64,000 bases of DNA from the NCBI GenBank assembly GCA_021107755.1, contig JAIOSF010000027.1, positions 1 through 64,000 on the forward strand, given 5' to 3'. Source of the stretch: Arcobacteraceae bacterium. Its GTDB lineage: Bacteria; Campylobacterota; Campylobacteria; Campylobacterales; Arcobacteraceae. Under the pieces are notes generated by a model, which did not search any database, had not been told where the DNA came from, and was given only the letters and a program-made list of their open reading frames with translations. The translations under genes and the position numbers were made by a program. Positions 1-64,000 of this stretch are shown one piece after another (positions within the stretch are counted from its first letter, which is position 1; each line of letters begins with the position of its first letter).

Positions 1-105
1 ATAGAGGAGAGGAAATACCCAGCCCCATTTCGAACCTGGTAGTCAAGCTCTCCATCGCCGATAATACTGCCGGGTCCCCTGGTGGAAACGTAGGTCGCTG
101 CCAAC
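1..105 (+). rRNA. 5S ribosomal RNA, 3' part (5' end outside window)
   Basis: The first about 105 bases match the body of a bacterial 5S rRNA: the CCATTTCGAACCTGG loop region, the AAGCTCTCCATCGCCGAT segment, and the GTAGGTCGCTGCCAAC 3' end typical of Campylobacterota. The first dozen or so bases of the gene, including the strand that pairs with the 3' end, lie outside the window. An rRNA operon therefore probably ends here, with 23S and 16S to the left. The 3' end at 105 is estimated from the conserved terminal GCTGCCAAC. A T-rich run follows at about 118-126 and may act in termination. Confidence 0.88.
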
Positions 106-135
106 TTTTAAAATGTCTTTTTTTTTGCTCTCTTT

Positions 136-300
136 TTATTTTAAACTTAATAGTTTTGCTAATATTACTTCATAATTATTTATAATATCTTTTTGAATAG
201 ATCTTTCCATTTTAGTTTTTGCATTACTATACATTGCTTCATGCAGTTTAATTTGACTTTTATACTCTATAATCTCTTTTTATAGTCTTACGCTATCCAT
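136..300 (-). pseudogene. broken small ORF downstream of lnt
   Basis: On the minus strand an ATG at 300 opens a frame reading MDSVRL and then meets TAA at 280-282. The same frame then stays open for 47 codons (KEIIEYKSQIKLHEAMYSNA onwards, rich in K, E, I) to a TAA at 136-138. The charged, helix-like composition suggests a former coding sequence interrupted by a nonsense change. It lies 24 bp downstream of lnt in the same direction. I do not recognise the family. It could also be chance open frame in A/T-rich DNA, or a short gene starting at the internal Met codon. Confidence 0.25.
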
Positions 301-324
301 CTAATTGTTCTTTATTTTATACAA

Positions 325-1524
325 TTATTGATTTGATACATCAAGTATCATTATATCATATTTATTTTCATAATATTTCATTAGAAGTTGTTGTAGTGTT
401 GGTTGTATTGATGGGGTAAACCATTCATTATTTGAGATAGCTATAGCATATTGAGTGTCCATATCAGTATATATTTTATCTGTTGTAGCTTCATAACATA
501 TTGCATTTCTGAATTTTATATTTTTAATAGTAAATGTTGTCGGTTTTGATGCTGTGATATAATCTTTTGCTCCATCATAAAAAGTATCATTGATCCAGTT
601 TTTAATTTTCTCAGGCATTGGTACAGCTTCACCAAATGGTACTAAAACTACTTTATTTGCTATTTGTAAAGTACCATTTTGAAATAAATAGGATGAATTA
701 TACAATAAAGTATCCTTTTCATAGAGTGAGCCTGTAACAATAGATATTTTTTTTGAATATTCTAGTAGTTTATTAAGTAGAATAGTTTGATGATTTAAAA
801 TTAACGGAAAAGCAGTTTCTGGAAATATAATTAAATCATCATTGTTTTTTATAGCTAACTCTATTGCATTTAAATTATTTTCTATTATCTCTTTTTTATA
901 CTTTCTATCCCATTTTTTCTCTTGTGGTATATTTGTTTTATATTTATATATTTTTATGGGAGGGTATTTTATATTATTTTGTGAAGTATTATATTTGTTG
1001 GTAAAAAATAGTACTATAATTACTATTGCGTAGCTTATAGGGATAATCTTTTTATATTTGTATCTATACTCTATAAAAAGTGCAGAGATGATTAGTATAG
1101 CTAAAAATTCAAGTTTTGATGTACCCAAATAACTATTTATAAAAGGTAGCTCAATTTTAAACCAATTAAAACTAAATGGTTCAATGTAGCTTAGAAGGAA
1201 GATATAACTAATTTTATAGTAAATATTATTTATTAGACCTATTAAGTAAAAGAATAACCCATATAATAATCCTATACCAATTATTACAATAGGTATCATA
1301 AAACTCAGTTCATAATATACAAAACTATAACCTAACCACCAAAACCATAATATACCAATAATAAAACCGCTTAAAAATAATTCTTTTTTATTGAGTTGAA
1401 AAATAAGTAAAAAAGCACTTAATGCAATAATAGTATTTATAAGTTTAAGTGATAATCCAAAATATTCAAGATAGATGAAAAGTGACAATAATAGAGGCAT
1501 AAATAGTGATTTTACTGTAAACAT
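325..1524 (-). CDS. lnt: apolipoprotein N-acyltransferase
   Basis: Lnt transfers the third acyl chain to the N-terminal cysteine of lipoproteins in the inner membrane. The first about 180 of 399 residues are very hydrophobic with several membrane spans; the rest is a periplasmic nitrilase-fold domain. The three residues expected of the catalytic triad are visible: Glu236 in FPETAFP, Lys291 in NKVVLVPFGE and Cys343 in AICYEA. The protein is shorter than the E. coli enzyme (about 510 residues) and ends soon after the nitrilase region (ILDVSNQ), without the usual extra C-terminal membrane helix, so it may be slightly truncated. It is transcribed alone, divergent from the HU gene. Confidence 0.88.
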   Translation of the reverse strand: MFTVKSLFMPLLLSLFIYLEYFGLSLKLINTIIALSAFLLIFQLNKKELFLSGFIIGILWFWWLGYSFVYYELSFMIPIVIIGIGLLYGLFFYLIGLINNIYYKISYIFLLSYIEPFSFNWFKIELPFINSYLGTSKLEFLAILIISALFIEYRYKYKKIIPISYAIVIIVLFFTNKYNTSQNNIKYPPIKIYKYKTNIPQEKKWDRKYKKEIIENNLNAIELAIKNNDDLIIFPETAFPLILNHQTILLNKLLEYSKKISIVTGSLYEKDTLLYNSSYLFQNGTLQIANKVVLVPFGEAVPMPEKIKNWINDTFYDGAKDYITASKPTTFTIKNIKFRNAICYEATTDKIYTDMDTQYAIAISNNEWFTPSIQPTLQQLLMKYYENKYDIMILDVSNQ

Positions 1525-1628
1525 GGAGGTATTTTAACATAATTTATAAAAAAACAGTGAATTTAAATATTAATTAATGTTACTTTTGTTATTATTTGTC
1601 AAATTAAGACAAAATAGGAGATTTAAGT

Positions 1629-1901
1629 ATGAACAAAAGTGAATTAATTGCAGCAGTTGCAGACAAAGCGGGTTTAACAAAAAAAGATGCTGGTGCAGCT
1701 TTAGAAGCTACATTAGAAACTATTACAGAAACATTAGCTAAAGGTGACTCTGTAGCATTTATCGGTTTTGGTACATTCAGCACATCTAAAAGAGCTGCTA
1801 GAGACGGTGTTAACCCATCAACTGGTGCTAAAATTAAAATTGCAGAATCAACTGTTGCAAAATTTAAAGTTGGTGCTAAATTAAAAGAAGCTGTAAAATA
1901 A
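1629..1901 (+). CDS. hup: HU-family DNA-binding protein, copy 1
   Basis: This 90-residue protein is a typical HU nucleoid protein: an N-terminal helical dimerisation part (MNKSELIAAVADKAGLTKKD), the GFGTFS turn, and a DNA-binding arm with NPSTGAKI. HU binds DNA without strong sequence preference, bends it and compacts the chromosome. An AGGAG ribosome binding site lies just upstream of the ATG and a strong hairpin terminator follows. A close paralogue lies at 47237-47509, so the cell has at least two HU chains that could form homo- or heterodimers. IHF subunits are related but would differ in the arm. Confidence 0.95.
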   Translation: MNKSELIAAVADKAGLTKKDAGAALEATLETITETLAKGDSVAFIGFGTFSTSKRAARDGVNPSTGAKIKIAESTVAKFKVGAKLKEAVK

Positions 1902-1920
1902 TTTTACTATATTCTTATAA

Positions 1921-1953
1921 AAAAAGGGGAAGATGAAAATCTTCCCCTTTTTT
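1921..1953. terminator. terminator between hup and der
   Basis: A hairpin with a 14-bp stem (AAAAAGGGGAAGAT, loop GAAA, then the complement) is followed by T residues. It sits between two convergent genes, and its A-stem/T-stem symmetry lets it work in both directions. Confidence 0.9.
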
Positions 1954-1981
1954 ATTGTTACTAATCCTTAACGAGAGATGG

Positions 1982-3520
1982 TTAGTCATCATACCCCTCA
2001 TCATAATATTCAAAATCACCATCCTCTTCTATAAAATGTGGTAATACATAATCACTTGGTAATCTAAACTCTTGATAGGTAGCTTCAAATTGCTCCTGTT
2101 CAGCACTTCTCTCACCTCTACCTCTTGCAACTACTCTTAATGGTACACCTTCAAAATCAAAACTATCTCTTAGGAAATTAATAAGATATCTTTTGTAAGA
2201 AAAATGTAACAATCTTGGTTTATTCATAATTACCGCAAATGTTGGTGGGTTTGTATCAAATTGTGTAGCAAAATATATTCTTAAACGATTACCATTTGGA
2301 CTTGGTAATGAATGTCTTCTTATTGCTAATTCAATAGTTTTATTAAGGTCTGAAGTAGATATCCTTCTATGGTAATTTTCAAATATTGTTAGAAGCTTCT
2401 CTTCAAGTTTTTTAATATTTCTTCCAGTTTTTGCTGAAACTGCAACAATAGAAGCATAATACAAAAATTTGAATCTTCCTCGAATCTCTTCTACCATCTT
2501 CTCGTAGGTATCCATATTTTCATCCCATTTGTTAAGAACAATAATAGTACCTAAACCAAATTGGTCAACAAGTCCAGATATCTTTTCATCTTGATCACTT
2601 AAAGGTTGTGAAGCATCTAGTACTACTAAAGCAATATTTGCTTGTGCTAGCATATCTTCTGTTCTCATAAGAGCAAATTTTTCTATACCTTGAATTTTTC
2701 CTCTTCGTCTTAACCCAGCTGTATCAATAAAAGTGATTTTTTTATCACCAATCTCATATGTCTCATCAACTGGGTCGATAGTTGTCCCTGCTATTGGACT
2801 TACAACTGATCTCTCTTCACCTATTAAAGCATTTAAAATAGAACTTTTCCCAACATTTGGTTTTCCAATAATTGCTACTTTGATATGGTTTGGATCAATA
2901 TCTTCTTTATCTTCAACTTCTACAGTTGGTTCTACTAAATTATCTAACTCCTCTTGAGTCATATTACTTTTAGCATCATCTTCTAGCTCTTGAGCACTTT
3001 TTGGAAGTTTTTCATAAAGCCACTCAAATAATCTTTTAGTTCCTCTATTGTGAGATACTGATACTCCAAACATTTGATCTTCATTAATACCAAACTCATA
3101 AAAGTCCCAAAGTCTTTCTAACTCTTTATCATTATCAATTTTATTTACTACAAGTGCTAATTGTTTCCCTAGTCCTTGAAGTTCATAAAATAGGTTTCTA
3201 TCTTCTTCATCTGGTATATTTTTACCATCAACCATATATAAAATTATATCAGCTTCTTTAGCTGTTTCAATTGCTTTCCTTTTTACATTTGTAAAAATTT
3301 TAAATTCGCTCCCATCTTCCATAATTTCATTTTTTGATTTACTTATTCCACCTGTGTCTAGCATTAAAGCAGCTCTACCACTTATATCTATCTCTCTTCT
3401 TCTTATATCTCTTGTAGTTCCAGATACATCACTTACAATTGCTACTTTTTTTCTAGCAAGTCTATTAAAAAGCGAGCTTTTTCCTACATTTGGTTGTCCT
3501 ATTAGGGCTATTTTTATCAT
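1982..3520 (-). CDS. der: ribosome biogenesis GTPase Der (EngA)
   Basis: Der is an essential GTPase with two tandem G domains that helps to assemble the 50S subunit. Both domains are complete: GQPNVGKS at residues 8-15, DTGG at 55-58 and NKID at 126-129 in the first; GKPNVGKS at 219-226, DTAG at 266-269 and NKWD at 330-333 in the second. A KH-like C-terminal domain follows and ends in an acidic tail (DEGYDD). The length of 512 residues is slightly above the E. coli protein (490). The mscS-type gene lies 16 bp upstream on the same strand, so the two are probably co-transcribed. Confidence 0.97.
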   Translation of the reverse strand: MIKIALIGQPNVGKSSLFNRLARKKVAIVSDVSGTTRDIRRREIDISGRAALMLDTGGISKSKNEIMEDGSEFKIFTNVKRKAIETAKEADIILYMVDGKNIPDEEDRNLFYELQGLGKQLALVVNKIDNDKELERLWDFYEFGINEDQMFGVSVSHNRGTKRLFEWLYEKLPKSAQELEDDAKSNMTQEELDNLVEPTVEVEDKEDIDPNHIKVAIIGKPNVGKSSILNALIGEERSVVSPIAGTTIDPVDETYEIGDKKITFIDTAGLRRRGKIQGIEKFALMRTEDMLAQANIALVVLDASQPLSDQDEKISGLVDQFGLGTIIVLNKWDENMDTYEKMVEEIRGRFKFLYYASIVAVSAKTGRNIKKLEEKLLTIFENYHRRISTSDLNKTIELAIRRHSLPSPNGNRLRIYFATQFDTNPPTFAVIMNKPRLLHFSYKRYLINFLRDSFDFEGVPLRVVARGRGERSAEQEQFEATYQEFRLPSDYVLPHFIEEDGDFEYYDEGYDD

Positions 3521-3536
3521 TCTTTATTTTACCTTT

Positions 3537-4586
3537 TTATTCTACTAATTCTTTATTTTTTTCAATATGTAGTGTTTGTGTTGGAAATGCAAAGCTAGTT
3601 CCATTTCTCTCTACTATTTTCATAATCTCTAGATATGTATTTTCTCTTACTCTCATAAATTCACCCCAGTTGGTAGTTTTTGTAAAGTAATAACAAAAAA
3701 TATTTAAACTACTAGCTGCAAATTCACTAAAGTATATATGTATTGTATCTTGATGGATATCTTCATTATTCTCTAGCATAACTTTTATATCTTTAATTAT
3801 ATTTTCTACTGTTTGTCCTGGAGTATCATAAGTGATACCTATATTCATTTTTATTCTTCGTTTACCCATAGCGGACCAGTTAAGAATAGCACTATTAGCA
3901 AGAGTTGCATTAGGTACAGTAACAAGCGCTTGTGCAAATGTTCTCACCTTAGTACTTCTAATACCAATTGTTTCAATAGTTCCCTCAACTTGTGGTGTTT
4001 TAATCCAATCACCCACTTTAAAAGGTTTATCTATAAATATCACTAGAGAACCAAAGAGATTAGCAGCAGTATCCTTAGCAGCTAGAGCTAAAGCCATACC
4101 AATAAGTCCCATAGAAGCTAAAAATCCACTTACATTGTATCCCCACTCTTGAAGAACTACTATAAAACCAATAATAAATATAAAAAACCTGATTGATTTA
4201 ATAATAAAGTTTAATACTTCAGCACTAAACTTATCTCCAAGTTTATCTGTTATTTTGTGTATATTTACAGATAAATTTGTAAGAACATTTAAAGCTCCCC
4301 AAAATATAACAAGAATAAATCCAGAGCGTAAAAGCTTATTGATCATATCTTCAATTTCATTATCAAAAGTTAAAATACTTAAAGCAATATTGATACCAAT
4401 AATTATAAATAGATAATCAACTGGTTTTTCAATTGACTCTAATATTTCATCATCAAATTTAGTTGATGTTTTTTGTACAATCTTATAAGATATTTTTCTA
4501 AAAAAAACTCTAAAAAATTGAAAAAAAGAAAATATTAAAATAGCATAAATATATTTATCTGTATTTGGATCGAAAATTTCTATCAT
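3537..4586 (-). CDS. MscS-family small-conductance mechanosensitive channel
   Basis: This 349-residue membrane protein has about four N-terminal hydrophobic segments, the last being the pore helix with small residues (GLIGMALALAAKD, near residue 160) followed by the MscS beta domain start (FIDKPFKVGDWI) and a mixed alpha/beta C-terminal cytoplasmic part. Such channels open on membrane tension and release solutes during hypo-osmotic shock. The start at 4586 gives an N-terminus leading straight into the first hydrophobic stretch. It precedes der on the same strand. In a cell that seems to make an organic osmolyte (genes at 11870-18993) a release valve fits, though that link is only inferred. 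Confidence 0.88.
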   Translation of the reverse strand: MIEIFDPNTDKYIYAILIFSFFQFFRVFFRKISYKIVQKTSTKFDDEILESIEKPVDYLFIIIGINIALSILTFDNEIEDMINKLLRSGFILVIFWGALNVLTNLSVNIHKITDKLGDKFSAEVLNFIIKSIRFFIFIIGFIVVLQEWGYNVSGFLASMGLIGMALALAAKDTAANLFGSLVIFIDKPFKVGDWIKTPQVEGTIETIGIRSTKVRTFAQALVTVPNATLANSAILNWSAMGKRRIKMNIGITYDTPGQTVENIIKDIKVMLENNEDIHQDTIHIYFSEFAASSLNIFCYYFTKTTNWGEFMRVRENTYLEIMKIVERNGTSFAFPTQTLHIEKNKELVE

Positions 4587-4648
4587 TTATATTTGGTTCT
4601 CCTTAATAATAATGCGATTTTAACTAAAATTGTATTAAAATCCCGACA

Positions 4649-5542
4649 ATGAATAATACACATGAACAAAACAATATAAATCTAGCTATAAAATATATGC
4701 TGATTTCCTCTTTTTTATTTGCTTTTACAGGCGGGTTTGCTAAAGAGTTAAGTAACTATATGAGTTCTATTGAGGTTGTTTTTTTTAGAAATATAAGTGG
4801 TGTTATCATTATCCTTTATGCTATATACAAATCACCACTTAAACAAAAAGGTGGTAGACCTTTTTTACTGTTTGCTAGAGGTTTTATAGGTTTTAGTGCA
4901 TTGTTAATGTATTTTTATAATATTGCAAATATCCCTTTAGCAGAGGCAATTACATTTAGTAAAGTATCTCCCATATTTACAGCAATCTTTTCTTATCTTT
5001 TATTGAAAGAGAGATTATCTATAATGGCTTGGAGTGGTGTGTTTGTAGGTTTTTTTGGAGTTTTATTTATCACTGGATTTGATGTCACATCTTTAGATAA
5101 AACAGATTGGCTTGGTATTTTAAGCGGAGTAGGGGCTGGACTTGCTTACACTTCAATTCGAGAACTTCGAAAATATTACGATAACAAATCTATAGTATTG
5201 TCTTTTATGCTTGTAGGAACTATTGGACCAATTATATTGATGATTATAGGAGAATATTATACTTCTACAACATTTGATTGGGTAATTGCCCCTTTTGTTG
5301 TACCTACTGGAATTGCTTGGTTTTATATAGTTGGGCTTGGTATCTTTGCTACCTTTTCTCAAATATATATGACAAAGGCATATTCATTAGCACAAGGTGG
5401 AGTTGTAGGAACGATTAGTTATACTAATATACTTTTTTCAATCATAATTGGGATGTTTTTAGGAGATATGTTTCCTACATCTACGGTACTTATTGGTATT
5501 TGTTTTATTATATTGAGTGGTATACTAGTTACAAAAAAATAG
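4649..5542 (+). CDS. EamA/DMT-family transporter
   Basis: The 297-residue protein has about ten membrane helices arranged as two EamA repeats. The first begins at LAIKYMLISSFLFAFTGG and includes the family-typical SPIFTAIFSYLLLKERL; the second begins around LAYTSIRELRK and ends with the SIIIGMFLGD motif. Drug/metabolite transporters of this kind usually export small metabolites or amino-acid-like compounds, but the substrate cannot be read from sequence. It diverges from the mscS gene across about 60 bp. The Lys-Lys C-terminus is cytoplasmic by the usual topology. Confidence 0.85.
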   Translation: MNNTHEQNNINLAIKYMLISSFLFAFTGGFAKELSNYMSSIEVVFFRNISGVIIILYAIYKSPLKQKGGRPFLLFARGFIGFSALLMYFYNIANIPLAEAITFSKVSPIFTAIFSYLLLKERLSIMAWSGVFVGFFGVLFITGFDVTSLDKTDWLGILSGVGAGLAYTSIRELRKYYDNKSIVLSFMLVGTIGPIILMIIGEYYTSTTFDWVIAPFVVPTGIAWFYIVGLGIFATFSQIYMTKAYSLAQGGVVGTISYTNILFSIIIGMFLGDMFPTSTVLIGICFIILSGILVTKK

Positions 5543-5571
5543 TATATAGTGGTATATAAAACTATATTGGC

Positions 5572-5577
5572 TATAAT
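5572..5577 (+). promoter_or_regulatory. candidate -10 box upstream of the DUF6394-like gene
   Basis: A perfect TATAAT preceded by GGC lies about 40 bp upstream of the gene starting at 5617, in the short gap after the DMT gene. Campylobacterota sigma-70 promoters often lack a clear -35, so only the -10 can be argued. Confidence 0.45.
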
Positions 5578-5616
5578 TAAACTATAGAATTTAAAGAATA
5601 ACTTGGAGAGTAATTT

Positions 5617-5994
5617 ATGAATTTAGATAAAGTGATAGCTGGTTTTTTTATTATTTTGGCAATGACATTAAACTTTGGCTTTTTTTATGGTGATGCACTT
5701 GATATGCATATGCATAGTAAATATGAACTATTTGCTGCAATTATTGTAAATATTATTGCTACCGTATTAAAACTAGGGGATAAAACTCAGATGGGTTCAG
5801 TGCTTATAGCTACGAGTTTAGTTGCAGATTTACAACTTATTGCAGCAGCTTCAATATGGACTATATACAGTGTAGATGGTACAATTGACCCAGAAGTATT
5901 TGGTGTGATTATTTCATTGAGTGGTGGAGCATTATTAGCAAATATAACTTCTGTAATACTCTATATTGGTGATACACTAAAATCTAAGCGTTAA
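5617..5994 (+). CDS. small four-helix membrane protein (DUF6394-like)
   Basis: This 125-residue protein has four hydrophobic segments (residues about 5-25, 37-52, 60-82 and 95-118) separated by short loops and a DALDMHMHSKYE segment rich in His and Met. It resembles the uncharacterised DUF6394 family common in Campylobacterota. It lies 22 bp before a potassium channel gene on the same strand, so a role linked to that channel is possible but unproven. A ribosome binding site (GGAGAG) precedes the ATG. Confidence 0.7.
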   Translation: MNLDKVIAGFFIILAMTLNFGFFYGDALDMHMHSKYELFAAIIVNIIATVLKLGDKTQMGSVLIATSLVADLQLIAAASIWTIYSVDGTIDPEVFGVIISLSGGALLANITSVILYIGDTLKSKR

Positions 5995-6016
5995 TTCAAT
6001 AAAGTTAAGAATAAAT

Positions 6017-7714
6017 ATGAATAACAGCTCACTGTGGATTGTTTTACAAAGGATGAGACTTCCTTTTACTATAATAGTTTTAACCTATGCTATAGCTATG
6101 GCTGGATTACTTATAATTACAGGATTTGACGAACAAGGTAATCCTTATAGAATGTCAATCTTTGATGCTTTCTATTTCATAACATATACAGCGACAACAA
6201 TTGGATTTGGCGAAACCCCATTTACTTTTACTTATCCTCAAAGAATGTGGGTGACAATCTCTATCTATCTTACTGTTTTAGGTTGGTTCTATGGTATTGG
6301 AACTTTAGTATCACTTCTTCAAGATAAATTATTTTTAAGTGAAATTGCAAGGGCAAAATTTATACGAGCTGTCAAAAATATAAAAGAAGATTTTGTAATT
6401 ATCCTTGGATACAATGACACTACTAGTGAAATAATAAAAAAAATGATTGATGATAATATGAGGGTTGTTGTGATTGAAAAGGAGCAACAAAGAGCTGATT
6501 ATTTGAGTCTTGAGGGGTTTATCCCGCATGTTCCTGTTTTAGTAGCAGATGTACATAGTCCAACCTCTTTAGAGTGTGCGGGGATTAAGTCTGTTCATTG
6601 TAAAGGGATAATCTCGCTTTTTGAAAGTAATCTTCTAAATATGCGAGTAACTTTAGCCTCAAGAATATTGAATTCTCATATAATGATAGCAGTACGCTCA
6701 AGTACAGATATAGAAACAGCAAACCTTTTGGATGCAGGAGCTAATATAGTTGAAAACCCACTTGCTATTATATCTTATCAAATAAGTATGGCACTGAATA
6801 CTCCAAGTTTATTTAAACTAGAAAATTGGTTGTATAATATAGATAATCTTGATTGTAAAACTTTTTCTATACCAAAAGAAAAAATTATGATTTGTGGATT
6901 TGGGCGACTTGGGAAAAGTCTCTATAATGTTTTTGCAAAAAATGGTATTAAGCCTATAGTTATAGAGATTGATATAGATGTAGTAAGTGAAGCAATTGCA
7001 AAAGATATAGATACAGTAGTATGTGGAAATGCAGAAGATAGGTCTTTATTGGAAAAACTAAATATCCAAGATATGAATCTTATAATTGTAGCTACAAATG
7101 ATGATACAACAAATCTGTCAATAGTGTCAACAATAAGAAGTGTCAACAAACATACAATGATAGTTGCAAGGGAAAATGAATTGTCAGATTTTTCAATATT
7201 TTCAGCAGCAAAAATAGATCATATATTTTTACCATCAGAGATATTGATACATAAAACAACAAATGCTATTATCAATCCATTAAGTGATAAACTAATGCGA
7301 CTTTTACGATCAAAAGATGAACAATGGGGACAGCAACTTTTGGCCAAACTAATAAAAACAATTAGTGTAAACCCTATAACATTTGAATTAAATATAAATA
7401 AAATAGAAGCTATAGAGTTACATAATTATCTTTCTAAATGTGAAAATAGTGTAACATTGAATGAGATAAGAAGATCGAGAAGAGATAGAGAACAGTTTAA
7501 TAATATTGTTCCATTGTTAATATCAAGGTCACAAGAAGATATTTTGTTACCATCTTATGATTATGAATTAAAAATAGGAGATAGAATACTTTTAGCATGT
7601 GATGAAAATTCACAAGAGGATGTGGAATATATTGTTAATAATGTATATGAATTTCATTATATTATAACGGGTGAAGAGAGAAATTATTTAAATAAATTTA
7701 TCAGTAGGAGTTAA
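6017..7714 (+). CDS. potassium channel with two RCK (TrkA-N) domains
   Basis: The N-terminus has two membrane helices around a pore loop with the selectivity filter TIGFGE at residues 61-66, a variant of the K+ channel TVGYG signature. Two Rossmann-type RCK domains follow: the first from about residue 125 (VIILGYNDTTSEI), the second from about residue 287 (KIMICGFGRLGKS), the latter with a GxGxxG nucleotide-binding loop. The C-terminal about 100 residues resemble a TrkA-C-like regulatory part. The protein (565 residues) should pass K+ through the inner membrane, gated by nucleotide or Ca2+. The kdsA start follows after one base. Confidence 0.9.
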   Translation: MNNSSLWIVLQRMRLPFTIIVLTYAIAMAGLLIITGFDEQGNPYRMSIFDAFYFITYTATTIGFGETPFTFTYPQRMWVTISIYLTVLGWFYGIGTLVSLLQDKLFLSEIARAKFIRAVKNIKEDFVIILGYNDTTSEIIKKMIDDNMRVVVIEKEQQRADYLSLEGFIPHVPVLVADVHSPTSLECAGIKSVHCKGIISLFESNLLNMRVTLASRILNSHIMIAVRSSTDIETANLLDAGANIVENPLAIISYQISMALNTPSLFKLENWLYNIDNLDCKTFSIPKEKIMICGFGRLGKSLYNVFAKNGIKPIVIEIDIDVVSEAIAKDIDTVVCGNAEDRSLLEKLNIQDMNLIIVATNDDTTNLSIVSTIRSVNKHTMIVARENELSDFSIFSAAKIDHIFLPSEILIHKTTNAIINPLSDKLMRLLRSKDEQWGQQLLAKLIKTISVNPITFELNINKIEAIELHNYLSKCENSVTLNEIRRSRRDREQFNNIVPLLISRSQEDILLPSYDYELKIGDRILLACDENSQEDVEYIVNNVYEFHYIITGEERNYLNKFISRS

Positions 7715-7715
7715 A

Positions 7716-8513
7716 ATGATAATACTAACAGGACCATGTGTCATAGAAAATAGAGATAATGTTATGAAAATAGCAGAACAATTATCAAAACTAAATGAAA
7801 ATAATAGAATAGATTTTTATTTTAAAGCGAGTTTTGATAAAGCAAATCGAACAAGTTTGGATAGCTTTAGAGGGCCAGGGCTTGATGAGGGATTAAAAAT
7901 TCTTCAAGAGGTAAAAGATACATTTGGTTATAAACTTGTAACTGATGTACATGAATCATATCAGGTAGCTCCAACAGCTCAAGTGTGTGATGTGGTTCAA
8001 ATACCAGCATTTTTATGTAGACAAACTGATTTACTTGTAGCTGCAGGAAAAACAGAGGCAATTGTAAATATCAAAAAAGGGCAGTTCTTAGCAGCAGCTA
8101 GTATGAAACATCCTGTTGCGAAAGTTCTTGCAACTAGAGGAGTTGAAGAGGTAAATTATCAAACGAGTAAGGATAATGGGGTATGGCTTTGTGAAAGAGG
8201 AAATGTATTTGGATATGGTTCATTAATTGTTGATATGAAAAATCTTATAGCTATGAGAGAATATGCACCAGTTATTTTCGATGCAACACATTCAGCACAA
8301 GTTCCAAGTACTGGTGAAACAACAGGTGGAAACAGTGCAATAGTTCCAAGCTTAGCAAAAGCAGCAGCGGCAGTTGGTGTAGATGGGTTTTTCTTTGAAA
8401 CACATTTTGACCCAAGTTGTGCACTAAGTGATGGACCAAATATGTTAAAAATAGATGATCTATATAAAACAATAGATGATATTTTTAAGATACAAGATGT
8501 TTTGGGTTATTAA
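7716..8513 (+). CDS. kdsA: 3-deoxy-8-phosphooctulonate synthase
   Basis: KdsA condenses phosphoenolpyruvate with arabinose 5-phosphate to form KDO 8-phosphate, the first committed step to the KDO of lipopolysaccharide. Family landmarks include LTGPCVIENRD at the N-terminus, FKASFDKANR around residue 38, and DATHSAQVPS near residue 188. The length of 265 residues is normal. It opens a compact run kdsA-ribH-nusB-pyrF, and its start lies one base after the stop of the channel gene, with a TAGGAG ribosome binding site inside that gene's end. Confidence 0.96.
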   Translation: MIILTGPCVIENRDNVMKIAEQLSKLNENNRIDFYFKASFDKANRTSLDSFRGPGLDEGLKILQEVKDTFGYKLVTDVHESYQVAPTAQVCDVVQIPAFLCRQTDLLVAAGKTEAIVNIKKGQFLAAASMKHPVAKVLATRGVEEVNYQTSKDNGVWLCERGNVFGYGSLIVDMKNLIAMREYAPVIFDATHSAQVPSTGETTGGNSAIVPSLAKAAAAVGVDGFFFETHFDPSCALSDGPNMLKIDDLYKTIDDIFKIQDVLGY

Positions 8514-8575
8514 TCAATTTTTAGATATAATCCGTAACATTTAAGAAAAAAGAACACTAAAATTTGGGAGAAAAA

Positions 8576-9046
8576 ATGAATATAATAGAGGGTCAATTAA
8601 GACTAAAAGGGACTGAGAAAATTGCTATCATCAATGGAAGATTTAACCATATTATTACAGATAGATTAGTTGAAGGTGCACAAGATGCATTTAAAAGACA
8701 TGGCGGAAATTCAGAAAACTTAGATCTTATTTTAGTTCCAGGTGCATTTGAGATACCATTTGCACTACAAAAAGCACTTCAAAGTGGAAAATATGATGCT
8801 ATATGTTGTGTGGGTGCTGTTATTAGAGGAGCTACACCACATTTTGACTATATCTCAGCAGAAGCAACAAAAGGGATAGCAAGTGCAACTATGCAACACA
8901 ATATTCCTGTATCAAATGGTGTTCTTACAACAAACACAATTGAACAAGCAATTGAGCGAGCTGGAAGTAAAGTTGGAAACAAAGGTGCAGAAGCAATGGT
9001 TACAATTATTGAGATGTTAGATTTATACTCTGAGATGGAAAAATAA
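8576..9046 (+). CDS. ribH: 6,7-dimethyl-8-ribityllumazine synthase
   Basis: RibH joins 5-amino-6-ribitylamino-uracil with 3,4-dihydroxy-2-butanone 4-phosphate in riboflavin synthesis, normally as a 60-subunit shell. The protein shows [12 protein letters not shown] near the start, [13 protein letters not shown] around residue 55, and [14 protein letters not shown] near residue 85, where the active-site histidine lies. I chose ATG 8576 over a TTG four codons upstream because the GGGAG ribosome binding site overlaps that TTG and is well spaced from the ATG; this gives 156 residues, the usual length. nusB begins 3 bp after the stop. Confidence 0.96.
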
Positions 9047-9049
9047 TTT

Positions 9050-9445
9050 ATGGCTACAAGAACCCAAGCTAGAGAATCAGTAATAGGATTACTGTATGCT
9101 TATGATTTAGGAAATGAGGCTATTGCTAAGTTTGCTGATGAGATTTTAGAAGATAAAAAGATACGAAATAAACAAAAAGATTTTGCACTAACATTATTTA
9201 ATGGTACTATAGAAAATCTTTTAGAAGTTGATAAAGAGATAGAAGAGCATCTTAAACAAAGAGAGATAAGTGATGTGGGAAGTGTTGAAAAAGCAATTTT
9301 AAGACTTTCTATTTATGAGACTCTTTTTAGTAATCTTGATAAAGCAATTATTATAAATGAAGCAATAGAATTATCAAAAAGACTAGCAAGTGATAATGCA
9401 CCTAGATTTATCAATGGTGTACTTGATAGTATAGAGAAAAAATAG
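9050..9445 (+). CDS. nusB: transcription antitermination factor NusB
   Basis: NusB is a small all-helical RNA-binding protein that with NusE (S10) binds boxA and supports antitermination in rRNA operons. The 131-residue sequence has the family start ([18 protein letters not shown]), the central [13 protein letters not shown] segment and the ending [12 protein letters not shown]. It lies 3 bp after ribH and 2 bp before pyrF, a common ribH-nusB arrangement in bacteria. Confidence 0.96.
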
Positions 9446-9447
9446 AT

Positions 9448-10131
9448 ATGAAACTTTGTGTTGCCCTAGATAACTCTACAAAAGAGGAAAACTTAGCATT
9501 AGCAAAAGATATACAAGAGTTTGATGTATGGTTAAAGGTTGGTTTAAGAAGTTATATAAGAGATGGACAAGAATTTCTAGAAGAGTTAAAATCTATTAAT
9601 CCAAATTTTAAAATATTTTTAGACCTAAAACTTTATGATATTCCAAATACTATGGCTGATGCAGCGCAAGAGATATGTAAATTACCAATAGATATGTTTA
9701 ATGTACACGCAACAGCAGGTAAAGTAGCTATGACTACAGTAATGGAAAGAATAAAAGATATACCAAATCGACCACTTGTATTAGCTGTAACTGCACTTAC
9801 AAGTTTTGATAATGAAAATTTCAAATATATTTATAATGAAAATATAGACAAAAAAGCTACCAAGTTTGCAAAAGATACCTTTGAAGCTGGACTTGATGGT
9901 GTTGTATGTTCAGCATTTGAAAGCCTTGATATAAAAAATAATACTTCAAATAGTTTTGTAACACTTACTCCTGGTATTCGACCATTTGGTGAAGATGCAG
10001 GAGATCAACAACGAGTTGCAGATATAAATCTTGCAAAAAAAGAATTAGTCGATTTTATCGTTGTTGGACGACCAATTTATAAATCAAACGACCCAAAAAA
10101 AGTTGTAGAAAAAATATTAAAAAACATCTAA
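9448..10131 (+). CDS. pyrF: orotidine 5'-phosphate decarboxylase
   Basis: PyrF removes CO2 from OMP to give UMP, the last step of pyrimidine nucleotide synthesis. The 227-residue protein begins with the substrate-binding [10 protein letters not shown] and has the [10 protein letters not shown] segment around residues 57-66 containing the catalytic Lys and Asp. [17 protein letters not shown] near residue 173 and VVGRPIY near residue 206 bind the phosphate. It is the last gene of the kdsA cluster, and a terminator overlaps its final codons. Confidence 0.96.
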
Positions 10132-10148
10132 AATTTAAGGTGTTTTTT
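10119..10148 (+). terminator. terminator at the end of the pyrF operon
   Basis: AAAAAACATCT pairs with AGGTGTTTTTT across an 8-base loop (one G-T wobble); the descending strand supplies the T run. It overlaps the pyrF stop and precedes the tRNA gene. Confidence 0.7.
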
Positions 10149-10178
10149 AATATAACTTAACTATAATTTCACTCCATT

Positions 10179-10268
10179 GGACGAGTGGGTGAGTGGCTGA
10201 AACCACATCCCTGCTAAGGATGCGTACTGGCAACGGTACCGAGAGTTCGAATCTCTCCTCGTCCGCCA
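10179..10268 (+). tRNA. tRNA-Ser (anticodon GCU)
   Basis: A complete 90-base type II tRNA with encoded CCA. The acceptor stem is GGACGAG with CTCGTCC, discriminator G, then CCA at 10266-10268. The anticodon stem CATCC/GGATG encloses the loop CTGCTAA with anticodon GCT at 10213-10215. A long variable arm (GTACTGGCAACGGTACC region) is typical of tRNA-Ser, and the T loop is TTCGAAT. The 3' end is duplicated 1.5 kb downstream, so the gene has served as an integration site. Confidence 0.97.
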
Positions 10269-10270
10269 CT
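10252..10270. repeat. attachment-site repeat, left (tRNA-Ser 3' end)
   Basis: The 19 bases TCTCTCCTCGTCCGCCACT form the last 17 bases of the tRNA-Ser gene plus two more and occur again exactly at 11727-11745. This is the pattern left by a tyrosine-recombinase element that integrates at a tRNA 3' end and restores the tRNA. Confidence 0.85.
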
Positions 10271-10329
10271 AATATACAATCAAATGTTTTTAACAATGTC
10301 CTATAAAATAAGGCTTTAACTAGCATAAT

Positions 10330-10480
10330 TTAAGCACTCTCTTTTTGTGTTAATTTTAGGTGTGCAGTTTTTGTGCAGTTTTTTTCTAATGAAAAATTAT
10401 TTAATAATGTTTCTCTTTGTACTTTTTCATTTTTGATATTTTTTACAATCAAATAAAATTTAGATATAATACAAAAATAT
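10330..10480 (-). pseudogene. possible C-terminal remnant of a tyrosine integrase
   Basis: A minus-strand frame of about 50 codons, open from a stop near 10480 to TAA at 10330-10332, encodes a tail with EKVQRETLLNNFSLEKNCTK followed by TAHLK. Its place beside the left att site and its overall look suit the end of a phage-type integrase, but the catalytic domain is gone. The DNA here also carries a tandem TGTGCAGTTTT (10361-10381 region), which could alternatively be a recombinase binding repeat. The integrase reading is inferred, not proven. Confidence 0.3.
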
Positions 10481-10499
10481 TAAAAGTGGAGTATATATT

Positions 10500-10685
10500 A
10501 TGACAATGTCTATGAACATACATCCTAAGTATATTACAAATGACGATTGAAAAAAACTATCTGTAGTTTTATCTATTGAAGAATTTGAAGAGATTTTAGA
10601 AGACTATGAAGATTTAGCAATAGTAGCCCAAAGAAAAGATGATAAACTAACATCACATGAAGACTTTTTGGAAGAATTAAAGTAG
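10500..10685 (+). pseudogene. Phd/YefM- or RelB-like antitoxin interrupted by in-frame TGA
   Basis: From ATG 10500 (preceded by GTGGAG) the frame reads MTMSMNIHPKYITNDD, hits TGA at 10548-10550, and continues in the same frame as KKLSVVLSIEEFEEILEDYE and on to TAG at 10683-10685. The combined 61-codon product resembles short type II antitoxins, in which this position is often Gly; GGA to TGA is a single base change. Two codons on, GTG 10692 opens MTKYNKIYKEC and stops, which looks like the stub of the partner toxin cut off at a GTGCTAAAAT repeat. The antitoxin reading is fairly clear; the toxin stub is a guess. Confidence 0.6.
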
Positions 10686-10808
10686 GGTGAAGTGACCAAG
10701 TATAATAAAATATATAAAGAGTGCTAAAATGCCACTAAATTAAGTCAGATTTTTAAATAGAGTTTGATTTTTGTTATTTTTTAATTTTTAGAATAACTAA
10801 AATTATGC

Positions 10809-10814
10809 TACAAT
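10809..10814 (+). promoter_or_regulatory. candidate -10 box for the antitoxin-fic pair
   Basis: TACAAT, preceded by GC and a T-rich stretch, lies about 31 bp before the antitoxin start at 10845, in an otherwise non-coding A/T-rich gap (10731-10844). Confidence 0.35.
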
Positions 10815-10844
10815 ATGTCTATATAAAACGAAAGAGAGTTAATA

Positions 10845-10991
10845 ATGAGACTTTATAAAATTTCACAAAAAGAGATAAATAAAACGGTGTCTAATTCTCA
10901 AAAGATTGAGGGTTATAAGTCTGCATCTAAATCTTTACAAAAAAAAGCTAAAGAGTTGATGGCAAAACATAATGTCAAAGTATCAGCTTGA
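10845..10991 (+). CDS. small Fic-inhibiting antitoxin (VbhA-like)
   Basis: This 48-residue protein starts at ATG 10845 behind AAAGAGAG and ends at TGA 10989-10991, overlapping the fic gene by 20 bases in another frame. It contains SQKIEG at residues 18-23, matching the published inhibition motif (S/T)xxxE(G/N), whose Glu blocks ATP gamma-phosphate positioning in class I Fic pairs such as VbhA-VbhT. The rest is a short basic helix region (SKSLQKKAKELMAKH). Motif, size, position upstream of fic and overlap all point the same way. The overlap suggests coupled translation, keeping antitoxin in step with toxin. Confidence 0.75.
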   Translation: MRLYKISQKEINKTVSNSQKIEGYKSASKSLQKKAKELMAKHNVKVSA

Positions 10992-11583
10992 TAGCAGTCC
11001 TATTTATATAGATGGGACGGATATACCTAATAATAAACTTGAACTTCAAGATTCAGATTTAATACACGAAATAGAAAACAATCTTCTAAAAGAAGCTTAT
11101 CAAACTTTTTTATCAAAGATAAATAATACTACAAAATTTAATGAAATCTTTTTTATTAATCTTCACAAAAAAACTTTTGAATCACTTTACAATTTTGCAG
11201 GTGTTTATAGAGATGTAAATATGACAAAAGGTGATTCTCAATTTTGTTTAGCTCAATACTTAGATAACGAATCAAAACGAATATTTCAAGAACTAGAAAA
11301 TGACAATTATCTCAAAAACTGTAAAGATAAAAAAGAATTTGTAAATAAATTGACATATTATCAAAGTGAGTTAATAGCTTTACATCCATTTTATGAATTA
11401 AATGGGAGAATTTTAAGATTATTTTGTGATTTACTTTGTGTTTATAATGGATATAAACTTATTGATTATAGTAGTGCTATAGATAATGGAAAATATATAG
11501 AAGCTTCAATTGATTGCGTTCAATATGCCGATAATTCAAAACTAGAAGATATTATATTTAATGGACTAGTTAAAGATCAATAA
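10972..11583 (+). CDS. Fic-domain protein (putative AMP-transferase toxin)
   Basis: Fic proteins transfer AMP or related groups from nucleotides to hydroxyl side chains of target proteins. The 203-residue protein has the N-terminal fold features (FNEIFFINLHKKTFESLYNFAGVYR) and the active loop HPFYELNGRILR at residues 138-149. Compared with HPFx(D/E)GNGRxxR, the catalytic His138, the metal-binding acidic Glu142, Asn144 and Arg146 are present but the first Gly is Leu143. No N-terminal or C-terminal inhibitory helix is obvious in the protein itself, in line with a separate antitoxin upstream. It could be an AMPylating toxin such as those acting on gyrase, but the target is unknown. Confidence 0.85.
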   Translation: MSKYQLDSSPIYIDGTDIPNNKLELQDSDLIHEIENNLLKEAYQTFLSKINNTTKFNEIFFINLHKKTFESLYNFAGVYRDVNMTKGDSQFCLAQYLDNESKRIFQELENDNYLKNCKDKKEFVNKLTYYQSELIALHPFYELNGRILRLFCDLLCVYNGYKLIDYSSAIDNGKYIEASIDCVQYADNSKLEDIIFNGLVKDQ

Positions 11584-11726
11584 TCTAGTAATATTTACTC
11601 AAAAATATCTACTGTGCTAAAATTGTGCTAAAAATAACCCAAAAAACATATGATTAAAATTTTATAATGTGCTAAGAAGTGCGTATTTATGGGCTTTTAT
11701 GGTTTTTTAAAGATGCTAAATTAGCT
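11584..11726. other. non-coding right end of the islet
   Basis: Between the fic stop and the right att copy there is no gene. The stretch has GTGCTAAAAT at 11614 and GTGCTAAAAAT at 11625 in tandem (11-bp spacing) and GTGCTAAG at 11669. Similar spaced short repeats beside att sites are often recombinase arm sites; the same 10-mer also occurs at 10721. Confidence 0.4.
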
Positions 11727-11745
11727 TCTCTCCTCGTCCGCCACT
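11727..11745. repeat. attachment-site repeat, right
   Basis: An exact 19-bp copy of 10252-10270 (the tRNA-Ser 3' end plus CT), not part of a tRNA here. It marks the right border of the islet. Confidence 0.85.
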
Positions 11746-11841
11746 TTTTTCCTCTAAAATAGTATCACATATTTAATAAAATTCAGAGATTATTTATCCT
11801 TGATAAAATTGTATAAAATATATTCATTAACTATTTGGATA

Positions 11842-11861
11842 TGTAACTCAATTATGTTACA
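11842..11861. promoter_or_regulatory. dyad TGTAAC-N8-GTTACA before the osmolyte genes
   Basis: Perfect 6-bp half sites separated by 8 bases end 8 bases before the ATG at 11870, where a regulator could block transcription or translation start. The protein that would bind is unknown; the symmetry suits a dimeric regulator. It could be chance in A/T-rich DNA. Confidence 0.35.
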
Positions 11862-11869
11862 CTTTTATT

Positions 11870-12664
11870 ATGAAAAATATAATATTTACAGATTTAGATG
11901 GAACATTTTTAAACCATGATAATTACTCATTTGAAGAGTCAAAAGAAGCATTGAAAAAAATAGAACAACAAAAAATACCCCTTATCTTTACAACAAGTAA
12001 AACTAAAATTGAGGTAGAACTATTACAAAAAAAAGTTGGTATCGTTGAGCCGTTTATTGTAGAAAATGGAGCAGCACTTTTTATCCCTAAAAATTATCAA
12101 AATCTTAACTTAGACTTTTTAACTGATTTTGAGGAGTATAAAGTTTTAGTTTTTGGAAAAACATATAATCAAATTTTAAACTTTTACAATGAGTATAAAG
12201 AGGAGTTTGGTCTTAAAGGTTTTAGTGACATGGATAACCAAGAGATATCAGAACTTACAGGATTAGATGCAAGTAGTGCAACCCTTGCAAAGCAAAGAGA
12301 ATTTACAGAACCATTTGTAATGGAAGATATAAAAAAATTAGAAAAACTTAAAAATCTAGCTTCTACATTTAAAATAAAAATCACTCAAGGTGGGAGGTTT
12401 TTTCATCTTATTGGGGAAAAACAAGATAAAGGGATAGCAGTAAAAAAGAGTATAGAGCTTTTTGAAAAACTTTATGATGAAAAGATAAACTCCATTGCTT
12501 TAGGTGATGGGGAAAATGATATTAAAATGTTAGAAGTTGTAGATACTCCAATAGTGATAAAAAATCATAATGATGAGTATCTTTCTTTAGATTTAAAAAA
12601 CCTTCAAAAATCAACCTATCAAGGAAGTTCTGGTTGGAATGAGATGATTGTAAAAAATGTATAG
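11870..12664 (+). CDS. HAD-family mannosyl/glucosyl-3-phosphoglycerate phosphatase
   Basis: This 264-residue protein belongs to HAD subfamily IIB. It shows motif I DLDGT with Asp8 and Asp10, motif II TTSKTK, and motif IV GDGENDIKML near residue 208. The closest fit is the MpgP/GpgP type, with the family VENGAALFIP segment around residue 64. It would remove phosphate from glucosyl-3-phosphoglycerate to release glucosylglycerate. The synthase at 13888 makes exactly that substrate, which favours the glucosyl over the mannosyl reading. It overlaps the next gene by 8 bp. Confidence 0.85.
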   Translation: MKNIIFTDLDGTFLNHDNYSFEESKEALKKIEQQKIPLIFTTSKTKIEVELLQKKVGIVEPFIVENGAALFIPKNYQNLNLDFLTDFEEYKVLVFGKTYNQILNFYNEYKEEFGLKGFSDMDNQEISELTGLDASSATLAKQREFTEPFVMEDIKKLEKLKNLASTFKIKITQGGRFFHLIGEKQDKGIAVKKSIELFEKLYDEKINSIALGDGENDIKMLEVVDTPIVIKNHNDEYLSLDLKNLQKSTYQGSSGWNEMIVKNV

Positions 12665-13778
12665 AAAAAAAGAGTTAAAAAAAATTTATTTTAAAGCTGT
12701 AAACGCAGTATTGCCTAAAACAATAGTAAAAGAAAATATTACAAAGTACAAAAATAAAAAAGTATATATATTTTCTATTGGTAAAGCTGGATATGATATG
12801 GCAAAAGAGGCTGAAAAAATATTGAAAAACAATATTTTAGGAGGAGTTGCAGTTTCTAATAAAAAAGGAAAGTTGAAATATATAAAGCATTTAACTTCGA
12901 CCCATCCATTAGTTACACAAAAAAGTGTAAAGGCTACTAAACTTCTTATTCAAGAGATAAAAAAACTAAAAAAAACAGATATCTTTATTTTTTTCCTTAG
13001 TGGTGGAGCTTCTGCTATGGTTGAGTTACCAAATGATAATATTAGTTTAAAAAAATTTCAAAAAATCTCTACAAAACTTTTACTCTCAGGGATTGATATT
13101 CATGAACTTAATCTCCAAAGAAAAAAACTCTCATCTGTCAAAGGTGGAAAACTAGCTAATAATTTCAAAACAAAAAAGGGTGAGGTATTTGTATTAAGTG
13201 ATGTGATTGGAGATGATATAGATACTATAGGATCAGCCCCTATGAATAATGGAAAATTTAAACATACAATCATAGGAAATAATACAAAAGCACTTAAAGC
13301 TGCAAAAAAAGAGATTCAAAATAAAGTTGAAAAAACAAAAATTATCACAACCACTCTAGATATGAATACAACAGAAGCTTCAAAATATATATCCAAGCAA
13401 GTAGAAAAATATGATAAAAAATATAAAAGCTTTTGTTTACTATTTGGTGGTGAGACAACTACAAAAGTAAACAGGAGTGGAAAAGGTGGTAGAAACCAAG
13501 AGTTAGCTTTAAAACTATTACTGGAAAAACCTATCACAAAAGATATCTCAATATTGTGTGCAGGAAGTGATGGTGGCGATGGAAACTCAAAAGCTACTGG
13601 GGCATTTATAGATTTTGATATTTATAAAAATATAGAACAAAAAGGGGTAAATCCACAACAATATCTTACAAACTGTGATAGTAATAGTTTCTTTCATAAG
13701 TTGGGTTACGATTTTGTAACTGGGAAAACTGGAACAAATGTGATGGATTTTATTGTAGTTTTAAAAAAGACTATATAG
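12657..13778 (+). CDS. glycerate kinase (DUF4147/MOFRL family)
   Basis: The 373-residue protein matches the GckA/TtuD type of glycerate 2-kinase, which makes 2-phosphoglycerate from glycerate and ATP. Landmarks are SIGKAGYDMA near residue 38, FFLSGGASAMVELP near residue 114, the GGETT and GGRNQELAL segments of the MOFRL part, and AGSDGGDGNS near residue 302. In this operon it would recover the glycerate released when glucosylglycerate is split by the phosphorylase at 15111, sending it to glycolysis. Its first bases overlap the phosphatase gene. Confidence 0.88.
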   Translation: MYRKKELKKIYFKAVNAVLPKTIVKENITKYKNKKVYIFSIGKAGYDMAKEAEKILKNNILGGVAVSNKKGKLKYIKHLTSTHPLVTQKSVKATKLLIQEIKKLKKTDIFIFFLSGGASAMVELPNDNISLKKFQKISTKLLLSGIDIHELNLQRKKLSSVKGGKLANNFKTKKGEVFVLSDVIGDDIDTIGSAPMNNGKFKHTIIGNNTKALKAAKKEIQNKVEKTKIITTTLDMNTTEASKYISKQVEKYDKKYKSFCLLFGGETTTKVNRSGKGGRNQELALKLLLEKPITKDISILCAGSDGGDGNSKATGAFIDFDIYKNIEQKGVNPQQYLTNCDSNSFFHKLGYDFVTGKTGTNVMDFIVVLKKTI

Positions 13779-13887
13779 TTAATTGCAAGTTGGTTACAAA
13801 GTGTTTACATTTTATACATATGTACTATTTTCTATAGAGGTTAATAGTGTTATAATTTATATATAGAAAAGGTAAGGTGAACATAAG
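13779..13887 (+). promoter_or_regulatory. intergenic promoter region before gpgS
   Basis: This 109-bp gap holds T-rich stretches, GGTTACAAAGTGTTTACA at about 13790 and TTATAAT-like sequence near 13850, ahead of a GGTAAGGTG ribosome binding site. It is the widest gap in the osmolyte cluster, so a separate promoter for gpgS and the genes behind it is likely. Confidence 0.4.
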
Positions 13888-15111
13888 ATGGCAGATTTTT
13901 TTCAAAATGGTAGTATAACTACTTTACAAAATGTTTCTAATATTGATTTAGTCAGTATGGAAAAAGAGTTAGAGAAATTTTCAAGAAGAAGAAATATGGT
14001 ACTTCTTTTACCTGCTCTTTATAGTGAGTTTGAAACACCTGCTATGAAGAAAATATTGAAAGAACTACAAGGTGTAAAATATCTTTATAAGATTATTTTA
14101 GGACTTGATAGGGCTACAAAAAAGCAATTTGAAGATGTAAAAAAGATTATGGCTACTTTAGATGTTAAAGTGGATGTATTATGGAATGATGGTCCAAATA
14201 TGGCTGAGCTGTATAAAAAGTTTGATGATAATGACTTTCGAAGTACAAATATCAAAGGGAAAGGGAGAAATGTATGGACTATGATAGGTTATGCGCTCTC
14301 AGATCCAAATGCCTATGCCTTTGCTCTGCATGATTGTGATATCGTAAACTATACAAGAGAGATACCTGCAAGATTATTTTATCCAATAGTACATCCTGCA
14401 CTTGATTTTGAATTTAATAAAGGATATTACTCAAGAGTTACAGATAAACTTCACGGGAGAGTTACAAGATTATTTTACTCTCCACTTATAAAAGCTTTGA
14501 AAAGAACTTATGGTACAACAGATTATTTAGACTATATGGATAGTTTTAGATACTCACTTTCAGGAGAATTTGCATTTATACGAACACTAGCAAGAGGTAT
14601 CCGCATATCTCCAACTTGGGGACTTGAAGTTTCAACATTGAGTGAAGTGTATGAAAATACCTCAGTCAGAAGAATCTGTCAAACAGAGATTATGGAAACC
14701 TATGAACATAAACATCAAGAGCTCAAAAGTGAAGAACCAAAACATGAGTTAGAGGGTGGCGTTGCCAAGATGGCTATGGATATAGCACAAACAATTTTTA
14801 GGATTATGTCTCAAAGAGGTGTAACATTTTCAAAAGAATCTTTAAAGACACTAAGAACTTCATTTTTTCAAGAGAGTCGTAAGGCAATTTCACGATATGA
14901 TGCTTTAGCAAAATTTAATTCTCTGCATTTTGAAAGAAAAAAAGAGATTGAAGCAGTTGAAATTTTTGATAAAGCTTTGAAAAAAGCTTGTAAAGAGTTT
15001 TCAAAAGACCCTTTAGGGGTTCCATCTTTATCTGCATGGATTAGTGTTCGTTCAGTACTTCCTGAGCTATCAGAAGAATTTATAAATATTGTTGAAAAAG
15101 ATAATAAATAA
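13888..15111 (+). CDS. gpgS: glucosyl-3-phosphoglycerate synthase (GT81)
   Basis: GpgS moves glucose from an NDP-glucose to 3-phosphoglycerate. The 407-residue protein has a GT-A fold beginning MVLLLPALYSEF, the metal/nucleotide motif DCD at residues 149-151 in ALHDCDIVNY, and SGEFAFIR and PTWGLEVSTL segments of the GT81 acceptor side. The C-terminal 130 residues are helical. It overlaps the phosphorylase gene by one base and lies two genes before galU, which supplies UDP-glucose. A mannosyl-3-phosphoglycerate synthase (GT55) would look different. Confidence 0.9.
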   Translation: MADFFQNGSITTLQNVSNIDLVSMEKELEKFSRRRNMVLLLPALYSEFETPAMKKILKELQGVKYLYKIILGLDRATKKQFEDVKKIMATLDVKVDVLWNDGPNMAELYKKFDDNDFRSTNIKGKGRNVWTMIGYALSDPNAYAFALHDCDIVNYTREIPARLFYPIVHPALDFEFNKGYYSRVTDKLHGRVTRLFYSPLIKALKRTYGTTDYLDYMDSFRYSLSGEFAFIRTLARGIRISPTWGLEVSTLSEVYENTSVRRICQTEIMETYEHKHQELKSEEPKHELEGGVAKMAMDIAQTIFRIMSQRGVTFSKESLKTLRTSFFQESRKAISRYDALAKFNSLHFERKKEIEAVEIFDKALKKACKEFSKDPLGVPSLSAWISVRSVLPELSEEFINIVEKDNK

Positions 15112-16880
15112 TGGCAACCCCAGATCACTATACAACTCATACTACAGAAGATAGAATTAAATTTATAAAAGAATCATTGTTTGCTATTTATAATGAACAT
15201 GATGCAAAAAAAGCGTATAGCTCAGTACTTCTAATGATAGAGATGTATAAACAAAAAATAGAGAGTAAGCCTTATATACTTACTCAAAAAGATGTGATAC
15301 TTATAACATATGGAGATCAGATATTTCATGAAGGGGAAACTGCACTTGCTACATTAAATAGATTTTTAAATGAGTATGTTCAAGATTGTATCAATACTGT
15401 TCATCTTCTCCCTTTTTATCCATATTCATCTGATGATGGTTTTTCTATTGTAAACTATAAAGGTGTGTGTCCATTGAAAGGTTCTTGGAAAGATATAGCT
15501 GAACTTTCAAAAAACCATAGATTGATGTTTGATGGAGTTATAAATCATGTTAGTCAATTGAGTCGTTGGTTTAATCACTATCTAGAAAATGATCCTGAGT
15601 TTGCAGAGTTTTTTATAGATTTAGATCCACTTACAGATTTAACTGATGTGGTAAGACCTAGAACATCTCCATTGTTAACAGAATTTACAGATCCAGAGGG
15701 GAAAATACGACATATTTGGAGTACTTTTAGTAATGATCAAGTTGATTTGAACTATTCAAACTACAAAGTACTTTTGAAGGTTTTAGATGTTTTACTCTTT
15801 TATGTAGAACATGGTGCTAGTTTATTAAGACTTGATGCTATTGCATTTATATGGAAAGAGATAGGAAGTAGTTGTGTTCATCTTCCTCAAACCCATGAAC
15901 TAATTCAGCTGATGCGTCAAGTTATACATGAAGTAGCTCCTGAAGTTTTACTTATTACAGAAACAAATGTACCCCATAATGAAAATATCTCTTATTTTGG
16001 AGAGGGTGATGATGAGGCACAGATGGTTTATAACTTCGCATTGCCTCCGCTTTTAGCATTTTCTATCCTTAAAGGGGATACTACAAAATTAACATCATGG
16101 GCTAAAACCTTAACTCTTCCTAGCGATAAAGTATGTTTTTTTAATTTTACTGCAAGTCACGATGGAGTAGGGGTGAGAGCTGTAAATGATATATTAGATG
16201 CTCAAGAGCTAGACTTTTTGGTAAAATCTTGTGAAGATCATGGCGGATTAGTATCTTACCGTGCTGTTGGTAGTGAAGAAAAATTACCTTATGAACTTAA
16301 TTGCAGTTATATTGATATTCTAACAAATCCTAAAGAAAGTGTCGCACTTAGGGTAAAAAGAATGATATTATCTCAAGCGGTTGTATTAGCAATGCCGGGA
16401 GTTCCTGGTATCTATTTTCATTCACTTGTTGGGTCTGAAAACTACCATGAAGCTGTACGAAAAACAAGAAGAAATAGGGCAATAAATAGAGAAAAGCTTA
16501 ATTTTGATAATATAAAAGAACAATTAGAAGAAGATGGAAGTTTACGAAAGATATTGTTTAAAAGATATAAACAACTTATATCAATACGAATAAATGAAGC
16601 AGCATTTAATCCTTTTTCAAAATTTGAATTTTTGGACTTTGGAAAAGATATCTTTGCGGTTAGACAATATGCTGAAGATGAAAATGAATCAATACTTGCA
16701 TTGCATAATTTTGCAGATCATGAAGTTGAAGTTGATCTTAGACAAGTTACCTCTGAGACATTAATAGATATAATTGCACATAATATTGGTATAAAAAATA
16801 AAGTAACAATGCAGCCATATGATATATTATGGTTAAAAAAACAAAAAAAAGATGAGAAGTCATCAAAACAAAAACAATAA
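15111..16880 (+). CDS. GH13 glucosylglycerate phosphorylase (sucrose-phosphorylase family)
   Basis: The 589-residue enzyme is a GH13 (alpha/beta)8 barrel of the sucrose phosphorylase subfamily. The expected nucleophile Asp242 lies in LLRLDAIAF, the acid/base Glu284 in LLITETNVPH, and the third acid Asp351 in TASHDGVGVR. PHNENISYFG and DEAQMVYNFALPPL resemble glucosylglycerate phosphorylases rather than true sucrose phosphorylases. The likely reaction is glucosylglycerate plus phosphate to glucose 1-phosphate plus glycerate. The neighbouring glycerate kinase and synthase support this over sucrose. The C-terminus is Lys-rich (KKQKKDEKSSKQKQ). Confidence 0.85.
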   Translation: MATPDHYTTHTTEDRIKFIKESLFAIYNEHDAKKAYSSVLLMIEMYKQKIESKPYILTQKDVILITYGDQIFHEGETALATLNRFLNEYVQDCINTVHLLPFYPYSSDDGFSIVNYKGVCPLKGSWKDIAELSKNHRLMFDGVINHVSQLSRWFNHYLENDPEFAEFFIDLDPLTDLTDVVRPRTSPLLTEFTDPEGKIRHIWSTFSNDQVDLNYSNYKVLLKVLDVLLFYVEHGASLLRLDAIAFIWKEIGSSCVHLPQTHELIQLMRQVIHEVAPEVLLITETNVPHNENISYFGEGDDEAQMVYNFALPPLLAFSILKGDTTKLTSWAKTLTLPSDKVCFFNFTASHDGVGVRAVNDILDAQELDFLVKSCEDHGGLVSYRAVGSEEKLPYELNCSYIDILTNPKESVALRVKRMILSQAVVLAMPGVPGIYFHSLVGSENYHEAVRKTRRNRAINREKLNFDNIKEQLEEDGSLRKILFKRYKQLISIRINEAAFNPFSKFEFLDFGKDIFAVRQYAEDENESILALHNFADHEVEVDLRQVTSETLIDIIAHNIGIKNKVTMQPYDILWLKKQKKDEKSSKQKQ

Positions 16881-16890
16881 AGGATAAAAA

Positions 16891-17730
16891 ATGATAAAAA
16901 AATGTTTATTTCCAGCTGCTGGATATGGTACTAGGTTTTTACCAGCAACAAAAGCTATGCCAAAAGAGATGCTACCAATACTTACAAAACCATTGATTCA
17001 ATATGGTGTTGAAGAAGCTATGGAAGCTGGATGTGATGTAATGGCAGTTATTACAGGACGAGGTAAACGAGCTATTACAGATCACTTTGATATCTCTTAT
17101 GAGTTAGAGCATCAAATCAAAGGGAGCGCTAAAGAGGAGCTTTTAGGAGATATCAGAAATATCATGGATAAGTGTACTTTTACCTATACAAGACAAAATG
17201 AGATGAGAGGTTTAGGAGATGCAATTTATAAAGGAAATGTTCTTGTAGGCTTTCAAAATCCATTTGCTGTTATCCTTGCAGATGATTTATGTGTAAATCC
17301 TGATGGAGATGGTATCTTAAAACAGATGGTAGATCTTTATCACAAATATAAATGTTGTGTTGTAGCAACTATGGAAGTACCTAATGAAGAGGTACATAAA
17401 TATGGAGTTATTGAGGGTAAAGAGATAGAAGAGGGTGTATATATGGTATCAAATATGGTAGAAAAACCAGATAATGATAAAGCACCATCAAATTTAGCTG
17501 TAATTGGAAGATATATCTTAACTCCTGATATTTTTGATATGATTAAAAATACAAAACCAGGTAAAAATGGGGAACTACAAATTACAGATGCCCTTTGTGA
17601 ACAAGCAAAAAAAGGGATGGTAATAGCATATAAATTTAAGGGTAAAAGGTTTGATTGTGGGTCAGTTGATGGATTTGTAGAAGCTACAAATTATTTTTAT
17701 GATCAAGAAAAAAACAAAAATAAAAAGTAG
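16891..17730 (+). CDS. galU: UTP-glucose-1-phosphate uridylyltransferase
   Basis: GalU joins glucose 1-phosphate with UTP to give UDP-glucose. The 279-residue protein has the nucleotide loop AAGYGTRFLPATKAMPKEMLP at its start, ADDLCVN around residue 130, and VEKP plus the GKRFDCG segment near the end. It lies 10 bp after the phosphorylase and 6 bp before pgi. In this setting it would reuse glucose 1-phosphate from the phosphorylase to feed gpgS again, besides its role in surface sugars. Confidence 0.95.
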   Translation: MIKKCLFPAAGYGTRFLPATKAMPKEMLPILTKPLIQYGVEEAMEAGCDVMAVITGRGKRAITDHFDISYELEHQIKGSAKEELLGDIRNIMDKCTFTYTRQNEMRGLGDAIYKGNVLVGFQNPFAVILADDLCVNPDGDGILKQMVDLYHKYKCCVVATMEVPNEEVHKYGVIEGKEIEEGVYMVSNMVEKPDNDKAPSNLAVIGRYILTPDIFDMIKNTKPGKNGELQITDALCEQAKKGMVIAYKFKGKRFDCGSVDGFVEATNYFYDQEKNKNKK

Positions 17731-17736
17731 TTAACT

Positions 17737-18993
17737 ATGATACATTTTCAACAAAATTTTAAACAACAGCTTACAAAAAAAGAGATTAAAGTAATTGATG
17801 AGACTTTTTCTATTTTAAAAGAGGAAAAAGATTCTAATAGTATTGGTTATTATAAACTTTATGAAACATCACAAGATATTCTTAAAGGTGTAAAAAGATA
17901 TAAAAAAGAGAATAAATACTTAAAGAATAAAAAAATAAAAAATATTGTTGTTGTAGGTATTGGTGGTTCTAGTTTGGGTACCAAAGCTGTATATGAGCTT
18001 ATAAAACTCAAACAAAAATCAACTATAAATTTAATATTTTTAGAAAATGTAGATCCTTTGGATATTGCTTCAAAAACAAAAGATATTAAAAAAACAAATT
18101 CACTGTTTATTGTAATATCAAAATCGGGTTCAACTATTGAAACTATCTCTATTTTTAAATATGTTTTAGAAAAATTTAATTTAGATTTGAAAAAAGATAA
18201 CAGTAGATTAATTGCAATTACAGATAAAGGTTCAAACTTATCAAAGTTAGCAATAAAAAATAATATACCTCAATTTAATATACCACTTAATGTGGGTGGA
18301 AGATTTTCTGTATTAAGTGCTGTTGGTATTGTACCTTTAGTTCTTGCTGGATATAAAGTTGAAAAAACTTTAGAAGGTTCTAAAATTTTTATAGAATCAT
18401 TTTTTGATAAAAAAGAAAATCACTTACTCCAAAAAGCATATTACTATTTTAAAAATAAAGATAAATACTGTATCAATACACTTTTTAGCTATTCTACATA
18501 TTTCTCGTACTTTAATGATTGGTATGTACAACTTTGGGGAGAAAGTTTAGGAAAAATAAATAGATCAAATAAAAAAGTGGGACTTACCCCAGTTGGGCTT
18601 GTAGGAAGTATTGATCAACATTCTTTTTTACAACTTATAATTCAAGGAGTGGAGAATAAAACTGTAAGTTTTATTCAAATTGAAGATTTTGGAAAAAAAG
18701 TACAAATACCAAATATAAATATAGATTTTCTTGAAAAAACAGATTATGTAAATAGTTGCAATTTTGATAAACTTTTAAATGAAGAGTGTAATGCAACTAT
18801 TGAGAGTCTCATTGATGAGAAGGTACCAACTGACAAAATAGTTTTAGATAAATTATCTGAAAAAAACATTGGGATACTTTTAAGTTACTATGAGATATTG
18901 ACATCTGCTGTAGGAGCTTTTTTAGATATAAATACTTATGACCAGCCAGGTGTTGAGTTTGGAAAGAAAAAATTAGTAAAAAAATTTAGTTAA
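17737..18993 (+). CDS. pgi: glucose-6-phosphate isomerase
   Basis: Pgi interconverts glucose 6-phosphate and fructose 6-phosphate. The 418-residue protein is shorter than the E. coli enzyme (549), as is usual for Campylobacterota. It shows VGIGGSSLGTKAV near residue 74, SKSGSTIETIS near residue 129, NVGGRFSVLS near residue 187, and LVGSIDQHSFLQL near residue 289. It closes the sugar part of the cluster, linking the osmolyte glucose unit to glycolysis or gluconeogenesis. No phosphoglucomutase is seen in the window. Confidence 0.94.
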   Translation: MIHFQQNFKQQLTKKEIKVIDETFSILKEEKDSNSIGYYKLYETSQDILKGVKRYKKENKYLKNKKIKNIVVVGIGGSSLGTKAVYELIKLKQKSTINLIFLENVDPLDIASKTKDIKKTNSLFIVISKSGSTIETISIFKYVLEKFNLDLKKDNSRLIAITDKGSNLSKLAIKNNIPQFNIPLNVGGRFSVLSAVGIVPLVLAGYKVEKTLEGSKIFIESFFDKKENHLLQKAYYYFKNKDKYCINTLFSYSTYFSYFNDWYVQLWGESLGKINRSNKKVGLTPVGLVGSIDQHSFLQLIIQGVENKTVSFIQIEDFGKKVQIPNINIDFLEKTDYVNSCNFDKLLNEECNATIESLIDEKVPTDKIVLDKLSEKNIGILLSYYEILTSAVGAFLDINTYDQPGVEFGKKKLVKKFS

Positions 18994-19000
18994 TCAATTT

Positions 19001-19019
19001 AAGTTTCATAAAGAAACTT
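19001..19019. promoter_or_regulatory. dyad AAGTTTC-N5-GAAACTT before nifB
   Basis: A perfect 7-bp inverted repeat with a 5-base centre lies in the 78-bp gap between pgi and nifB. No T run follows, so it is more likely an operator than a terminator for pgi. Confidence 0.4.
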
Positions 19020-19020
19020 A

Positions 19021-19036
19021 CGGAACACTTATTGAA
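19021..19036 (+). promoter_or_regulatory. possible weak sigma-54 promoter of nifB
   Basis: CGGAACACTTATTGAA has GG and G at the right distance (GG, ten bases, then GA instead of GC) for a -24/-12 promoter and lies about 36 bp before the nifB start. One key base is off, so this is a weaker case than the site before nifV. Confidence 0.35.
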
Positions 19037-19071
19037 TATATCCTTACATATAAAATAAAAAGGATTATGAT

Positions 19072-20538
19072 ATGAGTTGTTCAACGACAGGATGTGGTAC
19101 TACGAATGATATGGGATTTGATCCTAACGACCCAGTAGCAGCAGACATCCATGAAAAAATCAACAATCACCCTTGTTATAGTGAAGGTGCACATCAGCAC
19201 TATGCTAGAATCCATGTAGCAGTTGCACCTGCATGTAATATCCAATGTAACTATTGTAATAGAAAATATGACTGTTCAAATGAGAGTCGACCAGGGGTTA
19301 CAAGTGGAAAACTAAGCCCAGAAGAGGCTGTAAAAAAAGTACTTTATATTGGTGGGGAGATACAACAACTTTCAGTTGTAGGAATCGCAGGACCTGGTGA
19401 TGCGTTGGCAAATCCACAAAAAACTTTTGATACATTTAGAATGTTACAAGAAAAAGCTCCAGATTTAAAATTATGTTTATCTACAAATGGTTTGAGAATT
19501 GCAGACTATATTGATGAGATAGAAAAATATAATGTAGATCATGTAACAGTTACAATAAATACAGTTGATCCAACAGGTGAAATAGGTTCACAAATATACC
19601 CATGGGTACATTGGAACCATAAAAAAGTATGGGGAGCAGAGGGTGCTAAACTTTTACTTGAAAAACAACTTGAAGGTATCAAAGCTTTAACAGATAGAGG
19701 GATTTTAGTAAAAGCAAACTCAGTTTTAATTCCAGGTATTAATGATAAAGACCTACCAAATGTTGCTAGAAAGTTAAAAGAGATGAATGTATTTTTACAT
19801 AATATTATGCCACTACTTTCTGCACCAGAATTTGGAACAAAATTTGGTTTAGAGGGGATCCCTAGTGCTACAGATCAAGAAACTATGGCTGTACAAGAAG
19901 CTTGTGGTATGGATATGAAGCTTATGAAACACTGTAGACAATGTCGAGCAGATGCTGTTGGACTTATTGGTGAAGATAGAAGTGATGAGTTTGGTAAAGA
20001 GGCATTTGCAGCATTAAGTTTTGATGAGTTAGAAAAAAAATATAATATCTCAGCACGAGCTCAAAAACATGAAGCTATTGAAAATTGGAGAACTCATCTT
20101 GATGCTGCAAATGAGAGAATTAAATTAGAACAAGCTACAAAACTAGAGTTAAGTAGTACAGGTGAGACTAAACTTGTTGCAGTTACAACAGCAGGTGAGG
20201 GTATGATAAATATGCATTTTGGGAGTGCACAAGAGTTCTTAGTGTATGAAGCTGGTGATAAGGCTATTAAGTTTGTAATGCATAGAAAACTTGAAAGTTC
20301 ATACTGTAGTGGACCTGAAAATTGTGATGGTACAAATCCAATTGAAGAGATTAAATATACACTTAAGGATTGTGATATTTTATTAACAGAGAAAATAGGT
20401 GATTGTCCTATGTCTGAGCTTCAATCAATTAATTTAATTGCTGATGAGTCTTATGCAAATATGCCTGTTGAAAAATCTGTTTTTGAAGCAGTAAAAAAAC
20501 ACTTCTATACAAATGTACAAGAGAATGAATTAGGGTAA
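19072..20538 (+). CDS. nifB: nitrogenase cofactor biosynthesis protein NifB
   Basis: NifB is the radical SAM enzyme that fuses two [4Fe-4S] clusters and inserts carbide and sulfur to form NifB-co, the precursor of the nitrogenase M-cluster. The SAM-cluster motif CNIQCNYC has Cys55, Cys59 and Cys62, and further cysteines (CRQC near residue 285) suit the extra clusters. The C-terminal about 125 residues, from ETKLVAVTTAGEGMINMHFG, form a NifX-like domain, giving the two-domain NifB of 488 residues. It is preceded by AAAAGGATT and candidate regulatory sites. No nifHDK, nifE or nifN lies in the window. Confidence 0.97.
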   Translation: MSCSTTGCGTTNDMGFDPNDPVAADIHEKINNHPCYSEGAHQHYARIHVAVAPACNIQCNYCNRKYDCSNESRPGVTSGKLSPEEAVKKVLYIGGEIQQLSVVGIAGPGDALANPQKTFDTFRMLQEKAPDLKLCLSTNGLRIADYIDEIEKYNVDHVTVTINTVDPTGEIGSQIYPWVHWNHKKVWGAEGAKLLLEKQLEGIKALTDRGILVKANSVLIPGINDKDLPNVARKLKEMNVFLHNIMPLLSAPEFGTKFGLEGIPSATDQETMAVQEACGMDMKLMKHCRQCRADAVGLIGEDRSDEFGKEAFAALSFDELEKKYNISARAQKHEAIENWRTHLDAANERIKLEQATKLELSSTGETKLVAVTTAGEGMINMHFGSAQEFLVYEAGDKAIKFVMHRKLESSYCSGPENCDGTNPIEEIKYTLKDCDILLTEKIGDCPMSELQSINLIADESYANMPVEKSVFEAVKKHFYTNVQENELG

Positions 20539-20572
20539 CTCCTAGTTCCTCTTACTTCCAATACAATAATTC

Positions 20573-20854
20573 ATGATAAAAAATCCAAAAATAATAATGT
20601 TAAAAGGGAATGGACCTATTACTATAAATAGTGAAATGATGGAACTTTTTACTATTACAACTTCACATGGGATGGTAGGACTACCTTTAAAGTCATTATA
20701 TGCTGATAAAGTATATATAGTTGATAGTTTAGAGAAGTTTTGGAATATTCATAAAATTATAAAAGAGAAACCTTGTTGTTTTGTGTATTCCTATGAAAAA
20801 CTGGATAATGAAGATTTGAAAAAAATAAAAGCATTAGAGATTAATTATATTTAA
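20573..20854 (+). CDS. small protein downstream of nifB, unknown function
   Basis: This 93-residue product (MIKNPKIIMLKGNGPITINS onward) starts 35 bp after nifB and has no recognisable motif to me beyond adjacent cysteines at 68-69 and a short mixed alpha/beta composition. A clear ribosome binding site is lacking before the ATG, so the start is uncertain. Its place suggests co-transcription with nifB. A strong hairpin follows its stop. It might be a small nif accessory protein. Confidence 0.55.
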   Translation: MIKNPKIIMLKGNGPITINSEMMELFTITTSHGMVGLPLKSLYADKVYIVDSLEKFWNIHKIIKEKPCCFVYSYEKLDNEDLKKIKALEINYI

Positions 20855-20884
20855 TTTGAGGAAACAATAATATTTCCTCAAATT
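20853..20884. terminator. hairpin between the nifB transcript and the chemoreceptor gene
   Basis: AATTTGAGGAAA pairs perfectly with TTTCCTCAAATT over 12 bp around an 8-base loop. It separates convergent genes and probably ends transcription from one or both sides, although T runs on the flanks are weak. Confidence 0.6.
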
Positions 20885-20893
20885 GTAAGTTGT

Positions 20894-23752
20894 TTAAAAA
20901 GTTGACCACTCATCATCAGAACTGTTATCTTTTATAATAGTTGCTGGTTTAGGTGTACTACTTTGTACATCTGTTTGATTATGTTTTGATATATTATGCT
21001 CTACTTTTTTATGTCTTATATTTTCATGTGCAGGAGCATCTAGTTTACAATTTGCAAATTTAAGTTCATTAAGAACATCAAATATATTTGAAATATCTTT
21101 CTCTACTTCATTTGATAATTTTGTTAATTGTTGGTTTGTCTCACCTTTTGCATTATGATCTAAATAATTTTGAACACTTTGGTGGTATTTTGTATGTATC
21201 TCTTTTAAAGATGACCACGCAGATGTTTTTGTAAATGGTGTTTGATTATTCTCTTCTATTGCTATCCATTTACCAATATTACATTCAGTAGGTTTTTGAA
21301 CACTCCATGTTTTCTTCTCATCAAGTGACTTGAAGTATTCTCCTTTAAAAATTACATGGTCAAAGAAAAGATCATTTAATTCATATACTAATCCAACATC
21401 ACAAATTTGACCAATTGTATTTTCATCAAATTTTGCATTTGCTGCTACATCTGTAAGGTCATCAGATAATCTTTTTACCCCTTTTGCTAATTCTGCAATA
21501 TCAGTAGCATTTGAAGCATTTTGTTGTGTAGCTTTATCAAGAGTACTTACAGCATCATTGATTTGAACTATCCCTAACTCTTGCTCTTTTGATGCAGTTG
21601 TTACATTATCTACAATAACTTTAGTATCTGTGATTATAGTATTTAATGACTCATAGCCAGTTATCATTTTTGTAGCAATGCTTTTACCTTCATTTGCTTT
21701 TGTTGTAGCATTTTGAACCATCTCTTTGATCTCATTAGCTGCATCTGCACTTCTAGAAGCTAGATTTCTAACCTCTTGTGCAACAACGGCAAAACCTTTT
21801 CCTGCTTCACCAGCAGTTGCAGCTTCAACTGCTGCATTAAGAGATAGGATATTTGTTTGAAATGCAATCTGATCTATAACACTAATTGCATCATTTATAG
21901 CATTAACTTGCGCATCTATTTGTGACATAGAATTAGCAGTCTGATTTGCTAACTCTTGACCAGTGGTTGCCGAATTTGTTAAATCACTTGCAATAGATGA
22001 CATTTTAACAATATTTTCACTATTGGTTTTAATACTACTTGTTATCTCCTCTAATGCAGCTGCTGTTTCCTCTAGTGAAGCTGCTTGTGCATTAGCAGCT
22101 GTTGAAAGTTCTGTTGAAGAGTTTGTTAAAGATACAATATTATTTGCTAGTTCATCACCGCTTGTTTGAATCATTGCAAAAATCTCTGATACATTATTTC
22201 CAATAGCCTTTGTTTGTGTTATAACTGTTCCTATCTCACCACTAACATTATCAATTGATAATTTATGTGAAAAATTAGCTTTACCAAATTGCATTAAAGC
22301 TTCATTAATAGTGACAAGTTGTGTTTTCATAGTACCAATCATACTATTTAATACATCTTTTAAATCATTAATATTTTTATTATTAGCTTGACCTTTTACC
22401 TTGTACACGAAGAATCCGCTACCAACTCTATCTACTACCTCTTTAATCTCATCAATTACAACTTGGTCTTCTTTAAGTCCCTCTTGTATTGAGTCCATAT
22501 ATTGATTGAATAGTTCTGATGCTTTTCCAATTTCATCATGTGATGAAATACTTAATCTAGTTGTAATGTCATTAGAAGTTAAAAGCTTATTAAATCCAAC
22601 TTGTAAGTTCTTTAGCGGCGTAATTACACTTTTTATAATAGCAAAATAGAGAAGAGACAATGAAATAGCTAATAGTAATAGTGTAAGAACAATAAATGAT
22701 ATAACAATAGTTGCTACATTTTCCGAAGCTTGATTTTCCATGTTTATAACTTCTTGTTCAATATCATCTATATAAACACCAGTTCCTACTACCCAATCCC
22801 ACTCTTTAAAATATGCTACATAAGAGATTTTATTTTGAGGTTTATCAAAACCAGGCTTTGCCCATTGATAATTAATATACCCACTCCCTTTTGTTTTAGC
22901 AACTTTTGCCATTTCGACAAATAATAGTTTTCCATTTGGATCTTTTACACTTGATATATTGGTATTATTTAATGAAGGCTTAATGGGATGCATAACCATT
23001 TTTGGTTCAGTGTCATTTATCCAAAAGTAGTTACTACTATCTTTACCATATCTCATTTTAGAGATAGTTTTTAAAGCTTCTTTTTGCATTTGAGCTGTTA
23101 CATTATCAAGGTATTCACCAGTTCCTATAATCCAATTAAATGGTTTAAATGTAAAAATATAAGAAACTTTATCTTGTGGTTTATCAAATCCTGGTTTTGG
23201 CCATTGATAATCTACAAACCCTTGCGAGTTGTTTTTAGAAAGGTTAACCATCTCTATAAAAAACTTTTTACCATTAGGGTCTTTTAAATTAGATAAATCT
23301 TTTCCATCAAGACTTGGTTTAATTGGATGCATAACCATTTTTGCATCAGTGTTATTTATCCAAAAATAACCACTTTTACCATATTTACTATTTTTAACGA
23401 TATCGATAAGTTCTGATTGTACTGTTTTACTATTTTGATGTTTTAGATAATATTGGTTTAAGATATTTTCTAACATTTGTGCTTGAGTTACAAGTTTCTC
23501 TTGAACTTCTAGTTTGACTTTTTCTTTTGATGTTCTCTCATAAAAAGAATCGATAGTTTTTAAAACTATGTCTATATTTGATTTTAATTCATCTTGTTTT
23601 GCACTAAAAGCTTTTTCTTTAAAAAGTTTTGTGTCATCACTAGAGGTTTTTTTTATATCATATATACTAAGACTAACTAAAATAGCCGACATTACTAAAA
23701 CTATAATTGCAATAGCAAGTGTTAGTTTCCATTTGATTGATAGATTGCTCAT
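20894..23752 (-). CDS. methyl-accepting chemotaxis protein with tandem Cache domains and CZB tail
   Basis: From ATG 23752 this is a 952-residue transducer; an upstream in-frame start 13 codons earlier is less likely because [10 protein letters not shown] leads straight into the first membrane helix. The periplasmic part has two near-identical sCache_2-type units (each with [15 protein letters not shown] and KPGFDKPQ). A second helix, a HAMP segment, and the signalling hairpin ([20 protein letters not shown]) follow. After that comes a CZB zinc-binding domain with His in FFDHVIFK, Cys in ECNIGKWI and His in TKYHQS. It ends in DDEWSTF, like a CheR/CheB tether. It sits in the nif region on the opposite strand. 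Confidence 0.93.
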
Positions 23753-23878
23753 AAGTACTCTTTTCTCATAATTTACAACATTATTATACAAAATTTTTGT
23801 AGCATAATAATAGCATATATTATAATTTTAATTATCTTAATTTTAAGGATATAAACTTAAATTAAAATAAAGTTGTTG

Positions 23879-23894
23879 TGGAATAAAAGTTGCA
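23879..23894 (+). promoter_or_regulatory. sigma-54-type promoter of nifV
   Basis: TGGAATAAAAGTTGCA matches the -24/-12 consensus TGGCAC-N5-TTGCA closely, with GG and GC exactly ten bases apart. It lies 28 bp before the nifV start, so transcription would begin near 23905. Sigma-54 with NifA is the usual control for nif genes. I did not find a convincing NifA upstream site. Confidence 0.75.
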
Positions 23895-23922
23895 TATATA
23901 ATACTATATAAAGGTTAGTATT

Positions 23923-25029
23923 ATGGCAATTATAAATGACACAACATTAAGAGATGGTGAACAAGCCCCTTATGTATCTTTTACACTTGAAGAAAAACTT
24001 CAAATAGCACAATTACTTTATGAAGCAGGTGCTGATGAACTTGAGGTGGGGATACCTGCAATGGGTTCTAAAGAACAAGATGAATTGAAAGAGATATTAC
24101 AATTAAAGCTTCCTATTCAAATTATGAGTTGGAATAGAGCAACTATGGAAGATTTAGAAGCTTCAATAAACTGTGGTGTTAGAGCTGTTGACTTATCTGT
24201 TCCTATATCTCAAATATTAATAGATATAAAATACAAAAATAATATTGATGCAATGTTTAAAAATCTTGAAAGGGTAGTATCTACAGCTAAAAAAGAAGGA
24301 CTTTTTGTTTGTATTGGGGGAGAAGATGCAAGTAGGGCTGATAATGAACTTTTAAAAGAGATTATGAGTTTTGGCTTATCTTTGGGTGCGGATCGTTTTA
24401 GATATTGTGATACAGTAGGTGTTTTAACACCTTATAAAACTTACGAAAACATCTCTTATTTAAGTGGTTTAAATTTACTTGATATAGAGATGCATACCCA
24501 CAATGACTTTGGGATGGCAACAGCAAATAGTATAGCAGGTATTGAAGCAGGTGCAAAAGGAGCAAACACAACTGTAATTGGATTAGGGGAGAGAGCTGGT
24601 AATGCCTCTTTTGAACAAGTTTTGATGAGTCTTACACATCAGTTTAATGAAAACAGAATTATAAATTCAAAAAAATTAAAAGAGTTAGTAAAAAAAGTAT
24701 CTAAAGCAGCAAATAGAAAGATATGTCATAACTCACCAATTATTGGGAAGCATATATTTTCTCATGAGTCAGGAATTCATGTGGATGGGATGATAAAATC
24801 AAAAAATGCTTATGAAGCTTTTGATCCAAAAGAAGTAGGTCTTCATAGATATTTCCCAATTGGAAAACATAGTGGAAGTGCAACACTTTTATATCATCTT
24901 CAAGCTATTGGCATTGAACCATCAAAACAGAAAATTAAAGCACTTTTACCAAAGGTGCGTGAAATAGTGACAAATAGAAAAAAAGTGTTAAATCCAGAAG
25001 AATTAAAAGAGTTATACTTATGTTCATAG
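23923..25029 (+). CDS. nifV: homocitrate synthase NifV
   Basis: NifV condenses acetyl-CoA with 2-oxoglutarate to homocitrate, the organic ligand of the nitrogenase FeMo cofactor. The 368-residue protein has the alpha-IPMS/HCS start DTTLRDGEQAP, VEVGIP-like ELEVGIPAMG near residue 38, the metal ligands in MHTHNDFGMA near residue 190, and GLGERAGNASFEQV near residue 222. The SAM-independent short form without a LeuA regulatory domain is normal for NifV. It overlaps the next gene by 10 bp and has a sigma-54-type promoter. A related isopropylmalate synthase would be longer. Confidence 0.93.
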   Translation: MAIINDTTLRDGEQAPYVSFTLEEKLQIAQLLYEAGADELEVGIPAMGSKEQDELKEILQLKLPIQIMSWNRATMEDLEASINCGVRAVDLSVPISQILIDIKYKNNIDAMFKNLERVVSTAKKEGLFVCIGGEDASRADNELLKEIMSFGLSLGADRFRYCDTVGVLTPYKTYENISYLSGLNLLDIEMHTHNDFGMATANSIAGIEAGAKGANTTVIGLGERAGNASFEQVLMSLTHQFNENRIINSKKLKELVKKVSKAANRKICHNSPIIGKHIFSHESGIHVDGMIKSKNAYEAFDPKEVGLHRYFPIGKHSGSATLLYHLQAIGIEPSKQKIKALLPKVREIVTNRKKVLNPEELKELYLCS

Positions 25030-25838
25030 GGTGGATAAGAAAAGATAAATTTGTAGATGATTTAGAAAAATTATCGCAACTTGTTACAATGGATAAAAAT
25101 CTAATTACAAAAACTATACAAGAAGATCAAAGTTTAGCATTTGGTGCATATAATAAGGAAAATGATTTAGAAGCTATTGTATGTGCATACAGTTTCAAAA
25201 ACTCAATATTAATTAATAACTTGTATTATATAAAAGATATTGATCCAGATGTTATTAGAAGATTATTTATAATATTATTGAAAAATATTGATGAGGAAAA
25301 TAAATCAATATTGTTTATGTCAAATAAATTTGAACAAGATATATTAGAAGGTGTTGGATTTAAAAAATATGCAAACTTTAAAAAAGCAGTCCATAAAGGG
25401 GCAGCAGTTGCTTTTAATTTCTCTAATGCTACATCAAAAAGTATAAGTAATGCAAACTACATACCAACAGTAACAAAACTTGATACGGATACTTTTAAAG
25501 AGAATAGAGTAGAGTATATTTTACACATAGTTGCAAAGCAGTCTTCACTTATGCTCTCAACACAATTTGGATACCAACACTCTTATGCACTGAGTAAAGA
25601 TATTATTAAAATATCACCATGGATTATGGTAGATGAAGCATTCACAGATGCAGAAAAACTTATTAGAGGAGTATTGTACCACCGTGGTTTAAAAACCATT
25701 GTCTCTTTTATCCCAGCCGAAGTAAAAGAGATAGTGGAACTTTACAAATCTTATAAGTTTGAATTTGTTGAGGATTTTGGTTTGTTGTATATAAATAAAA
25801 AACCAACTTTCAATCTTGATTCAATCTATGGATTTTAA
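25020..25838 (+). CDS. nif-linked protein with GNAT-like features
   Basis: This 272-residue protein overlaps the end of nifV by 10 bases, so its translation is probably coupled. The sequence seems to hold two similar alpha/beta halves: the first ends in LEGVGFKKYANFKKAV and the second in YKSYKFEFVEDFGLLYINK, both like the C-terminal end of a GNAT acetyltransferase unit. The canonical acetyl-CoA loop Q/RxxGxG/A is not evident. I cannot assign a substrate. Its operon position argues for a role in nitrogenase assembly or its control. Confidence 0.6.
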   Translation: MFIGWIRKDKFVDDLEKLSQLVTMDKNLITKTIQEDQSLAFGAYNKENDLEAIVCAYSFKNSILINNLYYIKDIDPDVIRRLFIILLKNIDEENKSILFMSNKFEQDILEGVGFKKYANFKKAVHKGAAVAFNFSNATSKSISNANYIPTVTKLDTDTFKENRVEYILHIVAKQSSLMLSTQFGYQHSYALSKDIIKISPWIMVDEAFTDAEKLIRGVLYHRGLKTIVSFIPAEVKEIVELYKSYKFEFVEDFGLLYINKKPTFNLDSIYGF

Positions 25839-25858
25839 ACTAAAAAAAGGGGAATAAA

Positions 25859-26065
25859 ATGGGATTAACAGATGAGCAAAAAGAGATAAAAAAAGAGTTT
25901 GCAGGGTGCAAAAGAAAAGTAACAGAAGTAGCTGGAGAGATGCATGATATAGTTGAAGATACTATTTGGACTGAGTATACAAGACTACCAGAGTTAAGTG
26001 CAAAAATAGCAGAACTCATGGTTGATGTAAACGATATGAAAGCTAAACACGACTTTTTAAAATAG
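25859..26065 (+). CDS. Rop-like (DUF683/CCE_0567-type) nif accessory protein
   Basis: The 68-residue helical protein has KRKVTEVAGEMHDIVEDTIW followed by TEYTRLPELSAKIAELM. This matches the layout of the small Rop-like family (PF05082), which is found in nif clusters and forms helical-hairpin oligomers. Their role is poorly known; a metal-binding function has been suggested for the cyanobacterial member. One Cys (residue 17) and one His (residue 29) could take part. It has an AAGGGG ribosome binding site. Confidence 0.75.
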   Translation: MGLTDEQKEIKKEFAGCKRKVTEVAGEMHDIVEDTIWTEYTRLPELSAKIAELMVDVNDMKAKHDFLK

Positions 26066-26074
26066 TCTATTATT

Positions 26075-26332
26075 ATGGAAGATAAAACTTTAAAAATTAT
26101 TTGTGAATGTGGAAACAAAAATGTTGCCCAAGCAGTTGAGATATTTAAAGCAACAGATCTTCCATATAAAAAAGCTAAGAAACTAGTAACCCAGTGTAAT
26201 AAAACATGTTGTAGACGGCCATTGATGGCTTTATATAATATGGTTGAGTTTCTCAAAGAGAGTGCAGAGCACAAGGGTAATATAGATTATGAAGAGATTG
26301 ATTTTTTAATTGATCAGATGAATGAAAGGTAG
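26075..26332 (+). CDS. small cysteine-rich protein in the nif operon
   Basis: This 85-residue protein carries Cys10, Cys12, Cys41, Cys45 and Cys46 in a CxC...CxxxCC layout with helical spacers, reminiscent of Bfd-like [2Fe-2S] modules (as in the middle of NifU) but with different spacing. It could bind a small Fe-S cluster or another metal. It lies 9 bp after the Rop-like gene and 8 bp before the LRR gene, so all are likely one transcript. I do not recognise an exact family. Confidence 0.65.
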   Translation: MEDKTLKIICECGNKNVAQAVEIFKATDLPYKKAKKLVTQCNKTCCRRPLMALYNMVEFLKESAEHKGNIDYEEIDFLIDQMNER

Positions 26333-26340
26333 AGTATAAA

Positions 26341-27333
26341 ATGGAAAAATCAATGGAAGATTTTATAAGATGGCTTAAGTCCAATAGTCTTTGTTCAAAT
26401 ATACCTACAGACAAAGAGCAATTAAAAAATCTATCAATACTAGATTTAAGTAAGAAAAAGATTAGAGAACTCCCAAGTAGTATTGAGTTTCTTGAAAACT
26501 TACAAATATTAAAACTTTCAGGGAATAGATTAAAGAGTTTACCAAAAACTATTGGAAATCTTAAAAAGTTAAAAAACTTACAATGTGAAAATAATCTTTT
26601 AGAGGAGTTACCATCAACCATTGGAGATTTAAGTTCACTATTGGTACTTAATATAAATGGTAATAAAATAAAGCAACTACCAGAAGAGTTTTATAATCTT
26701 AAAAAACTTACACGACTTACAATAGCGGCAAACTCTTTAGAGTATCTTTCACCAAAATTAGCAAACTTAAGTAAGCTTTTGTATCTCTCATTAGATACTA
26801 ATTGTTTAAAAGAGTTACCAGATGTATTTGATACAATGAATTCTTTGTACTATTTAGATATCTCTTACAATGAATTTAATGTTTTACCAGAATCAATTGG
26901 TGATATAGAGGAGTTAGAGACTTTACTTTTAGAGGGAAATGAGATTGAAAACCTACCTTCATTAGAGTCACATGATATGTTGATGCGATTAAATCTTAAT
27001 GACAATAATATAAGTGAATTAAACTTTGATATAAGTAGTTTAGAAGATTTACAAATTTTGACTCTTGATAATAATAATCTAAAATTTATTCCAGATACTA
27101 TTTGTAAATTAAAAAACCTTAACCATTTAAGTATTTCTGCAAATCAATTACAAGCGTTACCAGAGTGTATGGGCGAGTTGGAAAATCTTTTAGAGTTAGA
27201 TATTGAAGAAAATAATATTAGTAATTTTCCTCAAAGTTTTAAGAATCTAAAAAAACTAAAAAATCTTTACATAGATAATAATAAAAAACTAAAAAGACCA
27301 AATTTAGAATCTTTGGAGTTTTGTGATATATAG
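26341..27333 (+). CDS. leucine-rich repeat protein in the nif operon
   Basis: After about 35 residues the 330-residue protein is built of about twelve 23-residue leucine-rich repeats of the form LxxLxLxxNxLxxLPxxIxxL (for example ILKLSGNRLKSLPKTIGNLK). There is no signal peptide or membrane segment, so it is cytoplasmic. Such solenoids bind partner proteins. LRR genes occur in some nif clusters, where their job is unknown. It is the last gene of the nifV run and faces the chemoreceptor gene. Confidence 0.85.
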   Translation: MEKSMEDFIRWLKSNSLCSNIPTDKEQLKNLSILDLSKKKIRELPSSIEFLENLQILKLSGNRLKSLPKTIGNLKKLKNLQCENNLLEELPSTIGDLSSLLVLNINGNKIKQLPEEFYNLKKLTRLTIAANSLEYLSPKLANLSKLLYLSLDTNCLKELPDVFDTMNSLYYLDISYNEFNVLPESIGDIEELETLLLEGNEIENLPSLESHDMLMRLNLNDNNISELNFDISSLEDLQILTLDNNNLKFIPDTICKLKNLNHLSISANQLQALPECMGELENLLELDIEENNISNFPQSFKNLKKLKNLYIDNNKKLKRPNLESLEFCDI

Positions 27334-27353
27334 ATAGTTTAGTGGAAAAGTTA

Positions 27354-29384
27354 TTAAAAACTTGCCCACTCATCATCATTTGTTTTAGATACTATAGGCT
27401 TGAGTTTTGTTTGTTCTGTATTTTTATCTGAACTATTCTCTTTAGGTGAGTTGTCTATTTTCTCCTCTTTATTTTTTTTATGAGATACACTATTACTTTG
27501 AGCTTTAACAGTCTCTTTTCCAGTAAACTCCTTTTCATTAGCACTTTGTAGTGCTCGTGTTGCAATAGTATCAGTTTGGATTGCTATCTCATTTGTTTGA
27601 GATGCTATATTGGCATTTTCTTGTGTTTGTTTATCAAGGGAATTAATTGCATCATTTATTTGAACAATCCCATCTTTTTGCTCTTTTGAAGCAGTTTCAA
27701 CATCATTGATAAGTTGGATAGTTTTAGTGATACTATTGTTTAGATGTTCATAACCATTTATCATACTATCTGATGTTTTTTTACCTTCGTTTGCTTTATT
27801 GGCAGCACTTTCAACTAAGGACTTTATCTCATTTGCAGCTTCTGCACTTCTAGATGCTAGATTTCTAACCTCTTGAGCAACAACAGCAAAACCTTTACCC
27901 GCTTCACCAGCAGTTGCAGCCTCAACAGCAGCATTGAGTGATAAAATATTTGTTTGAAATGCAATTTGGTCAATTACAGATATGGCTTCATTGATTGATG
28001 TAACTTCATTATTAATTTCATCCATAGCTTGCGTTGTTTTATTTGCAAGGTTTTGACCTTGTTCAACTGACTTAGTTACCTCTTGTGCATAATCAGACAT
28101 TTTAATTACATTACTAGTAGTACTTGAGATATTCCCTGTTAATTGTTCGAGTGCAGCTGCAGTTTCTTCTAGTGCTGCAGCTGCTTGATTTGAGTTGGTA
28201 TTTAGATGATTAACATTTTCTAAAAGTTTTTTTGAACTATTTTGAAGAGTTAACCCACTAGATTTATTTTCAACTAACATTTCAGTAATAGCATCCCGTA
28301 GTTTATTTATATCAGTCAATAATAATTCAAAGACACCACCTTTTTCAATCCCATCAATTTTTAAACTATTTCTATAATCTAGATGAGCATATTGTTCTAG
28401 TATTAAATTAATATCTGAAAAATGCTTTTTTGTTTCTACTATCATACTATTTACATCATTTTTAAATTCATTAAGTGATGTATTGGTAGTTGAAGATTCT
28501 ATTAGCTGTGAATACCAACCATGTTTTACTCTACTAATAACAGCTTTAGCTTCATCCATAACTGTATTGTCCTGATCAATTTCAGTTTTAAGACTGTGGA
28601 TATTTTGGTTAATTACTTTTGCCATATTTCCAATTTCATCATTTGCTTTATCATCTAGAAGTTGGATATTACTTTGTTCTCTATTAAGATATTTGAAGAA
28701 ATCAAGAAGACCAGATTGTAGTCCATTGATAGAGTTTACAATTCGATCACTTAATAATTTAAAAATTAACCCTAAAAATAGGATTAAAGCTACACCAAAT
28801 ATTATTATTTCTAGTTCAACTGAGTTCATTGAATTAGTTATTTCTTTCCCTAATGAAGAATTTTCATCTCTATGTTCTTTTATCCAAATTTCAAGTGCAT
28901 CGGAAAGTTTAGCAGCAAAAGGATCTAGCTGAAGCATCATCTGATTACCAGCAGTAGTACCTTCATTGATATAGCTATTTGCCATTTTAATACCTATATT
29001 ATAATAATTGTTGAAGTTTAATTTAAAATTTTCTAGATCTTGTACCATTTGAGGTTCATTATATTTTTTATGTTCACTAATAAGATGATCTAGTAGCTTA
29101 TTCCCATCTTCATAATATTTTTTAGCTTCAACAAATCCATCATCAAATCCCTCTTTTGCTTTTGTTGCAGATATGTCAGTAAGCCATTGTTGTACCTGTA
29201 TAACATCAAGTTTTAGATATAAAAAACTAAAAGCATGAGGTAGTACCTCTTCCTCTTTATCTTTGAGTGCAGCTTTAATATTATCTATTAAAGCATAGTT
29301 TATAACTATATTTATTCCACTTAGCAATATAACAAGAGTACTAATGGTTATTAATACTTTTCGAATTGAGATGTTTTTTAACAT
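27354..29384 (-). CDS. methyl-accepting chemotaxis protein with helical sensor
   Basis: This 676-residue transducer has an N-terminal membrane helix (residues about 8-28), a periplasmic all-helical region of about 160 residues that suits a four-helix-bundle sensor, a second helix near residue 195, a linker, and the classic MCP tip ([20 protein letters not shown]). It ends in NDDEWASF, parallel to the DDEWSTF end of the chemoreceptor at 20894. It lies 21 bp downstream of the histidine kinase gene on the same strand with its own GGAG site, so it appears to be third gene of a binding protein-kinase-chemoreceptor operon. Confidence 0.93.
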
Positions 29385-29405
29385 ATTTTCTCCTTTAATT
29401 TATTA

Positions 29406-31034
29406 CTATTTTAGTGGTAATATAATACTAAAATTTGCACCTTTATATTCTTTATTTTCTACTTGAAATATGTCATTATTTACTTCTATTTGTCCACCCA
29501 TACCCTCTACAACCATAGTGTAAGTCATATGAAGACCAAGTCCTGTACCTGTTTTTTTATCTTTTGTTGTAAAATAAGGCTCAAATATTTTTTCTAGAAT
29601 ATTATCGTCTATTCCCCCACCACTATCTTGAAAACTAATTATTATTCTATCTTTATTCACTTTAGAAGTGAGCTTAATAAATCTATCATTTTCATTAATG
29701 GTATCTAGTATATCTTTTGCATTATTAAAGATATTCATATAACATTGAATAAGTTCGTTGGGATAGGAGTTAAGAGTGATATTTTTTTCTAAATCATAGA
29801 TCATAGTAATACTGTGATTTTTAATAGAGGAGTCTACAAGCTTAAGAAAACTATTGATATTTTCTTCTAAATCAAATTTTAATTTTACCCTATCACCTTT
29901 AATAAAATTTCTAAAATCATCAATAGTTTTGGAGAGGTATTGTGCATTATCATTTATAAGATCACAAGTTTCTTCAAAAAACTTATCATCTAGGGTATTG
30001 AAAGTTTTTTTCATCTTCATCCCTGTAGCACCAGTAGATATTATAGAAAGGGGTTGTCTCCATTGATGAGCAATATTTCCTATCATTTCACCCATTGATG
30101 CCATTTTTTCAGATTTAAAGAGTTGTTTTTGGATTTGTATATTTTTTTCAACTTCCTCTTTTACTCTTTGTTCTAGGTTTGCATTAAGAACTTGGAGTTC
30201 ATGGTCACTTTCCTCTAACTCTCTGTTTTGTTTTTCAAGTTTTATAGTTTTTTCTGTTACTTTCTCTTCAAGGTTTTTATTGAGTAATCTTAATTCTTGT
30301 TCATTTTCTTTTATTTTTTCTAACATAGAGTTAATTTCTTTAGAAAGTGAGCCAATCTCATCTATCCTTTTAGTGTCAACTTCAATATCTCTCTTTCCAT
30401 TGGTTATTTGTTTTGCAATCGAGATTAATTTATAAAGATTTTTTGTCAAACTTATTGAGAGTATGTAAGCAATTATTATCCCTAAAATAATTGCTAATGT
30501 GGTATAAAAAAAACCATTTAAAGATATCTTATTTAGAATTTGAGTATTGCTTTTTAAAGATAAAGCAACTCTTGCCCATCCTATATGCTGTGTTTGTCGC
30601 AAAATAGGAACAGCAATATCTATCATATTTGAATTATTAATGAGTATAGTTGTGATAGGTTTTGATTTTAATGGTAAGAGGCTTATCTCATCCCCAAGAT
30701 ATTTATTGAGGTGTTTTTTGTTTGTATGTGCTAGAACTTTACCATTTGTGTCAAAAATCATTGCATAGTGTAACTCTGGATATTGTACAATTGAGTTCAC
30801 TATCTCTTCTAGTCCTACATAATCATTTGCTAAAACCCATGAGGTTGCATTTTTTGCAAGAGTAGTTGTTAGACTTATTGTTTGTGTAAGGCTTTGTTCA
30901 TGTAAAAAATCTTTTTGTTTACTAGTTAATTCTACTATAAACAAGCTCATAAAAACTACATTTGTAATAACAATAGTTATTATTAGTTGTCTTTTAATAG
31001 TTTTAGAAAAGAAGTTATTAATAGCTTGAATCAT
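29406..31034 (-). CDS. membrane sensor histidine kinase (Cache-HAMP)
   Basis: The 542-residue protein has two membrane helices (about 15-36 and 175-197) around a periplasmic Cache-like sensor (MIFDTNGKVLAHTN), a HAMP segment, a coiled coil (residues 235-305), and the kinase core. The phospho-acceptor is His323 in IAHQWRQPLS. The ATP lid shows DSGGGI and GTGLGLHM. It overlaps the upstream PhnD-like gene by 4 bp. No response regulator is adjacent. Its core is closely like the kinase at 37955. Confidence 0.92.
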   Translation of the reverse strand: MIQAINNFFSKTIKRQLIITIVITNVVFMSLFIVELTSKQKDFLHEQSLTQTISLTTTLAKNATSWVLANDYVGLEEIVNSIVQYPELHYAMIFDTNGKVLAHTNKKHLNKYLGDEISLLPLKSKPITTILINNSNMIDIAVPILRQTQHIGWARVALSLKSNTQILNKISLNGFFYTTLAIILGIIIAYILSISLTKNLYKLISIAKQITNGKRDIEVDTKRIDEIGSLSKEINSMLEKIKENEQELRLLNKNLEEKVTEKTIKLEKQNRELEESDHELQVLNANLEQRVKEEVEKNIQIQKQLFKSEKMASMGEMIGNIAHQWRQPLSIISTGATGMKMKKTFNTLDDKFFEETCDLINDNAQYLSKTIDDFRNFIKGDRVKLKFDLEENINSFLKLVDSSIKNHSITMIYDLEKNITLNSYPNELIQCYMNIFNNAKDILDTINENDRFIKLTSKVNKDRIIISFQDSGGGIDDNILEKIFEPYFTTKDKKTGTGLGLHMTYTMVVEGMGGQIEVNNDIFQVENKEYKGANFSIILPLK

Positions 31035-31945
31035 TTTGTATTTCCTATATTTCTTACTTCATTTTCAAATTTTACTAAAAATAATTCAACAGACTTGTAG
31101 GTTTCTTCATCCGCTTTTTCAAATTTACTCAACTCCATTGGTTTGAGTATTTTTTGCCCCTCTTTTGTTGTGTGTAAGTTAAAAAGCAAGGTAGCAACTT
31201 CATTGACTAATTTTTTTGGAATATTTTTTTTAACAACAAGTCCATTGTTTGGTAAGCTTTGTGTTTCCCACTTTATCTTAAGCTTATTTGCTATCAATGG
31301 TCGGTCTTTTTTAAAAGATTCCCAAGGTGGTGGCCAAGTAGCAGCGGCAACAGACTTATTTAGATAAAGATTCATAATAGAGGATTCTTGGGAACCTACA
31401 TAGCTATTTTTAATATCTTTATTTATATCAATTCCTTGTTTAAATAAAAAGTATTGTGGTAACATTGTTGCAGCAAGTGCTGTTGGTGCGGGATAACTTA
31501 TTGTTTGACCTTTTAAGTCTTCAACAGTTTTTATATTACTATCTTTACGAATAAGAATTATCCCTTTGAAGTTTTGATCATCTCCCATTTTCCCAAATAT
31601 TTTATATCCATGCTTTAAAGACTGAACTGTTTGATAAGGATTGGGCAAAGAGAAATCAAAATGACCAGAAAAGAGTTTTTTATTATATGCTGCATAATTT
31701 CTTGAGGCTTCTAACTTTAATTGAATGGTTGGAATGTTTTTATTTATATAGTCAACTAAAGGTTGATATACCTCAAAAAGTTTTTTTGGATTATGTAGAG
31801 GATGTATTCCTAAAGTATAGGTTTGTTTAACAAAACTTGGTTTATCAGTGTATACAGGTATGTAGTTTGTATCATCATCATTACAACCACTAAAGAAGAT
31901 TATAATAGATAAAAAAATTGTCGCCAAAGTTATTTTTACTTGCAT
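31031..31945 (-). CDS. PhnD-like periplasmic binding lipoprotein
   Basis: This 304-residue protein has a lipoprotein signal peptide ending in FFSGC (Cys about 21) and a PhnD/SsuA2-type binding fold. Family segments include GIHPLHNPKKLFEVYQPLVD, a DFSLPNPYQT segment and the ligand-binding FKGIILIRKDSNIKTVEDLKG. Relatives bind phosphonate, phosphite or similar oxyanions for ABC importers. No permease or ATPase gene is near; instead it overlaps a histidine kinase gene, so it likely acts as the ligand-binding part of a sensor. The ligand cannot be fixed from sequence. Confidence 0.88.
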   Translation of the reverse strand: MQVKITLATIFLSIIIFFSGCNDDDTNYIPVYTDKPSFVKQTYTLGIHPLHNPKKLFEVYQPLVDYINKNIPTIQLKLEASRNYAAYNKKLFSGHFDFSLPNPYQTVQSLKHGYKIFGKMGDDQNFKGIILIRKDSNIKTVEDLKGQTISYPAPTALAATMLPQYFLFKQGIDINKDIKNSYVGSQESSIMNLYLNKSVAAATWPPPWESFKKDRPLIANKLKIKWETQSLPNNGLVVKKNIPKKLVNEVATLLFNLHTTKEGQKILKPMELSKFEKADEETYKSVELFLVKFENEVRNIGNTK

Positions 31946-32156
31946 TGTGTCTCTGTTGTTTTAATATTTATATTAATATCTTATCTAAAAGTAACTTATA
32001 CAATAGATGTTTATAAGGGGTTTTTTGTGGGTAAACTTGAATTTAATATATAACTATTATTAATATAAGTATTATAATAAAAAAATCTATTTATAAAATT
32101 AATATTATGATAAATCAATACAAGTGTAGAATAGACACTGATTAAAAGATACAATT

Positions 32157-34109
32157 TTATCTAATTACAAAGTCTTTTTTTAGTTGTTGCATAATAGTAT
32201 TGATAATAGTTAGTTCATTCGTGTTTACAGCTTCAGATTTTAATTTTTCTATATTTTTTAATAGTGGAGAGAACTTTTTGATTGCTGCTTGTGAAATGGC
32301 TCGATGAGTTTTTATTTTTGATTTTAATTCAATAAAATATAATAAAACTTTTTTATTTCCAATAAGTGCTGCATATATACTAGGAAGTATCCCATAATGG
32401 TCAGGGGTGTTTTTTATATCACTATCAATATGATTAATTAATTTTATCACCTCTAAGTTATTTGACCAAACTGCACTATGTATTACAGTACGACCAAGTT
32501 TATCAACTATTTTATAATTAAAGCGTACTCTTTTTAGAAGTGCTTTAAAAAGGTTTCTATTACATGGTGTTTGAGCAACAATTTTACTTATAACTGTCCA
32601 TCCAGTTTTATCTTGAAAATTATGGTCAACTTTTGCACTTACTAACATACTTAAGCCTGTCTCAAAATCTATCTCATCATTGTCATTTTGAAAAGCATGG
32701 AGTACATATTCAAAAAAAAGATTATTTCCATCATTGTTAAGGAGTTGAAGATCAACTCCTGCTTTTAAATAAAGTTTAAAAAGAGGAATATTATCATAAA
32801 GGAGAGGTTTAAAGAAAATTGGATTTCCTTCAGAGTCTAAAAAGTCTAACTCTCGTTTATAGTATTTTAATAAGGCTTTAAGTACATTCATAAATCTTGT
32901 ATTTCCAACAGCATGTTTCATTACATCATTATCTATAAATTCCATATTCCCATGGTTACTTAACACAAGGTTATTAAGAATTTCAAATATAGTTTGATTT
33001 TTATTGTTTTTTATTGTGGGGTTAGCATCGTGCTTTAACAGCAGTATAGTGATTGCTAGTTTTTCGATACCGCCATAACAAGCATAAAAAAGTGGAGTTT
33101 CTCCATTATTATTTTGTAAGTTAATATCTATTTTTTGTTGTAAGAGCATTAAAGTAGATTCTAGTTCGCTAGATTTTATAGTTTGAAAAAGAACATTTTC
33201 ATTATTTTCATTTACTGCATTAATGTCTATCCCAATCTCAATGAGTTTTTTACCCATAGATAATAAGCTATTTCTTCTAGCTTCATCTGAAGGGTCCATA
33301 TTTGATAAAGCAGAGAGTACCTCCATAAGAATTGTATTCTTATTGGCAACTCTTGAATTAATATTAAAACCATTTTCTAAGGCAGTTTCTATAATATTAA
33401 AAGATTCTATACCTCTTTGTGCTACTATTGATAAATAGGTATTTCCTTCCTTATTACTCAAGTTTGGATTTACACCATGATTAATTAGTTTTAATGCTAC
33501 TTCATCATTATCTAAAGAAAAACTATGGTGTAAGATATTATTATTTTCATTATCAATATTATTTAAGTCAAGTTGTTTTAAGTGAAGAAGATAATCTATG
33601 AACTCAATATTTCCATATGAAAAAGCATCATGGAGAATATTTTGTCCCTTATTATCTTTAGAATTTACATCAGCTCCGTATTCTATAAGAGTCTTTGCCA
33701 TTTCATGGTCACCTAACATTATAGAATCTTGTAATTTAGTTCTCCCATGGAAATCTTTTTTATTAATATCAGTATTGTGAACAGTTGAATCTATTTTAGA
33801 GAGTATCATTTTAACAATTCTATGGTTTTGATTCTCTATTGCAATATCAAAGGGTGTAAATCCATTTTTATTTACAATATCTACATCAATATCATTTTCT
33901 AGTAACCAAATAGCAGAATCAACTTTACCATTGTATATTGAAAGGTATAAGTAGTTTTCATCGTTAGAGTTTAGGTGATTGATATCAATATTATCTTCAT
34001 GAATGAATTTATCTAACTTTGATTTATTAAAATTATTATTTAATAATGCATTCAAAAACATTTCATTTACATTGCCATTTTGTATTTTCTGAACTAGTTT
34101 TTTTATCAT
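32157..34109 (-). CDS. ankyrin repeat protein
   Basis: The 650-residue protein consists of about a dozen or more ankyrin repeats, recognised by segments like GRTKLQDSIMLGDHEMAKTL, GQNILHDAFSYGNIEFIDYL and TPLFYACYGGIEKLAI. No signal peptide is evident, suggesting a cytoplasmic protein-binding scaffold. It stands alone between the PhnD-like gene and a divergent thioredoxin-fold gene, with about 200 bp of A/T-rich non-coding DNA upstream of the former. Function is unknown. Confidence 0.9.
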   Translation of the reverse strand: MIKKLVQKIQNGNVNEMFLNALLNNNFNKSKLDKFIHEDNIDINHLNSNDENYLYLSIYNGKVDSAIWLLENDIDVDIVNKNGFTPFDIAIENQNHRIVKMILSKIDSTVHNTDINKKDFHGRTKLQDSIMLGDHEMAKTLIEYGADVNSKDNKGQNILHDAFSYGNIEFIDYLLHLKQLDLNNIDNENNNILHHSFSLDNDEVALKLINHGVNPNLSNKEGNTYLSIVAQRGIESFNIIETALENGFNINSRVANKNTILMEVLSALSNMDPSDEARRNSLLSMGKKLIEIGIDINAVNENNENVLFQTIKSSELESTLMLLQQKIDINLQNNNGETPLFYACYGGIEKLAITILLLKHDANPTIKNNKNQTIFEILNNLVLSNHGNMEFIDNDVMKHAVGNTRFMNVLKALLKYYKRELDFLDSEGNPIFFKPLLYDNIPLFKLYLKAGVDLQLLNNDGNNLFFEYVLHAFQNDNDEIDFETGLSMLVSAKVDHNFQDKTGWTVISKIVAQTPCNRNLFKALLKRVRFNYKIVDKLGRTVIHSAVWSNNLEVIKLINHIDSDIKNTPDHYGILPSIYAALIGNKKVLLYFIELKSKIKTHRAISQAAIKKFSPLLKNIEKLKSEAVNTNELTIINTIMQQLKKDFVIR

Positions 34110-34268
34110 TATTTATCACTTACTAAAAATTATTTATATGACAGTATAGCAATTATTAAGTATAAGTTCTATAAATTATTTATATTATTTAAAATTCTTC
34201 TAGAAACTTTTTTAATTGTTTATTTTTTATTAATAAAAAAATACTATTATACGATATAAGGAGTTATA

Positions 34269-34715
34269 ATGAAAATTAGTAAATATATATTACTCTTCAC
34301 AATACTTTTTAATTTCAATGTATATGGTGGGTCTGAAAAGTTAATACAGAAGATGCATTATGAAGCCTCTTATGAAGAAGCTTTGAAAAAAGCAGAAAAG
34401 TTAAATAAACCTCTTTTACTATTAATAGGTCAAGAGGGATGTCCTTGGTGTAGAAAATTTGAGATAAAAACACTTACAAATAAAGATATTAATGATAAGG
34501 TACAAGAAAATTTTGTACCCATAAGTGTATTGAGATATAAAGAAAAAGACAGCTTCCCTGAGAAGTTTCAACCAAAAGGTGTTCCTACTGTATTGTTTAT
34601 TGAACCTAAAGAGCAAAAGGTTTTTTTCAAATCATTTGGATACAAAAGTAAGCGTGAATATAAAATAGAACTGGATAAAGCATTAGAAATATTTAATAGT
34701 AAGTATAAGATTTAA
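34269..34715 (+). CDS. periplasmic thioredoxin-fold protein (CPWC), copy 1
   Basis: The 148-residue protein has a signal peptide (KYILLFTILFNFNVYG), followed by a thioredoxin fold with the redox motif CPWC in QEGCPWCRKF and the cis-proline segment GVPTVLFIE. It should act in the periplasm as a disulfide reductase or isomerase, similar to SoxW- or DUF255-like thioredoxins. A paralogue at 36606 shares the KPL-L, CPWC, PTV-FI and GYKSK segments. The selO gene lies between the two. Confidence 0.85.
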   Translation: MKISKYILLFTILFNFNVYGGSEKLIQKMHYEASYEEALKKAEKLNKPLLLLIGQEGCPWCRKFEIKTLTNKDINDKVQENFVPISVLRYKEKDSFPEKFQPKGVPTVLFIEPKEQKVFFKSFGYKSKREYKIELDKALEIFNSKYKI

Positions 34716-34740
34716 ACTATTATCTAATTTTATAAGAGTT

Positions 34741-36159
34741 TTATGAGGAACAGCTACATTTCAAAGTTTTAAAGTTTTTACTTAGTTGTGTATAGTGGTG
34801 AAATTCTTCATGCTCATCATAAGGATTTTGTGCAATAGTTAATAAACTATTCACTAAACTAAAGTCACCTTTTTGGGCTACATCAATAGCATCTTGCAAC
34901 ATATAGTTTCTTAAGATATATTTTGGATTAATTTTTTTCATTTTTACTAGTCTACTTTCTTTTGAAACTTTCTCTTTTTCTAGTCTTTTCTCATACAGTT
35001 CTAACCAAGCTTTCATTTGATGTGTATCTATAGAGGAAAAATCTCCATTACTAATATTCCAAAAAAATGAATTATAGTCTATGCTTTCACTATGTAATGC
35101 ACTAAATAATCTTAATATTAAACTAGTATCGTCTATGTCTGTATTGTACAGTCCTAGTTTCTCTTTCATAATCGCAAAATATCTTTTTTTGAATTTTCCT
35201 ATGAAAGTATCGTTGTAACTTTCAAGTAGTTTATGGTCAGCTATTGGAGATAATACTTTGGCCAATACACTTAAATTCCATTGTGCTATAAAAGGTTGAT
35301 TTTCAAAACTATATCTTCCTTCATGGTCAGATAAATTACATATAAAACCTTTATCAAACTCTTCCATCATAGCGTATGGTCCGTAGTCGATTGTAAGACC
35401 TTCTATAGACATATTGTCTGTATTCATAACCCCATGCATGAAGCCAATACTTTGCCATAGCGCTATCATCTCTATAGTTTTATCTACGACTGCAAAATAG
35501 AGTTCTTCATATTTGTTACTTACATTTTGAAACTCTGGATAGCTTTCCTCTATCACAAAATCAGCTAGTTGTTTAAGATTTTGTTCTTTGTTTTTCCCCA
35601 TATAAGCATATTCAAAACTTCCAAAGCGTATCCATGAAGTTGAAGCTCGTAGAACTATGGCACCTTGTTCAGATTCATATTCTCTTAATACCTTTGAGTC
35701 AGATGTTATCATAGCAATAGCTCGAGTTGTAGAAATTTTAAGTGCATACATCGCTTCACTTAAAAGATATTCTCTTATAGTGGAGCGTAAAACTGCTCTT
35801 CCGTCACCATTTCTAGAGTAGGGGGTAAGTCCCGCACCTTTTAGTTGTAGATGATAGTTATTGAGTTTTCCTAGATTTATAGCTCTTCCATCACCTAGAT
35901 TTGGAACAAAATAGCCAAACTGATGTCCTGAATATGCTTTTGAATAGGTTGTAGAACCTTTGGCTAAATACTCACCATTTAAAAATTTTAGAAAATTTTC
36001 TGAATTAAGATTTTCACTAGTAAATCCTAGTTGATTTGCTAAAGGGCGGTTGATACTTACAATTTTTGGATTATGAAGTGGTGTGATATTAAGTTTTGAA
36101 TAAAAAGTTTTATCAAGTTTATCTAAAATATCGCAGTTAAGTTTTATATTTTTCATCAA
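34741..36159 (-). CDS. selO: protein adenylyltransferase SelO (YdiU)
   Basis: SelO is a pseudokinase-fold enzyme that transfers AMP from ATP to Ser, Thr or Tyr of proteins, linked in E. coli to oxidative stress and glutathionylation. The 472-residue protein (E. coli YdiU 478) shows YSGHQFGYF, LKGAGLTPYSRNGDGRAVLR around residue 110, HGVMNTDNMSI near residue 245, and DYGPYAMMEEF near residue 262. It ends in CSCSS, the Cys-containing tail seen in SelO proteins; no selenocysteine codon is seen there. It begins one base before the stop of the next minus-strand gene in the operon. Confidence 0.95.
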   Translation of the reverse strand: MMKNIKLNCDILDKLDKTFYSKLNITPLHNPKIVSINRPLANQLGFTSENLNSENFLKFLNGEYLAKGSTTYSKAYSGHQFGYFVPNLGDGRAINLGKLNNYHLQLKGAGLTPYSRNGDGRAVLRSTIREYLLSEAMYALKISTTRAIAMITSDSKVLREYESEQGAIVLRASTSWIRFGSFEYAYMGKNKEQNLKQLADFVIEESYPEFQNVSNKYEELYFAVVDKTIEMIALWQSIGFMHGVMNTDNMSIEGLTIDYGPYAMMEEFDKGFICNLSDHEGRYSFENQPFIAQWNLSVLAKVLSPIADHKLLESYNDTFIGKFKKRYFAIMKEKLGLYNTDIDDTSLILRLFSALHSESIDYNSFFWNISNGDFSSIDTHQMKAWLELYEKRLEKEKVSKESRLVKMKKINPKYILRNYMLQDAIDVAQKGDFSLVNSLLTIAQNPYDEHEEFHHYTQLSKNFKTLKCSCSS

Positions 36160-36609
36160 TTAACTATTTTCTTCTTTAAATTGTTCAAGAAAATCTGAAA
36201 GGAGATAGTGAATAATAGATTCATAAATATCAGTTTGTATCTCTTTTGAATTAGAATCAAAAAAGTCATCTTTGTAGTAAGTGATACTCATAGTTTCTGT
36301 AGTTTTATCTCTTGCAGATACTGTATCTTCAACGATAAACATACTAATATGCATCACATAACTAGTTTTTGTTTTCATACCTTGAATTTTAACAATAAAG
36401 TTTGAAAAGTTCTCACTTTTTGTTTTGATTCCAAGTTTTTCTAAATTGTATTTGAGATCATGTTTTATCTTTTCTAAATTTTCTTTTGTAGTTAGTTTAC
36501 TTTTATCAATAACTTTGAGATTTACATCATTTACACCCTCTAGGGAAAATGGCGATAAAGCAAATAAGCTAGTTAAAAAGAAAAGAGTTATAAATAGTAT
36601 ATGTTTCAT
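36160..36609 (-). CDS. secreted protein of unknown function between selO and a thioredoxin
   Basis: This 149-residue protein has a signal peptide (ILFITLFFLTSLFALS) and a mature part with alternating charged and hydrophobic residues, no cysteines and no motif I recognise. Its start overlaps the end of the upstream thioredoxin-fold gene by 4 bp and its stop abuts the selO start, so the three minus-strand genes form one tight operon. It is probably periplasmic. Confidence 0.7.
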   Translation of the reverse strand: MKHILFITLFFLTSLFALSPFSLEGVNDVNLKVIDKSKLTTKENLEKIKHDLKYNLEKLGIKTKSENFSNFIVKIQGMKTKTSYVMHISMFIVEDTVSARDKTTETMSITYYKDDFFDSNSKEIQTDIYESIIHYLLSDFLEQFKEENS

Positions 36610-37034
36610 GATTTACCTTTTTGATTAGAATCTATTTTTTCTAAAATATTTAAAAATTTTTTCTTTGATTTGTAACCATAAGAGCTATCAATAATAGTTT
36701 CAGTTTTAGAATCTATGAAAAATACAGTGGGGACTACTTTGGCTGTAAATTTACCTACAGGGTATTCCCCTTTGTCTTTGTTGAGTATTACTGGTATAAA
36801 GTGTTGTGATACATAATTATTTATTATTTTTTTGTTTAATGTTTGTTTTTTGAGTTTTTCACACCAAGGACAAGTTGTTGTTACAAGGACCAACATCAAA
36901 GGTTTATTAGTTTGTAATGCTTTTGCTTTTGCTTGTTCATAATTTACAAAGTAGTTGTTCTTATTAGCAAAGTCATCTATAGAAGCAAAGCTTAATGAAA
37001 AAAATATTGAAACCAGTAGTAGATGTTTTATCAT
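36606..37034 (-). CDS. periplasmic thioredoxin-fold protein (CPWC), copy 2
   Basis: This 142-residue protein has a signal peptide (HLLLVSIFFSLSFASI) and a thioredoxin fold with TTCPWCEKLKKQTL and VVPTVFFID. It resembles the protein at 34269 in length and motifs and is likely an old duplicate. It is the first gene of the operon that runs through the unknown secreted protein to selO. A role in keeping periplasmic thiols reduced is likely; the reductant donor is not in the window. Confidence 0.85.
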   Translation of the reverse strand: MIKHLLLVSIFFSLSFASIDDFANKNNYFVNYEQAKAKALQTNKPLMLVLVTTTCPWCEKLKKQTLNKKIINNYVSQHFIPVILNKDKGEYPVGKFTAKVVPTVFFIDSKTETIIDSSYGYKSKKKFLNILEKIDSNQKGKS

Positions 37035-37161
37035 TTATCTATCCTTATGTAAGATGTAAAACATTATCAAAACTTATTTAAAGTTTATTTAATATAAACT
37101 TGTAATATAAAATATTTTCCCATTACAAGTTTAGAAAATCTAAAAATATAAAGAGGATTTT

Positions 37162-37650
37162 ATGAAAACACTATATATTATAAGGCATGCAAAATCTAGC
37201 TGGAAAGATATTGCTTTAGATGACTTTGATAGACCTTTAAGTCAAAGAGGTAGAGATGATGCATTACTAATGGCAAATAAGTTAGTAGAGTTAAACATTT
37301 TCCCAGACTTAATTATCTCAAGCCCTTCAAAAAGAACAAAATGCACAATAAACATTATAGCTCCACAATTGGGTTATGAAAAAGATATTGTATATGACGA
37401 TAAAATTTATGAATCAAATATGACAAATTTAAAAAAGATAGTGAAGAATCTCGATAATAAAAATAATTCAGTATTTCTTTTTGGGCATAATCCTGGTTTA
37501 AATATGTTAGCAGAAGATTTATGCGGATTTATAAAAAATATTGCAACGACAGGTATATTGATTATAAATTTTGATTGTAACTCTTGGAGTGAAGTATCAA
37601 ATCTCAATAGTAATTTAAGTGATTATATTTATCCAAAAAAATATAAATAA
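37162..37650 (+). CDS. sixA: SixA-like phosphohistidine phosphatase
   Basis: The 162-residue protein is a histidine phosphatase with the signature RHAKSSW at residues 8-14 (His9 as the nucleophile), DDFDRPLSQRGRDDA near residue 23, and FGHNPGLN near residue 110. SixA enzymes remove phosphate from phosphohistidine, in E. coli mainly from nitrogen-related phosphotransferase protein NPr. Here a histidine kinase lies 300 bp downstream and several kinases lie nearby, but the target is unknown. It diverges from the thioredoxin gene. Confidence 0.88.
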   Translation: MKTLYIIRHAKSSWKDIALDDFDRPLSQRGRDDALLMANKLVELNIFPDLIISSPSKRTKCTINIIAPQLGYEKDIVYDDKIYESNMTNLKKIVKNLDNKNNSVFLFGHNPGLNMLAEDLCGFIKNIATTGILIINFDCNSWSEVSNLNSNLSDYIYPKKYK

Positions 37651-37710
37651 TTTATTTTAAATTAACTTATTCAAAGGATAGATGAAGTAGAATTTTAAAA
37701 AGGAGATTTT

Positions 37711-37902
37711 ATGTTAAGATTGGTTTTGGCTATTTTGCTACCTTGGTTAAACTTTTTTACTATCGGTAAACCTATTTCAGGTATTGTATGTTTAATTTTA
37801 CAACTATCACTTATAGGTTGGTTGCCAGCAGCAATTTGGTCTGTTTATTCTTTAAGTCAGTATAATACAGATAAAAAAATAAAAAATGCTCTAGGGAAAT
37901 AA
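37711..37902 (+). CDS. YqaE/Pmp3-family small membrane protein
   Basis: This 63-residue protein has two membrane helices (residues 3-20 and 24-46) with the family WLPAAIWSVYSL segment in the second. The polar tail is QYNTDKKIKNALGK. Pmp3/YqaE proteolipids alter membrane potential and are induced by salt or cold stress in other organisms. It has a clear AAAAGGAG ribosome binding site. The gene stands alone. Confidence 0.85.
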   Translation: MLRLVLAILLPWLNFFTIGKPISGIVCLILQLSLIGWLPAAIWSVYSLSQYNTDKKIKNALGK

Positions 37903-37954
37903 TTAATTATAATTATGATAGAATCCCCTTCACTATTCAAAGTAAAGGGTTCTA

Positions 37955-39829
37955 TTGAGATTAAAAGTCATTATTTTAACACTTTTTATTTTCTCTTATG
38001 GTATAGTTTTATTAGTAACTTCTCAAAATAAAAATACAAGACTTGATTTGATATTAAAAACTCATATCAATCTATTAAAAACTCATTACAAAATCACAAA
38101 AGACTATTTTATTACAGATGCAAAGAATATACAAAGTACTTTTTTAGAAGATAAATATGTTATTAATATTTTAGAAAAAGCACAAAGAGCTACCAATGAA
38201 GAGCGAGCTATTTTAAGAAAAGAACTTTATGACTTTTTAGCTCCTTTGTACAAAAGACTTCAATTAAAAGGGATTAATCAAATACATATAGTATTTTCAA
38301 ATAACATCTCATTTTTAAGAATGCATAAACCAAATAAGTTTGGAGATGATTTAACAGAGATAAGATATACTTTTAAATATGCTAATGAGATGAAAAAAAG
38401 TATTTTTGGGTTTGAACAAGGGCGTTCTACTCATGCTTTTCGATATACTTTTCCTTTTATCCATAACAATCAACATATGGGTGCTATAGATATCTCTTTA
38501 TCATCTGAATCTATTCAGGAAAAATTACAAGATATAAATAATATTCATTCCCATTTTTTAGTAGATAAAAAGATATTTCATAAAAAAGTTTGGGAAAGTA
38601 GTAATCTTATGAACAGGTATATTCAAAGTATTGAACATAAAGATTATATGTTTACATTAAATAAATTTCATAACAAAGAAAGATTATTGAATAGTAAAAA
38701 GAGAATAATATTTCCTTTAAAAGATGAAATAAATAAAAAAATAGAGTTAAAACAACCCTTTGCTGTATATAAACAATATACAAATAATGTAAATGTAGTT
38801 ACTTTTTTACCAATTGATAATGTACGAGAAGAGAAAGCTGTAGCTTATTTGGTATCTTATGATAAAGATCCATATATTTATGATATATATAGAAGTTATT
38901 CTATTATAAATATAGTATTATTTGTAGGTTTGGCAACACTATTTTACTTTATCTATAGAAATTTAAATTATAAAAAAGAGCTAGAGGAAGAGGTCTCTAT
39001 AAAAACGAAAGATCTACAAAAAGTTAGTAAAAATCTAAAAGACTTAAATGAAAATTTAGAACAAAAAATAGTTTTTGAAGTTGAAAAAAGTAAAGCTATG
39101 GAGAGCAAACTATTCCAGTCTGAAAAAATGGCCTCTATGGGAGAAATGATAGGAAATATAGCACATCAATGGAGACAACCACTTTCTGTAATATCTACAG
39201 GTGTAACAGGTATGAAGATGCAAAAAGAGTATGATTTATTAACTGATGATATTTTTAATGATACTTGTGATGTGATTAATAAAAATGCACAGTATCTCTC
39301 TACAACAATAGATGATTTTAGAAACTATATTAAAGGGGATAGAGAGAAAAAAGTTTTTAATCTCAAAAAAGATATTAATAGTTTTATCCATCTTGTAGAG
39401 GGGTCAATTCATAAATATAATATAAATATAGTTTTGGATTTAGATGAATCTATAGAGATTAATGGATATGAAAATGAACTTACCCAGTGTTTTATCAATA
39501 TTTTCAATAATGCTAAAGATGTTTTAGTAGAGATAGAAAATAGTTCTGAACGATATTTGTTTATATCTACAAGTATAGAAAATGATAGAGTGCTAATAAA
39601 AATTAAAGATAATGGTGGTGGGATACAAGAAGATATAATGCCAAAAATATTTGAACCATATTTCACCACTAAACATCAATCTCAAGGTACAGGACTTGGT
39701 CTTCATATGACTTATAGTCTTATAGTTGAGGGGATGAATGGTACTATTGAGGCAAAAAATATTTGTTTTGATTATGAAGATAAAAACTATAATGGATTAG
39801 AGATTACAATAACACTTCCGTCTGAATAG
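37955..39829 (+). CDS. membrane sensor histidine kinase (large Cache sensor)
   Basis: The 624-residue protein begins with TTG 37955 behind AAAGGG and has an N-terminal helix, a periplasmic sensor of about 280 residues with double-Cache features (SFLRMHKPNKFGDDL, then FPFIHNNQHMGAIDIS), and a second helix near residue 317-333. A coiled coil leads to the kinase core with His404 in NIAHQWRQPLS, DNGGGI and GTGLGLHMTY. The core is strikingly like that of the kinase at 29406, while the sensors differ. No response regulator gene is adjacent. Confidence 0.9.
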   Translation: MRLKVIILTLFIFSYGIVLLVTSQNKNTRLDLILKTHINLLKTHYKITKDYFITDAKNIQSTFLEDKYVINILEKAQRATNEERAILRKELYDFLAPLYKRLQLKGINQIHIVFSNNISFLRMHKPNKFGDDLTEIRYTFKYANEMKKSIFGFEQGRSTHAFRYTFPFIHNNQHMGAIDISLSSESIQEKLQDINNIHSHFLVDKKIFHKKVWESSNLMNRYIQSIEHKDYMFTLNKFHNKERLLNSKKRIIFPLKDEINKKIELKQPFAVYKQYTNNVNVVTFLPIDNVREEKAVAYLVSYDKDPYIYDIYRSYSIINIVLFVGLATLFYFIYRNLNYKKELEEEVSIKTKDLQKVSKNLKDLNENLEQKIVFEVEKSKAMESKLFQSEKMASMGEMIGNIAHQWRQPLSVISTGVTGMKMQKEYDLLTDDIFNDTCDVINKNAQYLSTTIDDFRNYIKGDREKKVFNLKKDINSFIHLVEGSIHKYNINIVLDLDESIEINGYENELTQCFINIFNNAKDVLVEIENSSERYLFISTSIENDRVLIKIKDNGGGIQEDIMPKIFEPYFTTKHQSQGTGLGLHMTYSLIVEGMNGTIEAKNICFDYEDKNYNGLEITITLPSE

Positions 39830-39867
39830 TTTTAGAAAATAAGTTCCTTTTGTGTACAATCTAGTTA

Positions 39868-41985
39868 ATGAGAAAAAAGGTATATAATTTGAATGAAAAA
39901 CAAAAAATACTCTCAGAAGTATTTGGACATAAAAGCTTTAGACCTTTTCAAGAAGAAGCTGTAGATAGTTTATTAAACCATAAAGATTTACTAACTATTA
40001 TCCCTACTGGTGCTGGTAAGTCATTATGTTATCAACTTCCTGCTTTACTGATGGAAGGTATTTGTGTGGTTATCTCTCCACTAATTGCATTGATGCAAGA
40101 TCAAGTAACAGCACTTAAGGCAAATGGTATGGAGGCAGTTATGATAAACTCCTCTTTATCTGGGGAGCAAATCAATGATACTTTTACACAAATTCAAAAT
40201 GGAAAGATTAAATTTTTATATATAGCTCCAGAGAGATTTTCAGCATTTGGATTTATAGAATTTTTACAATCAATTAAAATATCTTTTTTTGTGATAGATG
40301 AAGCACATTGTGTGAGTGAATGGGGACATGAGTTTAGATCTGATTATAGAAAATTACGATTATTAAAAGATAATTTCCCACATATTCCAATAGCTACATT
40401 TACAGCAACAGCAACTTCAAAAGTTCAATCAGATATTCTCTCAAACTTAGCACTTAATAATCCTGTTGTCTTAAGAGGAGAAACAAATAGAACAAATCTT
40501 TTTATCGAAGTAAAAAACAGGGTAGGAAATGGGAAAGCACAACTTTTAGAGTTCCTAAAAAATAAAAAACAACATACAGGAATAGTCTATACCTATTCAA
40601 GAAAAGAGACAGAGCAAATAGCACTTTTTTTGCAAGAGAAAGGATATAGTGCAAAAGCATATCATGCGGGTCTAAGTTCACAAATAAGAGAAGATGTGTA
40701 TACACAGTTTATTAATGATGAGTTAAATATAGTTGTAGCAACAATTGCTTTTGGTATGGGGATAGATAAAAGTAATATTCGCTTTGTAGTACATACCTCT
40801 ATGCCAAAAACTATGGAGAACTTTTATCAAGAGATAGGACGAGCTGGAAGAGATGGACTTGATTCTCATACACTATTACTTTATACAAAAGCAGACCAAA
40901 TAAGTAAGTTAGCACAAATAGATGATAGTATTAGTGGTGAGTATAGAACTGTATTAGAAGATAAATTACAAAAAATCTATCAGTTTAGTGCTTCAACTGG
41001 CTGTCGTCATCAAATTATTGCAAAATATTTCGATGATGCAATAGAGCCATGTAAAACAATGTGTGATAACTGCACTAAAGAGAAAGTTGAACAATTAGAT
41101 ATAAGTGTAGAGGCACAAAAATTTTTATCAGCTGTTTATAGGTCAAATCAAAGTTTTGGACAAAATCATATTATAGATATATTACGAGGTTCAAATAATC
41201 AAAAAGTATTTCAGTTTAATCATAATGAGTTAAGTGTCTATGGTATAGGAAAAAGCAAAAGTAAAAATGAGTGGAATGCTATAGTTGATAGACTTTTTGA
41301 TATTGAAGCTATCGAAGTTGGTGAGTATAGAGCTATTAAGATTACCCCTTATGGGATGGAAGTTTTAAAAGGGCAAGAGAAAGTATTAATAGATAGTGAT
41401 AAAATAGGGATAGTTGAAGAGATGAAGGAAGATACTTCATTATCGAAAGAATATTCTCAATTTTTTGAACAGTTTAGAAGTTTAAGAACTACAATTGCTA
41501 AAGAGGAGCAGGTTGCTCCATATATTGTATTTAGTGATAAGGTATTAGTAGAGTTAAGTGATAAGCTCCCTCAAACAAAAGAGGATTTTCTTTCTATAAA
41601 TGGGGTAGGGGAAGTAAAGTATGAAAAATATGGAGAGAAGTTTTTAAACCTTTGTATAGAGTGCAAACCAAGTCAAAAGAAAAAGCTTTCTAAAACATAT
41701 TTAGATACCCTAGCACTTATTGAAGAAAATAATTCAATAGAAGATATTGTAACCAAAAGGGAACTACAAAGTGCTACAATTATATCTCATATAAAATTAT
41801 TGCAAGAGCATGGAAAGTTAGAGCAAGTTCAAGTAGATGCACTTTTAGAGCCATTAAAGAAGAGTTTTCCAGGTGCTATTAAAAAATGGATAGTTGAGGG
41901 ATTAGAACTTGATACTATACAAGAACTAAAAGGGAAGCTTTATTTATATGAGGTTTTATTTGATAAAGAAAGGGAGAATAAATGA
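39868..41985 (+). CDS. recQ: ATP-dependent DNA helicase RecQ
   Basis: RecQ is a 3'-5' superfamily 2 helicase for recombination and fork repair. The 705-residue protein has Walker A (PTGAGKSLCYQLP), the DEAH box in VIDEAHCVSEWGHEFR, motif VI QEIGRAGRDG, a zinc-binding part with CDNC near residue 408, the RQC domain, and an HRDC-like segment near residue 540. It has an added C-terminal helical part of about 100 residues compared with E. coli RecQ (609). Its last four bases overlap the hoxE start (ATGA), so the helicase gene appears to lead the hox operon. Confidence 0.94.
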   Translation: MRKKVYNLNEKQKILSEVFGHKSFRPFQEEAVDSLLNHKDLLTIIPTGAGKSLCYQLPALLMEGICVVISPLIALMQDQVTALKANGMEAVMINSSLSGEQINDTFTQIQNGKIKFLYIAPERFSAFGFIEFLQSIKISFFVIDEAHCVSEWGHEFRSDYRKLRLLKDNFPHIPIATFTATATSKVQSDILSNLALNNPVVLRGETNRTNLFIEVKNRVGNGKAQLLEFLKNKKQHTGIVYTYSRKETEQIALFLQEKGYSAKAYHAGLSSQIREDVYTQFINDELNIVVATIAFGMGIDKSNIRFVVHTSMPKTMENFYQEIGRAGRDGLDSHTLLLYTKADQISKLAQIDDSISGEYRTVLEDKLQKIYQFSASTGCRHQIIAKYFDDAIEPCKTMCDNCTKEKVEQLDISVEAQKFLSAVYRSNQSFGQNHIIDILRGSNNQKVFQFNHNELSVYGIGKSKSKNEWNAIVDRLFDIEAIEVGEYRAIKITPYGMEVLKGQEKVLIDSDKIGIVEEMKEDTSLSKEYSQFFEQFRSLRTTIAKEEQVAPYIVFSDKVLVELSDKLPQTKEDFLSINGVGEVKYEKYGEKFLNLCIECKPSQKKKLSKTYLDTLALIEENNSIEDIVTKRELQSATIISHIKLLQEHGKLEQVQVDALLEPLKKSFPGAIKKWIVEGLELDTIQELKGKLYLYEVLFDKERENK

Positions 41986-42455
41986 CTGTACAAACAGATG
42001 ATAGATATAAAATGGTTGAAAAAACCATGAAAAAGTTGGGGTATGATAGAAGTGCCTTAATAGAAACACTTCATACAGCACAAGAAACTTTTGGATACTT
42101 AGAAAATGAAACTTTGAAGTTTATAGCAAGAAGATTGAAACTCCCTTTTTCAAAAGTATATGGAGTAGCTACATTCTATCATTTTTTTAGACTTAAACCA
42201 AAAGGGAAACATACAGCAGTAGTATGTATGGGAACGGCTTGTTATATAAAAGGAGCTACTGCTATTTTAGAAAGTCTAGAAAGTAGATTTGGTATACAAG
42301 CTGGAGAGACTACAAAAGATGCACTCATCTCTGTTTTAACTGCTCGTTGTGTAGGTTCATGTTCACTAGCACCAGTTGCTATATATGATAATAAATCTGT
42401 AGGGAAACTTACCCTTGAAGTTGCAGAAAAAACTATAGAGGAGCTCATCAAATGA
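41982..42455 (+). CDS. hoxE: HoxE, [2Fe-2S] diaphorase subunit of NAD-linked hydrogenase
   Basis: The 157-residue protein is NuoE-like, with the four cysteines of a thioredoxin-like [2Fe-2S] cluster: VCMGTACYIKG and CVGSCSLAP. An N-terminal helical bundle part (residues 8-75) includes VYGVATFYHFF. In bidirectional hydrogenases HoxE works with HoxF and HoxU. It overlaps recQ by 4 bp and hoxF by 4 bp. The gene order hoxEFUYH distinguishes it from a Complex I nuoE. Confidence 0.93.
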   Translation: MTVQTDDRYKMVEKTMKKLGYDRSALIETLHTAQETFGYLENETLKFIARRLKLPFSKVYGVATFYHFFRLKPKGKHTAVVCMGTACYIKGATAILESLESRFGIQAGETTKDALISVLTARCVGSCSLAPVAIYDNKSVGKLTLEVAEKTIEELIK

Positions 42456-44071
42456 TTCAATCAATAGAAGACTTAGAAGAGATAGCTAGTAAGAAGAAGT
42501 GCACAGAACAAAGTTGTAAAGATGAGTTACGAGTATGTATAGGGAGTAGTTGTGCAGCGCTGGGTTCACAAGAGATGCAAAAATCTTTAGCTAAAAAAGT
42601 AAAAGAGAAAGAGCTACAAGGTAAGTGTAAAGTAAAAGGTGTAGGGTGTAATGGTTTGTGTTCTGCTGCCATTATGGTCTCTTCATATGATAAAGCAAAT
42701 GAGAAAGAGGTTATATACGGTGGAATTGAGACTACTGATGAAGAGAGATTATTAGCACTAATTGAAAATGATATAGAGTTAAAGGATAAGCTTCTTGATA
42801 CAAATACACCATTTTTTACACAACAAAAGAAAATAGTATTAGAAAATGCAGGTATAGTTGATCCAAATGATATAGATGACTATATTGCTCATGATGGATA
42901 TAGAGCATTATTTACAGCTTTAGAAGAGATGAGTTCAAATGAAGTTATAGAAGAGGTAAAAACTTCAGGACTACGAGGTAGAGGTGGTGGTGGCTATCCT
43001 ACTGGACTAAAATGGGAAACTGTTTTAAAAGTTGAGAGTGACCAAAAGTATATTGTATGTAATGGTGATGAGGGAGACCCCGGGGCTTTTATGGATAGAG
43101 CTGTAATGGAAGCAGACCCACATAAGATACTTGAAGGTATGGCAATAGCAGGATTTGCCTGTGGTGCAAGTAAAGGTTTTATATATGTTCGAGCAGAATA
43201 CCCAATTGCTGTTGAAAAATTAAATAAAGCGATAACTCAAGCTAGAAAAAAAGGTATCTTAGGAAATAGAATTGCAAATAGTAATTTTGATTTTGATATA
43301 GAAATACGACTAGGTGGTGGTGCTTTTGTTTGTGGAGAAGCAACAGCATTAGTAGCTTCTATTGAGGGAAATAGGGGAAATCCTAGACAAAAACCGCCAC
43401 ATTTGAGTGATTATGGACTTTGGGGTGAGCCTACTATTTTAAACAATGTGGAAACTTTTGCAAACATTGCACCTATTATTAGAAATGGTGGAGCGTGGTA
43501 TAAAGCAATAGGAACTGAAAAATCTAGTGGTACAAAAGTATTTGCCCTTACAGGTCATATCCAAAACACTGGACTTGTTGAGGTTCCTATGGGGATAAGT
43601 TTACGAGACTTAATCGAAAAAATAGGTGGTGGAGTTCCAAACGGTGGAAAACTAAAAGCTATTCAAACAGGGGGACCTAGCGGTGGTTGTATCCCTGAAA
43701 ATATGCTTGATATTCCTGTAGATTATGATTCACTTAAAGCTGTAGGGTCTATCATGGGAAGTGGTGGACTTATAGTTATGGATGAGAGTTCAAATATGGT
43801 TGAGGTTGCACGGTTTTTTATGGACTTTAGTAAAAGTGAGTCATGTGGTAAATGTGTTCCTTGTCGAGTAGGTACAACAGAGCTTACTGAACTTCTTGAT
43901 AAGTTTATTAAAAAAGAGGCAAAACAAAGTGATTTTGACCTTTTAAAAGAGATGTGTGTAGTTGTACAAGATGCTTCTTTATGTGGTCTTGGACAAACTG
44001 CACCAAATCCAGTGTTAAGCACAATTAAATATTTTGAAAAAGAGTATTTAGAAGGGATTAAAAATGATTAG
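42452..44071 (+). CDS. hoxF: HoxF, NAD(H)- and FMN-binding diaphorase subunit
   Basis: The 539-residue NuoF-like protein oxidises or reduces NAD(H). An N-terminal [2Fe-2S] part (VCIGSSC, CNGLC) of about 100 residues is followed by the FMN/NADH part with GRGGGGYPTGLKW and CNGDEGDPGAFMDR, and the C-terminal [4Fe-4S] site in ESCGKCVPCRVGT with a last Cys in SLCGLGQ. The N-terminal ferredoxin-like extension is typical of HoxF. It overlaps hoxE by 4 bp and hoxU by 8 bp. Confidence 0.95.
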   Translation: MIQSIEDLEEIASKKKCTEQSCKDELRVCIGSSCAALGSQEMQKSLAKKVKEKELQGKCKVKGVGCNGLCSAAIMVSSYDKANEKEVIYGGIETTDEERLLALIENDIELKDKLLDTNTPFFTQQKKIVLENAGIVDPNDIDDYIAHDGYRALFTALEEMSSNEVIEEVKTSGLRGRGGGGYPTGLKWETVLKVESDQKYIVCNGDEGDPGAFMDRAVMEADPHKILEGMAIAGFACGASKGFIYVRAEYPIAVEKLNKAITQARKKGILGNRIANSNFDFDIEIRLGGGAFVCGEATALVASIEGNRGNPRQKPPHLSDYGLWGEPTILNNVETFANIAPIIRNGGAWYKAIGTEKSSGTKVFALTGHIQNTGLVEVPMGISLRDLIEKIGGGVPNGGKLKAIQTGGPSGGCIPENMLDIPVDYDSLKAVGSIMGSGGLIVMDESSNMVEVARFFMDFSKSESCGKCVPCRVGTTELTELLDKFIKKEAKQSDFDLLKEMCVVVQDASLCGLGQTAPNPVLSTIKYFEKEYLEGIKND

Positions 44072-44783
44072 AGAAAAAGCTAGAGTAAAAACCTTTAAAA
44101 TAGATGATATAGATGTTACAGGAAGATCAAACAGTACAATCCTTGAAATAGCAAACGAACACAATATTAAGATACCAACTTTATGTTATCTAGAAGGGTT
44201 AAGTTGTGTTGGTGCTTGTAGAATGTGTCTAATTGAAGTAAAAGGGAGTTCTAAACTAATACCAGCTTGTACTGCAAAGATAAAAGAGGGTATGGAAGTT
44301 ATTACAACTTCTCCAAGAATTGAAAAACATAGAAAGATGATACTCTCTATGATATTTGCAGAGCGAACACACACTTGTAGTGTATGTGTCTCAAATGGAC
44401 ATTGTGAATTGCAAGACTTATCTGTTGAACTTAATTTAGAACATAGTGTTGTCCCATATATTCATAAAAACTTTGATATAGATGCTTCCCATAAAGATTA
44501 TATGTATGACCCAAATAGATGTATTTTATGTACAAGATGTGTACGGGTTTGTGATGAGGTTGAAGGTGCTCATGCTTTAGATATCTTAGGTCGTGGAATT
44601 GATTCAAAAATTATACACGATATGGATGAGCCTTGGATAGATAGTGAAAGTTGTACTTCATGTGGAAAATGTGTTCAGGTGTGTCCAACGGGTTCATTGT
44701 TTGAAAAAGGTGTAAGTGCTACAGAGATGGTAAAAAAGAAAAATATAGTTACAAACTTAATCCAAATGAGGAAAGATAGATGA
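44064..44783 (+). CDS. hoxU: HoxU, iron-sulfur electron-transfer subunit
   Basis: This 239-residue protein is like the N-terminal part of NuoG. It has a plant-type [2Fe-2S] site (CYLEGLSCVGACRMC, then PACT), the His-Cys3 region (CSVCVSNGHC), and two [4Fe-4S] ferredoxin motifs (CILCTRCVRVC and CTSCGKCVQVCP). It passes electrons between HoxF and the hydrogenase HoxYH. It overlaps hoxF by 8 bp and hoxY by 4 bp. Confidence 0.94.
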   Translation: MIREKARVKTFKIDDIDVTGRSNSTILEIANEHNIKIPTLCYLEGLSCVGACRMCLIEVKGSSKLIPACTAKIKEGMEVITTSPRIEKHRKMILSMIFAERTHTCSVCVSNGHCELQDLSVELNLEHSVVPYIHKNFDIDASHKDYMYDPNRCILCTRCVRVCDEVEGAHALDILGRGIDSKIIHDMDEPWIDSESCTSCGKCVQVCPTGSLFEKGVSATEMVKKKNIVTNLIQMRKDR

Positions 44784-45316
44784 AAAAAGTAAGAGTAGGA
44801 ACTATTTGGCTTGATGGATGTTCTGGATGCCATATGTCTTTTTTGGATATGGATGAAAGATTAGTAGAGTTGTCTCAATATATGGATGTAGTGTATAGCC
44901 CTTATGTGGATGCAAAAGAGATACCAAGTGATATTGATCTATTTATTGTTGAAGGTGCTTTAAGTACAGATCATGATATTAAAATTATTAAAGAGATACG
45001 AAAAAACTCTAAACTTATTTTAGCTCTTGGAGATTGTGCTGTTACTGGAAATATTTCAGCTATGAAAAATCTTTTTGGAACAGAAGCTGTTTTGGAAAAA
45101 GGATATTTTGATTTAGCAGATATAAATAAAGGTGAGTATCCAAGTGAAGTTGTACCAACACTTTTAGATAAAGTAATACCATTAAATGAAGCTATTGATG
45201 TTGATTATTTTGTCCCTGGTTGTCCAACTCCAGCAGATGCGATTTATGAAGTTATAAAAGCGATTATTGAGAATCGAGAGATAAAAATAAGTGATTATAC
45301 AAGGTTTGGAAAATAA
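44780..45316 (+). CDS. hoxY: HoxY, [NiFe]-hydrogenase small subunit
   Basis: HoxY carries the proximal [4Fe-4S] cluster next to the NiFe site. The 178-residue protein shows WLDGCSGCHMSF near the start, GDCAVTGN around residue 91, and PGCPTPADAIYEV near residue 145, giving the four cysteine ligands. It has no twin-arginine signal, so the enzyme is cytoplasmic, as expected for the group 3d type. It overlaps hoxU by 4 bp and hoxH starts one base after its stop. Confidence 0.94.
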   Translation: MKKVRVGTIWLDGCSGCHMSFLDMDERLVELSQYMDVVYSPYVDAKEIPSDIDLFIVEGALSTDHDIKIIKEIRKNSKLILALGDCAVTGNISAMKNLFGTEAVLEKGYFDLADINKGEYPSEVVPTLLDKVIPLNEAIDVDYFVPGCPTPADAIYEVIKAIIENREIKISDYTRFGK

Positions 45317-45317
45317 A

Positions 45318-46748
45318 ATGGAAAAGAAAAAAATAGTAATCAGCCCAGTTACACGAATAGAAGGTCACGCAAAAATCACTATAGACTTAAATGAACAAGG
45401 TGGTGTTGATGATGCCAGAATTCATGTAACACAATATCGTGGTTTTGAGAAGATGTGTGAAGGGCGTCCCTATACAGAGATGCCAGCACTTACAGCTCGT
45501 ACATGTGGTATTTGCCCTGTGAGTCATGTAATATCTTCTACAAAAGCTTGTGATAACCTTCTTGCAGTTCGTCCACCAAAAGCTGCTAGAAACTTAAGAA
45601 GAATTATAAACTTAGCACAAATCATACAATCTCATGCTTTAAATTTTTACCATTTAAGTAGTCCTGATTTTGTTTATGGATTTGATGCTGCCCCTGAAGA
45701 TAGAAATATTTTCAAACTTATGCAAACAAATCCAGATATGGCAAAAGATGGTATAAACTTGCGAGCTTTTGGTCAAAAAATTATTGAAGAGTTAGGTGGG
45801 AAAAGGATACATCCAACTTGGATAGTACCTGGTGGAGTAAGCCACCCTATAACAACTGAACAAAAAGAGAAGATATTAGCTCAAATCCCACAAGCTATGG
45901 AGATAGCTCAAAAAACATTGAAATATTTTGTTTCTAATCTTCATAGATTTCAAAAAGAGATTGATAATTTTGCTTCATTTCCATCACTATTTATGGGACT
46001 TGTAAATAAAAAAGGAAATTTAGAACATTATGATGGATTTTTACGATTTATTGATAGTGAAGGGAATGTTTTAGAAGATGGAGTTGATCCAATATTTTAT
46101 AAAGATTATATTGGGGAAGCAGTTGAAAAAGATAGTTATCTAAAATCACCATACTATAAACCACTTGGCTATGAAAGAGGTATGTATAGAGTTGGACCAT
46201 TGGCAAGATTAAATGTTGCCAATGCATGTGGTACGCCAATGGCAGATAAAGAGTTTGAGAGATTTAAAAATCTTAATGATGGAAAACCAGTATTAAACTC
46301 TTTTTATTATCACTATGCAAGAATTATCGAGATAATTTATGGTATTGAAAGAATAGAGGAACTTTTAAAGGAACCAGAGACACTTAGTGATAATATTCGA
46401 TCTCATGCAAGTATTAATAGAGATAAAGGTGTAGGATGTTCTGAAGCTCCAAGAGGGACATTGTTTCATGATTATGAAGTTACAAATGATGGAATTATTA
46501 CAGGGGTAAATCTTATTATTGCTACAGGGAATAATAACCTTGCAATGAATGCAGGGGTGAAACAAGTAGCACAAGCTTTTGTAGATGGAAACAATATCAC
46601 AGATGGTGCATTAAACAGAGTAGAAGCAGTGATTCGATGTTTTGATCCATGTTTAAGTTGTTCTACTCATGCTACTGGAATTGTAACATCACGAATAGAG
46701 GTACGAGATCACAATAAACAAATTGTAGATGTGATACATAGGAGTTAA
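45318..46748 (+). CDS. hoxH: HoxH, [NiFe]-hydrogenase large subunit
   Basis: HoxH binds the NiFe(CN)2CO site that splits or forms H2. I take ATG 45318 (MEKKKIVISPVTRIEGHAK) instead of a GTG nine codons earlier inside hoxY; this gives 476 residues. The nickel ligands are in RTCGICPVSH near the N-terminus and DPCLSCSTH near the C-terminus. After the last His a 25-residue tail (ATGIVTSRIEVRDH onward) remains that the protease should cut off during maturation. The tail and the hoxW gene fit this. Confidence 0.95.
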   Translation: MEKKKIVISPVTRIEGHAKITIDLNEQGGVDDARIHVTQYRGFEKMCEGRPYTEMPALTARTCGICPVSHVISSTKACDNLLAVRPPKAARNLRRIINLAQIIQSHALNFYHLSSPDFVYGFDAAPEDRNIFKLMQTNPDMAKDGINLRAFGQKIIEELGGKRIHPTWIVPGGVSHPITTEQKEKILAQIPQAMEIAQKTLKYFVSNLHRFQKEIDNFASFPSLFMGLVNKKGNLEHYDGFLRFIDSEGNVLEDGVDPIFYKDYIGEAVEKDSYLKSPYYKPLGYERGMYRVGPLARLNVANACGTPMADKEFERFKNLNDGKPVLNSFYYHYARIIEIIYGIERIEELLKEPETLSDNIRSHASINRDKGVGCSEAPRGTLFHDYEVTNDGIITGVNLIIATGNNNLAMNAGVKQVAQAFVDGNNITDGALNRVEAVIRCFDPCLSCSTHATGIVTSRIEVRDHNKQIVDVIHRS

Positions 46749-46752
46749 TATA

Positions 46753-47172
46753 TTGAGAAGAGTGATTGTTGGTTTTGGGAATGATTTAAGAGGGGAAGAT
46801 GGTTTTGGTATTGAAGTTGTAAAACAGCTACAAAAATACCCTCTAAAAAATACAAAACTGATAAGGACTTTTCAACTCACTCCTGAGCTAGCTTTGGAGT
46901 TACAAGAATTTGATGAAATAATATTTGTTGATGCAGCTCATAGTGATACTAATCATTATGCATTAGCTTGTAATCTAGAAAAAACAAATCAAAATACTAT
47001 TTCTCATCATATTAGTATTGAGATGATACTTTCTATATTAAATAGTTTATATGATAGTTTTCCAACATTTCAAGTTTATTCAATGTTAACAAATAGCTAT
47101 GATATAGTAAAAAATCAAGAAAAATACAATGAAAATATAATAAAAACAGTAAAATATATTAAAAATTTATAA
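46753..47172 (+). CDS. hoxW: HoxW, hydrogenase maturation protease
   Basis: The 139-residue protein is a HyaD/HoxW-type endopeptidase that removes the HoxH C-terminal tail after nickel insertion. It shows GFGNDLRGEDGFGIEVV at residues 7-23 (the first acidic metal ligand) and the EFDEIIFVDAAHS segment near residue 55 (second). The start is TTG 46753, preceded by a good AGGAG. It ends the hox operon; no hyp genes for NiFe centre assembly are in the window, so they must be elsewhere. Confidence 0.9.
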   Translation: MRRVIVGFGNDLRGEDGFGIEVVKQLQKYPLKNTKLIRTFQLTPELALELQEFDEIIFVDAAHSDTNHYALACNLEKTNQNTISHHISIEMILSILNSLYDSFPTFQVYSMLTNSYDIVKNQEKYNENIIKTVKYIKNL

Positions 47173-47201
47173 TATAAGACATTTTTAAGACTATTTAATG
47201 C

Positions 47202-47207
47202 TATAAT
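47202..47207 (+). promoter_or_regulatory. candidate -10 box of the second HU gene
   Basis: TATAAT preceded by GC lies 30 bp upstream of the HU start at 47237, in the short gap after hoxW. Confidence 0.5.
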
Positions 47208-47236
47208 GACGCTCATTAATTTTAAAAAGGAAAAAA

Positions 47237-47509
47237 ATGAATAAAACAGAATTAATTGAAGCGATTGCTTCAAAATCAGGGTTAACAAAAAAAGATGCTG
47301 GTCTTGCACTTGATGCAACATTAGTAAGTATAACAGATGCACTTGTAAAAGGTGATAGTGTTCAACTTATTGGTTTTGGTACATTTAGTACTTCAAAAAG
47401 AGCTGCTAGAGAAGGTAGAAATCCATCAACTGGAGCAACAATGAAAATTGCTGCATCTACTGTAGCAAAATTTAAAGTTGGTGCTAAATTAAAAGAAGCA
47501 GTTAAATAG
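47237..47509 (+). CDS. hup: HU-family DNA-binding protein, copy 2
   Basis: A second 90-residue HU protein, very like the one at 1629 but with a changed dimerisation face (ELIEAIASKSGL) and arm tip (EGRNPSTGATMKI). It has its own promoter box and terminator, so it is a single-gene unit. The two HU chains could form distinct dimers or be used in different growth states. Confidence 0.95.
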   Translation: MNKTELIEAIASKSGLTKKDAGLALDATLVSITDALVKGDSVQLIGFGTFSTSKRAAREGRNPSTGATMKIAASTVAKFKVGAKLKEAVK

Positions 47510-47526
47510 TTTTATCTCTTTTAATT

Positions 47527-47559
47527 AAAAAGCCTCTTCACTTTGAAGAGGCTTTTTTT
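47527..47559 (+). terminator. terminator of the second HU gene
   Basis: AGCCTCTTCA pairs with TGAAGAGGCT over a 3-base loop, extended by A/T pairs and followed by a T run. Confidence 0.92.
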
Positions 47560-47747
47560 ATGCTAAAATTTTACAAGGTTGGTAATATTTAATTTACTGT
47601 TGCAATTATTTTCTCACTACCATCTAGAAAATAAGTATAATAGAGAATATAAATATAATTCTTTTCATAGTTTACTTACCTTGTTTATATAAGAGTATGG
47701 TAACATTATTTTGTTAACATAAAGAAAAAACACGATACAATCAGCTA

Positions 47748-49694
47748 ATGAAAAAATTATTATTAACTATTTTATCTCTTGTATCCATTTTTATATTTAT
47801 TAATTACAATTATTATCAAAAAAAAATAGAAGAAAAAAATATTGAAATTTATAAAACTCACACCACAAAAATAAAAAATATTTTTAGAGAACTTGTTTCA
47901 CAAAAGCAAGGGAAAACATCAGCAATTACTTATATATTAAGCCAAGATAAAAATGTCATTGAAGCTTTGTTGAAAAATGACAAGTCTACTATTGATTATA
48001 CTGATACAATTAAAGGGATTGAACAGTATGATAAATATAAAAACTTATGGATTCAGATTATAGATAAAGATGGATATAGTTTTTATAGAAGTTGGACAAA
48101 AAAGGTTGGGGATAGTGTCTCATCAATACGAGATGATGTAGCCTCAATGATTAAAGAACCAAGAGCTATGAATCAGGTTAGTACTGGTAGATTTGATATG
48201 ACATTCAAAACAATTCTCCCTTTGTATCATAATAAAAAGTTTGTTGGTATGATAGAAGCGATATCTCATTTTAATTCAATAGCACAAGAGTTGAAACTGA
48301 TGGGAATTGAAAGTATTATGTTAGTGGACAAAAGTTATAAGGAAAGATTTATTAATCCTTTAACTGGATTATTTATTGATGATTATTATGTAGTTAATGA
48401 AAATGCATCACAACAATTAATGAATGATATTAAAGATAAAGGTATAGAAAAGTTTATTTACAATAAGGAATACTTTATATTTAACAAATACTTTATAGTT
48501 ACTGATCAAATTAGAAATATAAACAATAAACCTATGGGATATTTTATATTTTTTAGTAAAGTAGAAGATATAGATATGTCTAAAGTTCATCAGTTTAAAA
48601 CTACATATTTTCAGCTATTAAGTATATTTGGAATTGTTACTACATTATTATTATTGCTTTATATAAATAGAAAGTTTGTAAAAGCTTTAAATCAAGAAGT
48701 ACAACAAAAAACTAGAAAAATTAGTAAACAAAAAGAGTACTTAAAGTCACTACTTCAAATATATGACAAAAATGTTATTTTTTCAAAAACAGATCCAAAA
48801 GGTTTTATTACTCATGTAAGTGAAGCTTTTTGTAAAATAAGTGGATATACAAAAGAAGAACTTATAGGGCAAAATCATAATATTATTAGACATCCAGATA
48901 TGCCAAAAGAGACATTTAGATATTTATGGGAAGAGTTAAAAAAAGGAAATAAAGTAAATATAGAGGTTAAAAACCTTAAAAAAGATGGTGGTTACTATTG
49001 GGTTGAAGCAGAGATAGAACCAGAATATGATAAAAAAGGTGTATTAGTAGGCTACAATGCAGTAAGGGAAAATATTACAGCGAATAAAGATATTGAGGCT
49101 ATTCAAAAAGAGATAATTTTTACTATGGGATCTATTGGAGAGAGTCGAAGTAAAGAAACTGGAAATCATGTACGAAGAGTTGCAGAGTATTCATATCTAT
49201 TTGCAAGATTATCAGAACTTGATGAAAATGATTGTGAAATTTTAAAACAGGCAAGTCCAATGCATGATATAGGAAAAGTGGCAATTCCAGATTCTATACT
49301 TAATAAGGCTGGGAGTTTAGATGATGATGAGATGTTTATTATGAAAACTCATGTTGAAAAAGGGTATGAGATGTTAAAAACATCAGATAGACCACTTCTT
49401 AAAACAGCAGCAATTGTAGCCTTAGAACACCACGAAAGATGGGATGGAAAAGGCTACCCAAATGCTCTTAAAGCCCAAGAGATAAGTATTTATGGAAGAA
49501 TAACAGCTATGGCAGATGTGTTTGATGCTTTAGGGAGTGATAGATGTTATAAAAAAGCATGGAGTGATGATGAAATTTTTCAATATTTTAAAGATGAAAA
49601 AGGGAAACATTTTGATCCAAAACTAGTAGAGTTGTTTTTTGATAATTTAGAATTGTTTTTAGAAATAAGAGAGCGATATAAAGATAAATTTTAG
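47748..49694 (+). CDS. HD-GYP cyclic-di-GMP phosphodiesterase with Cache and PAS domains
   Basis: The 648-residue protein has an N-terminal helix, a periplasmic Cache-like sensor (residues about 30-285, with IIDKDGYSFYRSWT), a second helix near residue 300, a PAS domain (TDPKGFITHVSEAFCKISG), and a C-terminal HD-GYP domain. The catalytic signatures HDIGKVAIPD and HHERWDGKGYP are intact, so it should hydrolyse cyclic-di-GMP and favour motility. It stands alone with a long leader; its stop overlaps that of the next minus-strand gene by 4 bp. Confidence 0.93.
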   Translation: MKKLLLTILSLVSIFIFINYNYYQKKIEEKNIEIYKTHTTKIKNIFRELVSQKQGKTSAITYILSQDKNVIEALLKNDKSTIDYTDTIKGIEQYDKYKNLWIQIIDKDGYSFYRSWTKKVGDSVSSIRDDVASMIKEPRAMNQVSTGRFDMTFKTILPLYHNKKFVGMIEAISHFNSIAQELKLMGIESIMLVDKSYKERFINPLTGLFIDDYYVVNENASQQLMNDIKDKGIEKFIYNKEYFIFNKYFIVTDQIRNINNKPMGYFIFFSKVEDIDMSKVHQFKTTYFQLLSIFGIVTTLLLLLYINRKFVKALNQEVQQKTRKISKQKEYLKSLLQIYDKNVIFSKTDPKGFITHVSEAFCKISGYTKEELIGQNHNIIRHPDMPKETFRYLWEELKKGNKVNIEVKNLKKDGGYYWVEAEIEPEYDKKGVLVGYNAVRENITANKDIEAIQKEIIFTMGSIGESRSKETGNHVRRVAEYSYLFARLSELDENDCEILKQASPMHDIGKVAIPDSILNKAGSLDDDEMFIMKTHVEKGYEMLKTSDRPLLKTAAIVALEHHERWDGKGYPNALKAQEISIYGRITAMADVFDALGSDRCYKKAWSDDEIFQYFKDEKGKHFDPKLVELFFDNLELFLEIRERYKDKF

Positions 49695-50602
49695 TGTATA
49701 AATTCTTCAGAAATAGTTTCACCAAAATCCCAAAATAATTTGTTGATAATTTTTTTATCTTTTATTTTATTTTCAAACTCTTCAAAATCATTATTAAATC
49801 TTTCTATATAGTTAAATATATCTCTTAGTAAAAACTCTTTTTCTGTATGGTATTTTTTATTTTTAAAAGCAGCTTTTATAATAGTTTCATCAAATAGGTC
49901 GGTTTTTTGAAGTATAGTTATATCAAATTGCACAGCATTTGTAATATACTCTAAATCACCATGAAACTTTTCACATAAGTTATCAAAACATCCAAGTTTA
50001 CTTACAAATCTTTTATCACTTAAAAGGTCTCTATCAATGTATTGTAATATTTTTTGTTTCATATCATGATCAAAAGTGTAGTTCATAATATCAATGATAA
50101 AATATTTATTTCGTCTTAAGTTTTGAGCATAGCGTAAATTTTCTATATTTCGTGTAGTTGCCATAAGAGCTATTTCATGATCAAGTTGGTAAATCTCTGG
50201 CATATGTTGTAATATTGCTGGTCTAAACTTTGATGGGTCATCTAAGTTTTCCTCTTTTGAGGCTGCAAGCAGTGCTAAGTCTCTACTAGCTTGTAAATTT
50301 TTATCTAGATAGATATAGGTTCTATTATATTTTGCTATGGCATCCCTCGCAAATTCAAAATCACTTAAAAGCTCTTTATTGATATTATTTAAGATATCAT
50401 CACCCATACCATTATTTATATGGTGATTCCACATATCTTTTTTTGCTTCATTTTTAGATGAGATACTATGAGATGTAACCCCTAAGAGTCGTATCATAAT
50501 ATGTTTGTTTGAATAGTAGTCATAAGGGATAGCTTGTAATAAGAGTTTTTTCTCTTGCCAATACTTAACATTATCAAATATATTATCGATTATTTTTGTC
50601 AA
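49691..50602 (-). CDS. protein of unknown function, helical repeats
   Basis: This 303-residue protein is rich in helix-forming and charged residues. Short recurring segments such as KELLSDFEFARDAIAKY, DRDLLSDKRFVSKLG and LEYITNAVQFDITIL recall the DUF4116 repeat, but the match is loose. No signal peptide is seen, and I do not recognise a function. It is convergent with the HD-GYP gene. Confidence 0.6.
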   Translation of the reverse strand: MTKIIDNIFDNVKYWQEKKLLLQAIPYDYYSNKHIMIRLLGVTSHSISSKNEAKKDMWNHHINNGMGDDILNNINKELLSDFEFARDAIAKYNRTYIYLDKNLQASRDLALLAASKEENLDDPSKFRPAILQHMPEIYQLDHEIALMATTRNIENLRYAQNLRRNKYFIIDIMNYTFDHDMKQKILQYIDRDLLSDKRFVSKLGCFDNLCEKFHGDLEYITNAVQFDITILQKTDLFDETIIKAAFKNKKYHTEKEFLLRDIFNYIERFNNDFEEFENKIKDKKIINKLFWDFGETISEEFIH

Positions 50603-50673
50603 GAATCCCCTTTGATTGTAATTATATTATATCTCTAAATGATAACATAAAAGTTACAAAATAAAAATTAATA

Positions 50674-51165
50674 TTAGTATATATCTCCAATTTTTTCTAT
50701 TAAAATATCATTGTGATTTACAAATCTATCACATTTCATCCCACCAATATCAAAACAAATTTGTTGCCATAGTTTTGTATGACCACCATTTTCTTTGTCA
50801 AATTTACCAAAATAAAACATAAGTGTATGAGCATATTCGTGAGGTAAAACATATTCTATCATGTAGTTTTCATTTTCTTGAAATCTTTTTTTATTAAGTT
50901 GAATTTTTATAATACCTTGTTGATAACTCGCTAATCCATAAAGATTATTTGGTAGTTTATCAGATATGATAATTGGGATATTATAGTTTATATTATATTT
51001 TTGTTTTATAATTTGTCTTATTACATTGTTTTTATTTTCTAATTTAGAAAGAATCTCTTGAGATAATGGATTGTTTTTGAATTGTTGATCTTGATACAAT
51101 AAATAGAAAAATAAAATAGTTGAGATTATAGTAATAAGAAGTAATACTTTAAAAATTTTATTCAT
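50674..51165 (-). CDS. membrane-anchored SprT-like zinc metalloprotein
   Basis: The 163-residue protein has an N-terminal membrane anchor (residues 5-23) and the metalloprotease motif HEYAH at residues 109-113, with a likely third ligand His129 in GGHTKLWQQIC. This order (HExxH, then GGH and W) is that of SprT-like proteins, but the anchor points to a periplasmic or membrane place, unlike cytoplasmic SprT. It may be a small protease; the substrate is unknown. Confidence 0.7.
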   Translation of the reverse strand: MNKIFKVLLLITIISTILFFYLLYQDQQFKNNPLSQEILSKLENKNNVIRQIIKQKYNINYNIPIIISDKLPNNLYGLASYQQGIIKIQLNKKRFQENENYMIEYVLPHEYAHTLMFYFGKFDKENGGHTKLWQQICFDIGGMKCDRFVNHNDILIEKIGDIY

Positions 51166-51227
51166 GGTAGAGAAATTGTATCTAAGTTATTTTAATACAA
51201 TTTTAAACTCCATTCTTACTAGCTTAA

Positions 51228-51405
51228 TCTATTGTTCAGTTTTATTTAAGATTAAAGACACGACGCAGTCTTGATTTATAAAATAGCTTTAGAAGTTTGG
51301 TGCTTTTTATTTGTCTTAGTACTAGATATTCCTTAACTGTCTGGCTATTTATCTTCAAGTCGTGCGTAATTTTTTTATTAATCTTAAATAAAACTGAACA
51401 ATAGA
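51228..51405. mobile_element. 178-bp MITE-like element with perfect 28-bp inverted ends
   Basis: The 28 bases at 51228-51255 (starting TCTATTGTTCAG) recur as an exact inverted copy at 51378-51405. Between them, 122 bp hold further imperfect symmetry (CACGAC at 51259 against GTCGTG at 51359). No protein is encoded. Size and structure are those of a miniature inverted-repeat element, or a remnant of an insertion sequence, lying in the 372-bp gap before the TRAP operon. I saw no clear target duplication. It could also fold as a long RNA hairpin. Confidence 0.65.
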
Positions 51406-51485
51406 CTGAGCCACACTGTTACTTAAAGTTACAAAAATGGATTTAGTGGATAAATTTTATAGCCTATTTAATATTATACATATTT

Positions 51486-51514
51486 TTGACATATCTTTTT
51501 TTTACAATTAAAGT
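51486..51514 (+). promoter_or_regulatory. candidate sigma-70 promoter of the TRAP operon
   Basis: TTGACA at 51486-51491 and TAAAGT at 51509-51514 are 17 bp apart and lie 24 bp before the dctP start. The -35 is perfect, the -10 fair. It lies outside the MITE-like element, which ends 80 bp upstream. Confidence 0.5.
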
Positions 51515-51537
51515 ATCGAAATATTTAAGGAGATAAA

Positions 51538-52533
51538 ATGAGATTAGTTAAAGGGATGGTTGTATCTGCATTGTTAGCTACAGTGGGATTTTCAGCGGAG
51601 TATACTTTAAAGTTTAGTCATGTAGTTAGTGTTAATACACCAAAAGGGCAAGCAGCAGACTTCTTTGAAAAAAGGTTAGAAGAGTTAAGTGGTGGAAGAA
51701 TTGATGTACAGGTGTATCCATCTTCTCAGCTCTATAAAGATAGTGCAGCATTAAAAGCACTTAGAATGAATTCTGTTCAAATGGCAGCGCCAAGTTTCTC
51801 AAAGTTTGGAAAACTAGTACCACAGTTAGCATTGTTTGACTTACCATTTTTATTTAAAGATATGGATCATTTACATAGAGTTCAAGATGGTGCAGTTGGT
51901 CAAAAACTAAAAGATATGGTAGATGCAAAAGGTTTTATTGCACTAGATTTTTGGGATAATGCTTTTAAACAATTTTCAACATCAAAAGATACACCAATTT
52001 TGATGCCAAGTGATGCAGCTGGACAAAAATTTAGAATTATGAGTTCAAAAGTTCTTGAAGAGCAGTTTTTAGCTGTTGATGCAAATCCTCAAATGATGCC
52101 ATTTAGTGAAGTTTATTCAGGGTTGCAACAAGGAGTTATTGATGCAGCAGAAAATCCAATATCAAATATCTATACTAAAAAATTTCATGAAGTACAAAAA
52201 CATATTACTTTATCAAATCATGGTTATTTAGGATATCTAGTAGTTATGTCTAAAAAATTCTGGAAATCACTTCCTAAAGATTTACAAGCAAATGTAAAAC
52301 AAGCTATGAAAGAAGCTACAGCCAAAGAGAGAGAATTAGCACAAAAGTTAGATGAAGAGCAATTACAACTTATAAAAGAATATGGAGAAAAAACAGGAAA
52401 AGTTCAAGTACATACTATGAATGCAGAACAAACAAAAGCTTGGAAAGAAGCTGTGAGTCCAATCTACTCTAAATTTTATGATAATAAAAAAATTGGAAAA
52501 GATTTAATCAATGGTGCAATAAACACAAAATAA
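51538..52533 (+). CDS. dctP: TRAP transporter substrate-binding protein DctP
   Basis: The 331-residue protein has a short signal peptide (ending near FSAEYTL) and a DctP-type fold: SHVVSVNTPKGQAADFFEKR, VYPSSQLYKD, and the ligand-binding Arg region GQKFRIMSSKVLEEQF, then GVIDAAENPISNI. It delivers an organic acid, in this family often a C4-dicarboxylate, to the DctQM membrane parts. It has a strong AAGGAG site and is first gene of dctPQM. Confidence 0.94.
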   Translation: MRLVKGMVVSALLATVGFSAEYTLKFSHVVSVNTPKGQAADFFEKRLEELSGGRIDVQVYPSSQLYKDSAALKALRMNSVQMAAPSFSKFGKLVPQLALFDLPFLFKDMDHLHRVQDGAVGQKLKDMVDAKGFIALDFWDNAFKQFSTSKDTPILMPSDAAGQKFRIMSSKVLEEQFLAVDANPQMMPFSEVYSGLQQGVIDAAENPISNIYTKKFHEVQKHITLSNHGYLGYLVVMSKKFWKSLPKDLQANVKQAMKEATAKERELAQKLDEEQLQLIKEYGEKTGKVQVHTMNAEQTKAWKEAVSPIYSKFYDNKKIGKDLINGAINTK

Positions 52534-52537
52534 TAGT

Positions 52538-53125
52538 ATGATGTTTAGTATTATAGATAAAATTATAAGTTTTATAAATCGTTACATCGCTGCACTAGGA
52601 ATTAGTGGTGGTGTAGCATTGGCTTTTGGAAATGTAGTAGCTAGGTATGGTTTTGATAGCTCTTTAACTTGGGCTAGTGAGCTTACTGTGTATCTCTTTT
52701 TGTGGAGTGTATTTTTTGGTGCAGCGTATTGTTTTAAACAAGATGCTCATATTTCTATTAATATAGTATTAGAAAAGGTATCTCCTGATACGGCTAAAAT
52801 GTTAATGTTAATTTCCCATACAATCACTTTTATATTTTTGTTTGCAGTAGCTTATTACGGATATAAATATGTAATGTTTGTACATGAACTTGAAGAGATG
52901 TCCGTAGATTTAGAGATAGCTATGTGGATAGTGTATTTAGTAATTCCGGTATCATTTTTCTTTGCAGCCTATAGAGTAGGGGAGAAGATAGTTGAAATTA
53001 TTAAAACACCTGCAAAAGATGTTTTAAAACAAAGTGAAGCAGAAATGATACTAGAACAGATGAGTGAAGGTGAGAATGAGAAACTTCTTAAAGAAGTAGA
53101 GAGAAAAACAGGTGGTATGTTATGA
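52538..53125 (+). CDS. dctQ: TRAP transporter small permease DctQ
   Basis: This 195-residue protein has four membrane helices, with the family SLTWASELTVYLFLWSVFFG segment around residue 45. A charged tail of about 40 residues (KQSEAEMILEQM) follows. It pairs with DctM to bring the substrate in with Na+. It begins 4 bp after dctP and overlaps dctM by 4 bp. Confidence 0.92.
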   Translation: MMFSIIDKIISFINRYIAALGISGGVALAFGNVVARYGFDSSLTWASELTVYLFLWSVFFGAAYCFKQDAHISINIVLEKVSPDTAKMLMLISHTITFIFLFAVAYYGYKYVMFVHELEEMSVDLEIAMWIVYLVIPVSFFFAAYRVGEKIVEIIKTPAKDVLKQSEAEMILEQMSEGENEKLLKEVERKTGGML

Positions 53126-54405
53126 GTATAGCAGTATTATTTGGAATATTTTTCTTTTTATTAGTTATAGGTTCACCTATTGCTATTGCCTTAGGAGCTT
53201 CAACATTTGCTACACTGGTATTTTTTACAGATATAAACCCTATTGAAGTAAGTGCCATGATGTTTGAAAAAATCGAACATTATTCACTTATGGCAATTCC
53301 TATGTTTATCCTTGCTGGTCAACTATTAAGTAAAGGGAGTAGTGCTCAAAGAATTATTGAGTTTGCAAAATCAATAGTTGGGCATCTTCCTGGTGGACTA
53401 CCAATAGCTGCTATTTTTGCAAGTATTATTTTTGCGGCAGTTTCAGGAAGTTCTCCTGCTACTGTTGTTGCTATTGGATCTATTATGTTTGGGGCTATCC
53501 AAGAAGCTGGATATCCTAAAAAATATGCGATAGGTACTATAGCAACAGCAGGAAGTTTAGGTATTTTAATCCCACCATCTATTGTGATGATTGTGTATGG
53601 TGTAACAGCAGAGGTGAGTATCGGCAAACTTTTTATGGCGGGTGTTGTACCTGGAATCATGATAGGTATAATGATGATGATAGTTACTTATATTGGTGCA
53701 AAAAGATTAGGCTTTGATAGAACTGAACCGGAAACATTTAAGACAAGAGTTAAAAAAATGGGAAATGCTTCTTGGGCATTAATGACTATAGTTATAGTTA
53801 TTGGTGGTATTTATGGTGGTATTTTTACACCAACAGAGGCAGCAGCTGTTGCAGCAGTTTGGGCATTTTTTGTATCAATGTTTATCTATAAAGATATTAA
53901 ATGGTCAAATGTTTTTACTATTTTTTTAGAGTCAGCAAAAACATCTGCTATGATTATGTTTATTATCGCAAATGCAATGTTATTTGCACATTTTTTAACC
54001 TTAGAAAATGTACCTCAAATGATAACAAACAATTTAATGGAATGGAATGTAGATGCACTTATGTTCTTAATATTGGTAAATATTTTACTAATAGTTGCTG
54101 GGAATTTTATGGAACCAAGCGCCATTATTATGATTATGGTACCGTTGCTATTTCCAGTTGCAGTTGCATTAGGTATTGATCCAATCCATTTTGGAATTAT
54201 TATCGTTGTAAATATGGAGTTAGGGATGATATCCCCACCTGTGGGACTGAACCTCTTTGTAACCAGTGGTATAACGGGTACTAGTCTCAAAGATGTAGTT
54301 GTTTACTCACTGCCTTGGTCTATGACTATTTTATTTGGATTGTTACTTGTAACATATATACCACAAATAAGTCTATGGCTTCCGAACTTGATGTATGGGG
54401 GATAA
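53122..54405 (+). CDS. dctM: TRAP transporter large permease DctM
   Basis: The 427-residue protein has about twelve membrane helices and the DctM landmarks: SIAVLFGIFFFLLVIGSPIA at the start, MAIPMFILAGQLLS, AAVSGSSPATVVAIG, IPPSIVMIVYG, and ISPPVGLNLFV near the end. It forms the Na+-driven translocation path. It closes the dctPQM operon and faces a histidine kinase gene 5 bp on. Confidence 0.95.
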   Translation: MSIAVLFGIFFFLLVIGSPIAIALGASTFATLVFFTDINPIEVSAMMFEKIEHYSLMAIPMFILAGQLLSKGSSAQRIIEFAKSIVGHLPGGLPIAAIFASIIFAAVSGSSPATVVAIGSIMFGAIQEAGYPKKYAIGTIATAGSLGILIPPSIVMIVYGVTAEVSIGKLFMAGVVPGIMIGIMMMIVTYIGAKRLGFDRTEPETFKTRVKKMGNASWALMTIVIVIGGIYGGIFTPTEAAAVAAVWAFFVSMFIYKDIKWSNVFTIFLESAKTSAMIMFIIANAMLFAHFLTLENVPQMITNNLMEWNVDALMFLILVNILLIVAGNFMEPSAIIMIMVPLLFPVAVALGIDPIHFGIIIVVNMELGMISPPVGLNLFVTSGITGTSLKDVVVYSLPWSMTILFGLLLVTYIPQISLWLPNLMYGG

Positions 54406-54410
54406 TTCCT

Positions 54411-55958
54411 CTATACCTCAAAACTTATTATAAAACAGGTTCCACTTTTACTACTTTGAACACTAAGTTCACCACCCATGTTTTGTTCAATAATTAACTT
54501 TGACATATATAAACCTATGCCTGTACCATCAGATTCCTCTTTTGTTGTGAAATATGGTTCAAATATTTTATCTATAATTTTAGGTGATATTCCATGTGCA
54601 TTGTCACAAATTTTTAGATATATTTTATCAGTTTTATAAAGATTTATTTTTATTTGTGGATTTGGAATATTATCGCATAGAAGAGCATCTTTTGCATTGG
54701 TTACTATATTAAGTACCACTTGCTCAAATTCATTTTGATAATTATTTATAGATATAGTTTCATCCATATTTTTTATGAGCATTATTTGATGTTCGCTTAA
54801 CATTGAAGATGTGATATCTGTCACCCTTTTACAAGACTCAATTAAATAAAACTTCTCTTTAGTTTTATCTGGTTTAAAAAATGTTCTAAAATCATCTATA
54901 GTATTTGACATATAATCAAGAAGATTTTCTATCTCTTGAGTTTTCTTATCTAACATTGTTTTAGTGAGTTTCTCTAAATCATAGTGAAGTTTTATATTAA
55001 GTATGATTGCATTGAGTTCACTTATAGGTTGTCTCCATTGATGGGCAATTAAACTTATCATCTCTCCCATTGCAATAAATTTTGATTTTTGCATTAAAAT
55101 TTGTTCTTGTTCTTTGTTTTTTTCAACTGCTTTTTTTATTTTAATATCAAGTGTACGGTTAAGATTTGCAAGTGCTTTTGTTTTTGATTTTACACTTTTA
55201 TCTTTTTGTGTTATGATAGATTGTACTTTTTTCCCAATAATATAAGCAAAGATAATAGCAATGATACTAAAGAATAAAAAGAAAAATAAATTTTGTTTAA
55301 TCTGCTTTTCTATTTGTGATGTTAAGAGTTTTTTTTCTTTATTAACATCTTTTTGAATATCATCAAGATAAATACCTTTTGCTATAATCCAATTAAGTGG
55401 TTCATAGTAATAAAAATATGATATTTTATTTATAATTTTTGTATCGCTTTTTTTATAACTATATTGGACAAATGATTCTCCACTTTTGTTAATATCGTCT
55501 AAAAACTTTTTTCTAAATGCAAAACCGTTAGGATCTTTATAGTTTGCAGATAAAAAGTTTCCAACTAAATCTGTTCTATTGGGATTTATCTCCATTCTTG
55601 CAAATTTATCACCACCGTTTTTATTGATAAGACTATATACAAAGATATAACTGTTTTTTTCAATATCAAAAGGGAGCATCTTAATCCATTTTTTGATAGA
55701 TTTTTCCTCTTTTTGTATGAGTTTAATATCATTGTTATATTTATAGTTTATCATAGTAACTAAGCTTTGTATATCATTTTTTAAATTATGTTTTTGTAAT
55801 GTGATATTTTCATGTTTGAGTTGAGTTAAAGTATTTTCTAATGATACTCTTTGATTATAATAGTAAAATAGAGATATAAAGAATGTATTTGATAATATTA
55901 TAATAATAATTGTTGACATAATAAGATTTGAGATATTTTTATAACCAAATATTTTCAT
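54411..55958 (-). CDS. sensor histidine kinase with sCache_2 domain near dctPQM
   Basis: The 515-residue protein has a helix at residues 12-31, a periplasmic sCache_2-type sensor (GFAFRKKFLDDINKSGE, then PLNWIIAKGIYLDDIQ), a helix near 222-241, a coiled coil, and a kinase core with His306 in LIAHQWRQPIS and GTGIGLYMSK. The response regulator gene starts 15 bp away on the other strand. The pair beside dctPQM suggests control of organic acid uptake, in the manner of DctSR, but this is inferred from position. Confidence 0.9.
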   Translation of the reverse strand: MKIFGYKNISNLIMSTIIIIILSNTFFISLFYYYNQRVSLENTLTQLKHENITLQKHNLKNDIQSLVTMINYKYNNDIKLIQKEEKSIKKWIKMLPFDIEKNSYIFVYSLINKNGGDKFARMEINPNRTDLVGNFLSANYKDPNGFAFRKKFLDDINKSGESFVQYSYKKSDTKIINKISYFYYYEPLNWIIAKGIYLDDIQKDVNKEKKLLTSQIEKQIKQNLFFFLFFSIIAIIFAYIIGKKVQSIITQKDKSVKSKTKALANLNRTLDIKIKKAVEKNKEQEQILMQKSKFIAMGEMISLIAHQWRQPISELNAIILNIKLHYDLEKLTKTMLDKKTQEIENLLDYMSNTIDDFRTFFKPDKTKEKFYLIESCKRVTDITSSMLSEHQIMLIKNMDETISINNYQNEFEQVVLNIVTNAKDALLCDNIPNPQIKINLYKTDKIYLKICDNAHGISPKIIDKIFEPYFTTKEESDGTGIGLYMSKLIIEQNMGGELSVQSSKSGTCFIISFEV

Positions 55959-55973
55959 AGTATAGGAGCCTTT

Positions 55974-56630
55974 TTGAATAGTGATATTTTAAAAAAATTA
56001 AATAATTATACCCTATTATTGGTTGAAAATGAAAAAGGGATAAGGGAAAATCTGTATGATTACTTTAGTTTATTGTTTAAAAATGTTTTAGTATCCAAAG
56101 ATGGAGTAGAAGGGTTAGCCTTATATAACAATAATAAAATAGATTTAATCATAACTGATATTAAAATGCCAAATATGGATGGTATTGAGCTAGTTAAAGC
56201 TATAAGAAAAGAAGATACAGAAATTAAAATCATAATTATATCAGCGCACACTGATGTAGATTTTTTACTACAAAGTATCCCTTTGAACCTTATAGAGTAT
56301 GTTGTAAAACCACTTAATGAAACAAAAATATCTAATATCTTACAAAAATTTTTAGAAGGTAAAGATAATAAAGACTTTCAATATAGTAAAGATAAATGTG
56401 AAGTGATTACAAATGGTACAACTCATATTTTAAGTATAAAAGAGAATGTTTTTTTAGATAAACTTATAAATGAAAATCGTATCATTTCATATGATGAAAT
56501 AGAGGAAGATATCTGGGAAGATAAGCAAATGAGTCAAAATGCATTACGGGTATTTATCAAAAACTTAAGAAAAAAACTTCCAGAGAATTTTATAAAAAAT
56601 ATTCCGAATTTTGGTTACTCAAAAATATAG
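55974..56630 (+). CDS. response regulator with winged-helix output
   Basis: This 218-residue protein starts at TTG 55974, well placed behind AGGAG. The receiver domain covers residues 10-125 with the phospho-acceptor Asp in IITDIKMPN near residue 62 and the conserved Lys in YVVKPLNE near residue 113. The C-terminal part (residues 150-218) has an OmpR-like winged-helix layout (YDEIEEDIW, LRVFIKNLRKKL). It should act on promoters under control of the divergent kinase. It resembles the regulator at 60652. Confidence 0.9.
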   Translation: MNSDILKKLNNYTLLLVENEKGIRENLYDYFSLLFKNVLVSKDGVEGLALYNNNKIDLIITDIKMPNMDGIELVKAIRKEDTEIKIIIISAHTDVDFLLQSIPLNLIEYVVKPLNETKISNILQKFLEGKDNKDFQYSKDKCEVITNGTTHILSIKENVFLDKLINENRIISYDEIEEDIWEDKQMSQNALRVFIKNLRKKLPENFIKNIPNFGYSKI

Positions 56631-56685
56631 ATTTCTTTATCCAAATCTTAGTATAATACGAAAAAATCATTAGAGGAATAAGCTC

Positions 56686-57885
56686 ATGGAAAAAAAAGGT
56701 ATTTTGATAATTGGAGCAGGTGGTGTAAGTACGGTTGCTACAACTAAATGTGCTATGAATATAGATACATTTGAACATATTACGCTAGCTAGTAGAACAG
56801 TAAGTAAATGTGAAGAGATTGCTAAAAGTGTAAAAGAGAAAACAGGTGTAACTATAGATACTACATCAATAGATGCAGACAGTGTTCCAACACTTATAGA
56901 ACTTATAGAAAAACTCAATCCAAAAGTTGTATTAAATGTGGCATTACCATACCAAGATTTAACTATCATGGATGCGTGTAGTGCAACAAATACACACTAC
57001 ATAGATACAGCAAACTATGAACATCCAGATGAAGCAAAATTTGAATACAAAGAGCAATGGGCTAGAGATGAAGATTTTAAATCAAAAAATTTAACAGCAC
57101 TTTTAGGAAGCGGGTTTGACCCAGGTGTTACAGGTGTATTTGTAAAATATATTGAGCAAAACTTTTTAGATACTATTGAGTTTATTGATATTATGGATTG
57201 TAATGCAGGGGATCACGGATATCCTTTCGCTACAAACTTTAACCCAGAGATAAATCTACGAGAGGTGAGTGCCAACGGAAGATATTGGGAAGATGGAAAA
57301 TGGATAGAAACAAAACCTCTTGAAATTAGAGTAGATTGGGATTATCCAGAAGTTGGTGTGAAGCCATCTTATCTTTTATACCATGAAGAGTTAGAATCAC
57401 TTTCTAAAAATATCAAAGGTTTAAAAAGAATTAGATTTTTTATGACTTTTGGTGATAGTTATATCCAACATATGAATTGTTTACAAAATGTTGGTATGTT
57501 AGGTATTGAATCAGTAGAACATAAAGGGATGATGATAACTCCAATAGAGTTCTTAAAAACTCTTTTACCTGATCCTGCTTCATTAGGTCCTAGAACTCAT
57601 GGGTTGACAAATATTGGATGTATTTGTGAAGGTCTAAAAGATGGTGTGAGAAAAAAATATTACATCTATAATATCTGTGACCACCAAGAGTGTTACAAAG
57701 AAACAGGAGCACAAGCTGTAAGTTATACTACAGGAGTTCCTGCAATGATAGGAACTAAACTAGTTTATAACGGTACTTGGGATTTAAAAGGTGCTGTAAA
57801 TGTAGAAGAGTTTGATGCAACTGCTTATATGGAAGAGCTTATGACTCAAGGGCTTCCTTGGAAAGTTATTGAATTAGATATATAA
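56686..57885 (+). CDS. carboxynorspermidine dehydrogenase (saccharopine dehydrogenase family)
   Basis: The 399-residue protein has an N-terminal Rossmann motif (ILIIGAGGVSTVA), VVLNVALPYQDLTIMDAC around residue 85, and the family segment LLGSGFDPGVTGVFVKY near residue 144. It best fits the carboxy(nor)spermidine synthase of Campylobacterota, which makes carboxyspermidine or carboxynorspermidine by NADPH-linked reductive condensation with aspartate semialdehyde. Its decarboxylase partner is not in the window. A clear terminator follows. Confidence 0.87.
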   Translation: MEKKGILIIGAGGVSTVATTKCAMNIDTFEHITLASRTVSKCEEIAKSVKEKTGVTIDTTSIDADSVPTLIELIEKLNPKVVLNVALPYQDLTIMDACSATNTHYIDTANYEHPDEAKFEYKEQWARDEDFKSKNLTALLGSGFDPGVTGVFVKYIEQNFLDTIEFIDIMDCNAGDHGYPFATNFNPEINLREVSANGRYWEDGKWIETKPLEIRVDWDYPEVGVKPSYLLYHEELESLSKNIKGLKRIRFFMTFGDSYIQHMNCLQNVGMLGIESVEHKGMMITPIEFLKTLLPDPASLGPRTHGLTNIGCICEGLKDGVRKKYYIYNICDHQECYKETGAQAVSYTTGVPAMIGTKLVYNGTWDLKGAVNVEEFDATAYMEELMTQGLPWKVIELDI

Positions 57886-57905
57886 ATTTCAATACACTCT
57901 CTATT

Positions 57906-57938
57906 AAAAAGCTCTATCATTTTGATAGAGCTTTTTTT
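57906..57938 (+). terminator. terminator after the carboxynorspermidine dehydrogenase gene
   Basis: AAAAAGCTCTATCA pairs with TGATAGAGCTTTTT around a short TTT-type loop and is followed by T residues. Confidence 0.92.
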
Positions 57939-58009
57939 ATTTATAAAACAATACCACCAAATGGACACTTTTAAAATATAAACTTCCCAAAATCAATTAA
58001 GGAGCTTAT

Positions 58010-59350
58010 ATGAGTTACACAAAAAAGAGATATATTACTTATATCTTAATTAGCACGTTTATTATGGTAGTGCCATTTATTACAATAAATGGAAATCATC
58101 TTTTACTTTTATCTTTTGAAAAGTTACAGTTTCATTTTATGGGGTTTGCATTTAATGTAGATGAATTGTTTATCATGCCTTTTTTACTAATGCTTTTATT
58201 TATAGGTATATTTGCCATTACTGCAATGTTTGGAAGAGTTTGGTGTGGTTGGGCATGTCCACAAACAATATTTAGAGTTATCTACAGAGATTTAATCGAG
58301 GGAACTTTACTTGATTTAAGTGAGATAAAAAATAAACAAAAAACTGCTGATTATTCTAAAATATCTAATTTGATAAAAAAAAGTATAGCGATAGTTTTAT
58401 GGTTTATTATATCAGTGGTTATATCTACAAATTTTATATTATACTTTGTACCAACAGAAGATTTCTTCTTATATATGCAAACTCCAAGTGAACATATCTT
58501 TATGATTTTATTTATCCTAAGTGTTGCTGGATTTTTAGTATTTGATATACTCATTATGAAAGAAAATTTTTGTGTATATGTATGTCCATATTCACGAGTT
58601 CAAACAATACTTTATGATGATGATACAAAACAAGTTATATATGATACAAACAGAGGTGGTGATATATATAATAGTGGAGAAAAAAGTATATTTAATGTAA
58701 AACAATGGTCATCAAATGAAGAGTGTACAACTTGTGAAGCATGTGTAAAAGTTTGTCCTACACATATAGATATTAGAAAAGGTTTACAAATAGAGTGTAT
58801 AAATTGTTTAGAGTGTTCTGATGCATGTAGCACAGTGATGGGGAAACTTGGTAAAAAATCATTAGTAAACTGGGGAAGTACAAATAGTGTATTAAATAAA
58901 ATTACAACTTCTATATTTACTAAAAGAAATAATATGTATTTTATCGCATTGATTTTAACAGTGATACTTGCAGTTGTATTTGCAAATAAACAAGAACCAA
59001 TATTAGCACATATAAATAAAACAACAACACTATATAGTATAAAAAAAGATCAAACTGTTACAAATAACTTTATCTTAACAATACACAATAATAAAAATCA
59101 AACTTACACCTACGATATAAAATTAGATGATGAGAGGTTTTTTGTAAAAAGATTTGCAACTAAAGAGATAAAAGCAGGGAAAGAAGCTAAATTTATATTG
59201 ATACTATCTTCTAAAAACAGATTATCGTTAGATACAAAGAAAGATAGCATATTGAAATTAAATGTAACAATATACGCTAAAGAAGATAACTCAATAGCTA
59301 TATCAAGAGAACTATCATTTATTTATCCTAGTGATAATAGTTTTAAATAG
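58010..59350 (+). CDS. ccoG: cytochrome c oxidase accessory protein CcoG
   Basis: CcoG (FixG/RdxA) is a membrane Fe-S protein needed to mature the cbb3 oxidase, where it helps to reduce copper. The 446-residue protein has about five membrane helices, VWCGWACPQTIFR near residue 80, CVYVCPYSR near residue 188, two [4Fe-4S] motifs (CTTCEACVKVCP and CINCLECSDAC), and an Ig-like periplasmic C-terminal domain. A GGAG site precedes it. It implies microaerobic respiration. It overlaps the end of the kinase gene on the other strand by 8 bp. Confidence 0.95.
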   Translation: MSYTKKRYITYILISTFIMVVPFITINGNHLLLLSFEKLQFHFMGFAFNVDELFIMPFLLMLLFIGIFAITAMFGRVWCGWACPQTIFRVIYRDLIEGTLLDLSEIKNKQKTADYSKISNLIKKSIAIVLWFIISVVISTNFILYFVPTEDFFLYMQTPSEHIFMILFILSVAGFLVFDILIMKENFCVYVCPYSRVQTILYDDDTKQVIYDTNRGGDIYNSGEKSIFNVKQWSSNEECTTCEACVKVCPTHIDIRKGLQIECINCLECSDACSTVMGKLGKKSLVNWGSTNSVLNKITTSIFTKRNNMYFIALILTVILAVVFANKQEPILAHINKTTTLYSIKKDQTVTNNFILTIHNNKNQTYTYDIKLDDERFFVKRFATKEIKAGKEAKFILILSSKNRLSLDTKKDSILKLNVTIYAKEDNSIAISRELSFIYPSDNSFK

Positions 59351-60644
59351 TTTTTTCTAAGAGGAGGGTAAATACAACCCCTTCCTCAATATTTTTTACT
59401 TTGATATCTCCACGAAAACTTTTTTCTAATATAATTTTAGACAAGTATAACCCAATACCAGTACCATCACTTTTAGTTGAAAAATATGGTTCAAATATTT
59501 TATCTATGTTTTGTTTTTCTATCTGTTTTCCATTGTTTTTTATATCAATAATTACTTCTGCTTCATTACTATGTACAACTATATCAATATGTGGAGATTC
59601 AATATTACTAAGAGCATCAGAAGCATTGGTAAGAATAGATAAGATTACTTGAGATAGTTCATTTTTTATCCCCTCAATTTTTACATTTTCATTAATTTTA
59701 AACTCACAAGATAGTGTAATATTTTTTCTTTTTAGTTCAGCACTTAAAATGCTAATACTATTATTGATAGCTTCTTTTAACATAAATGTTTCAAATTTCT
59801 TTGATGGTGTATAAAACTCTTTAAAATGGTCTATTGTCGTTGAAAGAAATTGTAATTGTTTATCTATTTGATTTGTTTTTTTATTAAAATATGATTCCTC
59901 TAGTTTATTGTTTGAAAACTTTTTTCTTAGGTTCATAAGTATATAAGAGATATTATTTAATGGTTGTCTAAATTGATGTGCAATATTACCTATCATCTCT
60001 CCTGTTTTTGCTAGTTTTGATTGTTGTAATAACATATTTTCATAGTCTATTTTTTGTTGTTGTAAGTTAGTATATTTATAAGATATAGATATTGTAAATA
60101 ATACAGCTTCTAAAGCAAAGGCAACTAAAACTATATCAAGTAAACCAGATTCTGTATAGATATGTTTAAAGTTAAATATAAAAAGTAAAAAACAAAATAT
60201 TGACCAACCTATTACATAAACTAAAGTTGGTTTATGACCATCTTTTATATTAAAAACAACAGATATAAATAAAATAGCATAGATTACAGTATATGGGATA
60301 TATTCAAAAAGAATATAGTGATAAAGTGAAGTGAGTATTACGATATTTAAAAGTATAGTATTTATGATAAGTTCTTTACTGTTTTTAATAGTTGGTAGGA
60401 ATTTTCCTTTATAAAATGAGAGTGCAAATACTATAGCACTAAATGTTGCAAATAGTAGAAAAATATCTTGTATAATTTGATTTTCATAAAAAAGATTACT
60501 GTACAATACTATATATCCTAAAGAGAAAATTTGCATAAAACAATAGCTAATATAAATCAACTCTTTTGAGGCAATATATCTTATAAGCGTATAGATAATA
60601 GTCATAAAAACTATACCAAATGTTATACCATAAAACAGTACCAT
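59343..60644 (-). CDS. sensor histidine kinase with seven-helix membrane sensor
   Basis: I take ATG 60644 as start, 8 bp after the regulator stop; a longer frame would overlap the regulator by 95 bp. This gives 433 residues. The N-terminal about 200 residues form about seven membrane helices like the 7TMR-DISM sensor, with no large periplasmic part. The kinase core has GNIAHQFRQPLN, NNGKQI and GTGIGLYLSK. The regulator gene lies directly upstream, making a classic two-gene system. Signal unknown. Confidence 0.85.
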   Translation of the reverse strand: MVLFYGITFGIVFMTIIYTLIRYIASKELIYISYCFMQIFSLGYIVLYSNLFYENQIIQDIFLLFATFSAIVFALSFYKGKFLPTIKNSKELIINTILLNIVILTSLYHYILFEYIPYTVIYAILFISVVFNIKDGHKPTLVYVIGWSIFCFLLFIFNFKHIYTESGLLDIVLVAFALEAVLFTISISYKYTNLQQQKIDYENMLLQQSKLAKTGEMIGNIAHQFRQPLNNISYILMNLRKKFSNNKLEESYFNKKTNQIDKQLQFLSTTIDHFKEFYTPSKKFETFMLKEAINNSISILSAELKRKNITLSCEFKINENVKIEGIKNELSQVILSILTNASDALSNIESPHIDIVVHSNEAEVIIDIKNNGKQIEKQNIDKIFEPYFSTKSDGTGIGLYLSKIILEKSFRGDIKVKNIEEGVVFTLLLEKTI

Positions 60645-60651
60645 GGTTATA

Positions 60652-61317
60652 TCATAATTCAATTTTATATCCTGTGCCTGAAAGATTTGAAATCGTATCT
60701 TTTGGAAGTTTTGATTTGAGGTTTTTAATAATAGTTTTGAGTGCATCTTTTGTCATAACAGAGTCATACCAAATATAATTTTCTATCTCCTCATAAGTTA
60801 CATATCTTGTTTTATTTTTAATAAGAAGTGAGAGTAAATCTAACTCTTTAGTACGAAGCTTTACAATCTCATTATTCGTAATTAAAGTTTTATTATAAGT
60901 GTCAAATAGAGTGTCATTAGAGATATTAACTATATTTGTATTGTTACTTTTAATATTTTCGATACATGTTTTTAAAGCTTCATCAAACTCTTTTTCTTCA
61001 ATAGGTTTTACTAAATACTTGATGAGTTTGAGTTCGATTGCTTTAAATAAATATTCTTTATCACTATATGCAGTAGTGATGATAACTTGTGTTGTATCAT
61101 CTTTTTCTCGTATTTTTTTTACAAACTCCAAACCATTTATTTTTGGCATATTTATATCAGTAATAATAATATCTGGTTTGTGAGTATTATAGAGACTTAA
61201 AGCATCAATAGCATTTGAAGCATCATAAATTGTATCAAAATAGTTCTCTAAATATTCAATACCATTCTCACGAGCTATCTCATCATCTTCTACATAAAGT
61301 ACAGTTATATTTTTCAC
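60652..61317 (-). CDS. response regulator with winged-helix output
   Basis: The 221-residue protein has a receiver domain with IIITDINMPKI (phospho-acceptor Asp near residue 53) and YLVKPIEEKEF (Lys near 105), followed by an OmpR-like winged helix (TYEEIENYIW, LKTIIKNLKSKL, GTGYKIEL). It is the first gene of a pair with the 7-helix kinase. It is clearly related to the regulator at 55974 in both halves. Confidence 0.9.
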   Translation of the reverse strand: MKNITVLYVEDDEIARENGIEYLENYFDTIYDASNAIDALSLYNTHKPDIIITDINMPKINGLEFVKKIREKDDTTQVIITTAYSDKEYLFKAIELKLIKYLVKPIEEKEFDEALKTCIENIKSNNTNIVNISNDTLFDTYNKTLITNNEIVKLRTKELDLLSLLIKNKTRYVTYEEIENYIWYDSVMTKDALKTIIKNLKSKLPKDTISNLSGTGYKIEL

Positions 61318-61416
61318 GAATTTACTTTCTCTTATTATGTAAAATTTATCTAAAATAGATAGTGTTTTATTGTATCTTTTTTCTAGTTTATTTGGACTTA
61401 TAGTAGTTTGATATTA

Positions 61417-62262
61417 TTATCTTATCTCAAACTTCAACTCCTCCAATCTAGCAATCCTATCTGCTGTTGTTGGATGTGTTCTAAACAGATCTCCAAAACT
61501 GATATTATGTCCACTAAAAGGATTTACTATAAACATATGAGCACTCTCTTGTGTTGCGTTGTGCAAAGTTCCTCTTTGTGCATATTGTTCTAGTTTTGAT
61601 AAAGCTGATTGTAAAAACTCAGGTGCACCTGTCAGTCTAGCGGCACCTTCATCTGCCATAAACTCTCTACTTCTACTGACACTCATTTGTACAATTGAAG
61701 CTGCAATTGGTAGCAATATAGCAAGTAATATCATCACAATTGGATGTCCGCCTTTTTGATTATTTCCACCAAAAAATGCACTAAACTGCATAATATTTGC
61801 TATCCAAGCAATAGCACCAGCGACAGTTGCAGCGATAGTTCCTATAAGTATATCATAGTGTTTGACATGTGATAATTCATGGGCGATTACAGCTTCTATT
61901 TCTTTTTCACTAAGTATCTCTAACAATCCACTTGTTACTGCAACAGCAGCATTTTGTGGGTTTCTCCCTGTTGCAAAGGCATTGGGAATATTGTCTTGTA
62001 TGATATAAACTTTAGGCATTGGTATATTTGCTTTATTTATTAATCTGGTTACTAGTTTATATATATTATGAGTAGTTGGAATCTCTTGAGCATCATAGTG
62101 AGATAGTACTTGTTTATCAGAGTAATAATAAGCATAAAAGTTCATACCACCAACGATAATTAAAGCTATCATTGCTCCATTACTTCCTGCAAAATAAAAT
62201 CCTACACTTACAAATACAACAGAAAGTAAAGCCAATAAAAATACTGTTTTTACTTGTTCCAT
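61417..62262 (-). CDS. htpX: membrane zinc protease HtpX
   Basis: HtpX is an M48 metalloprotease of the inner membrane that removes damaged membrane proteins. The 281-residue protein shows two N-terminal helices, the active site [14 protein letters not shown] near residue 140, two more helices, and the [15 protein letters not shown] segment supplying the third zinc ligand. Length is normal (E. coli 293). It stands alone. Confidence 0.95.
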
Positions 62263-62353
62263 AATTTTACCTCTTATATTTAATTTTTATAATAATAACA
62301 AACTACTGGCACTTGTAAACTTAGAGTGCTAAACTAATATAAACTCTAAATAA

Positions 62354-63622
62354 TTATTTTAATTCTCCACCACTTTTAATAATATCAATACCATATTTAT
62401 CTCTTATCTTTTGTAATGAGAGAGTAAGTTCATTTTGTTTTGTATCTTTTTCATAGTTCAATAAATCCATTGTAGTATGTTTGTTTTGTTCAAAATTTGA
62501 TAAAGTAAGATTGAGTTGTATAATAGCATGTGAGGGGTGTTTGTCAATTTTATTAAAAAGTTTTATCATCTCTTGTTTTAAAAAAAGTTCACTAAATATT
62601 CTGTTTGTATTGATAAAATCTTTTGATTTTTCTCCATATTGGTATCTTGTTTTGAGTGCAAATGTTAGAGGTTTATGACCATTTTTTAAGGCGATAAAAC
62701 TTAAATGTCTACAAAGTATGGTTATTCTTCTTTTTGTCTCATCTCTACAAAGAAGAGGATCAAAGGTTCTCCCTAGTCCTATGGATTTTCTGTCTTTTTC
62801 TAATGCTATATTTTCATTATCAATACCACAAACTCTATTGTAAAGTTGTGTTCCAGATTGTCCCCAACTGTAAAATAGTTCTTTTTTTTGCTGAATCTCA
62901 CCTAGTGTGTTGATGTTGTATCTTTTAAGTCGTGTTTGATACCCTTTTCCTATTCCTGGAAATTTTGCTATTGGTATATCTTTTATAAAACTGTCTACAT
63001 ATTTTGTTTTGACATATTTTACATTGTACGGTTTTGCATATTCTGTTGCTAGTTTTGCTATCCATTTTGATTTTGCTATACCTATAGAAACTGGAAGTTG
63101 CAACTCTTTTGCTATTTTTTCTTTTAGCATCACCCCAAAATCATATACATCATTATCTTCAATCCAACCAGAAATATCTCCAAAAAACTCATCTATACTG
63201 AATTGTTCAATTGACGGAATCTCCTTTTCTAAAAGAAGTTTTAAATCATGGGAAAGTTTATGATATAAAGGGTAGTTTGGTGGAAGAACCGTAAGATTAG
63301 GACACCATCTCAAAGCTTCAGATACACTCATAGCTGTTTTTACACCATAACTTCTTGCTTCATAAGAAGAAGTTGTTATGATACCTCTAGGGCGTTTCTG
63401 TTCATCTAAAAAATACTCTTCAAAACTCATGTTTGAAGTAGGGGAGAGAATTGAGCTAGTAAAAGCACCACTTATTTGACTTGATACTCTTTGTTTTTTA
63501 TCTGTTTCAAATATAGAGAGATTGCTTCTACCTCCAACTGCTAGTGGGATGTTATGATATTGGGGATTATTTATTCTATGTGCGGATACAAAAAAGCAAT
63601 CGATATCTATGTGTAGTTTCAT
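62354..63622 (-). CDS. dinB: Y-family DNA polymerase (DinB/Pol IV-like)
   Basis: This 422-residue protein is a translesion polymerase. The catalytic acids are Asp6 and Asp8 in HIDIDCFF and Asp144-Glu145 in FSIDEFF. The steric-gate region, the KSKWIAKLATEYAKP segment and the helix-hairpin-helix FPGIGKGYQTRL follow, then the little-finger domain. Compared with E. coli DinB (351) it has an added stretch of about 46 residues (33-78) between LAVGGR and GIITTSSYEARSYG. It makes short error-prone patches past damage. No LexA site was seen. Confidence 0.9.
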   Translation of the reverse strand: MKLHIDIDCFFVSAHRINNPQYHNIPLAVGGRSNLSIFETDKKQRVSSQISGAFTSSILSPTSNMSFEEYFLDEQKRPRGIITTSSYEARSYGVKTAMSVSEALRWCPNLTVLPPNYPLYHKLSHDLKLLLEKEIPSIEQFSIDEFFGDISGWIEDNDVYDFGVMLKEKIAKELQLPVSIGIAKSKWIAKLATEYAKPYNVKYVKTKYVDSFIKDIPIAKFPGIGKGYQTRLKRYNINTLGEIQQKKELFYSWGQSGTQLYNRVCGIDNENIALEKDRKSIGLGRTFDPLLCRDETKRRITILCRHLSFIALKNGHKPLTFALKTRYQYGEKSKDFINTNRIFSELFLKQEMIKLFNKIDKHPSHAIIQLNLTLSNFEQNKHTTMDLLNYEKDTKQNELTLSLQKIRDKYGIDIIKSGGELK

Positions 63623-63678
63623 AATGAAATAGTATCATAGAATTTATATTTTAACTAAATATATTACAATTTGTTAAT

Positions 63679-64000
63679 TTAATCTTTTGGTAGTTTTATT
63701 AGAAAACAGGCACCTTTTTTTGTATTGGATAATTGTAAAATACCATTCATACTTTTTTCTATAATAAGTTTTGAGATATAAAGCCCTAAACCAGTTCCCT
63801 GAGATTTAAATTTTGTAGTAAAATAGGGATCAAATATTTTGTCAATATGTTCTTTGTTTATCCCTTTAGCATTGTCTTGGATAGATATACAGATGTTATT
63901 TTTACTTTCTTTTATTTTGATAGTAATCTCACCTTTTTCTATTTTGTGTTGTATTATTGCATCTCGTGAATTACTGATTATATTTATAAAAACTTGTTTA
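63679..64000 (-). CDS. sensor histidine kinase, C-terminal part (5' end outside window)
   Basis: The minus strand is open from the window edge to a TAA at 63679-63681. The product holds the ATPase domain of a histidine kinase: the N-box FINIISNSRDAI, the G1 box DNAKGI, and the G2 box GTGLGLYISK, then SMNGILQLSN and a LIKLPKD ending. The sensor, H-box and start lie to the right of the window. Its lid resembles those of the kinases at 54411 and 59343. Confidence 0.9.
   Translation of the reverse strand, partial: KQVFINIISNSRDAIIQHKIEKGEITIKIKESKNNICISIQDNAKGINKEHIDKIFDPYFTTKFKSQGTGLGLYISKLIIEKSMNGILQLSNTKKGACFLIKLPKD

Follow-up and report, generated by a model that had tools for sequence, protein, structure and literature searches.

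A PhnD-like periplasmic binding protein (SBP) and the sCache-HAMP histidine kinase (HK) encoded next to it in an Arcobacteraceae bacterium probably represent the two halves of one receptor, with the chemoreceptor (MCP) that follows them being independent and showing no sign of using the binding protein; we place the probability of this reading at roughly three in four. Given that 10 of 11 characterised SBP-activated kinases are gene-linked to their binding protein, as against only 3 of 11 SBP–chemoreceptor couples (PMC11113362), we treat SBP and kinase as one receptor and set the MCP apart. In this two-part receptor, the lipoprotein would capture a small periplasmic molecule; docking of the SBP, in its loaded (or its empty) state, on the sCache domain of the kinase would change autophosphorylation, and an unlinked response regulator would then act on genes.

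Organization of the locus

The window (that is, the whole 64,000-nucleotide stretch of DNA that was analysed, from a host genome of 2.6 Mb in 33 contigs) carries the three genes between those of a leucine-rich-repeat (LRR) protein and an ankyrin-repeat protein (Table 1). A reading made from the sequence only had placed them on one strand, with a 4-bp overlap, a 21-bp gap and neither permease nor ATPase, and this layout holds, as the ORFs of the locus and its flanking genes include no ABC permease or ATPase. On the coding strand, the HK–MCP gap reads TAATAAATTAAAGGAGAAAAT-ATG, with a clear Shine–Dalgarno sequence, and a terminator scan found no terminator-like hairpin in the SBP–HK or the HK–MCP junction. 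The MCP is probably carried on one transcript with SBP and HK. Counting against its independence, the short gap and good ribosome-binding site would fit a real operon that includes the MCP.

Table 1. Features of the SBP–HK–MCP locus (positions in the window)
Feature	Position	Strand	Details
SBP, PhnD-like periplasmic lipoprotein	31031-31945	-	304 aa; PF12974 E=8e-52
HK, sCache-HAMP histidine kinase	29406-31034	-	542 aa; sCache_3_2 E=3e-15 (domain at approximately residues 35–175), HAMP, HisKA, HATPase_c
MCP, chemoreceptor	27354-29384	-	676 aa; MCPsignal E=2e-37
SBP stop/kinase start overlap	31031-31034	-	4 bp
Kinase–MCP gap	29385-29405	-	21 bp; Shine–Dalgarno AAAGGAG
LRR protein, flanking	26341-27333	+	
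Ankyrin-repeat protein, flanking	32157-34109	-	650 aa

Another MCP encoded in the window (20894-23791) combines a sensor region of the dCache_2 type with a CZB zinc-binding domain at its C terminus.

A conserved SBP–sCache gene pair

We read in context 83 relatives of the SBP (approximately 36–67% identity; one gene, split by a broken frame in L059, is entered twice in this count) from Campylobacterota, Gammaproteobacteria, Desulfobulbales-type and other genomes. At every one of the 83 loci, a membrane protein bearing the same sCache sensor domain is encoded 3' of the SBP, on the same strand and within 1.5 kb, so that the adjacency seen in the window is far beyond chance. The 4-bp overlap between SBP and transducer recurs in 29 of 64 other measured junctions. 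An HMM of the sCache N-terminal region matches each of 60 SBP-paired transducers; when it was compared with 52 further signalling proteins, drawn from the window and from other loci, its sole match was the window kinase. Distances in SBP and sCache trees are correlated (mirror-tree r=0.77, a value reached by none of 1,000 permutations), with shared phylogeny contributing part of the correlation.

Relatives occur in 9 of 104 genomes of the whole family (host included) and in 13 of 397 genomes of the class sample, and at 9 loci of the GTDB contig set; searches around three of these hits also found them in the order of a Thiomicrorhabdus (34 of 63 genomes), the class of a Candidatus Electrothrix (25 of 258) and the class of an Azonexus (11 of 369), and a search of viral contigs found none. 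The host's family includes an Aliarcobacter MAG, and L008 and G023:C36 are one and the same contig.

The cytoplasmic part of the paired transducer varies across these relatives, being a histidine kinase, a hybrid kinase, a GGDEF or a GGDEF-EAL protein. Arcobacter-type relatives have a kinase, most other Campylobacterota a GGDEF or GGDEF-EAL output, the order of Thiomicrorhabdus a GGDEF-EAL output or a hybrid kinase, and the class of Electrothrix mostly a large kinase. The core of the window kinase shares 58% identity with that of another window kinase 7 kb away (37955-39829) and 38–50% with kinases of orthologous SBP pairs, and this closer match to its neighbour suggests that the output module has been replaced (or converted) in the window too. 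As read from these genomes, the pairing of SBP and sCache genes is obligatory and co-inherited, with the cytoplasmic output exchanged between lineages.

Near the SBP–transducer pairs in the relatives' loci, no cognate ABC genes were found. Another proposal, which we consider very improbable, is that the SBP is a stray importer subunit working with a PhnCDE-like permease whose gene lies on contig 33 of the host genome. The host does encode such a transporter, but this has its own SBP (23% identity to the window SBP), the relatives' binding proteins are always paired with transducers, and the residues that would anchor a phosphonate are lost in the window SBP. We rejected a role as part of an ABC importer.

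One observation counts against the two-part receptor: the window locus lacks a regulator, a Trans_reg_C protein, whose gene immediately precedes that of the SBP in Arcobacter-type relatives. Its best match in the host genome has 31% identity, and no close ortholog was found there.

Two further arrangements of PhnD-like domains were seen in and near the host. The host genome (G000) encodes a second PhnD-like SBP on contig 6 (L092:7369-8214), which overlaps a hybrid kinase gene (8211-10283) by 4 bp; a response regulator-PAS-GGDEF gene lies upstream, the pair has no transporter, and the sCache profile built for the window pair finds no match in the N terminus of the hybrid kinase. In genome G002, of the host's genus, a PhnD-like domain is fused directly to GGDEF in one protein of 515 aa (L018:1456-3003).

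Fold, pocket and candidate ligands

The SBP has a lipobox (...FFSGC21) in which Cys21 is invariant in the alignment of relatives, and its AlphaFold2 model (pLDDT 87) matches PhnD, PtxB, ArrX, AioX and XAC2383 in Foldseek searches. The oxyanion bound by PhnD or AioX is held by a histidine together with two serines (PMC5908839). By HMMER profile alignment, the Ser-Thr-Ser of PtxB corresponds to Ala156-Leu157-Ala158 of the window SBP and the PtxB histidine to Gln186, so that neither the Ser-x-Ser anchor nor the pocket histidine is present; the replacements are family-wide, with A156, L157, A158 and Q186 conserved in 63/64, 63/64, 64/64 and 62/64 members, respectively. Because these anchor residues are replaced, phosphite, phosphonate, arsenite and arsenate appear doubtful as ligands, as judged from a sequence alignment. 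Phosphite, phosphonate and arsenate had been suggested in the sequence-only reading; a ligand chosen by analogy with the family name was rejected on the loss of the pocket anchors. The genus names of many carriers of the SBP point to sulfur cycling, and known kinases with a PhnD-like sensor respond to thiosulfate and tetrathionate (PMC5408782), which together lead us to guess that sulfur compounds are worth testing.

The chemoreceptor

The periplasmic sensor region of the MCP is helical and approximately 160 residues long (approximately residues 30–195). It belongs to no Pfam family, and profile searches against PDB and Pfam returned no significant match. A single-sequence AlphaFold model was poor (pLDDT 54), and the weak four-helix-bundle matches that it gave in Foldseek, none below E=0.001, were left out of the argument. 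The region may represent an undescribed type of sensor domain or a strongly diverged helical bundle.

Orthologs of the MCP, all with the MCP signalling domain and 37–54% identical in the sensor region, are encoded in 11 other Arcobacteraceae-type genomes, and none of these genomes has an SBP beside the ortholog. Their neighbours are unrelated genes, for example (with names judged from sequence only) those of a short-chain dehydrogenase, a TetR-type regulator or an RND-type system. In the two genomes that possess both (G013 and G064), the SBP–kinase pair is encoded far from the MCP ortholog. A sensor motif of 13 residues, then ...DDGF, is invariant across 12 genomes (window 28740-29384 and loci L075-L085), and given this conservation where no SBP is near, the MCP most likely senses by itself.

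Downstream of the SBP–transducer pair, an MCP was found at none of the 83 other loci. The host genome encodes approximately 14 intact MCPs (15 matches) among approximately 2,600 genes (a count estimated from genome size), which gives a chance of about 0.5% that an MCP follows a given gene and an expectation of about 0.45 cases in 83 loci. As chance alone gives about 0.45, one MCP neighbour in 83–84 loci is unremarkable, and the MCP is probably an independently evolving receptor that landed 3' of the pair in the host, that is, a chance neighbour.

These data bear on two other accounts of the locus. Under the first, which we regard as distinctly unlikely, the three genes work as a unit: once loaded, the SBP would engage the sCache domain of the kinase as well as the helical sensor region of the MCP, driving gene control and taxis together. 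The tight same-strand spacing, the ribosome-binding site and the lack of a terminator speak for it, as does the precedent of SBPs that activate kinases and of SBPs that activate chemoreceptors (PMC9602780); at one further locus, L193, an MCP gene precedes an SBP-GGDEF/EAL pair, although its sensor domain is of another type, DAHL. Against this stand the absence of a downstream MCP at all 83 other loci and the sufficiency of chance to explain the juxtaposition, the invariant sensor motif that MCP orthologs keep with no SBP nearby, and the unrelated sensor regions of kinase and MCP, which would require one SBP surface to fit two folds. It is correspondingly improbable that, in the host species, an SBP of altered ligand specificity serves two unrelated sensor domains such that one binding event would set both expression and taxis.

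Under the second account, also unlikely, the MCP is only co-regulated: its availability under the conditions of the SBP–kinase pair would have been selected, and it would sense its own ligand directly. The operon-like spacing and the conservation of the sensor motif in orthologs without an SBP agree with this, but the arrangement is not conserved and so gives no sign of selection for co-regulation.

In the L193 stretch (L193:4464-9940), the MCP gene lies, with a 112-aa ORF, just upstream of the SBP-GGDEF/EAL pair, on the same strand; apart from the window MCP, no other has this orientation at a distance of 0.5 kb or less. We rejected it as independent support for the triple given its different (DAHL) sensor domain, its upstream position and its absence from other loci, and counted it as another chance neighbour.

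The SBP–HK–MCP triple was thus found only here, an outcome that the sequence-only reading had itself named as refuting its proposal. The sequence search covered four genomes of the host's genus, of which three are incomplete, and may have missed a small clade that has the triple; such a clade would attest that the arrangement was recently inherited, but not yet that it has a function.

Relation to known systems

By its predicted proteins, the window pair is probably of the AioX–AioS, LuxP–LuxQ and TorT–TorS kind, in which the genes of an SBP and of a kinase that has a periplasmic sensor domain are linked, with neither permease nor ATPase. The SBP shares the PF12974 fold of the PhnD/PtxB/AioX group without the genes for an ABC permease and ATPase. 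A periplasmic receptor–diguanylate cyclase pair, XAC2383–XAC2382 of Xanthomonas citri, was reportedly described by Teixeira et al. (2018; doi 10.1074/jbc.RA118.003475, listed among the references of PMC10380989). Like the window pair, it joins a PF12974 periplasmic protein to a membrane transducer, and GGDEF outputs are frequent among relatives of the window pair; in the window itself, by contrast, the output is a kinase, with GGDEF found only in relatives. Foldseek and profile searches both match the window SBP to the XAC2383 structure (5ub3), but the two sequences are far apart (profile E=5e-5). In TtrS and ThsS, a PhnD-like domain controls a kinase, with tetrathionate and thiosulfate as ligands (PMC5408782), although there the sensor is fused in one polypeptide whereas the window has a separate lipoprotein and an sCache domain. 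Similar in layout are the AioX–AioS(–AioR), ArxX and ArrX systems, in which a PhnD-fold SBP without a transporter is likewise gene-linked to a sensor kinase (PMC5908839). AioX and ArrX are Foldseek and profile matches of the window SBP, but the pocket Ser, Ser and His of AioX and PhnD are Ala, Ala and Gln here, and the window operon has neither a response regulator nor adjoining arsenic-respiration genes.

For the chemoreceptor, MBP–Tar and LsrB–Tsr are precedents for SBP input to an MCP whose sensor domain is helical, and joint inheritance or linkage of SBP and MCP is common but not obligatory among SBP-dependent chemoreceptors. The window MCP differs from these in that it is not conserved beside the SBP. 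That SBPs serve chemoreceptors elsewhere without conserved linkage (PMC11113362) nevertheless counts against the independence of the MCP.

Implications

The sequence-only reading held that one binding protein might feed both a gene-control branch and a movement branch; its tie to the kinase and the lack of a transporter are borne out, with the pair found to be conserved across phyla, and its movement branch is not supported. If the triple were true, it would be a compact example of one binding protein with two outputs, but the comparative data do not back it. What is new is a family of PhnD-like SBPs with a changed pocket, tied to an sCache domain with exchangeable outputs, whereas the kind of system is ordinary. 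The SBP–sCache pair is a good system for finding the ligand and for studying the coupling of a single input domain to various outputs.
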